Under the pieces are notes generated by a model. It saw nothing but the letters and a program-made list of their open reading frames with translations. It was not told the origin of the DNA and searched no databases. A DNA stretch of 64,000 nt, taken from contig JACDNV010000002.1 of NCBI GenBank assembly GCA_017656425.1, positions 62,001-126,000 of the forward strand, in the 5' to 3' direction. Below are positions 1-64,000 of this stretch, piece by piece. The position numbers and the translations under genes were made by a program. Origin of the DNA: Candidatus Neomarinimicrobiota bacterium. Its GTDB lineage: Bacteria > Fidelibacterota > UBA2242 > B5-G15. The stretch's first letter is position 1, and every line of letters starts with the position of its first letter.

Positions 1-325
1 ATGAATAGGCTTCGGGTGAAACCACGGATACAGCACTAGCATATTTTTTAATGGCTTCTGCATGATCAACAGTAATATCTTTTCTGAGTCTATATTTTTT
101 ATCAAGCTTTCCAAGCCGAACTGCGGGGTACTTTTGAATCCAGAATGTATTTCCTCCTATTACGGAGAGTGTTTTGTTCATATAGGCTTCTAAGGCATTT
201 ATTAGCGACATCATACCAATTACCGATGTTACACCTATCACTATTCCAAGTGTAGTTAAAAACGTCCTAAGTTTATTGGACTTTATTGTCTGAAAAGCTA
301 TTCTAACGCCTTCATCAAGATTCAT
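1..325 (-). CDS. ABC transporter permease, MacB/FtsX type (partial, N-terminal 108 residues)
   Basis: The frame begins at the ATG complementary to 323-325 and runs off the left edge. It starts MNLDEGVRIAFQTIKSNKLR, followed by a hydrophobic segment (LGIVIGVTSVIGMMSLI), the usual first membrane helix of MacB-type permeases, and then the start of the periplasmic core domain. It is a paralogue of the next permease (shared [12 protein letters not shown] near the first helix), whose stop codon lies three bases before this start, so the two are co-transcribed and may form a heterodimeric pair. It would act in the inner membrane with the ATPase at 1561-2250. The C-terminal FtsX domain is outside the window. 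Confidence 0.85.
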   Translation of the reverse strand, partial: MNLDEGVRIAFQTIKSNKLRTFLTTLGIVIGVTSVIGMMSLINALEAYMNKTLSVIGGNTFWIQKYPAVRLGKLDKKYRLRKDITVDHAEAIKKYASAVSVVSPEAYS

Positions 326-328
326 GTT

Positions 329-1564
329 TTATTCATACCTTAAGGCTTCGATCGGGTTCATTTTTGCAGCTCTTGCCGCTGGATATAGACCAAAGAATAT
401 TCCTACAAATGATGAGAAAATTATTCCACCTATGACAGACCAGAGTGGTACCGAGGCAGGAAAAGGTGTTAATTTATCGATAAGGAGTGATATGAAATAA
501 CTCAGAATAACAGCTATAAGACCACCAATTGTGCATAAGGTGGATGATTCAATCAGAAATTGGGCAATTATTGTTCTGCGCTTTGCACCAATAGCTTTTC
601 TAATGCCAATTTCTTTTCTTCTTTCTGTTACAGATACAAGCATGATATTCATAATACCAATTCCACCTACTAAAAGAGAAAGAGTTCCTATCCCTAATGC
701 TGCTATGTATAACCCGCTTGTCAATCTCTTGTATGTTTGAAGCAATAATTCCTGTCTGTTTATTGAAAAGTTATCAGGGTCAGAGGGTTTTAGAGCCCTT
801 GCTGTTCTCATCCAGAATCTTAGCTCTTCGATGGTGTCATTAATCATATCTGGATTTTTTACCTTTACTCTTATTTGCAAGCTTCTTCTTTGTCCAAATT
901 TTGCATACAAAGTACGCAGAGGAATATATACAACTACATCAATTGATTCGCCGAAGATTTTACCTCTTTTTTTTCTCACACCTATAACTGTAAACTTTTG
1001 ATTTCCAATGTGTATTTTTTTCCCAATGGGATCATCGTTTTCAAAGAGTTTTTCCTTTATTTCATAACCTATAATGGCAACCTGTCTTTTTCTATCAATC
1101 TCGATGGGAGTGAAGTACCTGCCCTCTTCCAATTCAAAATTATCTACTAAATTTTCCTCGTAGGTTATTCCAGTAATTGATATGTCCTCTAATGAATTGT
1201 TCATATATTTCAGTGTTGAGGAAGTGGATGTTGTTGGAGCAACTGCTTCCGCATATTGTGAATGGCTTTTAATAAATTCTGCCTCTTTTAGTGTTATTCG
1301 TGGTCTATTTCTATATTTATACCAGTCGTCCATTATAATCCATGGGTACCGATTTATATACAGGATGTTGCTTCCAATGTTCGAAATCTGCTCAGCAAAT
1401 CCCTTATTTAGTCCAGAAATTATTGATGCAACTGAGACGATAGTGAGTACCCCAATAATTATACCAAGAGTGGTAAGAAATGTACGCATTTTGTTAGCTA
1501 AAAGTGCCTGTAAAGCTATTTTTATATTTTCCCAGAATGTGATTATTGCTGAAACCGGCTTCAT
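329..1564 (-). CDS. ABC transporter permease, MacB/FtsX family
   Basis: 411 residues, a usual length for the family. A first transmembrane helix near residues 30-52 ([19 protein letters not shown]) is followed by a periplasmic MacB_PCD-like domain of about 220 residues. The C-terminal FtsX domain has three helices, with the family motif [20 protein letters not shown] near residue 303 and a closing [17 protein letters not shown]. The first four bases overlap the end of the ATPase gene (ATGA junction). Together with the adaptor and TolC-like genes upstream, it belongs to a mechanotransmission-type export machine that moves a substrate from the periplasm across the outer membrane. The substrate cannot be read from the sequence. 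Confidence 0.93.
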
Positions 1565-2250
1565 TCTACTTGCCCTGTATCATCTATTATAAGCCCATCC
1601 TTTATATGTACAATTCTTTTAGCATGATCGGCTATGTATTTTTCATGGGTTACAAGGATTATGGTGTTACCTCTACCATGTAATTCATTGAATATTTTCA
1701 TGATTTCTTCACCAGCGTTTGAATCAAGATTCCCAGTTGGTTCATCAGCAAGAAGTATTGAAGGATTATTCACAAGGGCTCTGGCAATAGCCACACGCTG
1801 TCTTTGGCCTCCCGAAAGTTCACTTGGTCTATGGTTTTTTCTGTCTCCAAGTCCAACCATCTCCAGTGCTTCTTCGGCTAATTTCTTCCTTTTTGAGGCA
1901 GGAACACCTGCATAAATTAGTGGTAGTTCCACATTATGCAAAGCTGAAGCCCTCGGGAGTAAATTGAATGTTTGAAAGACAAAACCGATTTTTTTATTCC
2001 TTATTTCAGCAAGTTGATTGTCATTAAACTTGTAAACAGGGATGTTTTCCAGCTCATATATACCTTCTGTTGGTGTGTCGAGACATCCAATTATGTTCAT
2101 AAGAGTTGATTTGCCAGAGCCCGATGGTCCCATTATAGCTATGTATTCACCATGATTTACCGTGAGATTTACTCCACGCAAAGCGTGAACCTGTACCTTG
2201 CCAACATTGTAGATTTTTTTAATCCCTTTTAATTCAATTAATCTTTTCAT
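1561..2250 (-). CDS. ABC transporter ATP-binding protein, MacB/LolD type
   Basis: 229 residues, the normal size for this ATPase family. Walker A is GPSGSGKST (about residues 41-49), the Q-loop lies in [10 protein letters not shown], the signature is [15 protein letters not shown], Walker B is [13 protein letters not shown] and the switch histidine is in VTHE. It energises the two adjacent permeases. The start codon directly abuts the stop of the secreted-protein gene upstream and its stop overlaps the next permease start, so the coupling is tight. LolD and MacB-type ATPases cannot be told apart by sequence alone; the MFP and TolC neighbours favour the MacAB arrangement. Confidence 0.95.
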
Positions 2251-2997
2251 CTATCCACCGAAATAAAAATTTAACCTGTAACTGATGTTTGATAAGTCAA
2301 TCTCTGGTACTCCAGTGACAATTTTGTCTTTGTGTTTCCATTTGTCGTTCCAGCAATACAGATAATTGACGTTTATACCGATTGCGAACCATCTAAATAC
2401 ATTATATCGGAAGCCAATAGTAGGCAATACATAGAAAAAGGCATTGGATAAGCTTATATCATAATCAAAATAACTGTGAGCAGTATTAAGAGAGTCTATG
2501 GAAAATCCATCCCATATTTCTTTCCATGATTTAGGTCCAGACCACTGTACGATATCTATGCTCATTCCACCACCTCCGAATCCTGTTCCAATGTAAAGTT
2601 CCGAATTATTAAAAGGATGAAAAACTTTTTCGACAAGCATACCACCTAAACCTACGCTGAGTGTGACTTCTTTCTGTATTTCTCCGGGTTTAGCACTTTT
2701 TGAGTTGAATCCGCCAAATCCATAGCCGCCAACTCGAATTCCTTTTCCTAGGAATGCCCATCCGCCTCCTCCAGTCAGGATCATCATATCATCAAGTGCA
2801 GGGACACCAATGTTTTTCAATTGCTCATTTAGTGCTGGTACGTCAAGTTTCAGAATCATTAACTCAAAGCCTCCAGCACCGCCTCTAAAAAATCCACCCT
2901 TATGCCTCCATTTCGGTCTCGTTTCGTCGTCTGCATAAGCTGTCATCAGTCCAGTTAATAGAATTACGATTAATGTTGTTGTAATTAATTTTTTCAT
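2251..2997 (-). CDS. Secreted or outer-membrane protein of unknown function in efflux operon
   Basis: 248 residues with a clear signal peptide (MKKLITTTLIVILLTGLMTAYA). The mature part begins with a glycine-rich stretch (GGFFRGGAGGFELMILKLD), contains repeated short glycine-rich segments (GGGGWAFLGKG, GGYGFGGF, GTGFGGGGM) and ends in alternating hydrophobic/aromatic strands with a final F-Y-F, as in small outer-membrane beta-barrels. I do not recognise a named family. The gene overlaps the adaptor gene upstream by four bases and abuts the ATPase gene, so it is part of the transcript and may be an accessory of the transporter or its exported substrate; that role is inference. Confidence 0.8.
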   Translation of the reverse strand: MKKLITTTLIVILLTGLMTAYADDETRPKWRHKGGFFRGGAGGFELMILKLDVPALNEQLKNIGVPALDDMMILTGGGGWAFLGKGIRVGGYGFGGFNSKSAKPGEIQKEVTLSVGLGGMLVEKVFHPFNNSELYIGTGFGGGGMSIDIVQWSGPKSWKEIWDGFSIDSLNTAHSYFDYDISLSNAFFYVLPTIGFRYNVFRWFAIGINVNYLYCWNDKWKHKDKIVTGVPEIDLSNISYRLNFYFGG

Positions 2998-4205
2998 TTT
3001 CTCTCCTCCTTAGCCTTTTTGTTTAGAATTTTGACTGGTGCACCATCATATAAATCTTTGCTGATGGCTTTAAAGCTACCAGTTACTATTTGCTCCCCTT
3101 CCTCCAATCCCTCTAAAATTTCGAAATGTGTATCGCTACTTATACCCAATTTTACCGGTCTTGCAATAGCAACAGGTGTTTTATATTTTCTGTATCTTGA
3201 TGTATCGGGAAGCTCGTCTGGCTGTTTAATAACAAATACTATTTCCTGAGGAGACTTGATTTTTAAAGGAATTTTAGTATTCTGATTTTCCCTGAAAGTT
3301 ACGCATTGTATAGGTACAACAATAGTACTATCTCTTCTGTCGGTTATAATGTCTGCAGTTACCGACATTCCTGGTCTCATTTTGGGATCTATATCCAGAA
3401 GGGAAATTTCGACCTCAAAGTTTGCTATTTGCTCCATTGTGCCCGGATTTTTAATAGTTGCACTGTGTGCGACTTCAGCGACAATTCCTCGAAATTTTTT
3501 ATCCGGGATTGCGTCAATTTCAACTATGGCAGAGTCACCTTCAGTTATATTTACAACATCTGTTTCATCAACTTCAACTTTTGCTTTCATTTGTGAAAGA
3601 TCGGATACAACCAGAATTACATCTGCTTGGAATACCGAACCAAGGGCAATTTCACCTTCTTCTTTTCTTATGTCAGTTACTGTACCTGTGATTGGCGATG
3701 AAATTTTTGTCTTGCTTAAATCATCAGCTGCCTGTTTAACCATAGCCTCCGCCTGAATTACCTGGCTTTTTGCCAGTTCAGCCTGTGCGATAGCAGCTTC
3801 CAGCTCAGACTCTGACGCAAGATTTTTTTCATAGAGAGCCTTTATTCTTTTTAGATCACTGTCAACTTTTCTTTTGCTTGCTTTTGCACTTTCAAGGTTT
3901 GAAAGTGCTTTATCATAGGCAGCTTTATATTGTGCGCTATCAAGCTCTACAAGTAGCTGCCCCTTTTTTACCCTATCACCTTCTTCAACAGTAATTTTCA
4001 TGATCTTTGCGCTTATATTCGCACTAATTTTAACCTCAGTTACTGGCTCAATTAATCCAGAAGCATTTACCTTCTGGACAATATTACCACGTTCCACCTT
4101 GCCGGTTTGCACAGGGATTGTTTTTCCTTTATTGTTGCTTAAGTTAAGTAATATAAATACAATAATAACCACAATGATAATTCCGACGATTAATATCTTT
4201 TTCAT
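2994..4205 (-). CDS. Periplasmic adaptor (membrane fusion) protein, MacA/HlyD family
   Basis: 403 residues with an N-terminal membrane anchor (KKILIVGIIIVVIIVFILL). A lipoyl-like half (KISANISAKIMKITVEEGDRVKKGQLL) is followed by a coiled-coil hairpin rich in A, K, E and S (about residues 95-165), the second lipoyl half (SSPITGTVTDIRKEEGE), a beta-barrel domain and a membrane-proximal domain ending near GLEEGEQIVTGSFKAI. These are the classic adaptor domains linking an inner-membrane pump to a TolC-type duct. It lies 16 bases after the TolC-like gene and overlaps the next gene by four bases. A MacA-like partner for the MacB-type ABC genes is the natural reading. Confidence 0.93.
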   Translation of the reverse strand: MKKILIVGIIIVVIIVFILLNLSNNKGKTIPVQTGKVERGNIVQKVNASGLIEPVTEVKISANISAKIMKITVEEGDRVKKGQLLVELDSAQYKAAYDKALSNLESAKASKRKVDSDLKRIKALYEKNLASESELEAAIAQAELAKSQVIQAEAMVKQAADDLSKTKISSPITGTVTDIRKEEGEIALGSVFQADVILVVSDLSQMKAKVEVDETDVVNITEGDSAIVEIDAIPDKKFRGIVAEVAHSATIKNPGTMEQIANFEVEISLLDIDPKMRPGMSVTADIITDRRDSTIVVPIQCVTFRENQNTKIPLKIKSPQEIVFVIKQPDELPDTSRYRKYKTPVAIARPVKLGISSDTHFEILEGLEEGEQIVTGSFKAISKDLYDGAPVKILNKKAKEERK

Positions 4206-4221
4206 TTAAGGACTCCTTTTA

Positions 4222-5523
4222 TTACAATTTTCCCATTAAGTACAGAATTCGTGCCTCTATTACCTTAGCGTCATACATTGTTGAGATTAAAGTAGCATTA
4301 GCCCTTATAAGAGAAGCCTGAGCGTCGAGTACCTCAAGTAGAGTGGCAGATTTTAGCTTATACATTTCCTGAGCTAACCTGAGGTCTTCTTCAGCTGATT
4401 TTACGCTAATTTTACTGATATTGTACATCTCAAGAAGGGTGTTAAGTTGGTTCAGTAGAATTTCAATCTGTTTTATTATATCCTGTTTCTTCTTTTCTAT
4501 CTGTTCATCATATGATTTATATTCCAAATAACTTTTTGTAATATTTGCCTTTCTGGAGAATCCATCAAATATTGACCAGCTCAAAGTTATTCCTATAGAG
4601 GTGTTCCACCATTTATCCATTGGTTTATAAATTTTCGAGAAATCTGAACCGCCTCTTGAATAGGAAAATGTTGAATAAAGACTGGGGAAAAGATTTGCCC
4701 TGTTTATTTTATACTGAATTTCAGAAGTTTTTTTCTCAATGTTTAGTAATTTTAACTCGATATTGTTTGCAAGTACTGTCTCGATTGTTTTTTCCTCATC
4801 AAATTTCACAGGAGGTGTGTACTCTTTCTCGACCACTTCGATAGGAATATATGCATCTCTACCCATCGCAATGTTTAATTCCATTTTAGCATTTTCAAGA
4901 GCTGTTTTCTGTTGCAATAAATTGAGTTTGTTATTACTAAGATTTACCTTGGCTTTGTATACATCTCGCTGAGAGACCTTTTTTACTTTATATAATTCCT
5001 CTGACTTTTTCAATTGTTCTTCACTGCTTTTTAAAGCAGACTGGTAAACATACAACATCTGTTGAGCTTTTAATACTTCGTAATATTTCTGAGTGACGTT
5101 CAAAATAATCCACTGTCGAATTTGCTCTCTATATATTTCAGAATTCAGGTATAAATTCCGTGCTAATTTGATATTATACCACCACTTTCCCCCGTCATAG
5201 ATATTTTGATATAGAGATAATCCTGTTCTATAGTAGTATGTAGTTGTATCTCCTCTACTAAAAACAATATTATTATATACATATTCACTTGGACCCTGTG
5301 TTGATCTGGTCGCATTCAAATCAGTTGATATTCTAGGTAAAATACCATTATAAGAAGAAAGGATACCAGTTCTTGAGATTTTTACCTGATAATCTGCCAG
5401 TATGTAGTCAGGACTTTCCCTTAGAGCTATTTCAATGCATTTTTCAAGCGTCAATGGAGTATTTTGAGCGGTTATAATTATAAATGTTGATAAAATGATG
5501 AATAAAACAAGAACTCTTTTCAT
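4222..5523 (-). CDS. TolC-family outer-membrane efflux protein
   Basis: 433 residues, typical for TolC-type outer-membrane factors. A signal peptide (MKRVLVLFIILSTFIIITAQ) is followed by LTLEKCIEIALRESPDYILA, the usual first helix of the family. Two internally related halves of long amphipathic helices with beta segments follow, the second ending with ATLLEVLDAQASLIRANATL, also typical. It should form the trimeric outer-membrane channel for the adaptor and ABC pump encoded directly downstream, making a complete tripartite exporter. Confidence 0.93.
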   Translation of the reverse strand: MKRVLVLFIILSTFIIITAQNTPLTLEKCIEIALRESPDYILADYQVKISRTGILSSYNGILPRISTDLNATRSTQGPSEYVYNNIVFSRGDTTTYYYRTGLSLYQNIYDGGKWWYNIKLARNLYLNSEIYREQIRQWIILNVTQKYYEVLKAQQMLYVYQSALKSSEEQLKKSEELYKVKKVSQRDVYKAKVNLSNNKLNLLQQKTALENAKMELNIAMGRDAYIPIEVVEKEYTPPVKFDEEKTIETVLANNIELKLLNIEKKTSEIQYKINRANLFPSLYSTFSYSRGGSDFSKIYKPMDKWWNTSIGITLSWSIFDGFSRKANITKSYLEYKSYDEQIEKKKQDIIKQIEILLNQLNTLLEMYNISKISVKSAEEDLRLAQEMYKLKSATLLEVLDAQASLIRANATLISTMYDAKVIEARILYLMGKL

Positions 5524-5537
5524 TTCTTACTCCCTAA

Positions 5538-6218
5538 TTAAAATGCGGAAAGATTTGGTATTGCAGCGATTATAGCTGCAAATGCCAGCCATAATAGGAT
5601 AAAAGTGATAATTGCTTTCCCTGGTTTTATTTCATTCAGTACAGCTATACCAAGGCCAATGAGTAAGACCCTCCAAACAGTGAAAATATCAATTGAGTTA
5701 AAAAATTTGAATAAAAAAGAACCATTTGGCTCAAGGAAAAGAGCAAGGCTAGTGTAAACCTGGGTTGAGTCTTTTGAGACCATGAGAGGAACTTTTATTA
5801 AATATCCGATAGTAGGAATAATTTGTGTATATGATACTATTGCTAATGATTTCAAATATTTTATCTCTCCTCCGAGTAAAAAATTTGAAATGAGTTGTAC
5901 AAGTAGTGCAATGAAAAACAATGATATTGCAATACCTACAGGTGACATAATATAAGCAAAGGGTTTGCCTTGTCCACTCTCAATTCTTTCTATAGCGAGC
6001 TCCTTTTGAGCCTCAGGAATTTTATCGCTTTTTTCTATCCGGGCAATATGCTCTTTAATTGCTATTGGTGTAACATATGGTAGTGTGGCTAAAGAGATGA
6101 TCGTTACTATTAAAAATGGAATTAGGAAGTCCATCCAGTTAACTTTTTCATCCTTTATGGAGGTAAAGGATCTGGTTGGTTCCCAGAATAGGCTAATTAT
6201 TCTTTTTAAATATAACAT
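5538..6218 (-). CDS. Yip1-family integral membrane protein
   Basis: 226 residues. The N-terminus (LKRIISLFWEPTRSFTSIKDE) has the short amphipathic motif that opens bacterial Yip1-domain proteins, followed by about five hydrophobic segments (near residues 30-52, 90-115, 122-142, 175-195 and 203-222). The family is widespread in the bacterial inner membrane with no firm biochemical role. It lies 15 bases upstream of the TolC-like gene in the same orientation and so probably heads or joins the export operon. A GGGGG-rich ribosome-binding site precedes the ATG. Family assignment is moderately sure; function is unknown. Confidence 0.75.
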   Translation of the reverse strand: MLYLKRIISLFWEPTRSFTSIKDEKVNWMDFLIPFLIVTIISLATLPYVTPIAIKEHIARIEKSDKIPEAQKELAIERIESGQGKPFAYIMSPVGIAISLFFIALLVQLISNFLLGGEIKYLKSLAIVSYTQIIPTIGYLIKVPLMVSKDSTQVYTSLALFLEPNGSFLFKFFNSIDIFTVWRVLLIGLGIAVLNEIKPGKAIITFILLWLAFAAIIAAIPNLSAF

Positions 6219-6297
6219 TTTTACCCCCTACTTTTTTGTTATGGCTTTTGCCTATTGGATTGGTAAAAATCAATTACTTAGATAGCGGTTTTGTCTT

Positions 6298-7758
6298 TTA
6301 GTTGTCCTTTGAATTTTTTTTATTGAATTCCTCTAGCCATTTATCTTTATTTTTTAATAGGTAGTCCAGAGCATCATCGTGGTTGTTTTGTATTATTCCA
6401 TTAAGAATAGCCTCTTCAATGTTCTTTTTTATATATCCGACGGCAGGACCAGGGTTTATGTTGCAGATTTTCATGATTTCATCTCCTCGCACTGGAGATT
6501 GAAATGCCCTTAATCTATCTTTTTCTTTTACTTGATTTATTTTTTCTACAACTCTGTCAAAATTACCCATATATTCAGCAACTTTTTCGGGGTTTTTTGA
6601 AGTTACATCTGCTCTACAAAGTGTTATCAGGTCATCAAGGTCTTCATCCGCATCAACAATTAATCTTCTAACTGCGCTATCAGTAACACCGTCCTCAGCC
6701 AGTGCGATAGGACGTAGATGCAGTTTTGTTAATTTCGCAGCGTAGTTCATTACCTTATTTGGCAACCTAAGCCTTCTGCATATGGTTTTTATCATTGGGA
6801 CTGCCACTTCATTATGTCCATGGAATGTCCATCCTTTACCCTCAATGAATTTTTTTGTAACAGGTTTACCAATATCATGAACTAAAGCAGCAAATCTGAG
6901 CTCAAATTTATCAGTGTATCTGGAAATATTATCAAGTACCTGAAGAGTATGATAAAATACATCTTTATGGTGATACCCATTTTTCTGTTCTACCCCTTTG
7001 AGAGCATCAATTTCTGGTAAAATCAGAGATAAAATACCAGCTTTTTGCATTAGTATAAATCCCTGTGATGGTCTAAAAGGAGCCATTATAATTTTTTTTA
7101 GTTCTTCGGTAATTCTTTCCTGGGATATTATAGACAGTCTATCCTTAACCTTTTTGATTGCGTTAAAAGTATTTTGCTCAATTCTAAACCCCAGCTGGGT
7201 GGCGAATCTTATAGCTCTTAATATTCTTAAAGGATCATCAGAGAAAGTAGTTATTGGATCTAGTGGCGTGCGTATAATACCAGCATCCAGGTCCCTTAGC
7301 CCATCGAAATAGTCTATGAGTGTGAAGATTCTATCTTCATTTAGTGGCATTGCAAGTGTATTAATAGTAAAATCTCTCCTTGCAATGTCTTCGTGCAACC
7401 CACTTTCAAATACAATAGGTTTGCGAGTATTTGATTTATAGATTTCTTTTCTTGCGGTTGTTACTTCGATATTTACGTTGCGATAGGGTATAGAGGCGGT
7501 TCCGAATTCTTTATATTCTATTACCCTTTTTAATCTAAATGAATGAGCAATTTTATTCGCAAAGTCTATACCGTCACCAATCACTGTTATATCTATATCT
7601 TTTGTGGGTCTACCGAGAAGCTTATCCCTTAAGACACCGCCTACAAGATAGACCTCTACATTATTTTGATCGGCTAATTTCCCTATTCGTTTTATTATTT
7701 TCGTTAACCTGTCTTCCTCAGGAAATAAGTACTTTAAAAATGCCATGGTTAAAATCAC
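6298..7758 (-). CDS. cca: CCA tRNA nucleotidyltransferase / poly(A) polymerase with HD domain
   Basis: 486 residues. The nucleotidyltransferase head has GGVLRD (residues 40-45) and the metal-binding pair in KDIDITV (54-56), then RRDFTINTLAM and an RNA/nucleotide-binding segment (DDPLRILRAIRFATQLGF). The C-terminal half has an HD phosphohydrolase domain (ALVHDIGKP) like bacterial CCA enzymes of the tRNA-NT/PAP class. It would add or repair the tRNA 3' CCA end in the cytoplasm. The first four codons (MILT) may not be translated; an in-frame ATG at 7746 gives MAFLKYLFPEED and is an alternative start. It is divergent from the nitroreductase gene and separated from the Yip1 gene by about 80 bases. 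Confidence 0.92.
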   Translation of the reverse strand: MILTMAFLKYLFPEEDRLTKIIKRIGKLADQNNVEVYLVGGVLRDKLLGRPTKDIDITVIGDGIDFANKIAHSFRLKRVIEYKEFGTASIPYRNVNIEVTTARKEIYKSNTRKPIVFESGLHEDIARRDFTINTLAMPLNEDRIFTLIDYFDGLRDLDAGIIRTPLDPITTFSDDPLRILRAIRFATQLGFRIEQNTFNAIKKVKDRLSIISQERITEELKKIIMAPFRPSQGFILMQKAGILSLILPEIDALKGVEQKNGYHHKDVFYHTLQVLDNISRYTDKFELRFAALVHDIGKPVTKKFIEGKGWTFHGHNEVAVPMIKTICRRLRLPNKVMNYAAKLTKLHLRPIALAEDGVTDSAVRRLIVDADEDLDDLITLCRADVTSKNPEKVAEYMGNFDRVVEKINQVKEKDRLRAFQSPVRGDEIMKICNINPGPAVGYIKKNIEEAILNGIIQNNHDDALDYLLKNKDKWLEEFNKKNSKDN

Positions 7759-7891
7759 TCTAATTTATCAAAGAAGCTTAATATAAGCAAAAATTGTATA
7801 CAACAATATTCAGTTTTTTATAAAACATCTCTCTTACATTAAAGGGTAAATATTGTATTAAGTTTTTCTTTTTTCGCCGTAATATCTTTTC

Positions 7892-7920
7892 TTGACAATT
7901 TGAAATTTAAATGTTATAAT
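7892..7920 (+). promoter_or_regulatory. Strong sigma-70 promoter for nitroreductase/fusA
   Basis: TTGACA (7892-7897) and TATAAT (7915-7920) are both perfect consensus and are separated by 17 bases. Initiation would fall near 7927, leaving a leader of only about 20 bases before the GGGAGG ribosome-binding site (7936-7941). Confidence 0.85.
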
Positions 7921-7949
7921 TCGTGCCTGATTTATGGGAGGTTATTTTT

Positions 7950-8501
7950 ATGGAATTTTTAGAGTTAGTCAAAAAGAGATTTAGTTTGAGGAATTATTCT
8001 AATAAAAGAATAGAAAGAAAGGATATAGAAAAATGTCTTGAAGCTGTGAGACTTGCTCCATCAGCGGATAATTCTCAGCCATGGTATTTTATTATAGTTG
8101 ATAAAGAAAAGGAAAAGAACGAGCTAGCAGATATAGCTTTTTCAGGGGTATATTCAATGAATTCTTTTGCGAAGAGAGCTCCCGTTCTAGTTGTGGTTCT
8201 GGATAACAGTAAAAATATTATTGCTAGAGCTGCAGGTGTAATGAGAAATGTGAAGTTCAGCCTTATTGATATTGGGATAGGGGTTGAGCATTTTGTATTA
8301 CAGGCTGAAGAGTTAGGTATTGGCACCTGCTGGCTTGGATGGTTTAATGAAAAGGGAGTAAAGAAATATTTGAATATACCGAGGACTAAAAGGGTAGTAA
8401 CAATGCTTGCAATGGGATATCCTCCAGAAGGATATATTATTAAAGAAAAGAAGAGAAAAAGGATAGATGAGATAAGAACCTATTTCGAGAAGGAGAAATA
8501 A
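7950..8501 (+). CDS. Nitroreductase-family oxidoreductase (FMN dependent)
   Basis: 183 residues from ATG 7950. This start is preferred over the upstream GTG at 7923, because GGGAGG sits eight bases before it and the promoter -10 box ends at 7920. The N-terminus has the family signature [20 protein letters not shown], then [15 protein letters not shown] (FMN contacts), and later [20 protein letters not shown] and MLAMGYPP. This is the short nitroreductase class, which uses FMN and NAD(P)H; the physiological substrate is not predictable. The fusA start follows after five bases, so both are probably read from the same strong promoter. Confidence 0.9.
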
Positions 8502-8506
8502 AGACT

Positions 8507-10585
8507 ATGCCAAATTCATATTTATCCAAGATAAGGAATATAGGGCTGGTAGCCCACATAGACGCAGGTAAGACTACGACGACAGAGAGATTGCTTTTCT
8601 TTTCAGGGAAAACCTATAAGATGGGTGAGGTTCATGATGGCAAAGCGGTAATGGATTTTATGAAGCAGGAGCAGGAACGCGGTATAACAATTTCTTCGGC
8701 CGCTATTACTACCAGCTGGAAAGGGCACCAGATAAATATAATAGATACACCAGGGCATATTGATTTCACTATTGAGGTTGAGAGGTCTTTAAGAGTTCTC
8801 GATGGTATTGTTATGATTTTTTGTGCCGTTGGAGGTGTAGAACCGCAGAGTGAGACGGTATGGCACCAAGCTGATAAATATAAAGTGCCGAGAATTGCTT
8901 TTGTAAATAAGATGGATAGACAGGGGGCTGATTTCTTCCACGTTGTTGATATGATGAATGAAATGCTTGGAGCCAATGCAGTTCCTTTCCAGTTACCTGT
9001 TGGTAAAGAAAATGAATTCAGAGGGATGATAGATCTGGTAACCATGAAATATATAACCTATAATGACCTGGATTTGTTGATAGAGGAAATCCCTGATAGT
9101 TACAAAGAAACTGCTCTGGAATATAGAGAAAAGCTTATAGAAAAACTTGCTGATTTTGATGAGAAACTATTGGAAAAATATTTGAACGATGAGAAAATTG
9201 AAATTAAAGATATAATGGATGCTGCACGCCATGCTGTTCTGTCCCTTTGTATAACTCCGGTTTTTTGTGGCTCTGCTTTTAAGAATAAAGGTTGCCAGCC
9301 ACTACTTGATGCAATTGTGAACTACCTTCCTTCTCCTATAGACCGAGGCATTATAACAGGGTCAGATGTAAATAATCCTGAATTGACTATTTCCAGAATT
9401 CCTTCGGTTACAGAACCATTTTGTGCTATTGCATTTAAAATTACTAATGATATTTATGTAGGACAGCAGACTTTTATACGAGTATATTCTGGAAAAATAA
9501 AGACAGGTGATATGGTACTAAATTCAACAAAAGGTAAACTTGAAAGAATAGGCAGGATTTTACGAATACACGCTGATGAAAGAGAGGAAGTATCGGAACT
9601 AAAAGCTGGAGATATAGGTGCTCTTATAGGGACCAAGATAACAACAACAGGTGATACTCTGTGTGATCCTGATAATCCAATACTACTTGAGAAGATTCAT
9701 GTACCTGAATCTGTTATCGATCTTAAAATTGAACCTGTTTCAACCAAGGAAAGGGATAAATTATCTCATGCCCTAAGTAAACTTGCAATAGAAGACCCCT
9801 CATTCAGGGTAAAATATGATGAGGAAATTGAAGAAACTATTATTTCTGGTATGGGTGAACTGCATTTAGAGATAATAATTGATAGGCTTAAAACGGAGTA
9901 TAATGTTGGAATTAAGGTAGGACAGCCGTCTGTTGCGTTTAGAGAAACTATTACTGCGGAGTATAGACACGAGCATAAATTTAAAAAACAAACAGGTGGT
10001 AAAGGTCAATATGCTCACATTATTTACCGTATTGAACCTAATCCTGATTGTGGCCTGGAGTTTGTCAATCATGTAAAAGGTGGAAATATTCCAAGGGAGT
10101 TTATACCATCGGTAGAGAAGGGTTTCTATGAAGTAGCAGAGAAGGGAGTATATGCTGGTTATCCGCTTGTGGATATTAAGTTTGTCCTTATTGATGGTTC
10201 ATACCACCCAGTTGACTCCAGCGATATGTCATTTAGAATTTGCACTGTACAGGCTTTAAAGGAATCGGTAATGAAGGCATCACCTAGGCTACTTGAACCG
10301 ATTATGAAAATAGAAATAAACACTCCTGACGAATATATGGGTGATATAATAGGTGATATTAATAGACGACGTGGTAGAATTGATAAAATGAGAAGATACA
10401 GAAAAGGGTCCCAGAAGTTGACAGGAATTGTACCTTTAATGGAAATGTTTGGGTATGCCTCGGCTCTCAGGACGCTGTCCAGTGGTAGGGCAAGTTATTC
10501 CATGGAATTTCTCAGGTATGACATGTTACCTCCAAATATAGAAGGTAAGGTAGTAGAGGAAGCAAGAAAAAGAGCCAAACGTTAA
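8507..10585 (+). CDS. fusA: Translation elongation factor G (EF-G family GTPase)
   Basis: 692 residues, full length for EF-G. G1 is [11 protein letters not shown] (from residue 17), G2 lies in [12 protein letters not shown]3 is DTPGHIDF, G4 is NKMD and G5 is CGSAFKNKG. Domains II to V follow, with RKQ-like [28 protein letters not shown] in domain IV and [20 protein letters not shown] in domain V. It catalyses ribosomal translocation and, with RRF, recycling. The variant [11 protein letters not shown] in place of the common DWMEQEQERG hints at one of the EF-G paralogue subfamilies (EF-G2/spdEFG-like); a tree would be needed. No rpsL, rpsG or tuf gene is adjacent, which also fits a paralogue. 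Confidence 0.93.
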
Positions 10586-10745
10586 TAATTTTTATTGATC
10601 TGATTTATAAAATGATTACCTTTTAAGTAAATAACCTCAATAAAAATCGGTAAGAAATAAAATATTTCATTCTGTTAGTCATTAAATTGAAGTTGGTTAA
10701 AATTTGGCGTAAATTTCACTTTGTAAATTTTGATGGGAATTTGAA

Positions 10746-11207
10746 ATGGAGCTCTCACAGATTTTGACACCTAATCTTATTCTTTATCCATTGGAGGCGA
10801 GTACAAAAGAAGAAGTGATCTCCAAACTTGTAGATTTGCTCTACAAAGAAGGGAAGGTACCGGATCCCGATTCTGCAAAAAAGGCTGTTATTGAAAGAGA
10901 GAAATTGATGAGTACCGGTGTGGGACGGGGAGTTGCCATTCCACATGGCAAGTATTCCTATATAGATGATGTAGTTGTTGCAGTTGGTATTTCCAGAAAG
11001 GGTATTGATTTTAATGCAGTAGATGGTCAACCTGTTTACATCTTTATTCTGTTACTTACACCCGAGAAACAACCTACCAAGCATTTGAAGCTTTTGAGCA
11101 AATTTTCTAGGATTTTAAGTACTGTTCAAGCTCGGGAGGAAATTCTTGAAGCAAACTCACCCGAGGAGATAGCAAAGATTTTTTATAAATATGATGAAAA
11201 ATTTTAA
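10746..11207 (+). CDS. Standalone PTS EIIA domain protein (fructose/nitrogen type)
   Basis: 153 residues, exactly one PTS_EIIA_2 domain. The phospho-acceptor motif is GVGRGVAIPHGK, with the active histidine in IPHG. There are no EIIB, EIIC or HPr genes nearby, so it more resembles the regulatory EIIA-Ntr (PtsN) type than part of a sugar transporter; in that role it would relay phosphorylation state to other proteins. The 160-base gap upstream holds an 11-base AT inverted repeat (10588-10598 with 10637-10647) and no clear promoter. It is followed after 11 bases by the zinc-ribbon gene. Confidence 0.88.
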   Translation: MELSQILTPNLILYPLEASTKEEVISKLVDLLYKEGKVPDPDSAKKAVIEREKLMSTGVGRGVAIPHGKYSYIDDVVVAVGISRKGIDFNAVDGQPVYIFILLLTPEKQPTKHLKLLSKFSRILSTVQAREEILEANSPEEIAKIFYKYDEKF

Positions 11208-11218
11208 GGAGAATATAA

Positions 11219-11560
11219 ATGCCCTTTTGCCCGAAATGTAAGTATGAATTCACAGAAGGTGTAAAAACATGCCCCGATTGTGGTGAGAAACTTGTAGATA
11301 CTTTAAATGAAGATGAAATTGTAGATGTGAAGTGGGTACCTGTTGGAACATTAAAATCATCCATGTACGGTGATATGGCGAGGGAGCTTTTGGAAAAGAA
11401 TGACATTCCGGCTTTAGTCGTTACTGACTTTTTCCATGGTGCACTGGCGACTTCAGGAACAGGTTTGGCCGGTACTTTTGCAAAGATTTATGTTCCAGAG
11501 GGATCGGTTAATAAGGCAAGAGAGATTTTAAAGGAACATATGGATATTGATTTATCTTGA
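11219..11560 (+). CDS. Zinc-ribbon protein with DUF2007-like signal-transducing domain
   Basis: 113 residues. The first 25 hold a zinc ribbon (CPKCKYEF and CPDCGEKL). The remainder (VKWVPVGTLKSSMYGDMARE, then AKIYVPEGSVNKAREILKEH) looks like the small DUF2007 / putative signal-transducing fold, which resembles the PII-like ferredoxin-type fold. No enzyme motif is visible. It is well preceded by AAGGAG and overlaps the hisS region, so it is co-transcribed. Function unknown. Confidence 0.75.
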   Translation: MPFCPKCKYEFTEGVKTCPDCGEKLVDTLNEDEIVDVKWVPVGTLKSSMYGDMARELLEKNDIPALVVTDFFHGALATSGTGLAGTFAKIYVPEGSVNKAREILKEHMDIDLS

Positions 11561-11562
11561 AA

Positions 11563-12828
11563 ATGAAGTATCGAAGGGTTAGGGGAACAAAGGACATCCT
11601 TCCCCAGGATTCGTATAAATGGTTGTATATTGAAGACAAGATAAAGAACTTCGCTAATATCCATAATTATAAATATATAAAAACACCTGCATTTGAAGTA
11701 ACTGATCTATTTATAAGAAGTATTGGTGATGATACTGATATAGTTTCAAAAGAGATGTATACATTTAAAGATAAAGGGAATAACAGTTTAACATTGAAAC
11801 CGGAGATGACTGCTCCTGTTATCAGAGCCTATATTGAAGAAAGATTAAATCAGTTGGCGTCGGTTATAAAATTATATTATATTGATTCATTATTCAGGCA
11901 GGAAAGACCGCAGAAGGGTAGACTCAGGCAGTTCCATCAATATGGTTTTGAAATAATAGGCAGTTCCTATCCCGAAGCAGATGCCGAAATTATATTTTTA
12001 TCGTATCAGCTTCTAAGAAGATTTGGAATCGAAAACATGACGGTAAAAGTTAACTCGATTGGTGATAGGGAATCACGAAAGAAATATCTATCAATTCTAA
12101 GAGAATCTTTAGAACCACAAAAGAAAAAATTGTGTAAGACATGCCAGATAAGATTTGAAAGAAATATATTGAGATTATTTGACTGTAAAGAACAATCCTG
12201 TCAGGCTATACTTGATGAGCATGCTCCGAGGATCATTGATTATATTAGTAAAGATGATAGAGAACATTTTGATGAGGTTTTGAGATTTATAGAAAAAGCT
12301 GGTGTGGAATGTGTAATTGATCACAAGCTTGTAAGAGGACTTGATTACTATACCCGTACAACATTTGAAATTACAAGCAATCTATTGGGAGCTCAGGATG
12401 CCCTGTGCGGTGGCGGAAGATATGACCATCTTGTTGAGGACCTGGGAGGACAACCTACACCCGCAGTAGGAGTGGCAGGAGGTATAGAAAGACTCTGGAT
12501 TGCTCTTGAGGAAATTGGAAAATTCCCCACTGATAATAAAGATTTTGTTTACATAGCATCTGTTGGCGATGATGTTAAAGATTTTGTAATTAATCTTATA
12601 AGGGAGTTGTCTGAGAATAGTATATCATACGAGGTTGACCTATTGAGAAGGTCTTTAAAAGCGCAGATGAGGGATGCAAATAAAAAGGGGGCGAGGTTTT
12701 CAATTATTGTGGGGAATGAAGAGTTAAAAAAGAATATGGTTGTTTTAAAAGATATGCAAGAGGGTATCCAGGAATTGATTTCTGTAGATTCATTGATAAA
12801 AATTTTAAAAGAGAAACTAACTACATAG
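11563..12828 (+). CDS. hisS: Histidyl-tRNA synthetase
   Basis: 421 residues from ATG 11563 (an in-frame TTG two codons upstream is less likely). The N-terminal RRVRGTKDILP is diagnostic for HisRS. Class II motif 2 is FRQERPQKGRLRQFHQYGFE, the histidine-specific motif is LVRGLDYYTRTTFE and motif 3 is GGGRYD...AVGVAGGIER. A C-terminal anticodon-binding domain starts near residue 330. It charges tRNA-His. It lies directly after the zinc-ribbon gene and three bases before the radical SAM gene. Confidence 0.96.
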   Translation: MKYRRVRGTKDILPQDSYKWLYIEDKIKNFANIHNYKYIKTPAFEVTDLFIRSIGDDTDIVSKEMYTFKDKGNNSLTLKPEMTAPVIRAYIEERLNQLASVIKLYYIDSLFRQERPQKGRLRQFHQYGFEIIGSSYPEADAEIIFLSYQLLRRFGIENMTVKVNSIGDRESRKKYLSILRESLEPQKKKLCKTCQIRFERNILRLFDCKEQSCQAILDEHAPRIIDYISKDDREHFDEVLRFIEKAGVECVIDHKLVRGLDYYTRTTFEITSNLLGAQDALCGGGRYDHLVEDLGGQPTPAVGVAGGIERLWIALEEIGKFPTDNKDFVYIASVGDDVKDFVINLIRELSENSISYEVDLLRRSLKAQMRDANKKGARFSIIVGNEELKKNMVVLKDMQEGIQELISVDSLIKILKEKLTT

Positions 12829-12831
12829 TAT

Positions 12832-13812
12832 ATGCAGCTTCCTTATCCTCTACAGGATAGATTTTATCGTTATAATTATTTTTTAAGGAAAAAATTTGGT
12901 GCCAAAGTATATAAAATCACGGTAGATGCGGGATTTACATGTCCTACAAGAGATGGTACTCTTGGAACTAATGGGTGTCTTTATTGTAACAACTTGAGCT
13001 TTTCTACCGATAGAAGAGAAGGTTTAATGCCGGTTGAAGAACAGGTTGGGCGAGCAATTGAGATATTAAAAAGAAAGAAAAAAGTTGAAAAATTTCTTGT
13101 GTATTTTCAATCGTATACAAATACTTATGCATCGGTGAGCGAACTGGAAAAAATTTATAGCAAGGCTTTAACCTTCAAAGATGTTGTAGGGATTTGTATT
13201 GGTACGCGACCTGATTGCATTGATGATGATATTCTCACTATGCTTTCAAATGTTAATAAGGATTACTTTGTATCCATTGAATATGGAGTTGAGTCTGTTT
13301 ATAACAAAAATTTGCTTTGGGCAAATCGTGGGCATGATTTTAAAACCTCTATAATTGCAATAGAAAAAACCTATAAATACGGACTGGATATAGCAATTCA
13401 TATAATTTTTGGTTTTCCGGATGAAAGTAATGAAGATGTTCTGAATTCTGCGAAAGTAATAAATAGACTGCCTATAAATTCTATTAAAATTCATAATTTG
13501 CACGTGGTAAAATGTACGCCGCTTGAGAATTATTATAAGAAAAAACCTTTTAAATTATATAGCGAAGAAGAATGGATTTTATTAATGGCTGATTTCCTTG
13601 AATTGTTGAGACCTGATATAGTAATTCAAAGACTTATTGGTGAAGCCAAAAACAATACACTTGTAGCGCCAAGATGGAAAATGCCAAAACAAAAAATAGT
13701 TGCCGAAATAAAGAAAATACTGGAATCTCGTGAAACCTTTCAGGGATATAAGTATATGGAGAGAAAAGAAAAATTGGAGGTATTGGAAGATGTTAAAGAT
13801 AAAAAATTATGA
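12832..13812 (+). CDS. Radical SAM protein, TIGR01212/YhcC family
   Basis: 326 residues. The [4Fe-4S] cysteines are in TCPTRDGTLGTNGCLYCNN, with the long C-x10-GC-x2-C spacing that marks the YhcC family rather than the usual CxxxCxxC. It is followed by QSYTNTYASVSELEKIY and, further on, HNLHVVKCTPLE and APRWKMPKQKI, which are also family features. The target of this conserved bacterial family is not known to me; a role in RNA modification is often suspected. It starts three bases after hisS and overlaps the MBL gene by 23 bases. Confidence 0.88.
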   Translation: MQLPYPLQDRFYRYNYFLRKKFGAKVYKITVDAGFTCPTRDGTLGTNGCLYCNNLSFSTDRREGLMPVEEQVGRAIEILKRKKKVEKFLVYFQSYTNTYASVSELEKIYSKALTFKDVVGICIGTRPDCIDDDILTMLSNVNKDYFVSIEYGVESVYNKNLLWANRGHDFKTSIIAIEKTYKYGLDIAIHIIFGFPDESNEDVLNSAKVINRLPINSIKIHNLHVVKCTPLENYYKKKPFKLYSEEEWILLMADFLELLRPDIVIQRLIGEAKNNTLVAPRWKMPKQKIVAEIKKILESRETFQGYKYMERKEKLEVLEDVKDKKL

Positions 13813-14644
13813 AATTCACCTGCTCGAATCCGGGAGGTTTGCTCTCGACGGCGGAGCTGTATTTGGTGTCATCCCAAAGCCGCTATGGAGTAGAAAGGTC
13901 GATGTTGATGAGGAAAATAGAGTAACAATGAGCCTTACTACCCCTGTTATTATAGGAAAAGATAGAAAAATTCTGATTGATTCTGGCGTCGGGAATAAGC
14001 TTGAGGAGAAACTTAAAAAAATCTATAAAGTTGATTTTAATTATGATATCGAAAAGAGCCTTACAGATTTTGGTATAAAACCACAAGAAATTACCGATGT
14101 GATTATTACGCATCTGCATTTTGATCATGTTGGTGGATGCGTTAAGCAAATTGATGGCAGATACATTCCGTCGTTTCCAAATGCGAGGTACTACGTGCAA
14201 AGGAAGCAATTTGACTGGGCAAACAATCCAACTGAGTTAGACAGAGCAAGCTTTATGAAGAAAAATTTTATGCCCCTATTGGAAAATAACGTGCTTGATA
14301 TAATAGATGGAGAATTTTATTTAACCAGTGATATTGTGGTATATGTAACAGATGGTCATACACCTGGTCTGCAACATGTTTTTATTAGGGATAGTGAAAA
14401 TCCTGTCTTTTTTGCCAGTGACTTGATTCCAATGTCCCATCATATACCCACTACCTGGATTACTGCATTTGACTTATTTCCTGTTGATCTCATAAAAGAA
14501 AAAAAATATTATCTTGATCAGGCAGCTCGAAATAATTGGACAATAATTTTTCCTCATGATCCGTATATTAAAGCTGTTAAGGTAAAAAAAGGTGAAAAAT
14601 ATTTTGAGATAAGCGAAATAATAGAAAAAAGAGATAATGAATAA
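13790..14644 (+). CDS. MBL-fold metallohydrolase
   Basis: 284 residues from ATG 13790, chosen because TTGGAGG (13774-13780) lies nine bases before it; the open frame extends further upstream inside the radical SAM gene. The metal-binding motif is THLHFDHVGG, followed by a histidine in YVTDGHTPGLQH and an aspartate in FFASDLIP, the usual two-metal metallo-beta-lactamase set. The substrate is unknown; the closest look is the quorum-quenching lactonase/YtnP-like hydrolases (GVIPKPLW near the N-terminus). The last bases overlap the polX start by eight bases, so expression is coupled. Confidence 0.88.
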   Translation: MLKIKNYEIHLLESGRFALDGGAVFGVIPKPLWSRKVDVDEENRVTMSLTTPVIIGKDRKILIDSGVGNKLEEKLKKIYKVDFNYDIEKSLTDFGIKPQEITDVIITHLHFDHVGGCVKQIDGRYIPSFPNARYYVQRKQFDWANNPTELDRASFMKKNFMPLLENNVLDIIDGEFYLTSDIVVYVTDGHTPGLQHVFIRDSENPVFFASDLIPMSHHIPTTWITAFDLFPVDLIKEKKYYLDQAARNNWTIIFPHDPYIKAVKVKKGEKYFEISEIIEKRDNE

Positions 14645-16370
14645 ATCGGATATCAAAAATGAAGATATAGCAAAAGTATTTAAAGAACTTGGCGCTATAC
14701 TGGAAATAAAGGGAGAAAATCCTTTTAAAGCTCGAGCATATTATAACGCTGCAAGGATTATTGAAAAACTTCCAGTGCCGATGAAAGAGCTGATAGATTC
14801 AGGTGAAATTTCCAATATTAAGGGTATAGGGAATGCGGTAATTAAAAAAAGTAAAGTACTGATTGAAACAGGAAAATTACCTTATTATGAAGACTTAAAA
14901 AGTAGTATTCCTGAAGGTCTTCTTGAAATGCTAAAAATACCGGGTTTAGGTCCACGGAAGATCAGAAAGTTATGGGTCGATCTTGGTATTACAAATATTG
15001 GTGAGCTTGAATATGCCTGCGATGTTAATAGGCTTGTTAGCCTGGAAGGATTTGGTTTAAAAACACAGCAGAAAATACTTGAGGGAATAAAGTTTTTAAA
15101 AAAATATTCAGATAAGCATTATATATCAGAAGGAATTGATCAAGCAAAAAAAGTTATAGATGCTCTTAAAGAGTGTAAATTAATAAATAGAATTTCAGTC
15201 GCCGGTTCTATACGTAGAAAACTGGAGATAGTTAGAAATATTGATGTGGTAATATCATCTGTACCATTTGATCTCGAGAAGATTTTTAATTTTATGAAGG
15301 AGAAAATTGACAGAGGAGCAAAAATAGAAAAGAACAGAATAGAGTTTTCATCACCTGGGGGCTTATCTGTTGATTTATATATCGTTACAGATGAGGAATT
15401 TCCTGTAGCACTTTTTTATTATACTGGAAGTCAAGCGCATTACAATAATATTAAAGGCCGATTGATAGAAAAGGGGTTTGACTTTGATGGCTTTCTTTTG
15501 AAAAAAGGTAAAAGTAAGGTGACTATTGAAAATGAAGAAGATATTTATAGGATAGCCGGACTTCCATTTATACCGCCAGAACTGCGGGAAAATATTGGAG
15601 AGATTGAACTTGCTTCTTCAGGCAAATTGTCAGAATTGATTGAATGGAAAGATATAAAAGGTTGTTTTCATATTCATTCCAATTTTAGTGATGGGATATC
15701 GACGATAGAGGAACTGGTATGGAAGGCAAGGGAATTAGGATTTAGTTTTATCTCAATTGCAGATCACAGTAAGTCTGCATTTTATGCGAATGGTCTTGAT
15801 GAGGAAAGACTTAAAGAGCAGTGGGAAGAAATTGAGAGGGTACATAAGAAATATCCAGATTTTAAGATTTTCAAGAGTATAGAATCCGATATCCTTGCTG
15901 ATGGAAGTCTTGATTATACGGATGATATATTAGCCAAATTTGACTTTGTAATTGCATCAGTCCATTCTCGATTTAATCTATCAAATGAAGAACAAACAAA
16001 CAGAATTTTAAGAGCAATCCGGAATCCCTTTGTAAAAATTTTAGGTCATCCAACGGGGAGGCTTCTTCTTGCAAGAGAAGGTTATGATGTTGACCTGGAA
16101 AAAGTTTTAAGAGAGCTTGCAAAATTGGATAAGGCAGTAGAGATAAATGCAAGTCCCCATAGGCTTGACCTTGACTGGAGATGGGGACCGCTGGTCAGGG
16201 AGCTTAATTTAAAAGTGGCAATAAATCCTGACGCTCACAATATCGATGATATTACAGATGTAGAATATGGTATGTATGTGGCACGAAAATCAGGAATACC
16301 AAAGAAAAATATACTAAATACGTGGGAAGTAGGAGAGCTGGAGGAGTTTTTTAGAAAGAGAGTAAAATAG
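14637..16370 (+). CDS. polX: DNA polymerase X family with C-terminal PHP domain
   Basis: 577 residues, the usual bacterial PolX length. It has an 8-kDa helix-hairpin-helix region (ISNIKGIGNAVIKKS; KIPGLGPRKIRKLW), the X-family nucleotidyltransferase (VAGSIRRKLEIVRNIDVVIS) and, from about residue 340, a PHP phosphoesterase domain with FHIHSNFSDG, IADHS, VHSRF, LGHPTGR, INASPHR and INPDAHN, all metal ligands present. It would fill short gaps in base-excision repair with 3'-exonuclease activity from PHP. Odd: the family DxD at the first catalytic position reads N201-I-D203 (AAT at 15237-15239), so one metal ligand is lost; the third aspartate in SVDLYIV is present. Nth and Nfo follow. Confidence 0.92.
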   Translation: MNKSDIKNEDIAKVFKELGAILEIKGENPFKARAYYNAARIIEKLPVPMKELIDSGEISNIKGIGNAVIKKSKVLIETGKLPYYEDLKSSIPEGLLEMLKIPGLGPRKIRKLWVDLGITNIGELEYACDVNRLVSLEGFGLKTQQKILEGIKFLKKYSDKHYISEGIDQAKKVIDALKECKLINRISVAGSIRRKLEIVRNIDVVISSVPFDLEKIFNFMKEKIDRGAKIEKNRIEFSSPGGLSVDLYIVTDEEFPVALFYYTGSQAHYNNIKGRLIEKGFDFDGFLLKKGKSKVTIENEEDIYRIAGLPFIPPELRENIGEIELASSGKLSELIEWKDIKGCFHIHSNFSDGISTIEELVWKARELGFSFISIADHSKSAFYANGLDEERLKEQWEEIERVHKKYPDFKIFKSIESDILADGSLDYTDDILAKFDFVIASVHSRFNLSNEEQTNRILRAIRNPFVKILGHPTGRLLLAREGYDVDLEKVLRELAKLDKAVEINASPHRLDLDWRWGPLVRELNLKVAINPDAHNIDDITDVEYGMYVARKSGIPKKNILNTWEVGELEEFFRKRVK

Positions 16371-16493
16371 CACTATTTGAGTATATCTGTTAAATATATA
16401 TAATAAGAGAAATTTGGATGATATTTTTTCTGAATCTACTATTTATTTTTACTAAGTTAACGTAGTAATTATTGATATTTGTGAAACAAAATA

Positions 16494-17138
16494 ATGGCCG
16501 AAAGTCTTGAGAAAAAAGCGATTGAGATATATAACCGATTAAATACTAACTATCCGAATGCGGCCTGCTCTTTAAACCACAAGGACCCGGTTCAATTGCT
16601 TGTATCTACTATTTTATCTGCGCAATGCACTGATAAACAGGTTAATAAAATTACTCCAAAACTTTTTGAAAAATGTAAGACTCCGGAGGATTTTGTCAGG
16701 ATAGATATGGATGAATTGATGGAGCTTATAAAGCCGGCAGGATTTTTTAAAAACAAGGCAAAAGCGGTAAAAGAATCGATGCAGATTATTGTAAAAGATT
16801 ATAATGGAAATGTACCCAGAAGCCTTGAAGAACTCATAAAACTTCCTGGCGTCGGTAGAAAAACGGCGAATGTAGTCCTGGGTGATGGATACGGGATTCC
16901 TAGTATAGTGGTTGATACACATGTGAAAAGAATATCGAGAAGACTTGGATTAACGAATGAAAAGGACCCAGTTAAGATTGAATTTGATTTGATGAAAATT
17001 TTTCCAGAAGATACCTGGATAAAACTGGGACATTTGATGATTGATCATGGACGAAAGGTATGCAATGCAAGAAACCCAAAGTGTGAGGTATGTTTCCTGG
17101 AAGATTTATGTGATTTTTATAATAAGAGGGATATATGA
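16494..17138 (+). CDS. nth: Endonuclease III (DNA glycosylase/AP lyase)
   Basis: 214 residues, normal size. The helix-hairpin-helix with the catalytic lysine is LPGVGRKTANVV, the catalytic aspartate is in VVDTHVKRISRRLG, and the C-terminal [4Fe-4S] cysteines are C-x6-C-x2-C-x5-C (CNARNPKCEVCFLEDLC). It removes oxidised pyrimidines and cleaves the abasic site. It overlaps folE by four bases. No good promoter is visible in the 123-base gap upstream. Confidence 0.96.
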   Translation: MAESLEKKAIEIYNRLNTNYPNAACSLNHKDPVQLLVSTILSAQCTDKQVNKITPKLFEKCKTPEDFVRIDMDELMELIKPAGFFKNKAKAVKESMQIIVKDYNGNVPRSLEELIKLPGVGRKTANVVLGDGYGIPSIVVDTHVKRISRRLGLTNEKDPVKIEFDLMKIFPEDTWIKLGHLMIDHGRKVCNARNPKCEVCFLEDLCDFYNKRDI

Positions 17139-17695
17139 AAATAGAAGCTATTATACGCGGTTTAATTGAAAGCATTGGATTAAATCCTAATGATGAATAT
17201 CTTAAAGACACCCCGAGAAGGGTTAAAAAAATGTGGGAGATATTGACATCTGGATATAAGATGAATATAGAGGAACTTTTTTCTAAATCGGTATGTGAAT
17301 CGAAATATGATCAAATGATTGTGGTTAGAGATATAGATTTTTTCAGTACCTGTGAACATCATCTCCTGCCTTTTTATGGGAAGGTTCATGTTGGGTATCT
17401 TCCTGATAAAAAGATTATAGGTTTAAGTAAAATCCCAAGATTAGTAGAAGTATTTTCTAGACGGTTGCAGGTTCAGGAGAGACTAACCCAGCAACTGGCA
17501 GAAACATTGATGGATCATTTACAACCAAAGGGGGTGGGGGTTATTGTGGAAGCTCAGCACCTCTGTATGATGATGAGAGGTGTTGAAAAGGTTAATTCAA
17601 AAATAAAGACGAGTGTCATGCTCGGTGCATTTAAAAATGACCAGAAAACTCGAGACGAATTTTTAAACCTTGTCAATAAAAATTATGAGGTGTAG
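17135..17695 (+). CDS. folE: GTP cyclohydrolase I
   Basis: 186 residues. Zinc and active-site motifs: STCEHHLLPFYGKVHVGYLP, GLSKIPRLVEVFSRRLQVQE and EAQHLCMMMRGVEK. It converts GTP to 7,8-dihydroneopterin triphosphate, the first step to folate (or a branch to queuosine). It overlaps nth by four bases and nfo begins two bases after its stop, so it is embedded in a repair operon rather than a folate cluster. Confidence 0.96.
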   Translation: MKIEAIIRGLIESIGLNPNDEYLKDTPRRVKKMWEILTSGYKMNIEELFSKSVCESKYDQMIVVRDIDFFSTCEHHLLPFYGKVHVGYLPDKKIIGLSKIPRLVEVFSRRLQVQERLTQQLAETLMDHLQPKGVGVIVEAQHLCMMMRGVEKVNSKIKTSVMLGAFKNDQKTRDEFLNLVNKNYEV

Positions 17696-17697
17696 AT

Positions 17698-18546
17698 ATG
17701 CCTTTAATTGGATGTCATATATCGATAAGTGGTGGAGTAGAAAATGCTCCAGCAAGAGGTAAACAATTAGGCTGTGATGCCATGCAAATATTTACTTCTA
17801 ATCAGATGCAGTGGAAAGGTCGTCCAATTACTGATGAAGCTAAGGTAAATTACCTGAAATCTATGAAAGAAAATAATATAAAGGTTACGATTTCCCACGA
17901 TTCTTATCTGATAAATCTTGGCAGTCCTGATAAGGCGAAACTGGAAAAATCACGTCAGGCTTTCTTAGAAGAGATTGATAGATGTGATAAACTGGGGATA
18001 GAGCTTCTTGTATTTCATCCTGGTAGTCATATGGGTAAAGGCGAAGATTATTGCTTGAAGATAATAGCAGAAAGTATTGATTATATGGTAGAACAACGTC
18101 CTGATTCTAATATATCTTTTGTCCTTGAAACAACAGCCGGTCAGGGATCCAATGTTGGATACACTTTTGAGCAATTGAGAAAGATAATTGAACTTTCAAG
18201 TTATCCTGAAAGATTCGGAATCTGTTTTGATACCTGTCATGCATATGCAGCAGGTTATGATATAGTATCATTTAAAGGATACAAAGATACCTGGACGAAA
18301 TTCGATGATATTCTTGGACTTGAAAGGTTAAAAGTTTTTCATTTAAATGACTCAAAGAAAGAGTTAGGTTCTCGTATTGATAGACATTGTAATCTGGGTG
18401 ATGGTTACCTTGGATGGGAAACCTTTTACAAAATTATTAATGATGAGAGGTTTAAGGAACTTCCAATGATACTAGAAACTCCAGGTGGTGATGAGAATTA
18501 TGCAAAGGAGATTGCAATTCTGAAGAAAGCTCTAAAAAATAAATAG
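17698..18546 (+). CDS. nfo: Endonuclease IV (AP endonuclease)
   Basis: 282 residues. The N-terminus IGCHISISGGVENAPARGKQ is typical, with zinc-binding motifs SHDSYLINLGSP, VFHPGSHMG, VLETTAGQGSNVGYTFEQL, FDTCHAYAAGYD, FHLNDSKKELGSRIDRH and LETPGGD. It is a three-zinc TIM-barrel enzyme that nicks 5' of abasic sites. With Nth and PolX in the same transcript it supplies three consecutive steps of base-excision repair. Confidence 0.96.
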   Translation: MPLIGCHISISGGVENAPARGKQLGCDAMQIFTSNQMQWKGRPITDEAKVNYLKSMKENNIKVTISHDSYLINLGSPDKAKLEKSRQAFLEEIDRCDKLGIELLVFHPGSHMGKGEDYCLKIIAESIDYMVEQRPDSNISFVLETTAGQGSNVGYTFEQLRKIIELSSYPERFGICFDTCHAYAAGYDIVSFKGYKDTWTKFDDILGLERLKVFHLNDSKKELGSRIDRHCNLGDGYLGWETFYKIINDERFKELPMILETPGGDENYAKEIAILKKALKNK

Positions 18547-18556
18547 GAGAAAACAG

Positions 18557-19942
18557 ATGAAAGATTATGATTTAATAATTATCGGTTCTGGTCCTGGAGG
18601 ATATGTTTCTGCAGTAAAAGCTGCTCAATTAGGTCTGAGAACATTATGTGTTGAAAAAGAAGAGCTTGGCGGAGTTTGTCTCAACTGGGGATGTATACCC
18701 ACAAAAGCTATAATTAAGAGCGTCGATCTCATTAATGATTTAAAAGATACAAACAGATATGGAATAAAGGTAGACAGGCTGAGTTTTGATTTTTCTGATA
18801 TCATCAGAAGGTCCAGGATAGTAGCAAAAAAAATTTCAAAAGGCGTTGAATATCTTTTTAAAAAGTATGGAGTTAGTGTAGAAAAAGGTTGGGGTAAAAT
18901 ATTTGATAGTAATACAGTTGAGATCGACAGTAATGGATACAGTAAAAAAATAACCGGCAAAAATATTTTAATAGCTACTGGTGCACGACCTGTCTTACTT
19001 CCCGGCGTAAAAATATCAAATAGAGTTCTTACCTCAAAAGAAGCATTGATTTTAAATGAATTACCGGAATCCATAACTATTATTGGATCTGGTGCAATAG
19101 GGACGGAATTCGCCTATATCTTTTCTTCATTGGGTTCTAAGGTAAATTTGATTGAACTTCTACCTCAGGTGCTGCCAGCGGTAGATGAGGATGTATCAAC
19201 TGAGCTATCAAAAGCGCTAAAAAAACATGGTGTTAAAATATATACTTCTACAAAAGTTAAAAATATATTAGAAAATAAGGATAGCGTAGAGGTGGAAATT
19301 TCTAATCAGAATGAAACCGAAATTCTAAAATCTGCTTATGCTTTAATTTCTATTGGAATAATTGGTAATACTGGGAATTTGGGTTTAGAAGATCTGGGAA
19401 TAGAAACAGAAAAAGGTTTTATAAAAGTAAATAAATCATTCAAAACGAATATAGACAATATATATGCTATTGGTGATGTAATAGGGCAACCGGCACTTGC
19501 ACATGTTGCATCGAAAGAAGGATTGTATGTAGTAGAAAAGATAGCAGGCAAAGAACATGCACTGGTAAATTATCGGGCAATCCCCTATGCTGTATATACA
19601 AAGCCACAGGTAGCTGGCGTAGGATTAACTGAGAAAGAGGCTAAAGATAGTGCAGTTGATTATAATGTTGGAATTTTCCCCTTTAGTGCAAATGGCAAAT
19701 GCACTGCTTCCGGTGATATTTATGGCTTTGTTAAAGTTTTATTCAATAAAAAAGATGATACGATATTAGGTGCTCATATTGTCGGTCATGAGGCATCAGA
19801 GTTAGTTCATATCTTCATAGATGCGATTGAAAATAAGTTGAAATATAAGGATATGAAAAAATCGGTATTTGCTCATCCCACAGCATCTGAGGCTATCCAT
19901 GAAGCGATTCTCTCAGCCTATAATGAACAAATTCACATTTAG
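18557..19942 (+). CDS. lpdA: Dihydrolipoyl dehydrogenase
   Basis: 461 residues. FAD-binding GSGPGGYVSAVKAAQLG, redox cysteines GGVCLNWGCIPTKA, NAD-binding IIGSGAIGTEFAYIFSSLG, FAD motif IYAIGDV and the C-terminal active-site pair in FAHPTASEAIHEA. It reoxidises lipoamide in 2-oxoacid dehydrogenase or glycine cleavage complexes. None of those complexes is in the window, but lipB and lipA, which make its lipoyl cofactor, follow immediately. Confidence 0.95.
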   Translation: MKDYDLIIIGSGPGGYVSAVKAAQLGLRTLCVEKEELGGVCLNWGCIPTKAIIKSVDLINDLKDTNRYGIKVDRLSFDFSDIIRRSRIVAKKISKGVEYLFKKYGVSVEKGWGKIFDSNTVEIDSNGYSKKITGKNILIATGARPVLLPGVKISNRVLTSKEALILNELPESITIIGSGAIGTEFAYIFSSLGSKVNLIELLPQVLPAVDEDVSTELSKALKKHGVKIYTSTKVKNILENKDSVEVEISNQNETEILKSAYALISIGIIGNTGNLGLEDLGIETEKGFIKVNKSFKTNIDNIYAIGDVIGQPALAHVASKEGLYVVEKIAGKEHALVNYRAIPYAVYTKPQVAGVGLTEKEAKDSAVDYNVGIFPFSANGKCTASGDIYGFVKVLFNKKDDTILGAHIVGHEASELVHIFIDAIENKLKYKDMKKSVFAHPTASEAIHEAILSAYNEQIHI

Positions 19943-19944
19943 AT

Positions 19945-20634
19945 ATGAGTAAAATATTAGAAGTGCTCGACCTTGGATACAGAAATTATGGAGAAATCTG
20001 GGAGTTACAGAAAAGGCTACATTTTCTTAGAGTAAAAGGTGTAATTCCAGATACGTTGATTCTGGTTGAACATAATCATGTTTATACTTTTGGTAAAAAT
20101 GCCACACGGGAGAATCTCCTTGTAAGTGATGAGTATCTTAAGCAAAGGGGAATTGAGGTTTATCATGTAGATAGAGGTGGTGATGTAACCTATCATGGAC
20201 CGGGTCAGCTGGTTGGATATCCCATATTCAATCTGAAGGAACATAAGGAAAGTGTATCCTGGTTCGTAAATAAAATCGAACAGGTTTTGATTGATACATT
20301 AAAAGAGATAGGTATAGAAGCTGATAGAATCAAAGGGTTGACTGGAGTGTGGGTCAGGGATAATAAAATCGCAGCAATAGGTATGAGGGTTTCTAAATTG
20401 GTTACAATGCATGGTTTTGCATTAAATGTAGCAAATGAATTATCCTATTACTCCGGGATAATACCATGCGGGATAAGGGATAAGGGAATAATTCGGATTA
20501 TTGATTTAAAACCTGAAGTTAGCTTATCAATGGTGAAAGATATACTGATAAACAAATTTCTATATAATTTCAATTTTGAAAGCTATAAAGTAAGGGAGGA
20601 ATATACAGAGGATATTGAGCGAGATGAGAATTAG
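19945..20634 (+). CDS. lipB: Octanoyltransferase (lipoate biosynthesis)
   Basis: 229 residues. Motifs RGGDVTYHGPGQLVGYPIF, GVWVRDNKIAAIGMRVSK (catalytic lysine region) and THGFALNV-like MHGFALNV followed by the catalytic cysteine in GIIPCGIRDKG. It transfers octanoate from acyl carrier protein to the lipoyl domains. Two bases separate it from lpdA and its 3' end overlaps the lipA start. Confidence 0.95.
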   Translation: MSKILEVLDLGYRNYGEIWELQKRLHFLRVKGVIPDTLILVEHNHVYTFGKNATRENLLVSDEYLKQRGIEVYHVDRGGDVTYHGPGQLVGYPIFNLKEHKESVSWFVNKIEQVLIDTLKEIGIEADRIKGLTGVWVRDNKIAAIGMRVSKLVTMHGFALNVANELSYYSGIIPCGIRDKGIIRIIDLKPEVSLSMVKDILINKFLYNFNFESYKVREEYTEDIERDEN

Positions 20635-21466
20635 AAAACCTGATTGGCTAAAAATAAAGCTGACTGTAAATGAAGAGTTAAAATTTATATCAAATCTTTT
20701 AAAAGATAATAATTTAAATACTGTTTGTGTTGAGGCAAGGTGCCCTAACTTGCATGAGTGCTGGGCCAGAGGAATAGCAACCTTTATGATCTGTGGTGAT
20801 ATATGCACACGCAATTGTAGGTTTTGCTCGGTGAAGCATGGAATACCCTCTCCACTGGATGAGAAAGAACCGGAAAAAATTGCAAATGTGGTGAAGAAGC
20901 TGGGTCTTAGATATTGTGTCCTCACATCTGTTACCCGTGATGATCTTCCGGATGGGGGAGCAAAACACTGGGCAGATACAGTTGAAACGATAAGAAAGGT
21001 AAATCCAGGTATTAAAGTGGAAGTGCTGGTACCTGATTTTGAGGGGGATAAGGAAGCGTTAGATTGCGTATTTAATTCAAACCCCGATGTATTCGCGCAT
21101 AACCTTGAAACCATAAAAGAATTATATAAAAAAATCAGACCGCAAGCTGATTACCATAGATCTCTCGATTTATTAAAAATAGCAAAAAATAGAGGATTTA
21201 TAACAAAGACAGGTATAATGGTTGGTCTTGGTGAAGCGAAGGATAAGGTATTTTCTTTGATTGATGATATTTCAGAAATAGGGGTTGATATATTTACCGT
21301 TGGTCAATACCTCCAGCCTACAAAAGATAATTTACCTGTGTATAGATATGTTCCCCCCTATGAATTTGATGAATTTAAATCTTATGCTGTTAGTAAGGGA
21401 ATTAAGCATGTTTTTTCGGCACCCCTTGTAAGGAGTTCTTATCATGCGGAAGATGTATTGTTATAA
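20624..21466 (+). CDS. lipA: Lipoyl synthase
   Basis: 280 residues from ATG 20624; an in-frame TTG at 20615 is a possible alternative. The auxiliary cluster cysteines are CVEARCPNLHEC, the radical SAM cluster is CTRNCRFC, and the family C-terminal serine is in PLVRSSYHAED. It inserts two sulfurs into octanoyl-lipoyl domains. The start lies 11 bases inside lipB, so translation is coupled. This is the last gene of the housekeeping run; an unusual 720-base stretch without intact genes follows. Confidence 0.95.
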   Translation: MRIRKPDWLKIKLTVNEELKFISNLLKDNNLNTVCVEARCPNLHECWARGIATFMICGDICTRNCRFCSVKHGIPSPLDEKEPEKIANVVKKLGLRYCVLTSVTRDDLPDGGAKHWADTVETIRKVNPGIKVEVLVPDFEGDKEALDCVFNSNPDVFAHNLETIKELYKKIRPQADYHRSLDLLKIAKNRGFITKTGIMVGLGEAKDKVFSLIDDISEIGVDIFTVGQYLQPTKDNLPVYRYVPPYEFDEFKSYAVSKGIKHVFSAPLVRSSYHAEDVLL

Positions 21467-21751
21467 TACAAAATGATAAATTGGCTTTGCAGCCAGAGAA
21501 ATTCAATCTAATGTGGCGCAACAACTTGTGATTTAATTAAAATTGAATTTTATATGTAAGTTTTTCCCTAAGAAATTAAAATGGAATTGGTAGTATGAAG
21601 CTTTATACCTGAACGATTCTCGTGAGAGATTTAATACTAAAAAGTAGCGTTCCATCGCAAACAACCCTTATTGTGACTTGATATCTTGGAAATTTTTACT
21701 TACGGTAGTGTCAGAAAAATCATCAAAATATTTTTCAACCTTCTATATTGG

Positions 21752-22101
21752 CTAAAGTGGTTTAATTTCTTTTTTCATTTTATATTTCTTTCTGATTATC
21801 TCTATGAGTTTATTTTCTTTTAATAACCTGTAAATAGCGTCAGAATTCACAGGAAGACTAAGCTCCCATACTATAAAGGGTACTTCGGACTTAAATCTTT
21901 TTACTTCAAATCCATTTATCTTACTTAACTTTTTCCATAGAGATCTTTAAGATTTTTCTTTTTATCTTTTCATCGGGAGATTTTTCAAATCTCTTTTTAA
22001 AAAATTTTACAGAGCATAGCCTGTCCACGGGCTATGCTCTCATCACTCATTACCCTTAATTTAATCAATTCTAACGTACCACCATGTGCATGAACTTTCC
22101 C
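21752..22101 (-). pseudogene. Degenerate minus-strand ORF, family unrecognised (HTH-like tail)
   Basis: Joined across at least two frameshifts, the minus strand reads as one protein-like sequence: FYGKVHAHGGTLELIKLRVM and SDESIARGQAMLCKIF, then KKRFEKSPDEKIKRKILK, then INGFEVKRFKSEVPFIVWEL and SLPVNSDAIYRLLKENKLIE, ending at a TAG (21752-21754). The final part resembles a winged or helix-turn-helix segment of transposase-like proteins, but I cannot name a family. A perfect 11-base inverted repeat (22011-22021 with 22030-22040) lies inside it. The remaining intergenic DNA between 21467 and 22121 shows no gene; a weak GAGATTT/AAATCTC stem plus T-run (21977-21998, plus strand) could terminate transcription. 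Confidence 0.4.
22011..22040. repeat. Perfect 11-bp inverted repeat (hairpin)
   Basis: AGAGCATAGCC (22011-22021) and GGCTATGCTCT (22030-22040) pair perfectly around an 8-base loop. It lies inside the degenerate minus-strand ORF. No immediate T-tract follows on the plus strand; on the minus strand it is followed by GTAAAATTTTTT, so it could be a weak terminator or a relic of a mobile-element end. Confidence 0.6.
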
Positions 22102-22121
22102 ATAAAAATTTAAAAAAGGGC

Positions 22122-22151
22122 TTGACAAAGAGATATAGAAAGTATTATAAT
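22122..22151 (+). promoter_or_regulatory. Sigma-70 promoter for beta-propeller lipoprotein gene
   Basis: TTGACA (22122-22127) and TATAAT (22146-22151), 18 bases apart, about 35 bases before the start at 22186. Ribosome binding would use AAGGA at 22174-22178. Confidence 0.75.
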
Positions 22152-22185
22152 TATAAATGAAGGTAAAAAATGCAAGGACATAGCC

Positions 22186-23187
22186 ATGTTGCGTATTATA
22201 ATAGTTTTATTTTGTTCTTTACTTTTAATCAATTGTGAAAGAAACCCTGTTAATGGTGACAATAATGATGATTCGAATACCCAAAATGAAGAGCGGATTT
22301 TATTTATCAGGAATGTTAAAAAAAAACTAAGTCAAATATGCACCATGAAGCCTGATGGTTCACACATAAAGGTTATTTCACAAACAGAAGTTAATTTACA
22401 TAACATTGGTTATATCCAAGCCAGATGGTCACCCGATAAATCAAAGGTTGTAGTTGTTGGTGGCCCTGAAAGTTCTCCTGATATTTTCCCATTATGGCTT
22501 ATTGATATGAGTGGGAATTTTTGTCGAAAGATTGCAACTGATGGATTTATGTCTGTATGGGAATCAAATGGAGAATATATAATTTTTGCCCACAGGAGAG
22601 GATATTTTTCTGAGACGTTCGATATATATCGAATTAATATTAACACAGGGGAAGAATCAGTCATATTGTGGGCCGAAACAGGGACTTCAGGGCCAAACTC
22701 TGGCTACATATATCAGTTGTTGGACATTTTTCCTGGAGAGGATAACAAAATTTTATTAAACGAATATTATACATATCGTGATACAACCAGTGGTGAACAA
22801 ATAAGAGAAGATTCTGAACTGCTCATTTATGATTATTTAACTGAAGCAAAAACATATCTCACGAATAATGATCTGAATGAAGGTTGGGCACGAATATCAA
22901 ATGATGGTAATTTTATAATATATCATCTTAATGATGGACTATATTTGATGGATAAATTTGGTGAAAATATTGAAGAAGTGATAGCAAATACTAATAAAAA
23001 ACAACAATTTTTGCATCTATGTTGGTCTCCGGATGGAAAAAAGGTTTTAGCTTCAATTTTAGATAGTTCTATTGAAAATAACAGGTTTTATGATATCTAT
23101 GCAATTGATCTTAATACAAAAGCATTTCTAAACTTAACAAATACAGCTAAAGATTCAATTTCTAACTATGTTATGGACTGGAAATAA
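22186..23187 (+). CDS. TolB-like beta-propeller lipoprotein (copy 1)
   Basis: 333 residues. A short signal peptide ends in a lipobox (LLLINC, cysteine at residue 17), followed by an N/D-rich linker. The body has repeats of the WD40-like/PD40 type: ILFIRNVKKKLSQICTMKPD, ARWSPDKSKVVVVGGPE, LLIYDYLTEAKTYLTNNDL, LCWSPDGKKVLASI and IYAIDLNTKAFLNLTN. TolB-type propellers usually bind partners in the periplasm or at the surface. It is clearly paralogous to the next gene. No neighbour indicates a partner; a surface lipoprotein is a reasonable inference. Confidence 0.85.
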   Translation: MLRIIIVLFCSLLLINCERNPVNGDNNDDSNTQNEERILFIRNVKKKLSQICTMKPDGSHIKVISQTEVNLHNIGYIQARWSPDKSKVVVVGGPESSPDIFPLWLIDMSGNFCRKIATDGFMSVWESNGEYIIFAHRRGYFSETFDIYRININTGEESVILWAETGTSGPNSGYIYQLLDIFPGEDNKILLNEYYTYRDTTSGEQIREDSELLIYDYLTEAKTYLTNNDLNEGWARISNDGNFIIYHLNDGLYLMDKFGENIEEVIANTNKKQQFLHLCWSPDGKKVLASILDSSIENNRFYDIYAIDLNTKAFLNLTNTAKDSISNYVMDWK

Positions 23188-23359
23188 AAAGTGTTACGAA
23201 GGAGGTGATGAAATAACAACCAATAAGTCTTTCATAACAAATTAACAATTTATTAACCAATTTTAATGAAGGTTACCGATGATTAAGAGATCCATTTTGT
23301 TAGCAGGAGTGTTACTTTTAAGTGCAGCTATAATTAAACCAAGAAAACAAGGGATTATC

Positions 23360-24370
23360 ATGAAAAAAGCACTATTTGTTTTCGGTCTGATAGTTTTAAT
23401 ATTGAGTTGTGAAAAAAATCCAGTGGATAATAACGAACCAACATCCCCTGAAGAAGAGCGGATTTTATTTATCAGGAATGTTAAAGGAAAACTAAGTCAA
23501 ATATGCACCATGAAACCGGATGGGTCTGGTATAAAAGTTATCGCACATCATGATTATAGTGATGACGTATATTATCCCCAAGGGTACATGTTTGCTCGAT
23601 GGTCACCGGATAAATCAAAAATTGTGGTGCAGGGAGGCCCAGATAGCACACTAGAATATTGCCCTCTGTGGCTGATGGATATGGGAGGCAATCTAATGTA
23701 TCGATTGATATGGAATGGTAACATACCAATTTGGACTTCAGATGGTGAAAATGTTATTTATTCAAGAAGAAGAGGATATTTTTCTCTTACGAATGATATT
23801 TACAAGATAAATATTAATACTTTAAATGAAGAAACATTACTATTTGCAGAGACAGGGCCACCCGGTAGTAATTCAGGATATATTTATCAACTTTTAGATA
23901 TACTTCCTGATGATAATACAAAATTAATTTTAAATGAGTATTATTCTTATCAGGACTCAACTGGCAAACAAACAAAAACTGATGATGAGCTACTTATCTA
24001 TGATTTTTTAAACAATACCAAACAATATCTCACAGATAATGATTTAGAAGAAGGTCGGGCTAAAATATCTCCAGATGGAAGCTTAATTGCGTATTCAACA
24101 TGCAATGTTGGTTCTCCTTCAAATAATTTATTTTTAATGAGATCAAACGGAGATAGTCTCCGACAACTAACTTTTGGTTCTACAGATGTTTATCTATTTT
24201 TCAACTGGTCACCTAATGGGAGAAAAATAGCTTGCTCAAAATCCGATCAGTCAAAAGGTTATAATCCTTATAGCGATATTTTTATCATAGATATTCAGAC
24301 AGGGGTTGTTAATAGATTAACGAATACAGCCCAGGATAGCATCAGTAATGCGGTAATGGACTGGAAATAA
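23360..24370 (+). CDS. TolB-like beta-propeller lipoprotein (copy 2)
   Basis: 336 residues from ATG 23360, whose signal peptide MKKALFVFGLIVLILSC ends in a lipobox. The same frame is open back to an ATG at 23279 that encodes a second signal-like segment (MIKRSILLAGVLLLSAAII); I regard it as a relic, though it has its own AAGG. The propeller is nearly identical to copy 1 in several stretches (EERILFIRNVKGKLSQICTM; ARWSPDKSKIVVQGGP) and both end in VMDWK. A tandem duplication is the likely origin. A full-strength ribosome-binding site followed at once by ATGAAATAA (23201-23217) in the gap looks like the severed start of another gene. Confidence 0.83.
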   Translation: MKKALFVFGLIVLILSCEKNPVDNNEPTSPEEERILFIRNVKGKLSQICTMKPDGSGIKVIAHHDYSDDVYYPQGYMFARWSPDKSKIVVQGGPDSTLEYCPLWLMDMGGNLMYRLIWNGNIPIWTSDGENVIYSRRRGYFSLTNDIYKININTLNEETLLFAETGPPGSNSGYIYQLLDILPDDNTKLILNEYYSYQDSTGKQTKTDDELLIYDFLNNTKQYLTDNDLEEGRAKISPDGSLIAYSTCNVGSPSNNLFLMRSNGDSLRQLTFGSTDVYLFFNWSPNGRKIACSKSDQSKGYNPYSDIFIIDIQTGVVNRLTNTAQDSISNAVMDWK

Positions 24371-24515
24371 AAAATAGGTGACCGCTATGATGAAAATGTT
24401 CTTTTCAGGTTTTACATAACGATTAAGTCAACTCTAATTATTTGTCCCAGGAAAGAATTGTCGGGATAATATTATATCAACATATTAATCGTTAATCTGA
24501 GAGGAGGTGTTTAAA

Positions 24516-24683
24516 ATGTGTGGAACTAAAAGTTATTTCACGATTTCGGTTTTGCTGTTTTTGGCCTTATTCTTCAGCGAATCTTTTTCCCAGTACACTT
24601 GGGTGAATACTACAGATTCAGAAGGAAATGCAATCCGTATGAAGGTCAACAGCAAAACTGGAGCGCCTTACCGTCTGTACTGA
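24516..24683 (+). pseudogene. Severed signal-peptide exon of the metalloprotease gene (ends at in-frame TGA)
   Basis: GAGGAGG (24501-24507) precedes ATG 24516. The 55 codons encode a signal peptide (SYFTISVLLFLALFFSESFS) and the first mature residues (QYTWVNTTDSEGNAIRMKV, then NSKTGAPYRLY). They stop at TGA 24681-24683, after which the same frame continues without break into the protease propeptide. One base change (GGA to TGA) would explain the split. Confidence 0.75.
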
Positions 24684-27600
24684 TTGAAAGTAAACTTCAA
24701 CAACCGTTACGGACACATCACGGAGCAAAACGTACAGGGACTCAGCAGACAATTTTTAGCAGAATATGCCAAGTTGCTGAAGATTCAACCAGGGGCTTTA
24801 AAGTTTGAGAGTGCCGTGAACAACAAGGGAAGATGGTACATCAACTTTAAGCAGCAATACAAAGGAGTTCCGGTCTATAGAGCGAATGTAGGATTTACAG
24901 TCCACGAAAATGGAAATGTGGTATTGGTGGGATCGGACGTATATCCGGATATTTCCATCGATGCTACTCCTTCCATTTCCTCGGATGAAGCCCTGAAGAT
25001 CGCTCAATCCAACTTCATGGAATTAACCGGTACGGATTCTCTGGTAATAAGAAAAGAGCCAGAGCTCATTATTTTCCCAGTAGAGAATGAAAAAAATTTC
25101 AGTTATATTCTTTCGTACAATATTGAATTGGAATATATTGACTCATTAAACGTTTACAGTCAAGTATATTTTATTAATGCTAAAACAGGCGAAATTATAA
25201 AGGAATATTCAAATATTATGAATGATTGTATTAATGCAACGTTAAATTATAAATATTGGCCAGAACATTACTATGACCAACAAAGTGGTGACCAAGTATA
25301 TAGAAATTCAAAGGTTAGACTTTATAATTTATTGGGTCAAGCAGTGGATACAAAAAATACTAATTCAACTGGTTATGTTAGTTTTTGCAATTTAGCATAT
25401 AATACATATTTTCTCACTGCTAAATTTGAGAATTCCTATGTAAGACTTCGAAATACTAATGGTCTTACAAAATCTTTGCTTCCAGGAACATATAATCTAT
25501 CGTGGGATGCAACAGATGAAAGTAATGTTTATCATCATGTTAATTTAATTCATGACTTCTTTAAGAATTCACCATTTAATTATGATGGTATGGATTATAG
25601 AATGGATGCATTCATCAATCAAGGAAGCTCTTATAATGGATGGGCTGATGGAAATAGTATAGGGTTTGGTTCCCAATACGGACAATATTGGGCAAGATCG
25701 AGTGACGTAGTTTACCACGAATATACACATAATACAATTTATCATTTATATGGAAACAATTGGATTGGTGATCCGAATAATTGGTATACTCAAGGAAGTG
25801 CAATGGACGAAGGATTCGCTGATTTTTTTGCATGTACGATAAACAATGATCATATCCAAGGTGAGTCAGTTGGTGTTAGTAGAGATTTGAATAACATATT
25901 AGAATGGGATCCAAGTGAAAATAAGTATTATAATTGTCGTGTAATAGGAGGTGCTTGCTGGGATTTACGAGAACAAATTGGCAGTAGCATCACCAATAAG
26001 ATCGTTTTTGATGCACTTCAAATGCAGCATCATGCCTATAATTTTGCTGATTTTCTTGATAACATGATTTTAGCAGATGATGATGATGATGGTAATGTTT
26101 ACAATGGTACCCCCCATGATGATCAAATATGTGATGCGTTTATTAACAACCATAAAATAGATGGAACTTATTTAGCAGGAAAAATTAAAAGAGATATTAC
26201 AATTGACCATTTTGTAATCATAATTGGGAATGTTACTGTTACATCAGGTGCAACACTGACGATTCAACCTGGAGTAACAGTGGAATTTGGTGGTTACTAC
26301 AATCTTACTGTTCAAGAAGGTGGAAAAATCATAGCAGAAGGAACAGAAGATCAGCCCATATATTTCACCGCAGCAAATCCATCTGGGAGGCGTACCTGGG
26401 GGACACTATTTGTTAATGGGAGTAATAACATTTTGAAACAATGTATAGTTGAGTATGGTGATTGGGGATTAAAATTAAGAGGTTCGCCCTCACCAGCAAG
26501 TGGTAATGTAGTAGAAAATTGTATATTCAGGAAAAATGATCAAGGATTGAGAATAGAGAATAATACAGTAGATGTAAGGAACTGTCAGATATATGACAAC
26601 AGGCATAACGTAGTTTTAATAGGAAATCAGGATGTAGACATAGAAGGATGTAGGATTTATAATGGAGACAGGGATGGTATTTATAGCAGTAATGGGAATT
26701 ATGTAGAGTTATATGGGAATGTTATAGAAAATAATGGATTGGGCAGTTCAAGTACAAGGAATGGGATATATACAAATTGGAATGATATTTACTATATTGT
26801 CTCCTGTAATACAATCAGAAATAATTATTCATCTGAGGTATCTGCGTATTATGATGATAAAGTAGAGGTAGGATACAGTTCAATACATGATGACAATGGA
26901 TATGAAGTTTACAATCGTAATAGTGGGAAGATATTCTGTTATTTTTCCTGGTGGGGAGAGTATCCGCCAGATTATTCTCAATTTTATGGAGATGTAACTA
27001 TAGTAGGATATCTATATGGTCGACCAAGCTGGGAAGGTCAGACGAGATCTGGAGGATTATCAAAGATAGTGGCTATGAATTTAGATAATAATAATCCTGA
27101 TGATGACAATATAACTTATGAGAGTTTAAAGGAAAAAATATTAAGCAATCCATATTTTCCAGAAGCTGATTCACTTTTAAGTAGGATGTATGTAATAGCA
27201 AGGAAAGATTTTAGAGAAAACAAATATGGTTTAAGGAAAAGTTTTTATAATTTCCTAAAAAATTTACGGAAACAGTATCCTGATACAAAGATTAGCAAAA
27301 AGTCACTTGAATATATGATAATCTGGAAGATGTTAGAGGGTGATTATAATAAAGCGATATCACATTCAAAGGAAGCATTGGCTTGTGAAGCAGGTGAAGA
27401 GAAAAGATATATGATGCTAAATTTAGCTTATCTTTACTCAAATATGTTTGAATTTAAGAAGGCAGAAAGACTGATTAAAAAATATAAAGAAAAATGTGGA
27501 ATCGATGATAGAGTAGTATTCATGGAAGAGACAGTTAAAAATATTGAATATGAATATAATAAAGGATATATAAAACCGATAGAAACCTCAGAAGAAGAAA

Positions 27601-27905
27601 GAATGCTTGTTTCAAGAAATGATAATATTATTTTAAACTCACCATATCCCAATCCCTTCAATCCAATAACCACAATATCCTTTCAAATACCCGAAGAAGC
27701 AAGGCTCAAAGCAGAGGTATTTGATATACTTGGAAGGAGGGTGTCAATACTTACAGAAAGGAAATACACTCCAGGGGTTTATAGTATCAGTTTTGATGGC
27801 AAAAACTTGCCGAGTGGGATATATTTTATAAGGATTAATTATGACCCAGTGGATGAAGGCAGTAAATCAAAGGTTTTTGTAAGAAAGGTTTTACTGGCAA
27901 AATAA
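24684..27905 (+). CDS. Thermolysin/fungalysin-like metalloprotease with beta-helix and T9SS sorting domain (5' end cut off by TGA)
   Basis: 1073 residues if read from TTG 24684; the natural protein would start at 24516. In order: an FTP/PepSY-like propeptide (to about residue 160); a gluzincin catalytic domain with HEYTH (25716-25730) and the glutamate ligand in MDEGFADFFA; a right-handed beta-helix (about 520-780, opening ATLTIQPGVTVEFGG); a helical TPR-like part (about 830-960); and a T9SS sorting domain (YPNPFNPITTISFQIP ... LPSGIYFIRINYD). It is presumably a secreted, surface-attached protease. The product from TTG would lack a signal peptide, so the gene is probably inactive unless the TGA is suppressed. 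The first about 550 bases are visibly richer in G+C than the rest. Confidence 0.85.
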   Translation: MKVNFNNRYGHITEQNVQGLSRQFLAEYAKLLKIQPGALKFESAVNNKGRWYINFKQQYKGVPVYRANVGFTVHENGNVVLVGSDVYPDISIDATPSISSDEALKIAQSNFMELTGTDSLVIRKEPELIIFPVENEKNFSYILSYNIELEYIDSLNVYSQVYFINAKTGEIIKEYSNIMNDCINATLNYKYWPEHYYDQQSGDQVYRNSKVRLYNLLGQAVDTKNTNSTGYVSFCNLAYNTYFLTAKFENSYVRLRNTNGLTKSLLPGTYNLSWDATDESNVYHHVNLIHDFFKNSPFNYDGMDYRMDAFINQGSSYNGWADGNSIGFGSQYGQYWARSSDVVYHEYTHNTIYHLYGNNWIGDPNNWYTQGSAMDEGFADFFACTINNDHIQGESVGVSRDLNNILEWDPSENKYYNCRVIGGACWDLREQIGSSITNKIVFDALQMQHHAYNFADFLDNMILADDDDDGNVYNGTPHDDQICDAFINNHKIDGTYLAGKIKRDITIDHFVIIIGNVTVTSGATLTIQPGVTVEFGGYYNLTVQEGGKIIAEGTEDQPIYFTAANPSGRRTWGTLFVNGSNNILKQCIVEYGDWGLKLRGSPSPASGNVVENCIFRKNDQGLRIENNTVDVRNCQIYDNRHNVVLIGNQDVDIEGCRIYNGDRDGIYSSNGNYVELYGNVIENNGLGSSSTRNGIYTNWNDIYYIVSCNTIRNNYSSEVSAYYDDKVEVGYSSIHDDNGYEVYNRNSGKIFCYFSWWGEYPPDYSQFYGDVTIVGYLYGRPSWEGQTRSGGLSKIVAMNLDNNNPDDDNITYESLKEKILSNPYFPEADSLLSRMYVIARKDFRENKYGLRKSFYNFLKNLRKQYPDTKISKKSLEYMIIWKMLEGDYNKAISHSKEALACEAGEEKRYMMLNLAYLYSNMFEFKKAERLIKKYKEKCGIDDRVVFMEETVKNIEYEYNKGYIKPIETSEEERMLVSRNDNIILNSPYPNPFNPITTISFQIPEEARLKAEVFDILGRRVSILTERKYTPGVYSISFDGKNLPSGIYFIRINYDPVDEGSKSKVFVRKVLLAK

Positions 27906-27916
27906 ACACTGATATT

Positions 27917-27945
27917 AGCCGACCTTAAAAGGTCGGCTTTTTCTT
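27917..27945 (+). terminator. Intrinsic terminator after the metalloprotease
   Basis: AGCCGACC (27917-27924) pairs with GGTCGGCT (27931-27938), followed by TTTTTC. A near-copy stands at 31469-31495 after the duplicated sorting-domain fragment. Confidence 0.88.
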
Positions 27946-28140
27946 TGTTTAATAAAATTTAGGTTTATTGATATAATGCTTAAATATTTGATAGGATTGT
28001 TTAATTCGAGGGGAAAAAATTTTAGAAAATTCAAAAAAAAGACTTGACAAAAGATTATGGGGGGTTATATTTATTTATATAAAAAGCGGAATTAAAAATG
28101 AAAAGTTATCAGAAGATAAAGATTGTGAGTAATTTGAGGG
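27944..28140 (+). repeat. Leader/promoter repeat, copy A
   Basis: The stretch from TTTGTTTAATAAA to about GAAGATAAAG matches 30036-30215 with small substitutions and indels, including GCTTAAATATTTGATAG, AATTCGAGG and the block CTTGACAAAAGATTATGGGGGG. It carries a promoter. The rest of the gap to 28261 holds only a possible 32-codon ORF (28098-28196, starting MKSYQKIKIV) without a ribosome-binding site, which I do not count as a gene. Confidence 0.8.
28044..28071 (+). promoter_or_regulatory. Promoter in leader repeat A
   Basis: TTGACA (28044-28049), 16-base spacer containing a run of six G, then TATATT (28066-28071). It would drive the T9SS-tagged protein gene at 28262 through a leader of about 180 bases. 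Confidence 0.65.
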
Positions 28141-28261
28141 ATAGAACTTTTAATAATTTCGATATATCTTTAGAGATAATAAAAGATGGTGAATAATGGA
28201 AACGAGTTTTTAAAATATTAATAGTGGTAGTATTATCTGTAATAAGGAGGAATATTTAAAT

Positions 28262-29143
28262 ATGTTAAGGGTAATTTTATTAACATTAATACTAATTTGT
28301 TTTTTTAGTGAACAGGTAGGTGCTCAATCTAATTATGATACATTGTATTACTATGATCCATACAATATAGAAGCGTGTCCACTAATACTCCATGCTAGCA
28401 TTGTAAATCTTGCGGTAAAGTTTGAACCTATAAGCAATCGTAGTTACTCAATTAGAGAGATTCACCTTCTTATAGCCCCTGACCCATCCGGGTTTTATTC
28501 AATTGGCGATACCGCACCTATTTGTATTCATAGTGCTGGTACAGATACATCTCCGGGGAAAATTTTATTAGAAATTCCTGTAACTATTAATGGTAGTTCA
28601 GAGATTTATCCCAATTGGAAAATAATTGATTTATCAAGTTACTCAGAGCTAAGTGGGCTTATTGGTGATTTCTGGGTTAGCGGTTTGACAGTTTTATCAA
28701 GCCTGGTGCACAACCCCTTTTTATCAACTTTCAATGAGAACACATTTGTATACTCCAATATGAGATGGGTAAAAAAAGGTGCTCCTGGGCTTTTTATAAA
28801 GGCAGTTATAGAATACGAAGGAATGGAAATAAATGAGAAAGTAGGTGCTGAATACCCTCTGGAGTTTCTAACGTATAGCTATCCAAATCCGTTTAACATC
28901 TCAACCAATATTGTGTTTTATTTACCTTTTTCTTCGGATATATTGTTAACTATTTATGATTTAACTGGTAATGTAATAAAGGAATATTCTATAATAAGTT
29001 GTTTACCAGGTTATAATGAAGTAAAATGGGATGGTAGAAACAAGAATGGTATCATAGTGCCTACCGGGGTTTATTTGTACAAAGTATCTCTTAAAGGAGC
29101 AAGTGCAAAAACGCATAAGGAAAAGATTACATTTATAAGATAA
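28262..29143 (+). CDS. Secreted protein of unknown function with T9SS sorting domain
   Basis: 293 residues. A signal peptide (LRVILLTLILICFFSEQVGA) is cleaved near AQS. The middle (about 25-205) has beta-type composition and no family I recognise; it includes CPLILHASIVNLAV and REIHLLIAPDPSGFY. From about residue 212 a T9SS sorting domain follows: YSYPNPFNISTNIVFYLP, ILLTIYDLTGNVIKEY, KWDGRNKNG, VPTGVYLYKVS. AAGGAGG lies 9 bases before the ATG. It is expected to be exported by Sec and then displayed or released by T9SS. Confidence 0.85.
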   Translation: MLRVILLTLILICFFSEQVGAQSNYDTLYYYDPYNIEACPLILHASIVNLAVKFEPISNRSYSIREIHLLIAPDPSGFYSIGDTAPICIHSAGTDTSPGKILLEIPVTINGSSEIYPNWKIIDLSSYSELSGLIGDFWVSGLTVLSSLVHNPFLSTFNENTFVYSNMRWVKKGAPGLFIKAVIEYEGMEINEKVGAEYPLEFLTYSYPNPFNISTNIVFYLPFSSDILLTIYDLTGNVIKEYSIISCLPGYNEVKWDGRNKNGIIVPTGVYLYKVSLKGASAKTHKEKITFIR

Positions 29144-29170
29144 CTAAACGATGAAGGGGGGGAGGGTAAG

Positions 29171-29809
29171 ATGTATCTAAAAAATCCAAGTAAATTGATA
29201 ACATTAATTTTATCATTGATCTTGTTCATAGGTAGTAATACTATTATGGCACAAAAATATTTTAAGGATAGACTTTTGATAAAACTAAAAAGTGGTGTTA
29301 TTGTAAAACCTAGGAGAATGAAGATAGGTAAAAAGTACAGGTATACGTCAGGGATAAAATCTTTAGATGGATTGAATATAAAGAAGAGTGTTTTGAGAAT
29401 GGAAAAAGTATTTAATGATGAAATTAATAATGAAATGTCACAATACTACAGAATAATCTTTGAAGATACTGTTAAAAATTTAAAGATATTAAAGAAGAAA
29501 TATTTAAATTTACCTATAATAGAATCAATTAAATTAATAGAAATTCCTGAATTGTTAGCAGAACAGAATCATCCAGATGATCCATATTACAATTTTTCAA
29601 TAAATGGAGACGGAGGGATCTCTCAGGAACAGTGGTATCTTTACAATGATGGAGATATGAATGATGATAATGTGGTTGATGGTGAGTATCTCATAGCAGA
29701 ATGGGTATATGAAGAAATAGATTATTGTTCTGGAATAAATGGAATAAGCGAGAAGGATTGTATAAGGAGAGGAAGTACAAAGATGTTAGAGAGAATAAAT
29801 CAGGAATAG
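29171..29809 (+). pseudogene. Truncated subtilisin-type (S8) protease: signal, propeptide and first catalytic strand only
   Basis: 212 residues. The signal peptide (residues about 8-28) is followed by a propeptide-like region (YFKDRLLIKLKSG) and then NHPDDPYYNFSINGDGG...QWYLYNDGD, the segment that in T9SS-exported subtilases joins the propeptide to the catalytic domain (usual form: PNDPxxxxQWxLxN). None of the catalytic Asp, His or Ser motifs follows; the frame drifts and stops at 29807-29809. No intact coding sequence is seen in 29810-30035. The most economical reading is a decayed protease gene; a stand-alone inhibitor-like propeptide is possible but less likely. Confidence 0.6.
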
Positions 29810-30035
29810 AGAGAAAAATTAGTGTTGTTAGAATAATTATTGATGATAAATCCTTTTTGAGGTTAGTAGTGATGATGAGTATGGAGTACAGTGATTATAA
29901 ACAAGGTTGGGGTATAAATATGAAGCCGGAGATTTGTGATATAGTGTAACCTTAATTCAACTACATTCCATCGTGGTTACATTGCATGCTTGGTTATAAA
30001 AAATGTGATTTTTATGACTTCTTTGGAACCATTTT

Positions 30036-30220
30036 ACTTTGTTTAATAAATATTAGGTGTATTGACATAAAAGCTTAAATATTTGATAGAATTTTATAAT
30101 TCGAGGAGAAACAAATTTTAGAAAGATTTAATAAAAGACTTGACAAAAGATTATGGGGGGAGTAAAATAATAAATGTAAAATGTAAAATTAAGAATGAAG
30201 AGTTGTAAGGAGATAAATCT
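30036..30220 (+). repeat. Leader/promoter repeat, copy B
   Basis: Counterpart of 27944-28140. Conserved blocks are TTTGTTTAATAAA, GCTTAAATATTTGATAGAAT, AATTCGAGGAGAAA, GACTTGACAAAAGATTATGG with six G in total, and AATTAAGAATGAAGAGTTGT. Here the repeat runs directly into the ribosome-binding site (AAGGAG, 30207-30212) of the broken gene at 30222. Confidence 0.8.
30140..30168 (+). promoter_or_regulatory. Promoter in leader repeat B
   Basis: TTGACA (30140-30145), 17-base spacer with the same G-run as copy A, then TAAAAT (30163-30168). Confidence 0.65.
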
Positions 30221-30221
30221 T

Positions 30222-30706
30222 ATGATTAATTCAGTGGGGAGATTACATCTATTTGTATGCTGTTCCTTTAAAATAATAACTATTGCCACTTTTACAATAC
30301 TTTTAATTGCCAAATCACGTCCACAAACTTCAGTAATAGTAAAAGGTAAAGTACTTGATAGTTACTCTAAAATCGGTATTCAAGGAGCAAAGGTTAGTTT
30401 TATAAATGAATACAAAGATACATTTTCAACTTATTCCGATAATGAGGGTAATTATACAATAAATTTTTCAATAATAGAAATTGGGGATAAAAAAGGGCAA
30501 AACACTCTACTTGGATATAAACTATATCAAAATTATCCTGATCCTTTCATTCCTTGGATGTGAGTAGCTTTTGAAATATCAGAGCTTTCAATAGTTGGTA
30601 CAATCATTTATGACATGTATGGCATAGCATATCAAAAAATAAAAGCTTTCAATTATTAGAAAATAGTGGGTATGAGGTGTTCATTTCGGGTTGTGACAGT
30701 AAGTGA
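30222..30706 (+). pseudogene. Broken T9SS cargo gene (carboxypeptidase-regulatory-like domain plus damaged sorting domain)
   Basis: From ATG 30222 the frame encodes a signal-like segment (FKIITIATFTILLIAKS), a CarboxypepD_reg-like beta-sandwich (VKGKVLDSYSKIGIQGAKVS, then YSDNEGNYTINFS) and the start of a sorting domain (LYQNYPDPFIPW). It halts at TGA 30561-30563. The same frame then continues VAFEISELSIV and IIYDMYG, which is the next part of a sorting domain, stops at TAG 30657-30659, and the remainder (SGYEVFISG) is in another frame. At least two stops and one frameshift mark it as decayed. Confidence 0.7.
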
Positions 30707-30739
30707 AAAATTATAATTGAAAAATAAAATTGGGAGGAA

Positions 30740-31269
30740 ATGATGAAACTAAAATATTTTTAATCTTAATTTCATTTTCATTATTTGTAAACCTTCATGG
30801 AAGTTCGGGAAAAATTCCAGAAAATTTATCTAATAATACAAAAATTTATAAAGAGTGGATAAATATGGGATTAGGGCATGGGACCCTGCCTTTTGTGATA
30901 AACATGGCTATAAGTTATAACTTCGGATATAGATCATTTCACCAGGTTGCATATAACTTTTTTGAAGATCACCCTCTTTTTGGGACCCCTCTCCACATCG
31001 TACGTGCGATCAATTACGGTATGGGTGTGAGGAAAACCAACCGATTCTTACATATATCAATTTTTTCAGGTCCAGCATTTTCATATATCCGAAGGGAATA
31101 TAAAGGGAGCGAGAGAAGTAAAAAGACTGTCGGTATTGTTATAAATACTCAATTGTTTATTAAACCCATTGCAGAAATAGGACTTGGAGTTGAACTCTAC
31201 TATAATTTAAACTTTGAAAAGAATGTTAGTGCAATTCGATTTTCGTTTCATTTTAATAACACAAAATAA
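30740..31269 (+). pseudogene. Outer-membrane beta-barrel-like protein with frameshifted signal peptide
   Basis: GGGAGG (30732-30737) precedes ATGATGAAACTAAAATAT (30740), which would begin a signal peptide MMKLKYF but runs into TAA at 30761-30763. Adding one T to the run of five (30757-30761) gives MMKLKYFLILISFSLFVNLH and the 170-codon frame ending at 31269. The mature part (WINMGLGHGTLPFVINMAIS; IVINTQLFIKPIAEIGLG; aromatic C-terminal strand AIRFSFHF) looks like a small outer-membrane barrel. An unbroken alternative starts at TTG 30730 but would overlap its own ribosome-binding site. Whether this is decay, a sequencing error or slippage cannot be decided here. Confidence 0.6.
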
Positions 31270-31272
31270 AAA

Positions 31273-31446
31273 GAAGGAGGGAGTCAATACTTACAGAAAG
31301 GAAATACATTCCAGGGGTTTATAGTATCAGTTTCAATGGTAAAAATTTGCCGAGTGGGATATATTTTATAAGGATTAATTATGATCCAATGGATGAAGGC
31401 AGTAAATCAAAGGTTTTTGTAAGAAAGGTTTTACTGACAAAATAAA
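31273..31446 (+). pseudogene. Orphan 3' fragment of a T9SS sorting domain (duplicate of 27733-27906)
   Basis: From GAAGGAGGG to the TAA at 31444-31446 this repeats the end of the metalloprotease gene at a constant offset of 3540 bases, with about nine substitutions by eye. It encodes SILTERKYIPGVYSISFNG and LPSGIYFIRINYD, ending KVLLTK, but has no start, no upstream YPNPFN motif and is not in frame with the barrel-like gene before it. The 31491-31693 gap holds no gene; an AT-only 10-base inverted repeat (31607-31616 with 31622-31631) precedes a T-run. Confidence 0.85.
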
Positions 31447-31468
31447 ATAGTGATGTCTCGCTAATATT

Positions 31469-31495
31469 AGCCGACCTTGAAGGGTCGGCTTTTTC
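31469..31495 (+). terminator. Intrinsic terminator (duplicate copy)
   Basis: AGCCGACC (31469-31476) pairs with GGTCGGCT (31483-31490), followed by TTTTC. Same stem as 27917-27938, retained with the orphan sorting-domain fragment. Confidence 0.85.
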
Positions 31496-31693
31496 TTGCG
31501 ATTTGGTAGTGAGTAAGAAATAATTAGAGTATAGAGTTATACTATAAATTTCTTATTGAATTAATCTATGTTTTAACTATATTTAGCAAAAACATAATTT
31601 TTTGTAAAATATTTTTTCTATAAAAATATTTTTTTAATCGCTTTAAAATGTTATATTAATTATTATGAATTTTGATAAAATTTAGAGGCATAT

Positions 31694-33094
31694 ATGAGTG
31701 GTAGCAAGATTTCCCGTAGAAAATTTATAGCAAGTTTAGGAGTACTAACAGCTGGTGCTGTTGTAAATCCTTTTAGAAGAATATCATCAATATATGGATT
31801 TGGCAAACATAGCTCACTTGATTATCTGACGGCAGTTGCAGTAACTCGTGCAAACAGTTATGATGATTATAGTCTGATAAAAAATAAAGTTCAGCATCTT
31901 TTTGAGTCTCTGGATGGAATAAGCGATATCGTATCGTCCGGTAAAAAAGTGGGTATAAAAATTAATCTCACAGGTGGAGCTGGATTTGCATTCCATGATA
32001 AATTGAAGGGAAAGGATATCGGAGAAGTAATGTGGACTCATCCAGCTGTTTTAAAGGCTGTGTGTGAATTAATAATTGATAGTGGAGTGAAGGCATCGGA
32101 TATATATGTTTTGGAAGCAATAAGTAGAGATGATACATCATACTCTGATTTTGGATACGAGTATGTTGTAGATAAATTAGGTTTGAATTTTATAAACATA
32201 AACTATAAGGAGCCATACGATTCATTTGTAGAAGTCCCGGTTGGTAAAAATTATTACAATTATGAAAAATTTACACTCAACAGAATCCTGACAGAAATTG
32301 ATGTTTATATCTCAATACCCAAAATGAAACATCACTATGCTGCAGGCACTACGCAGTCTTTAAAAAATCAGGTAGGAATAGCTCCAAGAGATATATATAC
32401 CGGTGAATATAGACGAGAGGTGCTTCACTGTGGTAAAACGTCTCCAGATAAAAAGGAGGAGAAGTCATATCTCCCACGATCTATTGTTGATCTGAATAGA
32501 GCACGACCGGTTCACCTTGCAGTAATCGATGGGATAAAGAGTGCGAATGGTGGAGAAGGTGTATGGAATCCAACCTTTGAGCCAGCTGAGTATCATTTCC
32601 TTCTTGCTGGTAAAGACCCTGTAGCTACAGATTCTATTGCCACATATATAATGGGCAGGAATCCAGAAGGTGAAAAGATAGAAAGACCTGAAGGTGATGA
32701 GTGTGATAATCACCTTTATCTTGCCAATCAACTTGGTATGGGGACGAATGTACTATCTACAATAGAACTTGTTGGAGATGGTGCTGAAGATGTAGGTCTT
32801 TCAATATGTGGTAGAGAAAGAGTAAATCCCACAGAAATTAAACTACATAGAAATTATCCCAATCCCTTTAATTCGTCTACGATCATTGAATTCTATCTAC
32901 CAAGAGATATGGAAGTAAAGCTTGATATTTACAACATAAGGGGGCAAAGAGTTGTAAGGCTTGTGGATAAGACTCTATATTCTGGTAAATATAAATTCGT
33001 CTGGAAGCCAAACGGTTTACCCTCAGGTGTATACTTTGCAAAGCTACGAGCAGGAAGAGTGGTAAAATCAGTTAAGATGATGTATTTAAAATAA
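31694..33094 (+). CDS. DUF362-domain protein with Tat signal and C-terminal T9SS sorting domain
   Basis: 466 residues. The N-terminus is a twin-arginine signal (KISRRKFIASLGVLTAGAVV). The body matches DUF362: GKKVGIKINLTGG, MWTHPAVLKAVCELIIDSG, YISIPKMKHHYAAGTTQSLK, LNRARPVHLAVIDGI, FLLAGKDPVATDSIATYIMG. From about residue 385 comes a sorting domain: HRNYPNPFNSSTIIEFYLP, LDIYNIRGQRVVRLVD, LPSGVYFAKLRAGR. DUF362 proteins often accompany iron-sulfur clusters; no ferredoxin cysteines are visible here. The domains predict folding in the cytoplasm, Tat export, then T9SS surface delivery. A possible -10 (TATATT) lies upstream but no clear -35. Confidence 0.88.
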   Translation: MSGSKISRRKFIASLGVLTAGAVVNPFRRISSIYGFGKHSSLDYLTAVAVTRANSYDDYSLIKNKVQHLFESLDGISDIVSSGKKVGIKINLTGGAGFAFHDKLKGKDIGEVMWTHPAVLKAVCELIIDSGVKASDIYVLEAISRDDTSYSDFGYEYVVDKLGLNFININYKEPYDSFVEVPVGKNYYNYEKFTLNRILTEIDVYISIPKMKHHYAAGTTQSLKNQVGIAPRDIYTGEYRREVLHCGKTSPDKKEEKSYLPRSIVDLNRARPVHLAVIDGIKSANGGEGVWNPTFEPAEYHFLLAGKDPVATDSIATYIMGRNPEGEKIERPEGDECDNHLYLANQLGMGTNVLSTIELVGDGAEDVGLSICGRERVNPTEIKLHRNYPNPFNSSTIIEFYLPRDMEVKLDIYNIRGQRVVRLVDKTLYSGKYKFVWKPNGLPSGVYFAKLRAGRVVKSVKMMYLK

Positions 33095-33348
33095 AATATC
33101 TTTCCTTTGACTCACCTTATTTTCCAAGGTACTTGATAGTTTATCTTGTATTGCAGTTAAATATTAAATGACTGAAAATGAAAAAGATAGTTTGGGATTC
33201 TACATCCTGCTACAATGAAGATCAATTTAGTAAAATGTGATAGCACTTGAAAATTTTCTTGAAATTGTAGCGGAAATTATATCTATTTGTGATGACCTGA
33301 GGTAAGCGTATAGTAACGATAATCAATTTAAGGCATAATTTAGTTTTA
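33095..33348. other. Intergenic region between convergent genes, no intact gene
   Basis: Contains a few protein-like scraps, for example IALENFLEIVAEIISICDDL on the plus strand near 33240-33303, but with stops on both sides and no start signal. No convincing terminator hairpin is seen. Confidence 0.4.
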
Positions 33349-35031
33349 TTATGATTTGAACATATTTATAACCTGCTTTTTACTCATGATTTTTCCTGAT
33401 AGAAAGCCACAAATATTCCAGTCGGCATTTAGAAAATTTTCTATGATATTTTGGTTAACATTTTCTTCAATCAGTGGATAAAATTTGCCTTTTTCTTTCC
33501 TGCCAGTGTAAAAAAGTTTACCTGTTTTAAAAAGTATATCAAGAATTGCAAATCCCAGTGTTATTTTTATTTCTTTGCCGGGTAGTTCTTCCTTGATATA
33601 TACTTTCCCATTTTCAATATTAAATTCGCATGGTTTTAAACTTTCATCAATAATCTTCTTTATAAAATTTATAATTCTCGTAATGATAAATAATGTGGCT
33701 ATATTTTTTCTTTTAAATTCATTGCATTCGTAAGCAATGTAGGTTGATCTTAGTATTTCAACACAGTCTATTTCAAATCTGTCTTTGATTATTTTATTAT
33801 ATAAATCGGATTCGGGGGTTAGATAAAATATTGAAGGTCCTATCAAACATTTTTTCCCAGAAAGAAACAGGATTGATTTTAACATATCATCTATTGTATC
33901 ACCTGGCATACCAAGGATAATATAGGCTATTACCGGTAAATTGATTTTTTCGCAAAATCTTAGAATTTCCGAAAAATATCCCGTTGTTACAGGTCGCATC
34001 AGAGCCTGCTGGAAGTTCTCGTTTGTATGAACAAGCGATAAGTTTAGATATTCAAAACCAGCCTTTTTCATTTTGTGTACTGTATTCTTATCAAGATTTG
34101 ATGCAGTGATTCCATTCATAGCATAAAGAGATAAATTTTTATTTGGATAATATTTTATGATACAATCAAGAAGGTTATTTAGCCATTTTTTATTTTGTCC
34201 AAAATTATCATCTTCAAAGTCAAAAGATGTAAAACCATTTTTTACTTTTTCATCTATTTCATCAATCACATTTTCGACGCTTCTTGTCCTTGTCCTGTCT
34301 CCCATTACTTTATAAATTGAGCAAAATTTACATTTGTATGGGCATCCTCTGGATGACATAATCATTGCATGTTTTTTACCATTTAAAGTGAAATCACTGA
34401 CATAATCAATATTGTAATCAGGGTGGGGTACTGAGTCAAGGTCTTCAATCAAAGATGTTCTATTAATTGTGGTTTTTCCATTCTTTATATATGCAAGGTT
34501 TGGAATGGATTCTATTGGAGCTCTTTTATTCTCAATATAGCCCAATAGGTTTCCTAAACTTAATTCACCTTCTCCAATTATTACAAAATCAGCGCCATTC
34601 TTTAGGTATACATCTGGTCTTATTGAGGCATCAATACCTCCTACAATTACCTTCGCATTCTGCACTTTTTTTCGTATACATTCGATTAATTCGAATGTAG
34701 TCTTTGAGTATGTGGTAAACATACTCGAGATACAAAAAATTTCTCCATCATCTGGTATATTGGTCATCATTTCATCTTTACTGAGTCCAAATCGGTAATA
34801 GTTTTTATAAAGGGAAAATGGAGATGTATTTTCATGATAAAATTGGAGTAGCGGTTTAAATATTTCCGGTGGATTAATTTTCTTCTTTTTATTGTTTCTA
34901 AAGTCTAAAATTTTGACATTATAGCAATTTTTTACTGTTGTTGCTATTTGAATAAGTCCAAGGGGGATATTTCTTATAGGTGTTGTGTAAAAATCCTCTA
35001 TTTGCGGTTGGATAAAATAAACATTTTTCAT
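33349..35031 (-). CDS. B12-binding-like radical SAM protein
   Basis: 560 residues. The N-terminal 180 resemble the Rossmann domain of B12-binding radical SAM enzymes (NIPLGLIQIATTVKN; VIVGGIDASIRPDVYLKNGA; DFVIIGEGE) but lack a DxHxxG cobalamin motif. The radical SAM core has SSRGCPYKCKFCSIY (CxxxCxxC) and later LIYLNLSLVHTNE-like strands and IAYIILGMPGDT. A C-terminal 120-residue extension carries no motif I recognise. It is transcribed alone and convergently to the DUF362 gene. Members of this class methylate or rearrange diverse substrates; none can be predicted here. Confidence 0.85.
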   Translation of the reverse strand: MKNVYFIQPQIEDFYTTPIRNIPLGLIQIATTVKNCYNVKILDFRNNKKKKINPPEIFKPLLQFYHENTSPFSLYKNYYRFGLSKDEMMTNIPDDGEIFCISSMFTTYSKTTFELIECIRKKVQNAKVIVGGIDASIRPDVYLKNGADFVIIGEGELSLGNLLGYIENKRAPIESIPNLAYIKNGKTTINRTSLIEDLDSVPHPDYNIDYVSDFTLNGKKHAMIMSSRGCPYKCKFCSIYKVMGDRTRTRSVENVIDEIDEKVKNGFTSFDFEDDNFGQNKKWLNNLLDCIIKYYPNKNLSLYAMNGITASNLDKNTVHKMKKAGFEYLNLSLVHTNENFQQALMRPVTTGYFSEILRFCEKINLPVIAYIILGMPGDTIDDMLKSILFLSGKKCLIGPSIFYLTPESDLYNKIIKDRFEIDCVEILRSTYIAYECNEFKRKNIATLFIITRIINFIKKIIDESLKPCEFNIENGKVYIKEELPGKEIKITLGFAILDILFKTGKLFYTGRKEKGKFYPLIEENVNQNIIENFLNADWNICGFLSGKIMSKKQVINMFKS

Positions 35032-35069
35032 GATTATAATTTAACCAATATTTTTCTATTGGAGGTCAT

Positions 35070-35873
35070 ATGAGTATATGGGATTCGATAATTTTGGGGG
35101 TAGTACAAGGGTTCACAGAGTTTTTACCGGTGAGCAGTTCAGGGCATCTTGTCGTTATGGAACATTTTCTGGGGTTAAAGTTTCAGAGTTTAACATTTGA
35201 AGTTATTGTGCATTTCGGGACGTTTTTAGCCGTTGTGATTGCCTTCCGGAAAGAGATTATATCTTTGATAATTGGCTTTTTCCGTGGGCTTTTCAGCAAG
35301 AATGTAATCAGTAATATAAAACTTGATTCCGACTTTAGAGTGGCAGTGTATATAATTATTGGTACAATCCCTGCTGTCATTGTTGGGTTGTTCTTGAAGG
35401 ATCAAATTTTAGCAATTTTTCACAATTTGAACCTTGTTGGAATAACTTTGATAATTACAGGAGTAATTTTATTCATCACAAGGATTATATATATAGGCAA
35501 TAAAAGGGTTAGTCTGCTATCTTCAGTAATTGTTGGTATAAGTCAGGCATTTGCAGTACTTCCAGGTATATCAAGATCAGGGGTTACAATAAGCACCGGT
35601 CTTTTTATGGGGCTATCGAGAACTGAGGCAGTAAAATTTTCATTTTTACTCTCTCTGCCAGCAATTTTGGGTGCTAACGTTCTCGAGCTGATGCAGGTGG
35701 GGAATGAAGAATCATCCATCCCATTTTTATTTTATTTAGTTGGTTTTGTTTCTGCATTTATCTCGGGTTTTATCGCTATTAAAGTACTGATCAAAATGGT
35801 TCAAACGGGGAGGTTTAGTTTATTCAGTATTTATTGTATATCTCTCGGGATACTTATCTTAATCTTTCTATAA
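35070..35873 (+). CDS. uppP: Undecaprenyl-diphosphatase (BacA/UppP)
   Basis: 267 residues, normal size. Catalytic motifs VVQGFTEFLPVSSSGHLVV and LPGISRSGVTIS are present with about eight transmembrane segments. It recycles undecaprenyl pyrophosphate to the carrier lipid used for peptidoglycan and surface glycans, such as those predicted from 44010-56405. GGAGG lies just before the ATG. It is divergent from the radical SAM gene. Confidence 0.95.
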   Translation: MSIWDSIILGVVQGFTEFLPVSSSGHLVVMEHFLGLKFQSLTFEVIVHFGTFLAVVIAFRKEIISLIIGFFRGLFSKNVISNIKLDSDFRVAVYIIIGTIPAVIVGLFLKDQILAIFHNLNLVGITLIITGVILFITRIIYIGNKRVSLLSSVIVGISQAFAVLPGISRSGVTISTGLFMGLSRTEAVKFSFLLSLPAILGANVLELMQVGNEESSIPFLFYLVGFVSAFISGFIAIKVLIKMVQTGRFSLFSIYCISLGILILIFL

Positions 35874-35886
35874 ATTAGCAGGGGAA

Positions 35887-37350
35887 ATGAAAGAAAAAAG
35901 GGAAGAATTTACCTACCATCTGGGATTTATTTTAACAATGCTTGGTATGGCAATTGGGACTGGCAATATATGGCGGTTCCCAAGAATTGTTGCATCAACA
36001 GGTGGGGGTGCATTTTTAATCCCATGGACAATATTTCTTTTTATGTGGAGTATACCTTTAATGATTCTTGAATTCTCGATAGGAAGGAGTACAAAGAGAG
36101 GGGTGATTTACTCTTTTTCGGCTATTTCAAACGGAAAACTAACCTGGATGGGATTGTTCGTTGTTTATACCACTCTTTCTATTATGTTTTATTACTCCAG
36201 TGTTACCGGATGGTGTATAAGGTATCTATTATTTTCTGCTGAGGGTCGATTTACTGATATTGATCTTCCATCCACTTCGTTACTTTTTGAAAAGTTTGTT
36301 ACTGGGGGATGGCAGGTATTTTTTCATATACTGGCAATTTCATTGGCAGGATTTATTGTTTATAAGGGTGTTGTTAAAGGCATAGAAAAGGCGAATATTA
36401 TATTTATTCCATCACTATTTTTACTATTATTATTGTGTTTAATAAGAGTGATTACAATCAGGAATGGCTTTAAGGGAATAGAATATCTTTTCGACATTAA
36501 CTTCAGTCGATTGAAAGATTATAGTGTGTGGCTGGAGGCACTTACACAGTCGGCATGGTCAACTGGTGCAGGATGGGGTCTTGTGTTAACGTATGCTATA
36601 TACATGAAAAAGAATGAGGATGTTTTCCTTAATTCATTGGTGACTGGATTTGGAAATAATAGTGCTTCGCTACTTGCAGGGATGGTTGTCTTCGGGACTG
36701 TATTCGCTACAGCTTCATCTCTTGGTGAAGCAATGGGTATTTTATCTATTTCGGGAAGAGGGGGAACAGGTCTAACTTTTGAAACATTACCGGCTTTATT
36801 TGCCCACATTCCCATGGGATATTTTTTATCTCTTTTATTTTTTCTTGGTCTAACATTTGCCGCAATGTCGTCATTGATATCAATGGTTGAAATGGGTACA
36901 AGAATTTTTATTGACTTTGGTATAGATAGAAAAATTGCAACTCTTATTGTAACTCTTTTAGGAATGTTATTTGGATTACCTTCAGCAATCTTGATTGATT
37001 TTTTTGAAAATCAGGATTGGGTATGGGGGATGGGTCTGATATTAAATGGGCTATTTTTCTCTATAATCGTTATAAAATATGGGGTTGATAAATTCAGAGA
37101 GAACTTCATAAATAGAGGTAACGTAATTAGAATTGGTAAGTGGTTTGAATATTTGATTTTTTTGATACCTGTACAATTTGGTATACTTATAGTATGGTGG
37201 TTCTCTAAATCAATTGGATGGGAAAATGATTGGTGGAATCCCCTGAAGAAGTATTCCCTTGCTACTATTTTATGTCAGTGGTTGTTGATAATTTTTTTGT
37301 CAATAATTTTTAATAAGAAAATTGTTAAATTGCATGAGCTGGAAAAATGA
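35887..37350 (+). CDS. Sodium-dependent transporter, NSS/SNF family
   Basis: 487 residues with about 12 hydrophobic segments. The N-terminal MLGMAIGTGNIWRFPRIV and STGGGAFLIPW are the unwound-helix motif of LeuT/MhsT-type transporters. Bacterial members import hydrophobic or aromatic amino acids with sodium. It sits 13 bases after uppP and overlaps the MetS-like small gene at an ATGA junction, which favours a MetPS-like methionine/alanine importer. Confidence 0.93.
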   Translation: MKEKREEFTYHLGFILTMLGMAIGTGNIWRFPRIVASTGGGAFLIPWTIFLFMWSIPLMILEFSIGRSTKRGVIYSFSAISNGKLTWMGLFVVYTTLSIMFYYSSVTGWCIRYLLFSAEGRFTDIDLPSTSLLFEKFVTGGWQVFFHILAISLAGFIVYKGVVKGIEKANIIFIPSLFLLLLLCLIRVITIRNGFKGIEYLFDINFSRLKDYSVWLEALTQSAWSTGAGWGLVLTYAIYMKKNEDVFLNSLVTGFGNNSASLLAGMVVFGTVFATASSLGEAMGILSISGRGGTGLTFETLPALFAHIPMGYFLSLLFFLGLTFAAMSSLISMVEMGTRIFIDFGIDRKIATLIVTLLGMLFGLPSAILIDFFENQDWVWGMGLILNGLFFSIIVIKYGVDKFRENFINRGNVIRIGKWFEYLIFLIPVQFGILIVWWFSKSIGWENDWWNPLKKYSLATILCQWLLIIFLSIIFNKKIVKLHELEK

Positions 37351-37454
37351 GCTTAGGAAGTTTAATCTGGTTAATATTTTTTCTTACCTTTTACTGGGGC
37401 GGATTTTTATTACTTTTAGTTTTTTCGAACAAAATAAGAAATAAAAAAGTATAA
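37347..37454 (+). CDS. MetS-like small subunit of the NSS transporter
   Basis: 35 codons: SLGSLIWLIFFLTFYWGGFL, then LLLVFSNKIRNKKV, one transmembrane helix with a WGG motif and a positively charged tail. This is the form of the MetS family, tiny proteins encoded directly after SNF-type transporters and required by MetP for transport. The ATG overlaps the transporter stop (ATGA). No separate ribosome-binding site is needed if translation is coupled. Short length limits certainty, but position, size and composition agree. Confidence 0.75.
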   Translation: MSLGSLIWLIFFLTFYWGGFLLLLVFSNKIRNKKV

Positions 37455-37460
37455 ACGGCG

Positions 37461-38414
37461 ATGATTAAATCTGCACTTGAAGTTTTTACTGATATTGAGC
37501 AGGGTAGATTAAAAAAAATATATTTTGCATATGGAGATGATTACTTTCTACAGGAGAGATTAATAGACTTATTACATAGGAAATTGCTTTATAAATTCGC
37601 AGGTAACCTATCACGTCATGTATATTATGGAGATGAAAATAATAATAAGGCTGTTTTCAATGAGCTGTTTAATTATGGAATATTTAGTCAAAATAAATTT
37701 ATTGTTTATAAGAATGTTGTTAGAATAAGTACCGATGAAGAGAAGTTATTGAAACAATTCATTGCGACTGTTCCTGAGGGAATAACTCTTATAATTATAT
37801 TCAAAGGAAAAAATGTCCCAGAATTTATAAAAGATTATAGAGAAATTATTCAAATAGTCGATCTGTCGACTCCCCGATATAACAAAATTCCCGATCTGGT
37901 AAAAAGCTATATACAATCTCATGGTTATACGATTGATGAAGATGCGGTGGACTTGTTAATTATGCGATGTGGTGAAGAATTGGGTACTCTTATATCTGAG
38001 GTTGAAAAAATAACTGTGTATCTTGGTGATAGAAAAGATATAAAGTCTGAGGATATAGAAAAAATAATAGGTTTCACAAGGCAATATAACGTAAATAATC
38101 TATTGTACTATATTTCGAAAAAGGACCATAAAAAAATGATAGAATGTATTTTGCTTATGCTTGATGCTGGCGCAAGTGTACCTTTTATTGTTTCTGTTCT
38201 AACGAATTATTTTACCGATCTCTGGCTATATGATTCTGCTAAGGATAGGAGTAATTTTAGTACAATAAGTAAGATGGGTTATGAAAATTATAAGAAATTA
38301 GACTTCGGCAGGGTTTTTAAAAGATTACTTGAGATTGATCTGAAATCAAAGACTACAGGAATTTCCGGGAAGGATTTACTTTTACCATTTTTTGCGGAAT
38401 TATGCCTTTTATAG
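37461..38414 (+). CDS. holA: DNA polymerase III delta subunit
   Basis: 317 residues. KIYFAYGDDYFLQERLIDLL near the N-terminus, FNYGIFSQNKFIVYKNV, LIIIFKGKNVPEF and LLIMRCGEELGTLISEVEKI are typical of the delta clamp-loader ATPase-like fold (without Walker motifs). A C-terminal helical collar follows. It opens the sliding clamp during replication. It lies six bases after the MetS-like ORF, a common position for holA beside unrelated housekeeping genes. Confidence 0.88.
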   Translation: MIKSALEVFTDIEQGRLKKIYFAYGDDYFLQERLIDLLHRKLLYKFAGNLSRHVYYGDENNNKAVFNELFNYGIFSQNKFIVYKNVVRISTDEEKLLKQFIATVPEGITLIIIFKGKNVPEFIKDYREIIQIVDLSTPRYNKIPDLVKSYIQSHGYTIDEDAVDLLIMRCGEELGTLISEVEKITVYLGDRKDIKSEDIEKIIGFTRQYNVNNLLYYISKKDHKKMIECILLMLDAGASVPFIVSVLTNYFTDLWLYDSAKDRSNFSTISKMGYENYKKLDFGRVFKRLLEIDLKSKTTGISGKDLLLPFFAELCLL

Positions 38415-38461
38415 AATTGTTGATTAGATTAATTTTTTGATGCATAAAATAGTTGGGATGT

Positions 38462-39064
38462 ATGACTAAAGAAGAGAAGAATAATAAATATGAATTTACG
38501 GATGAAGAACTGATTGCAAAATTTCAGAATGGGGATGAAGGTGCTTTTGAGGAACTTGTGCATCGATATGCTGGCCGGCTGTTAAATTTTGTATACCGTT
38601 TTGTTTATGATAAAAAGGAAGCCGAAGATATAGTTCAGGATACATTTTTGAGAGTATATATGAATCGTCATGCCTACAGAGAGATAGCAAAATTTTCCAC
38701 ATGGATATATACTATAGCGGCAAATCTGGCTAAAACATTCTTGAGGAAGAAAAAATACAGGAAAGTAATGTTCCTATCTCAAATGGGTCCGGATGAGAAC
38801 AAAGATTTCGAGATTAAAGATGAAGAGGAGATCAGGATTATAGAAAAAGATATGAGAGTTGACGAGGAAACAATTCAGAGAGCTTTGTTAAAATTACCGG
38901 AACATTTTAAGACGATTTTAATTTTAAGAGATATTCAGGAACTTTCTTATGAAGAAATTAGTAATATATTAGAAATTCCAATTGGGACTGTGAAGTCGAG
39001 AATAAATCGTGCAAGACTCAGACTCCAGAAGGAGATATCAAAAATTTTAAAGGGGAAAAGATAA
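38462..39064 (+). CDS. ECF-type RNA polymerase sigma factor
   Basis: 200 residues from ATG 38462 (an in-frame TTG lies at 38453). Region 2: EELVHRYAGRLLNFVYRFVY, EAEDIVQDTFLRVY and KFSTWIYTIAANLAKTFLRK. Region 4: LPEHFKTILILRDIQELSYE and EISNILEIPIGTVKSRINRA. It lacks region 3, as in ECF sigmas of the RpoE group. The zinc-finger anti-sigma gene follows after 17 bases. The signal sensed is unknown. Confidence 0.93.
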   Translation: MTKEEKNNKYEFTDEELIAKFQNGDEGAFEELVHRYAGRLLNFVYRFVYDKKEAEDIVQDTFLRVYMNRHAYREIAKFSTWIYTIAANLAKTFLRKKKYRKVMFLSQMGPDENKDFEIKDEEEIRIIEKDMRVDEETIQRALLKLPEHFKTILILRDIQELSYEEISNILEIPIGTVKSRINRARLRLQKEISKILKGKR

Positions 39065-39081
39065 AGGAGGCTTATGAGCCC

Positions 39082-39669
39082 ATGTTAAATTGTTACCAGT
39101 TTCGTGAGTTAATCTCTGAGTACTTGGATGGTGAAATAAGTTATTCTAAAAGGAAGTTATTTGAAGAACACAAGCAATCCTGCCAGCATTGTAATCTGCT
39201 TTTTAATTCGGTCAGTGTGGTAGTTAAAGACCTTCATCATCTTCCAGAGGTAAGTGTAAGTGAAAATTTCTATTTAAATCTTAGGAACAGAATTATTGAA
39301 GAAAGAGAAAGGATCAATAGAAAGTTCAAGAAAAGAAAGTTCGGACTTTCTTCCATTCCTATCCCCATTTACGGTCTTGCTACGGCAGTCGTTGTTATAG
39401 TTATTACATTCATTGTAATGAAAATGCAGGGAAATACTGAGACTTATAATGTGCCGCCATATGTTAAGCAGCAGATGTTGAATAAAGGTGCCTCGAATAG
39501 ACCTCTAAAGCCACATGATCGATCAAATCAGCAAGTTGTACCGATTGACGGTGATGAATATAATGGAGATGACAACCAATATATACAGATTGATACCGCA
39601 CAGATGTATTTGAACGAAAGGCAACAAAATTTTGATAAAAAAGTTAGATCTGTTCAGTATAGTAAGTAG
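39082..39669 (+). CDS. Membrane-anchored anti-sigma factor with zinc-finger (zf-HC2) domain
   Basis: 195 residues. The N-terminal anti-sigma domain has the H-x3-C-x2-C zinc site in EEHKQSCQHCNLL after LNCYQFRELISEYLDGE. A single transmembrane helix (YGLATAVVVIVITFIVMKM, about residues 93-112) separates it from a polar periplasmic tail rich in N, Q and D. It should hold the preceding sigma factor inactive until regulated proteolysis. Confidence 0.88.
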   Translation: MLNCYQFRELISEYLDGEISYSKRKLFEEHKQSCQHCNLLFNSVSVVVKDLHHLPEVSVSENFYLNLRNRIIEERERINRKFKKRKFGLSSIPIPIYGLATAVVVIVITFIVMKMQGNTETYNVPPYVKQQMLNKGASNRPLKPHDRSNQQVVPIDGDEYNGDDNQYIQIDTAQMYLNERQQNFDKKVRSVQYSK

Positions 39670-39850
39670 GGAATAAGACCACCTGTATAATAAATAATCA
39701 ATATTTATAACAAGTCATAAAAGGTGACATTGTAGTATATGGTAAAAATGTTCATATTATTCGTTTAATTCAATTCAGCTTTTTATAATCTATTGATTTT
39801 TATAATGTTTTAATTGTATTTTAACTCTGTTTTGGAATGGCTTTGTAATT

Positions 39851-41605
39851 ATGAGTAATATAAAATTATATTGGTTTGTGGGAATTACATTAATATTAGC
39901 TGCTCTGGTGACATTTGTATATCCAAGTAGCTCTATTTTTGGTGGAGAGAGATCAACCTTTTATCTTTTTATGAAATTATTTATAACACTTGGTACAAGC
40001 GGACTGATTATTTTATTGTTGATAGACTTGCTGAATTTTTCCAGGAAGGCAAAAGCTTTGAGTAAGAAAACAGAGGAGTTGAGTAAAAAACTCCATGAAG
40101 AGACGGAAGGAATAAAACATATTCAGACAGTAGTTAATAAAAGCCCAGAGGAAGTTTACAGTATAATTATTACTGATTTACTGGAGATCATGAGAGCCAC
40201 ATTCTTTGCCAACCTATCGGCTTTTTTTCTGGTTAATGAGGAAAAAGGAATACTGCACTATGAGGCAGGCAATATAAGTAATCTGGAGGTTAATGATAGA
40301 ATAGAATATAAGGATACTATATTTTATGACATAGTCAGGCAAAAAAAGGCAAAGGTACTTTCGGGATCAGAATTAAATGTCTCCAATTTTGGTGAATTGG
40401 ATCTTGGAAAGTCTGCTTCTGTACTTATAATACCAGTAAGTATGGGTGTAAGGATTCCTGTAGGTATTATCTTACTTACGTCTAATGATGAAGGTGCCTG
40501 GGGAGAATCAGATATAGAAATTGGTGAAAAATTTTCAAATTTGTTATCTAATTCTCTATGGCAGGTTGATATAATTGAAAGGTTAACATCTATTGTAAAT
40601 TTTTACCAGGAACTCAACAAACTACAGGCTGCTACGCATTTAGGTATGGATGAGCTGGAGTTTTTCAAGAAAGTCGGGGATATTTCAATAAAATTTATTG
40701 ATTATGATAAAATGACTATTGCAGTGTATGATGAAGATAAGAATCAGTTGGAGATAAAATATGTTTCCGGTATAGAGTCTGACATTACGATAGGGGATAG
40801 GATTGATTTAATTGGTGGTATCTGGCAAAATATTTTGAGTACTGATAATCCAATTGTAATCAACGATTACGATAGCGAAAATGTCGATTTCAGATTCCAG
40901 CCGGATGATATATTGTCGACTTCTTTATTATCAGGTGTTGGAATAGCCTTGAAGTCCGATAATAAAATGCTCGGTGGGATTATTTTTGAAAGTAAGAAGA
41001 GAAATAATTATACAGAAAAGGATATATTTGCTATTGAGATTTTTGGAAAGTGTGTTGGAGCAGCGTACAGTAGGTTGAGAACTTACAATGTGTTAAAAAG
41101 TCTCTCTATGGTTGATGGTTTAACCGGGATATATAACAGAAGAGCTTTCGGAGAAAGGCTAAGAGAAGAGATTAATCGTGCGAGCAGATACGGAGGTATT
41201 TTTTCCCTTGTGATTATTGATGTGGATAAGTTCAAAAGGATTAATGATACCTATGGTCATCTCATGGGCGATTTTGTTTTAAAAAAATTGGCGAAAATTA
41301 TTAGGGGTAGCGTTAGGAATGTTGATACCGTGGCCAGGTATGGAGGTGAAGAGTTTGCTGTAATCCTTGTAAATGCCAATAAAGAGAATGCTGTTATTTC
41401 TGCAGAAAGAATTAAGAGCAATGTTCAGGATTTTCTTTTTGAAAAAGACAATATCAGATTGAATATAACAATATCAATTGGACTTGCAGAGTATCCCATC
41501 GATGGTGATGATGAAAAGTTGCTTATTCAAAATGCTGATATGGCTATGTATGAATCAAAAAGAAAAGGTGGAAACACTGTTACAGTTTATAAATTAAAAG
41601 GTTAA
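39851..41605 (+). CDS. Diguanylate cyclase with two membrane helices, GAF domains and GGDEF domain
   Basis: 584 residues. Two N-terminal helices (about 5-25 and 37-58), a coiled coil (LSKKTEELSKKLHEETEG), two GAF-like domains (about 95-235 and 255-410) and a GGDEF domain from about 415. The active site is RYGGEEFAVI; RNVD five residues before GGEEF is an intact RxxD inhibitory site. It makes cyclic di-GMP, with product inhibition likely. The 180-base gap upstream has several AT-rich TATAAT-like strings but no convincing -35. Confidence 0.92.
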   Translation: MSNIKLYWFVGITLILAALVTFVYPSSSIFGGERSTFYLFMKLFITLGTSGLIILLLIDLLNFSRKAKALSKKTEELSKKLHEETEGIKHIQTVVNKSPEEVYSIIITDLLEIMRATFFANLSAFFLVNEEKGILHYEAGNISNLEVNDRIEYKDTIFYDIVRQKKAKVLSGSELNVSNFGELDLGKSASVLIIPVSMGVRIPVGIILLTSNDEGAWGESDIEIGEKFSNLLSNSLWQVDIIERLTSIVNFYQELNKLQAATHLGMDELEFFKKVGDISIKFIDYDKMTIAVYDEDKNQLEIKYVSGIESDITIGDRIDLIGGIWQNILSTDNPIVINDYDSENVDFRFQPDDILSTSLLSGVGIALKSDNKMLGGIIFESKKRNNYTEKDIFAIEIFGKCVGAAYSRLRTYNVLKSLSMVDGLTGIYNRRAFGERLREEINRASRYGGIFSLVIIDVDKFKRINDTYGHLMGDFVLKKLAKIIRGSVRNVDTVARYGGEEFAVILVNANKENAVISAERIKSNVQDFLFEKDNIRLNITISIGLAEYPIDGDDEKLLIQNADMAMYESKRKGGNTVTVYKLKG

Positions 41606-41622
41606 CAATAGGAGGAGTTGAA

Positions 41623-41823
41623 ATGGCAAGGAAAGTCTCAGGTTTCGCTGATAAATTGAGAAAGCAAATGACCGATTATAGCACACATTGCCCTGTATGT
41701 GGTGAGTCGATACAATTTATCAAACATATCATCAGTGTAGAAGATGAGAAGAAAAAATCGATCAGATTCAAAGAAAAAGTGGAGAGAGTTTGTAAGTGCA
41801 CAAGGCAGGAAATTTTTAAATAA
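41623..41823 (+). CDS. Small zinc-ribbon-like protein
   Basis: 66 residues, with AGGAGG before the ATG. CPVCGESIQF and a later CKC (RVCKCTRQ) could bind a metal, although the C-terminal pair is CxC, not CxxC. The rest is charged (KLRKQMTD; EDEKKKSIRFKEKVE). It is between the cyclase and TPR lipoprotein genes, probably in one transcript. Function unknown. Confidence 0.7.
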   Translation: MARKVSGFADKLRKQMTDYSTHCPVCGESIQFIKHIISVEDEKKKSIRFKEKVERVCKCTRQEIFK

Positions 41824-41847
41824 GTTTTGCCTGAGGTAGAAAATCCT

Positions 41848-43356
41848 GTGAAAAATAAAATATTTATTATAATAGTGTTTGGATCGCTGATCCTTTATGG
41901 ATGTTATAGTGGATTATTAGTTAATGGTGGAAGAGCAGAAAAGAAAACTATGAAATCTTATTATGCATCATACAACCCCGAGGCAATGAATCATTTTATG
42001 AATGGTATGTTTTACTATTATAATGGGAATTTTCCAATGGCCGTTATAGAATTTCTTGATGCTCTTGAGGCAGATTCATCATCTCCTACTATGTATCTTG
42101 CTCTGGCTAGAACTTATTTTAATATGGGAAAGGTAGAGAATGGAATAAGGTATGTGAAGAGAGTAATTAGGATTGATCCAGAAAATATTGAAGCGAATGA
42201 AATAATGGGAAAATTTTATGAACTTAGCGGAGATTTAAATAGAGCTGAAAAATATTACAAGAAGTTAGTTTCCTTGCAGCCCGATGATATCCATTCCTTA
42301 TATCTTCTGGGGAATGTCTATTTGAATAAAAGGGATTTAAGGAAAGCTCTTTCTATATTTGAAAGGATTATTAGTATCGATTCAACGCAAATGGAAGCCT
42401 TAGAGAAAGTGGCACAGCTTACCTTTATAGATAGTATGTTCGATAAGTCTTTGCAATATTTTACGCAGTTATCAAGGCTTGATCCTGCAAATAGCAGATA
42501 TAAACAAGCTATTGCAGATATTTTATTTTTCAAAAAAGATTATGATAGTTCAATTGCAGTTTACAAGACAATGATTGATGAGGATCCTGAGGATATTAAG
42601 TTAAAGATGAAATTTGCAGAGATACTTGCTAATGTGGATGATGACAGCTATAAAGAATATTTTATTAATTATATGAACCGACTATTGAAGGAGCATGGTG
42701 ATAGAAAAGAGTTATATCTTATTTATTCATCTTATCTGAGAAGAAATAAAAAATTTCAAGAGTGTATAGCTATCCTTGATTCTGCACTTAGTAAATTCCC
42801 TAATGGTGTGGAGCTTTATATAGAAAAAGGAATTGTATATAGAAATTTAAAGAATTACCAGGCGGAAGAGGCAGTTTATTTAAAAGCTATGCAGATTGAT
42901 AGTAACAATATTGCCTTAAGACATCAGTTAGCTATAGTCTGGGATCAGCTAAAGAAATATACAAAAAGTGATAGCTTATATGAGATAATATTGACTGAGA
43001 ATCCCAACGATCATCTCGCCTTGAATAATTATGCTTATAGTCTTGCAGTCCGTAGTGCGAAGTTGGATAAAGCTTATAAAATGGTAGAAAGGGCATTACA
43101 GCTAAATCCAGGGAATCCGTCATATCTTGATACCAAGGGATGGATATTATATCAGGAAGGAAGGTATAAAGACGCTTTAAAATATATTCTACAGGCATAT
43201 AATAAAGCGAAAGATAATGTTGAGGTGCTTGAACATCTCGGTGATTTATATATAAAGCTAAACAAAAAGAAAAAAGCTTTTGAATATTATAAGAAGGCTT
43301 TAACAATCGATCCTGAATATGAAGGTGTTAGGAAGAAACTTCAACAATTCGATTAA
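41848..43356 (+). CDS. TPR-repeat lipoprotein
   Basis: 502 residues from GTG 41848; GAGGT (41832-41836) is suitably placed, and this start gives a compact lipoprotein signal (KNKIFIIIVFGSLILYGC). A TTG at 41827 is the longer option. About ten tetratricopeptide repeats fill the remainder, for example AMNHFMNGMFYYYNGNFPMA, AEKYYKKLVSLQPDDIHSLY and ALKYILQAYNKAKDNVEVLE. It likely acts as a periplasmic or outer-membrane scaffold. It overlaps the next lipoprotein gene. Confidence 0.88.
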   Translation: MKNKIFIIIVFGSLILYGCYSGLLVNGGRAEKKTMKSYYASYNPEAMNHFMNGMFYYYNGNFPMAVIEFLDALEADSSSPTMYLALARTYFNMGKVENGIRYVKRVIRIDPENIEANEIMGKFYELSGDLNRAEKYYKKLVSLQPDDIHSLYLLGNVYLNKRDLRKALSIFERIISIDSTQMEALEKVAQLTFIDSMFDKSLQYFTQLSRLDPANSRYKQAIADILFFKKDYDSSIAVYKTMIDEDPEDIKLKMKFAEILANVDDDSYKEYFINYMNRLLKEHGDRKELYLIYSSYLRRNKKFQECIAILDSALSKFPNGVELYIEKGIVYRNLKNYQAEEAVYLKAMQIDSNNIALRHQLAIVWDQLKKYTKSDSLYEIILTENPNDHLALNNYAYSLAVRSAKLDKAYKMVERALQLNPGNPSYLDTKGWILYQEGRYKDALKYILQAYNKAKDNVEVLEHLGDLYIKLNKKKKAFEYYKKALTIDPEYEGVRKKLQQFD

Positions 43357-43999
43357 AAACATCTTAATAGCTATGATTTTAACTTTTCAATTTTTTCTCA
43401 CTACCTGTGGGAGATATAATTTTCAGTTAAGAAATAGTCAGGTTTTAGGTAAAGATAGAATAAATAGTTTCCTGAAAAGCGGTGAGTATGAAATACGTGG
43501 CATAGGTACTATCTCTAATAATGTTGAAGGTAAGAAGTCATCATTTAAATTCAAAATTACTATTGATGATATGTCAATTTATAAATTGCTTATATATGAT
43601 CAGATAGGGAGATTAATTTCAAAAGTTGTGGTAAATGGGAATGATTATTCGATATGGACGAGAGATAATAAGACATACAATGGAAGAGGGATCTTCCAGT
43701 GGGAGTTAATTCCATTTTTAATAATAAAAGTTGATTATATTGGTAATTTGCTACTGGCAAGAGATATTAATGACATTGGTATTAGTTCAGAATATCTTTT
43801 AAAACAAAAACCATTTGTTAAGAATATGGTAATCCATCAGGATGAGTGTAACTTGAGAATTGAGTACGGAGATTATAAGTTTTTAGAAGGAGTTATATTT
43901 CCAGGAGTGGTGAAAATTAACTGTGATGATTTCGGATTTGAGCTAAAGTTAGAGTATAGAAAGATTAAGTATAAGAAGGATTTTTTAACAATAATGTAA
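43319..43999 (+). CDS. LolB-like / DUF4292-type lipoprotein
   Basis: 226 residues from ATG 43319, with a signal segment ending in a lipobox (ILTFQFFLTTC); a later ATG at 43373 would give a shorter signal. The body has the pattern of LolB/LolA-like half-barrels: GIGTISNNVEGKKSSFKFKI, YDQIGRLISKVVVNG, then FPGVVKINCDDFGFELKLEY and RKIKYKKDF at the end. It overlaps the TPR gene by 38 bases; a TPR protein followed by a DUF4292 protein is a familiar pair in FCB genomes. A role in lipoprotein or outer-membrane biogenesis is plausible. Confidence 0.7.
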   Translation: MKVLGRNFNNSIKNILIAMILTFQFFLTTCGRYNFQLRNSQVLGKDRINSFLKSGEYEIRGIGTISNNVEGKKSSFKFKITIDDMSIYKLLIYDQIGRLISKVVVNGNDYSIWTRDNKTYNGRGIFQWELIPFLIIKVDYIGNLLLARDINDIGISSEYLLKQKPFVKNMVIHQDECNLRIEYGDYKFLEGVIFPGVVKINCDDFGFELKLEYRKIKYKKDFLTIM

Positions 44000-44009
44000 C
44001 GGAGAGATA

Positions 44010-44951
44010 ATGGTTGATAGTGAAAATAAACTTTTATCAATTGTGATACCAGTTTATAATGAGGTGGGATCTTTAAAAGAATTATATGAGAAGATAAGTA
44101 AAGTATTTGAAAATAGTAAATATGAGATAGAGATAATATTTGTTGATGATGGTAGCACGGATGGTTCGTGTGATATTGAGGAAGAGATTGCAGAAAAAGA
44201 CTCAAGAGTTAAAGTAATCCAGTTAAATAAAAACTATGGTAAGGCAGTGGCATTAACAGCTGGGTTTCAAACTGCTACTGGTGATTACATAGCTACAATA
44301 GATGCTGATTTACAGGATGATCCAGCAGAAATACCGAAGATGCTGGAAATGCTTGAAAAAGATGGATATGATCTTATATCAGGATGGAAAAAGAAGCGGA
44401 GAGATCCTATAACAAAGGTAATCCCCTCGAAAATTTTTAATGCTGCTACTTCGTTAATGACTGGTGTTAGAATACATGATTTTAATTGTGGCTTAAAAGT
44501 GTATCGGAAAGAAGTGGCAAGTAAGTTAAGTATATATGGAGGACTTTACAGATATATCCCTGCTATGGTTCATCTGATGGGCTATAAAGTTGGTGAAAAA
44601 GAAGTACTACACCATCCGAGAAAATATGGAAAATCAAAATATGGTAGTAAAAGGTTTTATCATGGCTTCTGGGATCTGGTCACAGTATTATTCTTAAGTA
44701 AGTATTTGAGGAGACCTTTACATCTTTTTGGTTTGCCTGGAATATTAAGCTTTTTAGCTGGATTTGGAATATTAGTTTATTTAGCAGTTGGTTGGTTTCG
44801 AGGCATATGGATTGGCAATAGACCTATATTCTTTTTGGGAATTCTTTTGATGATAGTCGGATTACAATTCATTTCAATCGGCTTACTGGCTGAAATGATA
44901 GCTCATGGTCATAAGAAAGACGAATATATTATCAAGAAAAAAATTGGATGA
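44010..44951 (+). CDS. Glycosyltransferase family 2, polyprenyl-phosphate sugar transferase type (DPM1/ArnC-like)
   Basis: 313 residues. GT-A motifs IVIPVYNEVGSLKELYE, VDDGSTDGS, DADLQDDPAEIP, then HDFNCGLKVYRKEV, and two C-terminal membrane helices (about 235-256 and 270-292). This class attaches a sugar to undecaprenyl phosphate at the inner membrane. It starts the polysaccharide locus and overlaps the next gene by four bases. Confidence 0.92.
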   Translation: MVDSENKLLSIVIPVYNEVGSLKELYEKISKVFENSKYEIEIIFVDDGSTDGSCDIEEEIAEKDSRVKVIQLNKNYGKAVALTAGFQTATGDYIATIDADLQDDPAEIPKMLEMLEKDGYDLISGWKKKRRDPITKVIPSKIFNAATSLMTGVRIHDFNCGLKVYRKEVASKLSIYGGLYRYIPAMVHLMGYKVGEKEVLHHPRKYGKSKYGSKRFYHGFWDLVTVLFLSKYLRRPLHLFGLPGILSFLAGFGILVYLAVGWFRGIWIGNRPIFFLGILLMIVGLQFISIGLLAEMIAHGHKKDEYIIKKKIG

Positions 44952-46078
44952 AAATTATTTCAGTAGGTCCTTATTATCCTTTTAGAGGGGGCATTTCAAC
45001 ATTTAATGGCCTGCTTTGTTATCATCTTCGAAAAAAAGGGTATGAGGTTATCCCAATAAGCTTTAAGCGTTTATATCCTGGTATTTTTTTCCCTGGTAAG
45101 ACTCAATTTGAAGAAAATATATCTCCGGCACGAAATGTTTCAATACGAATTATAGATTCGTTGAATCCAGTTTCATGGTATAAAGCCGGAAAATTAATAG
45201 CCACTATGAAGCCAGATCTTGTTATATTCCACCACTGGCATTCGTTTTTTGCACCAATATACTCAAGGATTAGTTCATTTTTAAAGAGGAAGACAGACTG
45301 TAAACTTTTAGTAATATGCCATAATATTTTTCCCCATGAACCGAATTTTTTTGATAAGTTATTTTTAAAAAGATTTTTCAATAAACTTGATGGTTTTATT
45401 CTTCTCACTGGGAAATTGCTCGAGCAACTGAACTTATTGGTTGATGATCCCTTATATCGAATATCGCCTCATCCTTTATATAATCATTTCCCAGATGCAC
45501 TGGATAGGCAAATTGCTCGGTATAGGCTTGGTATAAAAGAGGAAAGAGTCATTTTGTATTTTGGATTGGTAAGAGAGTATAAAGGCATCGATTATCTGAT
45601 AAAAAGTGTTGATAAGATATGCTCCGTGTTTCCAGTAAGAGTTTTAATTGTTGGAGAATTTTATATAGATAAAAATGACTTTCTAAAGATACTTGAAAAC
45701 GTAGAAAATAAGCATTTAGTAACCATTGTTGACAGATATGTGAGTGATGAAGAGGTAAGTCTTTATTTTTCTGCTACTGACCTAATAGTATTGCCATATA
45801 GAGAAGCAACACAGAGTGGTGTGATTAAGATTGCTTATCATTATGATAAACCAGTGGTTGTGACTGATGTTGGTGGTCTAAGGGAGGATGTAATAGATGG
45901 AAAAACAGGATTTGTGGTCCCTCCGATGGATGTGACAAAGTTATCTGAGGCAATAATAAAGTTTTTTAATGAAAATTATATGAATGTTTTTAGCAATAAT
46001 ATAAAAAGGTTTAAAAGAAAATATAGTTGGAATGGATTGGTCTCCACGATATTGGATTTGTATAGTGAATTGAGATGA
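44948..46078 (+). CDS. Glycosyltransferase family 4 (group 1)
   Basis: 376 residues with a GT-B fold: N-terminal glycine-rich loop YPFRGGISTFNGLL, a linker, and a C-terminal half with ILYFGLVREYKGIDYLIKSV, VSLYFSATDLIVLPYREATQ (the donor-binding E-x7-E region) and DVGGLREDVIDGKTGFVVPP. It overlaps both neighbours by four bases. Sugar specificity is unknown. Confidence 0.9.
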   Translation: MKIISVGPYYPFRGGISTFNGLLCYHLRKKGYEVIPISFKRLYPGIFFPGKTQFEENISPARNVSIRIIDSLNPVSWYKAGKLIATMKPDLVIFHHWHSFFAPIYSRISSFLKRKTDCKLLVICHNIFPHEPNFFDKLFLKRFFNKLDGFILLTGKLLEQLNLLVDDPLYRISPHPLYNHFPDALDRQIARYRLGIKEERVILYFGLVREYKGIDYLIKSVDKICSVFPVRVLIVGEFYIDKNDFLKILENVENKHLVTIVDRYVSDEEVSLYFSATDLIVLPYREATQSGVIKIAYHYDKPVVVTDVGGLREDVIDGKTGFVVPPMDVTKLSEAIIKFFNENYMNVFSNNIKRFKRKYSWNGLVSTILDLYSELR

Positions 46079-46917
46079 AGGTAGCAATTATAGTTTTGAA
46101 CTGGAATCAACCAGAAACTACTCATGAATGTGTGGATAGTCTACGAAATATTGAGTATAGAGACCATGTGATTATTGTTGTGGATAATGGAAGTGATATT
46201 GAAAAGTATAATAGATTGTTAAGTCTTATTAAAGAAAATGAAAGCATTAAGATAGTACGAAGTGGAAAAAATTTATTGTATGCAGGTGGGAATAATTTTG
46301 GTTATGAATATGCTAAAAGGTTTGATCCTGATTATGTACTTTTTCTGAATAATGATACTATAGTTGATAGACAATTTTTAAGAAGGCTTGTAGATTTTAT
46401 GGATAAGCACAATGATGTTGGTGTGGTTAGTCCGAAAATTTATTACAGTGAAAAACCTGATACGATCTGGCATGCAGGTGGATATGTGAATTTTTTGACA
46501 GGGAAAATTGCACATTATGGACTAAGGGAGAAGGATGACAGTAGGTGGAATGTAGCTCGTGAAGTAGACTATGTTAGTGGATGTGCCCTTTTTATAAGAA
46601 GACAAGTTTTCGATAGAATTGGTGGCTTTGATGAAAGTTTTGGTATTTATACAGAAGATGTGGATTTATGCTTTAGAGTAAAAAAGATGGGATATAAAGT
46701 TGTTTATGTGTCAGATTCTATAATATGGCATAAGCTTTCTATATCCTCTGGAGGAAATGTTTCTTTTTTTAAAATATGGAATAAATTCAAGAGTAATATA
46801 AAATTTTTTCTAAGGCATTGTCCTTACTATATGTTGCCCATCACTATTACAATGTATTTGGTAACATCTGTAGTAGCTTTATTAATTTTAAAGTTAGGAT
46901 TCAAGCCAGAAAGATAA
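46075..46917 (+). CDS. Glycosyltransferase family 2 (rhamnosyltransferase-like)
   Basis: 280 residues. IIVLNWNQPETTHECVDSLR, VVDNGSD, AGGNNFGYEYAKR, LFLNNDTIVD, WHAGGYVNFLTGKIAHYG, VSGCALFIRRQVFDRIGGFD and the ED motif in YTEDVDLCFRVKKMGYK are typical of WcaA/RfbN-like transferases. A hydrophobic C-terminal segment may anchor it. The last 24 bases overlap the 3' end of the convergent sulfotransferase gene. Confidence 0.9.
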   Translation: MKVAIIVLNWNQPETTHECVDSLRNIEYRDHVIIVVDNGSDIEKYNRLLSLIKENESIKIVRSGKNLLYAGGNNFGYEYAKRFDPDYVLFLNNDTIVDRQFLRRLVDFMDKHNDVGVVSPKIYYSEKPDTIWHAGGYVNFLTGKIAHYGLREKDDSRWNVAREVDYVSGCALFIRRQVFDRIGGFDESFGIYTEDVDLCFRVKKMGYKVVYVSDSIIWHKLSISSGGNVSFFKIWNKFKSNIKFFLRHCPYYMLPITITMYLVTSVVALLILKLGFKPER

Positions 46918-47847
46918 GTCCCTTCCTATTAAATCAGACAATTTTACTATGTCTTCTCTATAAAAGTCGGTTAGTGCCCTTCTAGCATTAATATCTATGG
47001 TGGGATTTTCTTTAGTTTTGGGAATTAATTTTAAGATGTTTTGCTTTAATTTCTCAGGAAGTTTTCTTATGAATTTTTCTCTGATCCCGTATCTATTTAG
47101 AATTCTAACGACTTTTTGGAATAGTGGGGATGGTATTTCAGATTTGTTATAAACATTTGTGATTATGTCAGTATTAGTTTTTAAATTCAGAAAAGCAAAT
47201 AGTTCAAGAATAACGTTTTGCAAGTCATTAATGATGTCGTCAAATAGGATTATTTTGACCTGTTCCAAAGGAAAGTTATCCAGATATCTTTTTACTTGTT
47301 TATGATATAGACCTAAATCAAGATATAAATGAGCTACTCCCCAAGACCTATCTTTTATAGATTCATAGTCATAAAAAACCTCTTTTAAAAAGTCATTATA
47401 GGTCGTGAGACCGTCTTTCAAGTTCATTAGAAAATGCGAAAAAGCTCTATCTATAGGGTTCCGCAGTGAAATTATAATTTTTGCATATGGTATGTGCTTT
47501 TTTATTTCAATGGCAGCTACTTCTGAGTATAAGTAACTAGTACTTGCTTCACCAATAGCTTTGAAGCCTTTTGCATTTTTAAATAGGGCTTTGTATGAAT
47601 TAAAATCTTTTATAAAAGCGACATGTTTATTTGGAATGTTATCCTCGTTTTTTATTATTAGTGGTTCTCTTTTATAATCCTTTCGGAATTTTCTTGATTC
47701 GATATCTTTACTAAAGAAGTTTGGCTCTTTTACTGGAGACATATATACGTCAGGGTGTGATTTTAGATAGTTGTATATAGAGGTAGTTCCTGCTTTTGCA
47801 GCTCCAACTATGAAGAAGTTAGGTAGGATGAGATCATGAATATTCAT
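46894..47847 (-). CDS. PAPS-dependent sulfotransferase (membrane-independent domain)
   Basis: 317 residues. The 5'-phosphosulfate loop is FIVGAAKAGTTSIYNYLKSH and the 3'-phosphate motif is IIISLRNPIDRAFSHFLMN, as in heparan- and nodulation-type sulfotransferases. It is the only gene of the locus on the minus strand, ending inside the last codons of the preceding glycosyltransferase. It probably transfers sulfate to the surface glycan. No PAPS synthesis genes are in the window. Confidence 0.9.
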   Translation of the reverse strand: MNIHDLILPNFFIVGAAKAGTTSIYNYLKSHPDVYMSPVKEPNFFSKDIESRKFRKDYKREPLIIKNEDNIPNKHVAFIKDFNSYKALFKNAKGFKAIGEASTSYLYSEVAAIEIKKHIPYAKIIISLRNPIDRAFSHFLMNLKDGLTTYNDFLKEVFYDYESIKDRSWGVAHLYLDLGLYHKQVKRYLDNFPLEQVKIILFDDIINDLQNVILELFAFLNLKTNTDIITNVYNKSEIPSPLFQKVVRILNRYGIREKFIRKLPEKLKQNILKLIPKTKENPTIDINARRALTDFYREDIVKLSDLIGRDLSFWLES

Positions 47848-48129
47848 TTTTATCCTCAGTGAATTTAACTAAAATGTTGAGGATTTTGAAATATATTTTG
47901 GGAAAGTGTATTAGCGAAATATTTTAAAGGAATTTCATTAATCTGGTATAGTAAATATTTAGAATAGTTAAAGTGTTATGAAAGAATCGCGATAATGCTT
48001 TTTTCACTGTTAAAAACGATTCAAAAATCAGATAGCATATTGTTTGATGATGCTATAGACGAAGTTTTTTTATTTCTATTTTGGGCTTATTTTAATAATA
48101 TAATCAGTTCTAAGTAAGGAGATGTTTCT
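47848..48129. other. Intergenic region upstream of divergent genes
   Basis: AT-rich, no ORF I can support. It should contain the promoter of the minus-strand sulfotransferase, but no good -35/-10 pair stands out. Confidence 0.3.
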
Positions 48130-48258
48130 ATGTACTGTATCTATTTAGCAGTTGGACTTGGCGTTAGAATGAGGAAAAAAATTCCGAAACAATTTTTAAG
48201 AGTATACGGTAAGCCAATTATGATATATGCATTAGAAGCAAGTTTGTATTGGAATTAA
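48130..48258 (+). pseudogene. Remnant of an IspD-type cytidylyltransferase (N-terminal fragment)
   Basis: 42 codons with AAGGAG (48116-48121) before the ATG. The sequence IYLAVGLGVRMRKKIPKQFL, then VYGKPIMIYALEA, matches the nucleotide-binding start of IspD/TarI enzymes, where the usual form is AGGxGxRM...PKQFL...GKPI. The AGG is already changed to AVG. It stops at TAA 48256-48258. Further downstream (48259-48465) there is another scrap, MLDANFTEDLSNITKPPTAI followed by DVVEFYLLDKADVIDAQPI, that I cannot assign; 48466-48577 shows nothing. Confidence 0.7.
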
Positions 48259-48577
48259 TGAAAGTAAAAGAAAAAGTCGATATTTCAACAATCCCGGTTC
48301 CATTTGGAGTTTCTGTTAGAATGTTATGATATGTTAGATGCAAATTTTACAGAAGACTTATCCAATATCACGAAACCGCCTACTGCAATTGATGTAGTTG
48401 AATTTTACTTACTTGATAAAGCAGATGTTATTGATGCCCAGCCTATACTTGTAATGGAAATATAAAGGAAAGATAGTTATTATTTTAGTAGAATTATTGT
48501 TTAATTGGGCGCTTTGATTTAAGATGATTTATTGTATTACTATATGAGAAAACTGAGTTATAATTTAAGGTATTATT

Positions 48578-49732
48578 ATGGGAAATTATAAAAGGAAAAT
48601 GGTCTGGTTTTCCGAAATTAGGTGGGATTTTATGATGACACGGAAACAGCAGATATTGAAACGATTTCCAAAATATTGGAAAATATTATTTATTGAACCT
48701 GTAGTATTAGATAAAAAACCTCATTTCATACCTAAAAGGGAAAACAATATATACATCGTAACGATTCCCTATTTGAGAGGTAGCAATAAAAAATTATTAA
48801 GCAAATTTATATATAATAGAATAGTGAGTGTGTTTATTAAAATTTTTGGTGAATTTACAGCGCTTTTTTGGATCTATATTTTAGGATTTTCTGGGAGAGA
48901 TAGAGTTGTAGCACTTAGTAGCATTCATTGGGGCGATTTTGCTTCCAGATTAAAAGCAAAAGTAAAATTTTATGATTGTAATGATGATCATTTGAAATTT
49001 GCGGAAAATTGTCCGTGGGCGCAGAAATTTCTAAAAAAATATTTATCGACGTGCAATTTTATGACTTATGTTAGTGAAGAATTGAATGAAAAGATTCAAA
49101 GAGTATTTAGAATAAAATCCTATCTTGTAAGTAATGGTGTGGATTTTGAACATTTTAGTAAAAGAAGAGAGCCTCCTGAACAGATCAGAAATTTTAAAAA
49201 GCCAATAATTGGATATGCTGGTACTATAGACTATATTGATTATTCTTTACTTCAAGATCTATCACGTGTTTATGAGAATTGCAGTATTATATTAATAGGT
49301 CCAGAAATAAGGGGTAGTTTTTTGAAGAATTACATCATAGAGAGAAAGCTGAAGAATGTTCATTACTTGGGTAGAGTTGATTATCATTTATTACCTTGTT
49401 ATACTCAATCATTTGATGTTGCTGTAATTCCGTTTAAAAAAGATGAAATTTCCAAATCACTGAATCCAAACAAGCTTTATGAATATTTAGCGGCAGGGTT
49501 AAAGGTAGTTACGATGGATTTTTCAAAGAGGATTAGGGAACTAAAGGGTATAATCTATGTTGCAAAGACAAAGGATGAATTCGTAAGATTAGTGGGTAAA
49601 GCAATTAAAGCTGAACTGCCTCCAAAATCGCTGGAGATTGCAAAGAAGAATGACTGGAGAGAAATTTCTGAAAGACTTTGTCAAATTATAGAGGAACATT
49701 TAAATCGTTATGATAATAAAGAATATTCTTAA
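48578..49732 (+). CDS. Glycosyltransferase family 4-like (TuaH-like)
   Basis: 384 residues. It begins MVWFSEIRWDFMMTRKQQIL, includes KFYDCNDDHLKFAENCPWAQ, VSNGVDFEHF, PIIGYAGTIDYIDYSLLQDL, FDVAVIPFKKDEISKSLNPN and KLYEYLAAGLKVV. These are features of GT-B enzymes annotated as TuaH or GT4/GT1 that use nucleotide sugars in exopolysaccharide assembly. It overlaps the flippase gene by 23 bases. Confidence 0.87.
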   Translation: MGNYKRKMVWFSEIRWDFMMTRKQQILKRFPKYWKILFIEPVVLDKKPHFIPKRENNIYIVTIPYLRGSNKKLLSKFIYNRIVSVFIKIFGEFTALFWIYILGFSGRDRVVALSSIHWGDFASRLKAKVKFYDCNDDHLKFAENCPWAQKFLKKYLSTCNFMTYVSEELNEKIQRVFRIKSYLVSNGVDFEHFSKRREPPEQIRNFKKPIIGYAGTIDYIDYSLLQDLSRVYENCSIILIGPEIRGSFLKNYIIERKLKNVHYLGRVDYHLLPCYTQSFDVAVIPFKKDEISKSLNPNKLYEYLAAGLKVVTMDFSKRIRELKGIIYVAKTKDEFVRLVGKAIKAELPPKSLEIAKKNDWREISERLCQIIEEHLNRYDNKEYS

Positions 49733-51011
49733 AAAAGGTACTTTTGCATCCAATGTAGCAATACTATCTTCAGGCAGCGTTTTAGGACAGCTGATTGTTT
49801 TTTTGATATCACCTGTTTTAACCCGGGTTTTTCAAGCAGAGGCATTTGCTAATCTTGCTGTAGTCGTATCTATATACTCTATTATTGGTTCAATTGTTAC
49901 TCTAAGGTATGAAATGGCTATTCCATTAGTTAAAGATGAAAGGGATTGTAATGCGCTAATAGTTCTAAATTTTTTACTGGCATTAGCATTAATTTCAATA
50001 ATATCAATAATTTTCTTTTTGTTTAAGGAACCTATTTCACTTATTTTAAAATTGAGAATGAATAAATACATAATTTATATTTTACCTCTGTCTATTTTTT
50101 TTGAGGCTTTAAGAAATATTTTTAGGTTTGTTTATATTAGAAGTGAAAACTATAAGGCTCTTTCTTTGAGTGCCGTAATAAGAAGTTCCAGCATATCGAC
50201 ATTTCAACTATTTTTTGGATTTGTTATAGCAATGAAAAAATTAGGATTAATATTCGGACATATTATAGGACAAATGTTTGAATTATTGTGGCTTGTGTTT
50301 AAATATTTTAAAAAAGGATGGGCAGAGTTTTTAAAGAATATAAGCTTTTCACGAATGTTATATAATGCAAAGAAATATAAAAATTTCCCAATATACTCCA
50401 GCTGGAATATATTATTGAATAAATTGAGTTTAAATTTGCCAGTATTATTACTTGTGACTTTTTATCCAAAAGAACTAGTCGGTTTATATGCCTTAAGCAT
50501 TCGAGTTCTAAATACTCCTTTTAACATATTGGGAAATTCAATTGGGCAGGTTTATTATCAGCAGATTTCGAAGTATTTGCGAAATAATATTAAGATAACA
50601 AAATTTGTTATAACTACGTCTTTGAAACTTTTTATAATAGTACTTTTTCCATTATTAGTCATTAAATTTTGGGGAGAAGAAATATTCATGTTCGTTTTTG
50701 GTAACGAGTGGTCAGAAAGTGGAAAAGTTGCTTCACTATTGGTTCCACTATATTTGACAAGATTGACAGTTTCACCAATTAGTTCTATTTTTGCAGCGAC
50801 AAATAAACAATATGTATCTTTAATATGGCAGTTTATTTACTTAGCAGGAATTTTTATGTGCTTATATTTACCACGGGGTTCCATCCAGTTCTTTGAAATG
50901 GTTAATATTTTCTCGCTGGTTGTTACTCTTCTATATATCATATTATTTTTATTTGTCATTATTGTTGTAAAATTAGCTGATAGAAAGATTACAAGAGATG
51001 GGACTATTTAA
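49710..51011 (+). CDS. Polysaccharide flippase (Wzx/MOP family)
   Basis: 433 residues with about 12 hydrophobic segments. The N-terminus SNVAILSSGSVLGQLIVFLI and SPVLTRVFQAEAFANLAVVV is typical of Wzx-type transporters, and later SSIFAATNKQYVSLIWQF also fits. It should flip lipid-linked repeat units across the inner membrane. No Wzy polymerase is obvious in the window; the YfhO-type protein is a different class. It overlaps the second sulfotransferase gene. Confidence 0.88.
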   Translation: MIIKNILKKGTFASNVAILSSGSVLGQLIVFLISPVLTRVFQAEAFANLAVVVSIYSIIGSIVTLRYEMAIPLVKDERDCNALIVLNFLLALALISIISIIFFLFKEPISLILKLRMNKYIIYILPLSIFFEALRNIFRFVYIRSENYKALSLSAVIRSSSISTFQLFFGFVIAMKKLGLIFGHIIGQMFELLWLVFKYFKKGWAEFLKNISFSRMLYNAKKYKNFPIYSSWNILLNKLSLNLPVLLLVTFYPKELVGLYALSIRVLNTPFNILGNSIGQVYYQQISKYLRNNIKITKFVITTSLKLFIIVLFPLLVIKFWGEEIFMFVFGNEWSESGKVASLLVPLYLTRLTVSPISSIFAATNKQYVSLIWQFIYLAGIFMCLYLPRGSIQFFEMVNIFSLVVTLLYIILFLFVIIVVKLADRKITRDGTI

Positions 51012-51924
51012 GAAAGCGATAAATAATGTATTAGAACCTGTTGAATATTTTTTATACGTAGCCAATAGAGGGCGAAAATTTTATCCTCCAATATTTATAA
51101 TTGGTGCTCCAAGATCATCTTCAACTCTCTTCTATCAATCTGTTATTTATAGTTTCGACGTGTGTTACATATCTAATTTTATGAGCAATTTTTATAAAGT
51201 CCCTATTACAGGTTGGATACTTCAGAAGTTATTGTTCACGGTAGAAAGATCGGAGGATTTTAAATCTTATTATGGAAGAACAAGAGGTCCACTTGGTCCA
51301 AGCGAGGCAGCGGATTTCTGGTATCAATGGTTTCCAAAAGGGATGAATGTTTATGTAGAAAAAGATCAAATTGGATTAAGAAAAGTGAAGAGTATTAGAA
51401 ATAGAATTTCTTTAATTTCAAGAATTTCTGGGAAACCGGTTGTTTTTAAAAATTTGTATAATAGTATGAGAATAAAGCCTTTATATGAAGCATTTAACCA
51501 AGCCATTTTTGTAGTTTGTAAAAGAAATCCAGTTTATATAATTCAATCAATACTGCTTTCACGTATAAGCCAAACAGGTGGAATAAATAAATGGTGGTCT
51601 GTACCGCCTAAGGGTGTTGAAAAAATTATCAAGATGGATCCTATTAAACAGGTTGCTATGCAGGTTTATCTAATATATAGGCAAATCGAAGAGGACCTAA
51701 AAAGTATAGGGACTGAAAGAATATATTATGTTGAATATGAGTATCTATGTGAAAAACCTTTTGTGGTATTAAACAATTTTAAAAAGAAATTGAAAGCATT
51801 TGGAGTTAATTTAAAGCAGAAAAGAAATCCTCCTGATAAATTTCAAAATTCAAATAGAATAAGAGTTGATGATGATATGTTCAGCAGAATAGTAAAAGAA
51901 GTGAACTTACTATGGAAGAATTAG
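50998..51924 (+). CDS. Sulfotransferase family protein
   Basis: 308 residues. The PAPS loop is PIFIIGAPRSSSTLFYQSVI, and FVVCKRNPVYIIQSILLSRI is the 3'-phosphate region. The extra segment GRTRGPLGPSEAADFWYQWF is common in bacterial stf-like proteins of capsule loci. It differs strongly from the sulfotransferase at 46894, so the glycan may be sulfated at two positions. It overlaps both neighbours by 13-14 bases. Confidence 0.85.
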   Translation: MGLFKKAINNVLEPVEYFLYVANRGRKFYPPIFIIGAPRSSSTLFYQSVIYSFDVCYISNFMSNFYKVPITGWILQKLLFTVERSEDFKSYYGRTRGPLGPSEAADFWYQWFPKGMNVYVEKDQIGLRKVKSIRNRISLISRISGKPVVFKNLYNSMRIKPLYEAFNQAIFVVCKRNPVYIIQSILLSRISQTGGINKWWSVPPKGVEKIIKMDPIKQVAMQVYLIYRQIEEDLKSIGTERIYYVEYEYLCEKPFVVLNNFKKKLKAFGVNLKQKRNPPDKFQNSNRIRVDDDMFSRIVKEVNLLWKN

Positions 51925-52856
51925 GCAAGGACATACTCTTTTCGGATGAAATTCAAGAAAACCTGCCTATTTTTTTAAAAAAGTGGTGGCTTGATGTTGT
52001 CGCCTCCAATAGATGGCATTATATTGCTTCAAGGAAAAATAATTTAATCGTTATTTGGCCAATACTACATGAGAAGAAATTTTTTCTCAAGATTTCAAGA
52101 ATGCCTCCATTTACTCAGTATTTGGGACCTTATATATTAAAAGACAAGAATATGTCAATTTCGATTTCAGAGGAAATTGAGATTTATGAGTCTCTATTAA
52201 AAAAAATCTCCATTTATAATGTTTTTAAACAGAGACTGAATCTTGGAGTGAAGAATTTACTGCCATTTATCTGGCAGAAATTTAATACTTCGGTAAGATA
52301 TACATATAGAATTGATACGAGCCAAAAAATGTTAGGTAATATTTTTAAGAATATGTCAGCTACTAGAAGAAGAAAGATCAAAAAAGGTTCTGAGGTATTG
52401 GTTGCCGAAAAGGGTACAGTGAATGAAAAATTTCTGCAATTAATTATGAGAACTTTTATAAGGAAGCATGAAAACATCCCAGATTCAATAGACCTGTTGA
52501 CAGATATATATAAACAATCCATGAAAAATGATTCAGGTGTAATTATTAATGCAAAAAAACAAAATAGCGATGAAATTTGGGGTACAGCATTTTTCGTACA
52601 AGACAAATTTGCTCTTTATTACTTAATAGGTGCATATGATGATAAAGTAGATAAGGAAGGTTTAACATCATCTTTTTTAATATGGGAAGGAATTAAGCTA
52701 GCTAAGGAAAAAGGATTAGTTTTTGATTTTGAGGGATCTGTTTTGAAAGGAGTCGAGTATTTTTTTCGTTCCTTCGGTGGTGAGCTTAATCCTTATTATG
52801 AAGTTTCAAGAATAAAACCAAGTGTATTAAATTTTATTTATAGGAGGTTAAAGTAA
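51912..52856 (+). CDS. FemAB/GNAT-like acyl or aminoacyl transferase
   Basis: 314 residues. Two weakly related halves of FemAB/GNAT type; the second contains KNMSATRRRKIKKGSEVLVA and, near the end, EGLTSSFLIWEGIKLAKEKG then VFDFEGSVLKGVEYFFRSFG, the typical acetyltransf_6/FemAB signature. Such enzymes accompany polysaccharide loci and may modify sugars with an acyl or amino acid group. It overlaps the sulfotransferase by 13 bases and precedes the deacetylase-like gene by 8 bases. Confidence 0.8.
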   Translation: MEELGKDILFSDEIQENLPIFLKKWWLDVVASNRWHYIASRKNNLIVIWPILHEKKFFLKISRMPPFTQYLGPYILKDKNMSISISEEIEIYESLLKKISIYNVFKQRLNLGVKNLLPFIWQKFNTSVRYTYRIDTSQKMLGNIFKNMSATRRRKIKKGSEVLVAEKGTVNEKFLQLIMRTFIRKHENIPDSIDLLTDIYKQSMKNDSGVIINAKKQNSDEIWGTAFFVQDKFALYYLIGAYDDKVDKEGLTSSFLIWEGIKLAKEKGLVFDFEGSVLKGVEYFFRSFGGELNPYYEVSRIKPSVLNFIYRRLK

Positions 52857-52864
52857 CAAATAAC

Positions 52865-54031
52865 ATGGATATCAATTTATTTAAGCTTATAATTGGTGAT
52901 TATAATAATCCCAATGTTAAGGATTTTGTTCCCGATTTCGCATATTCTCCGTTGAATATAATAGGAAAGCTATATTATCCAGTAGTGGATGAATACTGGC
53001 TTAATAAAGGCGGTTTTAAACCAATATGGCCTAATAATAAGCCCTATGCTGTATGCATAACACATGACATTGATCATGTAAGTCGGTATAATATTCTGCA
53101 AAATTTTAAAACAATAACCAAAGCTGTTAAAACAATGACCAGAGGCAGAATGAAGAAGAATTTATCGATGGGTGTTGATTCATTTCTGAATGTTTTTTGT
53201 GGGTTAACTAAATCAAGTGATCCCTATTCAAATCTTGATCTGATTTATAATGTTGAGAAGAGGAGTAATATCAGATCTACACTATTTTTTCCTCCAGAAA
53301 AAGTAGAAAAGAGACATTATTCGGATTGTGTTTATAGATTTAGGGATAAAATTACATTTTATGATAAGAAAATCTGTATCGAAGAAATTGTCAAGATTTT
53401 TAAGAGAGATGGATTTGAAATAGGGCTACATTCACAATGGTATGCTCTTGACAGTATAGATGATTTTCTTAAGGAAAAAACTCAGTTAGAGAATTTACTA
53501 AATGAAAATATTTTATCTCATAGAGCACATTTTTTAAGATTTGATAATAAAAGAAGTCCAGAAATATATAAAAGAGCGGGAATATTATATGACTCAACTT
53601 TGGGATTTAATGATAACATTGGATTTCGAAGAGGCACGTCATATCCATTTTATCTTTACGATATTAATAATAATAATAAAAAACTTGATGTTTTAGAGAT
53701 TCCTTTAATAATTCAGGATAGTGCAATGTTTGTGAAGACCAAGGGTATGCGAATAGAAAGAGAAATGGCACTCCGTTACATTTATGAAATTAAAGAAAGA
53801 GTAAAAAATACCGGTGGAGTACTGACAGTTCTATGGCATCCTCATGAGATGAGAAATGAGGAGTATTATTTAACATTTATGGATATGATAAAGATGCTGA
53901 AAGAGGATGATCCATGGTTTGGAACAATGTCAGAAATTGGTGAATGGTGGAAAAAAGAGGTTAAAATTGATTTGGTTGAATTTTTAAGAGATAATTTTGA
54001 TGGAGGTAGAATTAATGAGGGAAAAGAATAA
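52865..54031 (+). CDS. Polysaccharide deacetylase-like protein (NodB fold)
   Basis: 388 residues. The metal-binding motif is ITHDIDHVSRYN, followed by SNIRSTLFFPPEK, FEIGLHSQWYALDSIDDFLK, SHRAHFLRFD and VLTVLWHPHEMR at the end. These match the carbohydrate-esterase-4 / DUF7033-type group that accompanies EPS loci. It would remove acetyl groups from the glycan, if catalytic. It overlaps the YfhO-type gene. Confidence 0.82.
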   Translation: MDINLFKLIIGDYNNPNVKDFVPDFAYSPLNIIGKLYYPVVDEYWLNKGGFKPIWPNNKPYAVCITHDIDHVSRYNILQNFKTITKAVKTMTRGRMKKNLSMGVDSFLNVFCGLTKSSDPYSNLDLIYNVEKRSNIRSTLFFPPEKVEKRHYSDCVYRFRDKITFYDKKICIEEIVKIFKRDGFEIGLHSQWYALDSIDDFLKEKTQLENLLNENILSHRAHFLRFDNKRSPEIYKRAGILYDSTLGFNDNIGFRRGTSYPFYLYDINNNNKKLDVLEIPLIIQDSAMFVKTKGMRIEREMALRYIYEIKERVKNTGGVLTVLWHPHEMRNEEYYLTFMDMIKMLKEDDPWFGTMSEIGEWWKKEVKIDLVEFLRDNFDGGRINEGKE

Positions 54032-56405
54032 AAATGTAAAAAGTGAAAAGGTAACTGAAAACAAACTTTCAAATATTCTAAAGAACGAATATGTTAACGC
54101 AATTTTATTATATTTTATAATTTTAGTAATGCTTTTTTATAGTGTTATTTTTAGTGATAAAAGTTTTACCACCCCTGACCAGGTTTCAGCATCTTATACT
54201 TTTTACTCATTAAAAAAACATTTTGTTGACGGAGTATATCCCCTATGGAATCCATATATTTTCTCAGGTATGCCGGCTTTTTCGGCTTTATCTTTTAATG
54301 TTTACGTATATCTTCCAAATTTTATTCTACAATTTATATCAATGCTGGGCTTACCAGGCATGATTCCGATGGTTCTACACTATCTCATCGCAGGTTTTGG
54401 AACATTTTTACTACTAAGAAGATGGGGACTTAAATCAATCCCAGCATTTTTTGGCGGTCTTGCATACATGATAACACCCTATCTTATAACGATGCTTGTT
54501 TATGGTCACGGTTCCCAGATGATGACGGCTGTTTACATGCCTTTGGCAGTTTGGGCAATTGATAGGTTGCTTTATAAACCAGGGTTGTTTAATATGGCAT
54601 TGACTGCTCTTATTCTTGGTATTCAACTTCAACGAGGGCATGTCCAGATTGCGTACTATACGTGGATGCTAATAGGTGCATATTTTATTTATTTTTTGAT
54701 TGTAAATTGGAGAAAAGAAAATGCAAGAGAGATATTATTAAAAGTAGTCCCATTTTTTGTTATTTCTCTCGTCTTGGCATTTTGTTTATCTGCGGTATTG
54801 TATATACCTATTCATAACTATTCAAAGTACAGTATAAGAGGGGGATCTGGTGGTGGAACAGGATTTGATTATGCTACCATGTGGAGTTTCCATCCAAAAG
54901 AGATGATGACTTTTTTGAATCCCAGCTATTTTGGTTTTGGTGGTGTTACTTATTGGGGAACTATGCCTTTTACAGATTATCCAAATTATATGGGCATTCT
55001 AGTTCTTGTATTGGGGGTTTTAGCTGTTTTCATCAAAAAAAGGAAAATAACAATATTTTTTATTACCATAGCAATTTTAAGTCTATTAACTGCATTTGGT
55101 AAACATTTTTTCCTATATGGTCTTTTTTATAAAATTCTGCCTTTCTTTAGTAAATTTCGGGTGCCATCAATGATTTTAATTGTGACACAGTTTTGTGTAG
55201 CAGTACTTGCTGCATTTGGTCTTAATGATTTGGTGGAATATATTTCTAAACTTGATGAAAAGGGGAAAAAGAAGCTAAAGAAGATAATTTTTATAGTATT
55301 TGGATTATTGGGGCTTTTTGCACTATATCTTCTTCTATTTAAAGAGAGTTACAAAGCCAGTATGTTTGAAAAATTTAAGGTTAATCCCCAATGGAATGAG
55401 CAGCAGATCAGGTATGTTAATAATCTAAGATTCGATATGTTATACAGAGATTTCTGGTTAATGATTTTGTTTCTGGCGGCAGGTTTATCAGTGGCTTATC
55501 TATTCATGAATAAAAAACTGAGTGCAAAGATATTTTTCGCAACTGTTGTTTTGGTTACTTTTGTTGATTTATACAGGGTGGATAATAAGATAATAAGACC
55601 AATGGTCTCCAGCAGAGTAGATTTAACAAAGCTGAGAGATCCTGCCTGCGAATATATTTCAAAAGATAAAGATATTTTTAGGATATATCCCTTAGGTAAT
55701 CTATTTAACGATAAGCATTGGGGATTATTTGGATTGCAATCAATCGGAGGTTATCATCCTGCGAAATTAAAAGTATATCAGGATTTGATGGAAAATGTTG
55801 GATTTAATACCATGGGGATATTGAGGATGCTTAATGTGAAGTACATAATTTCACCTGCAAGATTTAGCGATGATAATTTTGAGGAGTTATTACAAACAAC
55901 AACATATATAAATGGCAGGCATATACCTGTTGCAATATATAAATTTAAAAAATTCTTACCCCGAGCATTTTTCTGTGATACAGTACAGGTTGTGAAGGAT
56001 AAAAACACGATATTTAATATCATAAAAGATGGGAAATTTGATCCAGAAAGAGTCTCAATAATAGAGGAGGAACTCCAGATCCAGATAGGCAAGCCTGATA
56101 CTTCATATGTGTCTATTGAAAAGTGGGATATTCATAGTATGACTTTCACAGTTTATACTAATAAACCTGCCTTTCTGGTAATTTCCGAAATTTATTATCC
56201 AAATGGATGGTTAGCATATGTTGATAATAATGTAACGGATATATTCAAAACCAACTATGCATTCAGGGGAATAGTAGTCCCTGCAGGAAAACATACAGTT
56301 TTCCTTCGCTTTAGAGCAACTGATATTTATGCTGGTTTGATAATAAGTGTTTTATCACTGCTTGTAATAGTCACATTGCTTATAGTTAAAAGAAGTGAAA
56401 AATAA
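54015..56405 (+). CDS. YfhO-family integral membrane protein (GT-C-like)
   Basis: 796 residues from ATG 54015, with GGAGGT (54002-54007) well placed; the frame is open to 53997. About 12 membrane helices follow a charged N-terminus. FTTPDQVSASYTFYSLKKHF, GVYPLWNPYIFSGMPAFSAL and NPSYFGFGGVTYWGTMPF are typical of YfhO proteins, which are thought to glycosylate lipoteichoic or surface glycans. The soluble C-terminal part (about 560-770) contains FRIYPLGNLFNDKHWGLFGL and the motif YYPNGWLAYVD. It closes the polysaccharide gene set and overlaps the histidine kinase by 11 bases. Confidence 0.85.
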   Translation: MREKNKNVKSEKVTENKLSNILKNEYVNAILLYFIILVMLFYSVIFSDKSFTTPDQVSASYTFYSLKKHFVDGVYPLWNPYIFSGMPAFSALSFNVYVYLPNFILQFISMLGLPGMIPMVLHYLIAGFGTFLLLRRWGLKSIPAFFGGLAYMITPYLITMLVYGHGSQMMTAVYMPLAVWAIDRLLYKPGLFNMALTALILGIQLQRGHVQIAYYTWMLIGAYFIYFLIVNWRKENAREILLKVVPFFVISLVLAFCLSAVLYIPIHNYSKYSIRGGSGGGTGFDYATMWSFHPKEMMTFLNPSYFGFGGVTYWGTMPFTDYPNYMGILVLVLGVLAVFIKKRKITIFFITIAILSLLTAFGKHFFLYGLFYKILPFFSKFRVPSMILIVTQFCVAVLAAFGLNDLVEYISKLDEKGKKKLKKIIFIVFGLLGLFALYLLLFKESYKASMFEKFKVNPQWNEQQIRYVNNLRFDMLYRDFWLMILFLAAGLSVAYLFMNKKLSAKIFFATVVLVTFVDLYRVDNKIIRPMVSSRVDLTKLRDPACEYISKDKDIFRIYPLGNLFNDKHWGLFGLQSIGGYHPAKLKVYQDLMENVGFNTMGILRMLNVKYIISPARFSDDNFEELLQTTTYINGRHIPVAIYKFKKFLPRAFFCDTVQVVKDKNTIFNIIKDGKFDPERVSIIEEELQIQIGKPDTSYVSIEKWDIHSMTFTVYTNKPAFLVISEIYYPNGWLAYVDNNVTDIFKTNYAFRGIVVPAGKHTVFLRFRATDIYAGLIISVLSLLVIVTLLIVKRSEK

Positions 56406-57576
56406 GATTTATAATTATTCAGGAAATATAAAAAAAGGACTCTTTGTATTAGCTATATTATTGATTATATGGCTATTATTCTATACTAAGTCTCTTGTAG
56501 ATAGTCTTAGGAAGGAAAGTGAAAATTTCCTTAGATTCTATGCCGAGGTATACGTAAAAGCAGCTACTGATTATAGCCCCGAAGATTTCAGTTTTATATT
56601 CGATCAGATTATAAAGCGTGTGTCTATTCCCATGGTTATCACTCAGAATATAAATTCAAAGCCTACTGCATGGAGAAATATAGGAATTGAAAAAGTTAAT
56701 ACACGAGATGATACTTTAAAAATTATAAAGATTGTTAGGAAAATGGATGAAGTAAATCCACCTATACCTCTTAGATATGGGGACTATCTACTCGGTTATA
56801 TACATTATGGAGATACAGAACTAATAAAGAGATTACAAATTTTTCCATATGTTGAGATAGGCATCGTTGGACTGTTTATTTTACTTGGATATCTTGGATT
56901 TCATTATATAAGAAGCAGTGAGAAAAGATCAATTTGGGTTGGAATGGCAAAGGAGACTGCACATCAGCTTGGGACTCCACTTACTTCTCTTATTGGGTGG
57001 ATTGAGGTGTTGGAAAATGAGAGTATTTCGGAAGAAATAAAAACAGAAATAAAGAGAGACATAGATAGGCTAAAAAAAGTTGCTAATAGATTTTCTCAGA
57101 TTGGTTCTAAGCCTGTTTTTGGTGAATATCGACTAAATGATCTGATTGAGGAGGTTATCGACTATTTCAAGAAAAGATTACCGCAACTTGGCAAAGGGGT
57201 TGTATTAAGATTCAGACCATTAAACGATGTAAAGGCTAGAGTAAACGCTGATTTGATTACTTGGAGTATGGAAAATATTATTAAAAATGCTATAGATTCG
57301 GTTTCTGAGACGAAAAATCCTGAAGTAGAAGTTATACTATCACAAACAAATGATGATAAGGTAATAATAGATGTTATAGATAATGGGAGGGGGATATTAA
57401 AGAAAAATTTTAAGAATATTTTCAGACCTGGATTTAGCACAAAGAAACGTGGCTGGGGTCTGGGTCTGTCACTAGTAAAAAGGATTATAGAAGAATATCA
57501 CAAAGGAAAAATTTTTATTAAAGAGAGTAAGCCTTTTGAAAAGACTGTCGTAAGAATTGTTTTAAAAAGAAATTAA
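56395..57576 (+). CDS. Sensor histidine kinase
   Basis: 393 residues from GTG 56395. Two helices (about 15-33 and 150-170) bracket a periplasmic sensor part. The H-box is MAKETAHQLGTPLTSLIGWI with phospho-histidine 190, the N-box is ENIIKNAIDSV, and the G boxes are VIDNGRGI and KRGWGLGLSLVKRIIEEYHK. No response regulator lies in the window. The 11-base overlap with the YfhO-type gene suggests it senses envelope or glycan status. Confidence 0.92.
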   Translation: MKNKIYNYSGNIKKGLFVLAILLIIWLLFYTKSLVDSLRKESENFLRFYAEVYVKAATDYSPEDFSFIFDQIIKRVSIPMVITQNINSKPTAWRNIGIEKVNTRDDTLKIIKIVRKMDEVNPPIPLRYGDYLLGYIHYGDTELIKRLQIFPYVEIGIVGLFILLGYLGFHYIRSSEKRSIWVGMAKETAHQLGTPLTSLIGWIEVLENESISEEIKTEIKRDIDRLKKVANRFSQIGSKPVFGEYRLNDLIEEVIDYFKKRLPQLGKGVVLRFRPLNDVKARVNADLITWSMENIIKNAIDSVSETKNPEVEVILSQTNDDKVIIDVIDNGRGILKKNFKNIFRPGFSTKKRGWGLGLSLVKRIIEEYHKGKIFIKESKPFEKTVVRIVLKRN

Positions 57577-57619
57577 ATATAAAAGATGTCTTTGTGTATT
57601 AAATATTTTAAATCTAAAT

Positions 57620-58387
57620 GTAACAGAGAATGAGCTTAATGTGTTATCGGTTGGATATGGTGATTACCAAATAAAGATGGTGTTGTACAGCTTGACGCCT
57701 TAATTATTGAAGGTAAAGCACTCAGGTGTGGAATTGTAGCTTGTCTTGAAAATATAAGGAATTCAATTTCTGTTGCAAGGAAAGTTATGGAAACGACGAA
57801 GCATAAAATTCTAGTTGGTTATTGTGCCAAGAAGTTTGCTCTGGCAAATGGTTTTAAAGAGGAGAATTTGTTGACGTAGAAGGCTCGAGGGTAGGTAGCT
57901 AAAATGCAAGAGAAATCTAAATGAAAAGGATAACTGGCTTTCCCCAGATCAATTCCACGATACAATTGGTCTAATTGTTGTTGATCAGAATGTAGACATA
58001 GCGACTGGTGTGAGTACTAGTGGATTAGCATGGAAGATTTCAGGTAAAATTGGTGATTCCCCCATTATTAGGGCGGGTTCATATTTTGATAATAGGGCTG
58101 GTGTCGCTGTGGCAACTAGTATTGGCGAAGAAATAATAAGAATTGCTGACTGTTTCTTAATCGTTGTGCTAATGAGAGGTGGTATGCATCCACAGAAGGC
58201 TTGCGAGGAAGCGTTAAAAAGAATAATTAAGTCAAATAACGGGAAGGTGAATTTTCAGGATGCATTTCTTGCTGTAAATGCGGAAGGTTATACTGCTTCG
58301 GTATCTCTTTTACCCGGTTTTAGGTACTATATCTATCAGGGTGATAAATTAGAAGTAAGTGAAGGCATTAGCTTCATAAGAAATTAG
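57620..58387 (+). pseudogene. Glycosylasparaginase / isoaspartyl peptidase-like (Asparaginase_2) pseudogene
   Basis: Across frames the plus strand reads ENELNVLSVGYG, (shift) PNKDGVVQLDALIIEGKAL, LENIRNSISVARKVMETT, HKILVGYCAKKFALANGFK, TAG stop, (shift) EKDNWLSPDQFHDTIGLIVV, DIATGVSTSGLAWKISGKIG, DSPIIRAGSYFDNRAGVAVA and GEEIIRIADCFLIVVLMRGG. These are the family landmarks, including the nucleophile threonine in HDTIG. The N-terminal 60 residues are missing, and at least two frameshifts and one stop interrupt it. A 125-codon open frame from GTG 58010 to 58387 is the intact C-terminal part. Confidence 0.85.
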
Positions 58388-58477
58388 GATAGAGCTTAAT
58401 ATTCCGCGTGATAAGAAATAAATTTTTACACTTTGGTTTTAAATAAAAATGGATTGTTTTTTATTAATTTGTTAAAT

Positions 58478-58495
58478 AAATTTGCGTGCAAATTT
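58478..58495. promoter_or_regulatory. Perfect palindrome, possible operator upstream of the polyamine operon
   Basis: AAATTTGC-GT-GCAAATTT (8-base arms, 2-base centre). Eighteen bases is the usual size of a dimeric repressor site. It lies about 110 bases before the leader ORF. No clear -35/-10 pair is visible between 58440 and 58580, so the promoter position is uncertain. Confidence 0.45.
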
Positions 58496-58587
58496 TTAGC
58501 GGGTTTTTATTTAAGTAGGATAAATGAATGATAGAGAATAAATTAATAAAAATACAAACAAGTCAATATAGCCGTCCTGTTATAAAG

Positions 58588-58656
58588 ATGGGGGTTATAT
58601 TGGTAGAAGCGTATGCTTCTACCACCACATTGAGTACCTACCTTTCCCAGGGATAG
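58588..58656 (+). CDS. Putative 22-codon leader peptide of the polyamine operon
   Basis: ATG 58588 opens MGVILVEAYASTTTLSTYLS then QG and TAG at 58654-58656. The stop codon lies inside the 5' arm of the terminator, so a ribosome ending here would cover that arm. A 10-base hairpin (58601-58610 with 58615-58624) is inside the ORF. There is no good Shine-Dalgarno sequence (only AAAG), which is the main argument against translation. It contains no arginine, and methionine only at the start, so any sensing would be by the nascent peptide, not by codon supply. Confidence 0.35.
   Translation: MGVILVEAYASTTTLSTYLSQG
58601..58624 (+). other. Leader RNA hairpin
   Basis: TGGTAGAAGC (58601-58610) pairs with GCTTCTACCA (58615-58624) around a GTAT loop, ten base pairs without mismatch. 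CTACC at 58638-58642 could compete for GGTAG at 58602-58606, giving an alternative fold. Confidence 0.7.
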
Positions 58657-58675
58657 TACAAACTATCCCTTTTTT
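58649..58675 (+). terminator. Intrinsic terminator/attenuator in the polyamine leader
   Basis: AGGGATAGT (58649-58657) pairs with ACTATCCCT (58662-58670) around a four-base loop and is followed by TTTTT. It lies 76 bases before the speD start and 260 bases after the previous gene remnant, so termination here would control entry to the operon (or end a small RNA). Confidence 0.8.
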
Positions 58676-58750
58676 ATTTTTCCACAAACATAGTTCTTTG
58701 ATTCCGGTTGAGGAGAATTTGGTAACTCTGAAAGGGAAAGGAGGTGAGCC

Positions 58751-59158
58751 TTGCAATCCTTAGGTCGTCAAATACTTGCCGAATTTTATGATTGTGATTC
58801 TGAAATACTCAATAATGTTGAGTTGATAGAGAAATATATGGTTGAAGCATGTAATGAAGCAGAGGCTACTATAGTTAAAACTGTTTTTCATGAATTCAGT
58901 CCACATGGAGTTAGTGGTGTTGTTGTTATCGCAGAATCTCATGTTGCTATTCATACCTGGCCTGAGTATAACTATGCTGCTGTGGATGTTTTTACTTGCG
59001 GTGATACAATATCACCGTGGACTATTTATAAATATCTTGAAAATAAATTGAGAAGTAAAACAAGTAGTATGATGGAATTAAGACGCGGTTTATTTGATGA
59101 TGTATATCAAAAAGTTTACCATAAACCACAGGAAAGCGTGGCTGTTGAGGTTAAATGA
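58751..59158 (+). CDS. speD: S-adenosylmethionine decarboxylase proenzyme (prokaryotic class 1B)
   Basis: 135 residues from TTG 58751, preceded by GGAGGTGA (58740-58747), the strongest ribosome-binding site of the region. LGRQILAEFYDCDSEILNNV, TVFHEFSPHGVSGVVVIAES and HVAIHTWPEYNYAAVDVFTC match SpeD. Ser63 is the self-cleavage site that becomes the pyruvoyl cofactor. It provides decarboxylated SAM, the aminopropyl donor for SpeE. TTG may reduce expression. Confidence 0.95.
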   Translation: MQSLGRQILAEFYDCDSEILNNVELIEKYMVEACNEAEATIVKTVFHEFSPHGVSGVVVIAESHVAIHTWPEYNYAAVDVFTCGDTISPWTIYKYLENKLRSKTSSMMELRRGLFDDVYQKVYHKPQESVAVEVK

Positions 59159-59176
59159 ATTATTGATAGGTGGAAA

Positions 59177-59647
59177 ATGGCAGTAATTAAGACACCGACA
59201 AAATACTTTTTGGTAAAAGGATGTGCAGAGGGTGAGTCGGAACTAAATAGCTTTGATAACGCGTTAATAGATGCAGGGGTAGGAGATACAAATCTTGTAA
59301 AACTTAGCAGTATCTTGCCCCCAAAATGTCAAAGAATTGAACCAATAAAATTGCCTCATGGGTCTTTGGTTCCAATAGCATATTCAAAAATAACATCATC
59401 AGTTCCTGGAGAGGTTATTTCTGCTGCTGTTGCAGTAGGAATTCCTGAAAATGAAGATTTAGCTGGACTCATAATGGAATATTCTAATAAAGCACCGTTA
59501 GATATTGTAGAAAAACGTGTTAAAGAGATGGTAATTGATGGATTTAAATTTAGAAATCGTACTCTAAAAGAGATAATATCAATCGGCGCTACCATAGAAG
59601 TTAAAAAAGTAGCCACGGCCTTCGCAGGGGTTGTGCTATGGGATTAA
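59177..59647 (+). CDS. pdaD: Pyruvoyl-dependent arginine decarboxylase
   Basis: 156 residues. Start TPTKYFLVKGCAEGESELNS, then SFDNALIDAGVGDTNLVKLS; Ser44-Ser45 in KLSSILPP is the autocatalytic cleavage site. PHGSLVPIAYSKITSSVPGE and YSNKAPLDIVEKRVKEMV also match the archaeal/chlamydial type. It makes agmatine from arginine without PLP. It lies 18 bases after speD and 17 before speE. Confidence 0.95.
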   Translation: MAVIKTPTKYFLVKGCAEGESELNSFDNALIDAGVGDTNLVKLSSILPPKCQRIEPIKLPHGSLVPIAYSKITSSVPGEVISAAVAVGIPENEDLAGLIMEYSNKAPLDIVEKRVKEMVIDGFKFRNRTLKEIISIGATIEVKKVATAFAGVVLWD

Positions 59648-59664
59648 TGTGAAAGGGAATTATT

Positions 59665-60516
59665 ATGAGTATATGGTTTGTTGAAGATGATATGAGGGTT
59701 TATGGGCTACTATTTAAAATAAAGAAGACGTTATTTACCGGAGAAAGTAAATATCAGAAGATAGAAGTTTTTGAAACTGAAGAAATGGGGAGACTTCTTG
59801 CGCTTGATGGTATGGTAATGAGTTGTGAGTATGATGAATTCTCATATCATGAAATGATTGCGCACGTACCTCTGTATACTCACCCAAATCCGAGAGAAGT
59901 TTTAATTGTTGGTGGAGGAGATGGTGGTACTGCAAGGGAAGTTTTAAAGCATGAAATAGTTGAATCTGTGGACATGGTTGAAATAGATGCTGAAGTTGTT
60001 GAGGTAACCAAGAAGTATATCCCATCGCTTGGTCGGTATTTTGATAATCCAAAATTAAGAATATATATTGAAGATGGATTAAAATATGTAGAAAAAACGA
60101 ATCGTAAATATGACATTATTTTAATAGATGGATCAGATCCTGTTGGACAAGCAGTCGGTCTTTTCTCTAAAGAATTCTATACTAATTGTAAATCAATTTT
60201 AAAAGATGACGGTATCATGGTCTCCCAGACTGAGACACCCTATGATGTAACCTTAAAGAAGCATGTTCCAGGTATATATAGAAACTTAAAATCAGTTTTT
60301 CCTGAAACTAGAATGTATCTTGCCCATGTTGCATGTTATCCATCGGGAATGTGGTCTTTCTCTTTTTCCTCTAAAAAGTATGATCCAATAAAAGATTTTC
60401 AAAAAGAGAGATATGAGAGAGATAATCTTGATCTGAAATATTATAATTCCGCTGTGCACAAATCCTGCTTTTCATTGCCAAACTTTGTAAAAAAGATGAT
60501 AAATGAAAAATCTTAA
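59665..60516 (+). CDS. speE: Spermidine synthase (aminopropyltransferase)
   Basis: 283 residues. LALDGMVMSCEYDEFSYHEM, ILIVGGGDGGTAREVLKHE-type motif (VLIVGGGDGGTAREVLKHEI), VEIDAEVVEVTKKYIPSLG and LIDGSDPVGQAVGLFSKEFY are the family motifs, including the catalytic DGSDP aspartate. It transfers an aminopropyl group from decarboxylated SAM to putrescine or agmatine. Its 3' end overlaps speB by 14 bases. Confidence 0.95.
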   Translation: MSIWFVEDDMRVYGLLFKIKKTLFTGESKYQKIEVFETEEMGRLLALDGMVMSCEYDEFSYHEMIAHVPLYTHPNPREVLIVGGGDGGTAREVLKHEIVESVDMVEIDAEVVEVTKKYIPSLGRYFDNPKLRIYIEDGLKYVEKTNRKYDIILIDGSDPVGQAVGLFSKEFYTNCKSILKDDGIMVSQTETPYDVTLKKHVPGIYRNLKSVFPETRMYLAHVACYPSGMWSFSFSSKKYDPIKDFQKERYERDNLDLKYYNSAVHKSCFSLPNFVKKMINEKS

Positions 60517-61354
60517 AAGAATAAACTTCCTTGGATTTGACTCATCTTATCCTGAGTCTGACATAGTTTTCTTTGGGATACCTTTTGATGGTACCTCCAG
60601 CTATAGAGCAGGAAGCAGATTTGCACCCAGTTTCGTGAGGGAGGCTTCCGAGAGTATTGAGGCATATTCTATTAGTCTTAATAAGGAGATTGGAGAAGAA
60701 AAAATCTGTGATGTTGGTGATATTTTATTGACGTATGGAAATGCAGAGAGATCAATTAGAAAGATTGGTTCCGTTGTTAGAAAATTTTTAAGGGATAATA
60801 AGAAAATTTTTGCTGTAGGCGGGGAACATTTAATTACTCTTCCGATAGTTAAAGAATTGTATAAGAAATATAAAGATGTCAGAATTATTTATCTTGATGC
60901 TCATGCTGATTTGAGGGATAATTATCTTGGAGAGAAATATTCTCATGCGACGGTCCTCCGACGAATTTGCGAGTTTTTTCCTTGCGAGAATGTGTTCGTA
61001 TGGGGGGTTAGATCGGGAGAAAAGGAAGAAATAACTTTTGGTAAGGAGAATCTAAACTTTTATTTAATTGAAGAGTATGAAAGTTTCATCAAAAAAGTTA
61101 AAAATATACCGAAGGATACATCTGTTTATATTTCCCTTGATCTTGATGTTCTTGACCCTTCTATCATTCCTGGAGTAAGTAATCCTGAACCTGGTGGCGT
61201 TGAGTTTAATGAGCTTTTAAAAATTTTATATGAATTTAGATCAAATAATGTTGTAGGTATGGATGTTGTTGAATTGACTCCACACTACGATAATTCTGGT
61301 GTTTCTAACATAGTTTGTGCTAAATTAATTAGAGAGATGGTTTTGATATTATAA
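60503..61354 (+). CDS. speB: Agmatinase / ureohydrolase
   Basis: 283 residues. IVFFGIPFDGTSSYRAGSRF, GGEHLITLPI, DAHADLRDNYLGEKYSHATV and SLDLDVLDPSIIPGVSNPEP contain all manganese ligands of the arginase fold. It hydrolyses agmatine to putrescine and urea, or, in a thermophile-type route, aminopropylagmatine to spermidine. Sequence alone does not separate these. It is coupled to speE and to the next gene (one-base overlap). Confidence 0.93.
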   Translation: MKNLKRINFLGFDSSYPESDIVFFGIPFDGTSSYRAGSRFAPSFVREASESIEAYSISLNKEIGEEKICDVGDILLTYGNAERSIRKIGSVVRKFLRDNKKIFAVGGEHLITLPIVKELYKKYKDVRIIYLDAHADLRDNYLGEKYSHATVLRRICEFFPCENVFVWGVRSGEKEEITFGKENLNFYLIEEYESFIKKVKNIPKDTSVYISLDLDVLDPSIIPGVSNPEPGGVEFNELLKILYEFRSNNVVGMDVVELTPHYDNSGVSNIVCAKLIREMVLIL

Positions 61355-62403
61355 TGAAAAATAAATTAATAACTATATTATTTTACCTTCTTTTTTTTCT
61401 AATTCTAAGTCAATGCAGTGTTAGAAGATATGTTGTAGAAGAGGAAAAGTTATCTATCGTTGATAGCTACTACAGTAATGTTCCAATCAGGGATATCTCA
61501 AAGTATTTAAAAAAAGCGGAATCTTATGTGAAATTCATCTCAAGCATTTGCTATTATAAAGGATATGTACTTTCTGAGAGGCTTAAAATCAGTGAAAGAG
61601 AAGCAAGACTGATAGATTTACAGAAGTTTGCAGAACGAGAGATATTCTTTAATAGAACTTCATCAGGCACTGCTGTTGTATTATATTCTGATATAGAAAA
61701 GGCACTTTTGTTAACATGTGCACATGTAATCAATTTCCCGGATACAATCCTTAGCTATTATTATATTGAGAGTGGTAAAAAGAATGTTGTTGAGTCTGTT
61801 GGATTTCGTATAAAGCAGGAATTTTACATCAGCAATATCCCGGATTACGACTCTATCGAAGTAATCCTTTACGATAGAAATTTAGATATTGCTTTTATTT
61901 TAGTCCATTTGAAGAGTGATAAAATTACCTCCATAATTCCATCTTTGGAATTTCCTTTTGGAGATTCAGATAAACTAGCGATTGGTAATTTTATTTATCT
62001 GATAGGTTATCCAAGCGGCTTCAAATTAGTTACGAAAGGTATAATTGGTTCAATAAAAAGTGATAAAAGTGGTGAGATTATAGTAGATGCACCATTTAAT
62101 CGTGGTGCAAGCGGCTCTATTGTACTTGCTATTAACAGCATAACCTCAGTGGTGGAAATTGTAGGGATTGCAAGATCATCAGCTGCAGATTTCCTTCAGT
62201 ATCTTGCACCTGAAAGAGGTTCTGGGTTTGAGAGTGCTGAGAGCCTAACACCATATCGAGGTGAAATATATATATCGAGATATTCGTCAATAAAATATGG
62301 TATTACTCAGGTTGTCCCTATAAATGCTATTAGGAATTATATTAGAAATAATCGATCTCTATTTAATAAATATCGAATTAATATAGATAATATTAAAATG
62401 TAA
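61354..62403 (+). CDS. Trypsin-like serine protease lipoprotein
   Basis: 349 residues. The signal ends in a lipobox (FFLILSQC). A trypsin-like fold follows, with histidine in LLLTCAHVIN, aspartate in YDRNLDIAFILV and serine in FNRGASGSIV, which gives a complete triad. A long insertion separates His and Asp. No PDZ domain is seen, unlike DegP. It overlaps speB by one base, but a link to polyamines is not evident. It could be a periplasmic protease of the envelope. Confidence 0.8.
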   Translation: MKNKLITILFYLLFFLILSQCSVRRYVVEEEKLSIVDSYYSNVPIRDISKYLKKAESYVKFISSICYYKGYVLSERLKISEREARLIDLQKFAEREIFFNRTSSGTAVVLYSDIEKALLLTCAHVINFPDTILSYYYIESGKKNVVESVGFRIKQEFYISNIPDYDSIEVILYDRNLDIAFILVHLKSDKITSIIPSLEFPFGDSDKLAIGNFIYLIGYPSGFKLVTKGIIGSIKSDKSGEIIVDAPFNRGASGSIVLAINSITSVVEIVGIARSSAADFLQYLAPERGSGFESAESLTPYRGEIYISRYSSIKYGITQVVPINAIRNYIRNNRSLFNKYRINIDNIKM

Positions 62404-62548
62404 ATAATATCGGATTGCATTTTGATGTAAAAGATAAATTCGTTATGTGGTAAATTTAGTGAATTCTATAAACTGTAAATGATATTTGTATATAATAGTT
62501 AAAAAAACTATATTTTGTGCTTTAATTGATAGTTTAAGATACAAATAG

Positions 62549-63568
<1,020 letters not shown>

Positions 63569-63584
63569 TCGGACACTATCAATA

Positions 63585-64000
63585 TTGAAGACAATAAATT
63601 TTATATTTGGAGTACACAATCATCAGCCGGTAGGTAACTTCGAATATGTATTCGAGGATGCCTACCGGCAATGTTATCTTCCATTCATAGAAACTCTTGA
63701 GGAGTTTCCTGAAATACATATAAGTCTTCATTATAGTGGTTGTTTACTTGAATGGATTGAAGAACGGCATCCTGAATTCATAGATAAAATAGTTTCCGTT
63801 GTTTCAAGGGGTAATGTGGAGATATTATCGGGTGGCTTCTATGAGCCAATCCTCGCGATGATCCCTGAGAGTGATATAGTTGGTCAGATTTTAATGCTAA
63901 ATAAATATATCAAAAGTAGGTTTAAATATATACCTGAAGGGTTATGGCTTACCGAAAGAGTCTGGGAGCCTCATCTTGCAAAACCTATATCAGAATCCGG
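63585..64000 (+). CDS. GH57-family glycosidase / alpha-glucanotransferase (partial, N-terminal)
   Basis: 138 codons from TTG 63585 to the window edge, in one open frame: INFIFGVHNHQPVGNFEYVF, HISLHYSGCLLEWIEERHPE, LSGGFYEPILAMIPESDIVG and EGLWLTERVWEPHLAK. The HNHQPVGNF motif and the WLTERVWEP motif are diagnostic for GH57. Enzymes of this family act on alpha-glucans such as glycogen (4-alpha-glucanotransferase, amylopullulanase or amylase). It begins 17 bases after gap. No ribosome-binding site is seen before TTG. The rest of the protein is outside. Confidence 0.85.
   Translation, partial: MKTINFIFGVHNHQPVGNFEYVFEDAYRQCYLPFIETLEEFPEIHISLHYSGCLLEWIEERHPEFIDKIVSVVSRGNVEILSGGFYEPILAMIPESDIVGQILMLNKYIKSRFKYIPEGLWLTERVWEPHLAKPISES
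63626..63669. repeat. Nested perfect inverted repeats inside the GH57 start
   Basis: Outer arms GCCGGTAGG (63626-63634) and CCTACCGGC (63661-63669), 9 bases, enclose inner arms TCGAATA (63640-63646) and TATTCGA (63649-63655), 7 bases, with a two-base centre. It encodes QPVGNFEYVFEDAYRQ, so the sequence is also constrained as protein. Confidence 0.75.

Follow-up and report, generated by a model that had tools for sequence, protein, structure and literature searches.

Control of S-adenosylmethionine (SAM) decarboxylase by upstream peptides is textbook knowledge in plants and animals, where the uORFs of eukaryotic AdoMetDC mRNAs (mammalian MAGDIS and the plant AdoMetDC uORF) encode conserved peptides that act on scanning ribosomes. 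In Erm-type attenuators and TnaC, a ribosome stalled on the leader peptide alters access to a ribosome-binding site or a terminator. Among bacterial polyamine genes, translation of the E. coli mdtU leader is required for spermidine induction of mdtJI, which encodes a spermidine exporter, and MdtU is conserved at its C-terminus, over a stretch with predicted pairing to the ribosome-binding site of mdtJ (PMC7815308). The one other leader peptide among bacterial polyamine genes, cited in the same paper, is SpeFL of E. coli and Salmonella speF, an ornithine-sensing arrest peptide (PMC7815308). Within the limited literature searched, no leader peptide, uORF, attenuation mechanism or riboswitch was found described for bacterial speD.

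The ORF considered here, for which we propose the name SpeDL, precedes speD in the window, the 64,000-nt stretch of Candidatus Neomarinimicrobiota DNA that was analysed. Its architecture is closest to that of E. coli mdtU-mdtJI: both are short uORFs about 100 nt 5′ of a polyamine gene, with premature transcription termination in the leader (PMC7815308), which for SpeDL is predicted. They differ in that mdtU is gammaproteobacterial and controls an exporter, not SAM decarboxylase, and in that termination is Rho-dependent for mdtU and appears intrinsic in the window; the function of mdtU is experimental, whereas that proposed for SpeDL is read from sequence. As far as PMC7815308 describes it, SpeFL resembles SpeDL in being a leader peptide of a polyamine biosynthetic decarboxylase with control by ribosome position, and differs in its gene and in working through Rho and RNA rearrangement. 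A first-pass annotation had judged the leader to be unlike speFL, and the sequences agree: an HMM of 30 SpeDL peptides scores SpeFL at 0.0 bits and MdtU at 0.4 bits, with no homology to either. The eukaryotic AdoMetDC uORFs share with SpeDL an upstream peptide and the same enzyme activity, with no sequence relation, which is functional convergence at best, and Erm-type attenuators and TnaC differ in peptide, gene and presumably ligand, with fewer RNA segments in SpeDL. Given the lack of peptide homology to MdtU and SpeFL and of a literature description, SpeDL is best described as a new family of peptides with a mode of action of a known type, on a gene whose control in bacteria is apparently undescribed.

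The speD leader ORF and its homologues

Matches to TIGR03330, TIGR00286, TIGR00417 and TIGR01230 confirmed that the leader is followed, as first annotated, by speD (SAM decarboxylase, 58751–59158, TTG start), the gene for pyruvoyl-dependent arginine decarboxylase (59177–59647), speE (spermidine synthase, 59665–60516) and speB (agmatinase, 60503–61354), all on the + strand, as are the leader elements described below. Where a 22-codon ORF (58588–58656) with no clear Shine-Dalgarno sequence had been proposed, the frame is open throughout from an ATG at 58528 to the stop codon ending at 58656, giving 42 codons (MIENKLIKIQTSQYSRPVIKMGVILVEAYASTTTLSTYLSQG and stop), and a modest Shine-Dalgarno-like AGTAGG (58514–58519) lies at 8-nt spacing from the ATG. 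Homologous ORFs begin at an equivalent ATG, GTG or TTG, usually with a clear and stronger, GGAGG-type site. A start at TTG 58600, with GGGGG as its Shine-Dalgarno sequence, was rejected because the homologues start further upstream, behind a good Shine-Dalgarno sequence, and conserve the N-terminal part. In the sister genome (L017/G001, a Neomarinimicrobiota relative) the same frame is open; its 3′ two thirds are nearly identical to the window, including the terminator and T-run, while the N-terminal part of the ORF and the intergenic region before speD are much less alike. The unannotated leader ORF is, judged by its homologues, a member of a leader-peptide family.

These homologues lie directly 5′ of speD in 30 genomes from about three phyla: the window and one Neomarinimicrobiota relative, 2 members of a third group, and 26 Cloacimonadota. 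In an initial collection of 95 speD loci, no other group had the uORF. When the core was compared by BLAST with speD loci of other phyla, 2 Cloacimonadota and 2 further genomes showed similar segments in the corresponding position, and each segment is part of a 43–52-codon ORF with the conserved C-terminal motif. HMMs built from 7 and then 15 peptides, searched over 125 Cloacimonadota genomes, recovered the uORF in 26 of them, every match at E < 1e-4 lying 96–197 nt before speD on the same strand; a separate speD search of the 125 returned an identical set of 26 genomes. In its own phylum the uORF was found in the window and sister only, and in a DNA-level search of 245 own-phylum genomes the sister was the sole real match, the rest being T-rich chance matches. 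Profile matches within longer own-phylum ORFs (448–467 aa; L168–L172) and a marginal match in G363 were discarded as unrelated and not beside speD. The uORF is single copy and always in the speD leader, never elsewhere.

Two subfamilies can be distinguished. Group 1 (window, sister, L117, L119, L127, L118 and L120) has the motif [R/K][E/G]V.LVEA.AFT.TLS and stands ahead of four genes, the operon speD-ArgDC-speE-speB; in group 2 the motif is F.RIH...ALY..L....DDEEVL.LSAF.ATLTP, ahead of speD-speE. The pathway common to all members is SpeD plus SpeE, from SAM to spermidine. Peptide conservation falls in two blocks, F.RIH..EALY and DDEEVL.LSAF.ATL.P, and the C-terminal end is variable. In the window the conserved C-terminal part, a proposed stall site, begins with LVEAYASTTTLS and spans 58600–58656.

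In pairwise comparisons among Cloacimonadota, pS was 0.5–0.8 and nonsynonymous divergence 0.14–0.28, with dN/dS about 0–0.22 in most informative comparisons and one exception (L138/L129, 0.47). These low ratios argue that the peptide is selected. The window clade gave dN/dS 1.5 over all codons, an uninformative value drawn from two genomes only and from a peptide with a poorly conserved N-terminal part, and the case for the window's own peptide leans on homology to its relatives. These comparisons show a genuine peptide that is under selection and linked to speD. Searches of Pfam and NCBIfam gave no member-wide match, the best being chance matches at E 0.05–0.2 to single members.

Leader hairpins and pairing with the speD Shine-Dalgarno region

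The 131-nt leader folds at −40.1 kcal/mol, compared with −23.8 ± 3.6 for shuffles (z −4.6). Folding bore out a previously noted 10-bp hairpin inside the ORF (58601–58624, TGGTAGAAGC GTAT GCTTCTACCA), and this hairpin is more stable than synonymous recodings in each of the 7 group 1 members (p 0.009–0.07 each). The intrinsic terminator noted at the end of the ORF was likewise recovered (58649–58676) and is the sole one in the region. It consists of a perfect 9-bp stem (hairpin 58649–58670; −12.2 kcal/mol, 0/100 shuffles as good) followed by a T-run, and the leader stop codon (58654–58656) lies within its 5′ arm. Both elements are kept in the sister genome, where the terminator stem shows compensatory changes (AGGGATAGT/ACTATCCCT vs GGGGATAATAG/CTATTATCCCC); a hairpin preceding them, around 58564–58600, is absent there. 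Terminator position differs among groups. A terminator-like hairpin lies between uORF and speD in 18 of the 30 leaders, at varying distance after the stop codon, and is absent in the others. This distribution suggests translational control as the ancestral or general mode, with transcription termination as an extra layer added in some lineages.

The last codons of the uORF are complementary to the speD Shine-Dalgarno sequence, a relationship that the first-pass annotation had missed. In the window, an anti-Shine-Dalgarno segment (58635–58648, with a bulge at 58640) is predicted to sequester the speD Shine-Dalgarno region (58734–58746) in a helix of 13 bp with one bulge that encloses the terminator; the duplex is worth −22 to −23 kcal/mol and is present in the leader fold. 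Since single leaders gave only weak significance when the anti-Shine-Dalgarno was synonymously shuffled, we compared own with swapped pairs over the 30 leaders. The last 60 nt of the uORF pair with their own speD Shine-Dalgarno at −14.05 kcal/mol and with swapped partners at −10.82 (z −7.4; 0/50,000 permutations as good, p < 2e-5), in a test that treats related leaders as exchangeable; 20 nonredundant leaders, a set that reduces but does not remove the effect of kinship, gave z −6.2. Control segments comprising the preceding 63 nt (p 0.38) and the following 63 nt (p 0.76) gave no signal, and by the same measure the speFL tail pairs weakly with the speF Shine-Dalgarno (−7.0 kcal/mol).

Both sides of the pairing change together, as in ACCTCTTATTT/AAATAAGAGGT (L151), ACCTCGCT/AGCGAGGT (L128), TTTTACCTCC/GGAGGTAAAA (L127) and CCTCTGTGG/CCACAGAGG (L162). 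In L132 and L165 the anti-Shine-Dalgarno persists after a shift of a few codons, pointing to selection on RNA pairing as distinct from the peptide. Pairing is missing, among the 30 leaders, in L118/L120 and L122; an intergenic CTCCC appears to take over as partner of the Shine-Dalgarno in L118/L120. By the swap test, the uORF carries in its last codons an anti-Shine-Dalgarno whose sequence covaries with that of the speD ribosome-binding site. A competing hairpin between an internal GAGGAGGT and the anti-Shine-Dalgarno is plausible in the L131/L132 folds and inseparable from codon constraint, and is not claimed. Co-occurrence combined with own-versus-swapped base-pairing tests of this kind can both reveal small ORFs that annotation overlooks and validate them.

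Possible modes of speD control

The locus was originally described as a polyamine operon preceded by an attenuator-like leader that contains a short ORF. This is right and holds across phyla in ORF homologues, purifying selection and covarying pairing; the outcome named beforehand as telling against it, that relatives would conserve neither ORF nor hairpins, did not come about. The leader architecture therefore stands, and the ORF start, the absent Shine-Dalgarno sequence and the overlooked sequestration of the speD ribosome-binding site are what had to be revised. A leader-peptide attenuator implies a short translated leader ORF encoding a selected peptide, indicated here by homologues in 30 genomes and by dN/dS mostly < 0.25 in informative pairs, and an exclusive RNA structure overlapping it, indicated by the covarying tail/Shine-Dalgarno pairing and, in the window clade, by a terminator that overlaps the stop codon. 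A third hallmark of the class, ribosome stalling regulated by a signal, is a prediction for SpeDL. The best reading is a ribosome-position switch that would act by translational attenuation and, in the window, by transcription termination as well. We think it probable that the position of the ribosome on the conserved 42-residue peptide sets speD expression; what we infer from sequence and modelling is the stalling, its signal and which state is ON or OFF.

In simulations that folded each leader with 30 nt masked at each codon, a ribosome with its P site in the C-terminal motif (TL) raised accessibility of the speD Shine-Dalgarno by 0.14 in the mean, though only about one leader in two opened by > 0.1 and accessibility fell in the GAGGAGA subgroup (L156–L162); elsewhere in the ORF the change was −0.02 to +0.04. 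The densest peptide conservation ends at this same motif, as would be expected of an arrest peptide, and we therefore propose that ribosome position provides an ON switch. With no ribosome on the uORF tail, the nascent RNA would terminate at 58676, and any readthrough mRNA would hide the speD Shine-Dalgarno in the 13-bp helix (OFF). On the C-terminal motif, whether pausing or in the course of translation, a ribosome would cover the anti-Shine-Dalgarno and allow speD to be made (ON), and one near the stop codon would additionally cover the 5′ arm of the terminator. The motif is TL[S/T/K]-P in most relatives and TLSTYLSQG in the window, where a modelled stall at TLS (P site 58633–58635) would free the Shine-Dalgarno and leave the terminator 5′ arm exposed; helix and terminator would both be masked only with the ribosome at the last two or three codons or the stop. 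A pathway metabolite (SAM, decarboxylated SAM, putrescine or spermidine) is probably sensed by the nascent chain inside the exit tunnel, by analogy with SpeFL and ornithine, and might cause or relieve the pause. A family of about 50 residues from candidate phyla, fully speD-linked and with a covarying anti-Shine-Dalgarno, SpeDL offers testable arrest-peptide candidates for polyamine or SAM sensing. More tentatively, SpeDL could be a new bacterial arrest-peptide family that senses spermidine, decarboxylated SAM or SAM within the tunnel and controls SAM decarboxylase in transcription, through the terminator, as well as in translation, through Shine-Dalgarno release, a counterpart of the eukaryotic AdoMetDC uORF alongside at least one further, unrelated uORF class (in Balneolaceae, below).

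The terminator overlaps the uORF stop codon strongly in the window and sister and more weakly in L127, an arrangement also expected of pyrBI-like translation-coupled attenuation, in which a pacing ribosome that reaches the stop blocks the terminator; such a leader would read the general translation rate, and its peptide sequence would matter little. The peptide, however, shows strong conservation between relatives whose synonymous sites are saturated, and in most Cloacimonadota members the hairpin either lies about 30–60 nt 3′ of the uORF or is missing, although peptide and anti-Shine-Dalgarno are kept, so we regard this explanation as unlikely. It is quite unlikely, too, that the uORF encodes a small protein acting in trans, perhaps as a regulatory subunit of SpeD or SpeE, with the RNA pairing serving only to couple its translation to that of speD. 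Conservation along two blocks, not just near one end, would suit such a protein, but the product is very short, always encoded in single copy in the leader and variable at its C-terminal end, and the doubling of its last codons as anti-Shine-Dalgarno is typical of cis-acting leaders.

Purifying selection on the peptide in relatives speaks against a riboswitch without translation and against a small RNA alone, both offered earlier as alternatives. A structured RNA that senses SAM or polyamine directly would account for the stable fold and for an in-ORF hairpin that outdoes synonymous recodings, but selection acts at the codon level, group 2 is without an equivalent conserved hairpin, and the Shine-Dalgarno pairs covary while the peptide stays. 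Rfam gave no match in the window or, at gathering scores, in 20 relatives (a permissive threshold returned only implausible snoRNA and microRNA noise), and we hold a riboswitch to be very improbable. That the terminator (58649–58676) closes a separate small RNA, or the transcript of the gene upstream, and that speD is served by a promoter of its own further downstream, is scarcely credible: no canonical sigma-70 promoter was called 5′ of the window leader, as this would predict, but the uORF and speD travel together across phyla, clear TTGACA-type promoters lie 5′ of the uORF in several relatives (e.g. TTGACA-17-TATTGT, L138), and the pairing partner of the speD Shine-Dalgarno is 5′ of the terminator.

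Other elements upstream of speD

A perfect palindrome, AAATTTGCGTGCAAATTT (58478–58495, not assigned to a strand), lies 5′ of the leader in the window and is kept in the sister genome, and might serve as an operator. A regulon search found no polyamine-related second site for it. A second exact copy in the sister genome (G001, L201:1420–1437) lies between convergent gene ends, and thus no polyamine regulon is evident.

Short ORFs of other kinds precede speD elsewhere. In Balneolaceae (L031–L061), an unrelated 16-codon uORF, M[DAG]R.K[RS].[FL][VI]N..L[TS].T and stop, lies about 30–80 nt before speD at 15 distinct loci. Its mismatches by codon position (0.27, 0.10 and 0.40) form a coding signature, with the third position the most variable and the second the least, and speD in bacteria may therefore have recruited upstream peptides more than once. 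In Bacteroidetes MAGs (L030, L038, L044 and L062), a conserved DNA block, TTTTTTCATTTTATGACCAACCC, is found 40–90 nt before speD, and a common reading frame is not clear. Three Nitrospirota loci (L074, L076 and L080) have a 17-codon ORF, MSTSLHIKSALLG[LR]PFR and stop, with a strong Shine-Dalgarno sequence, 169–357 nt before speD. Deltaproteobacterial L063 and L065 carry similar short ORFs starting M..HGK[KR]L about 290–315 nt before the gene, and in L049 a 30-codon ORF, MNMRNPETCPRLKLFIAKCFIYKRIFVFRI and stop, with a very strong Shine-Dalgarno sequence, lies 117–209 nt before speD.
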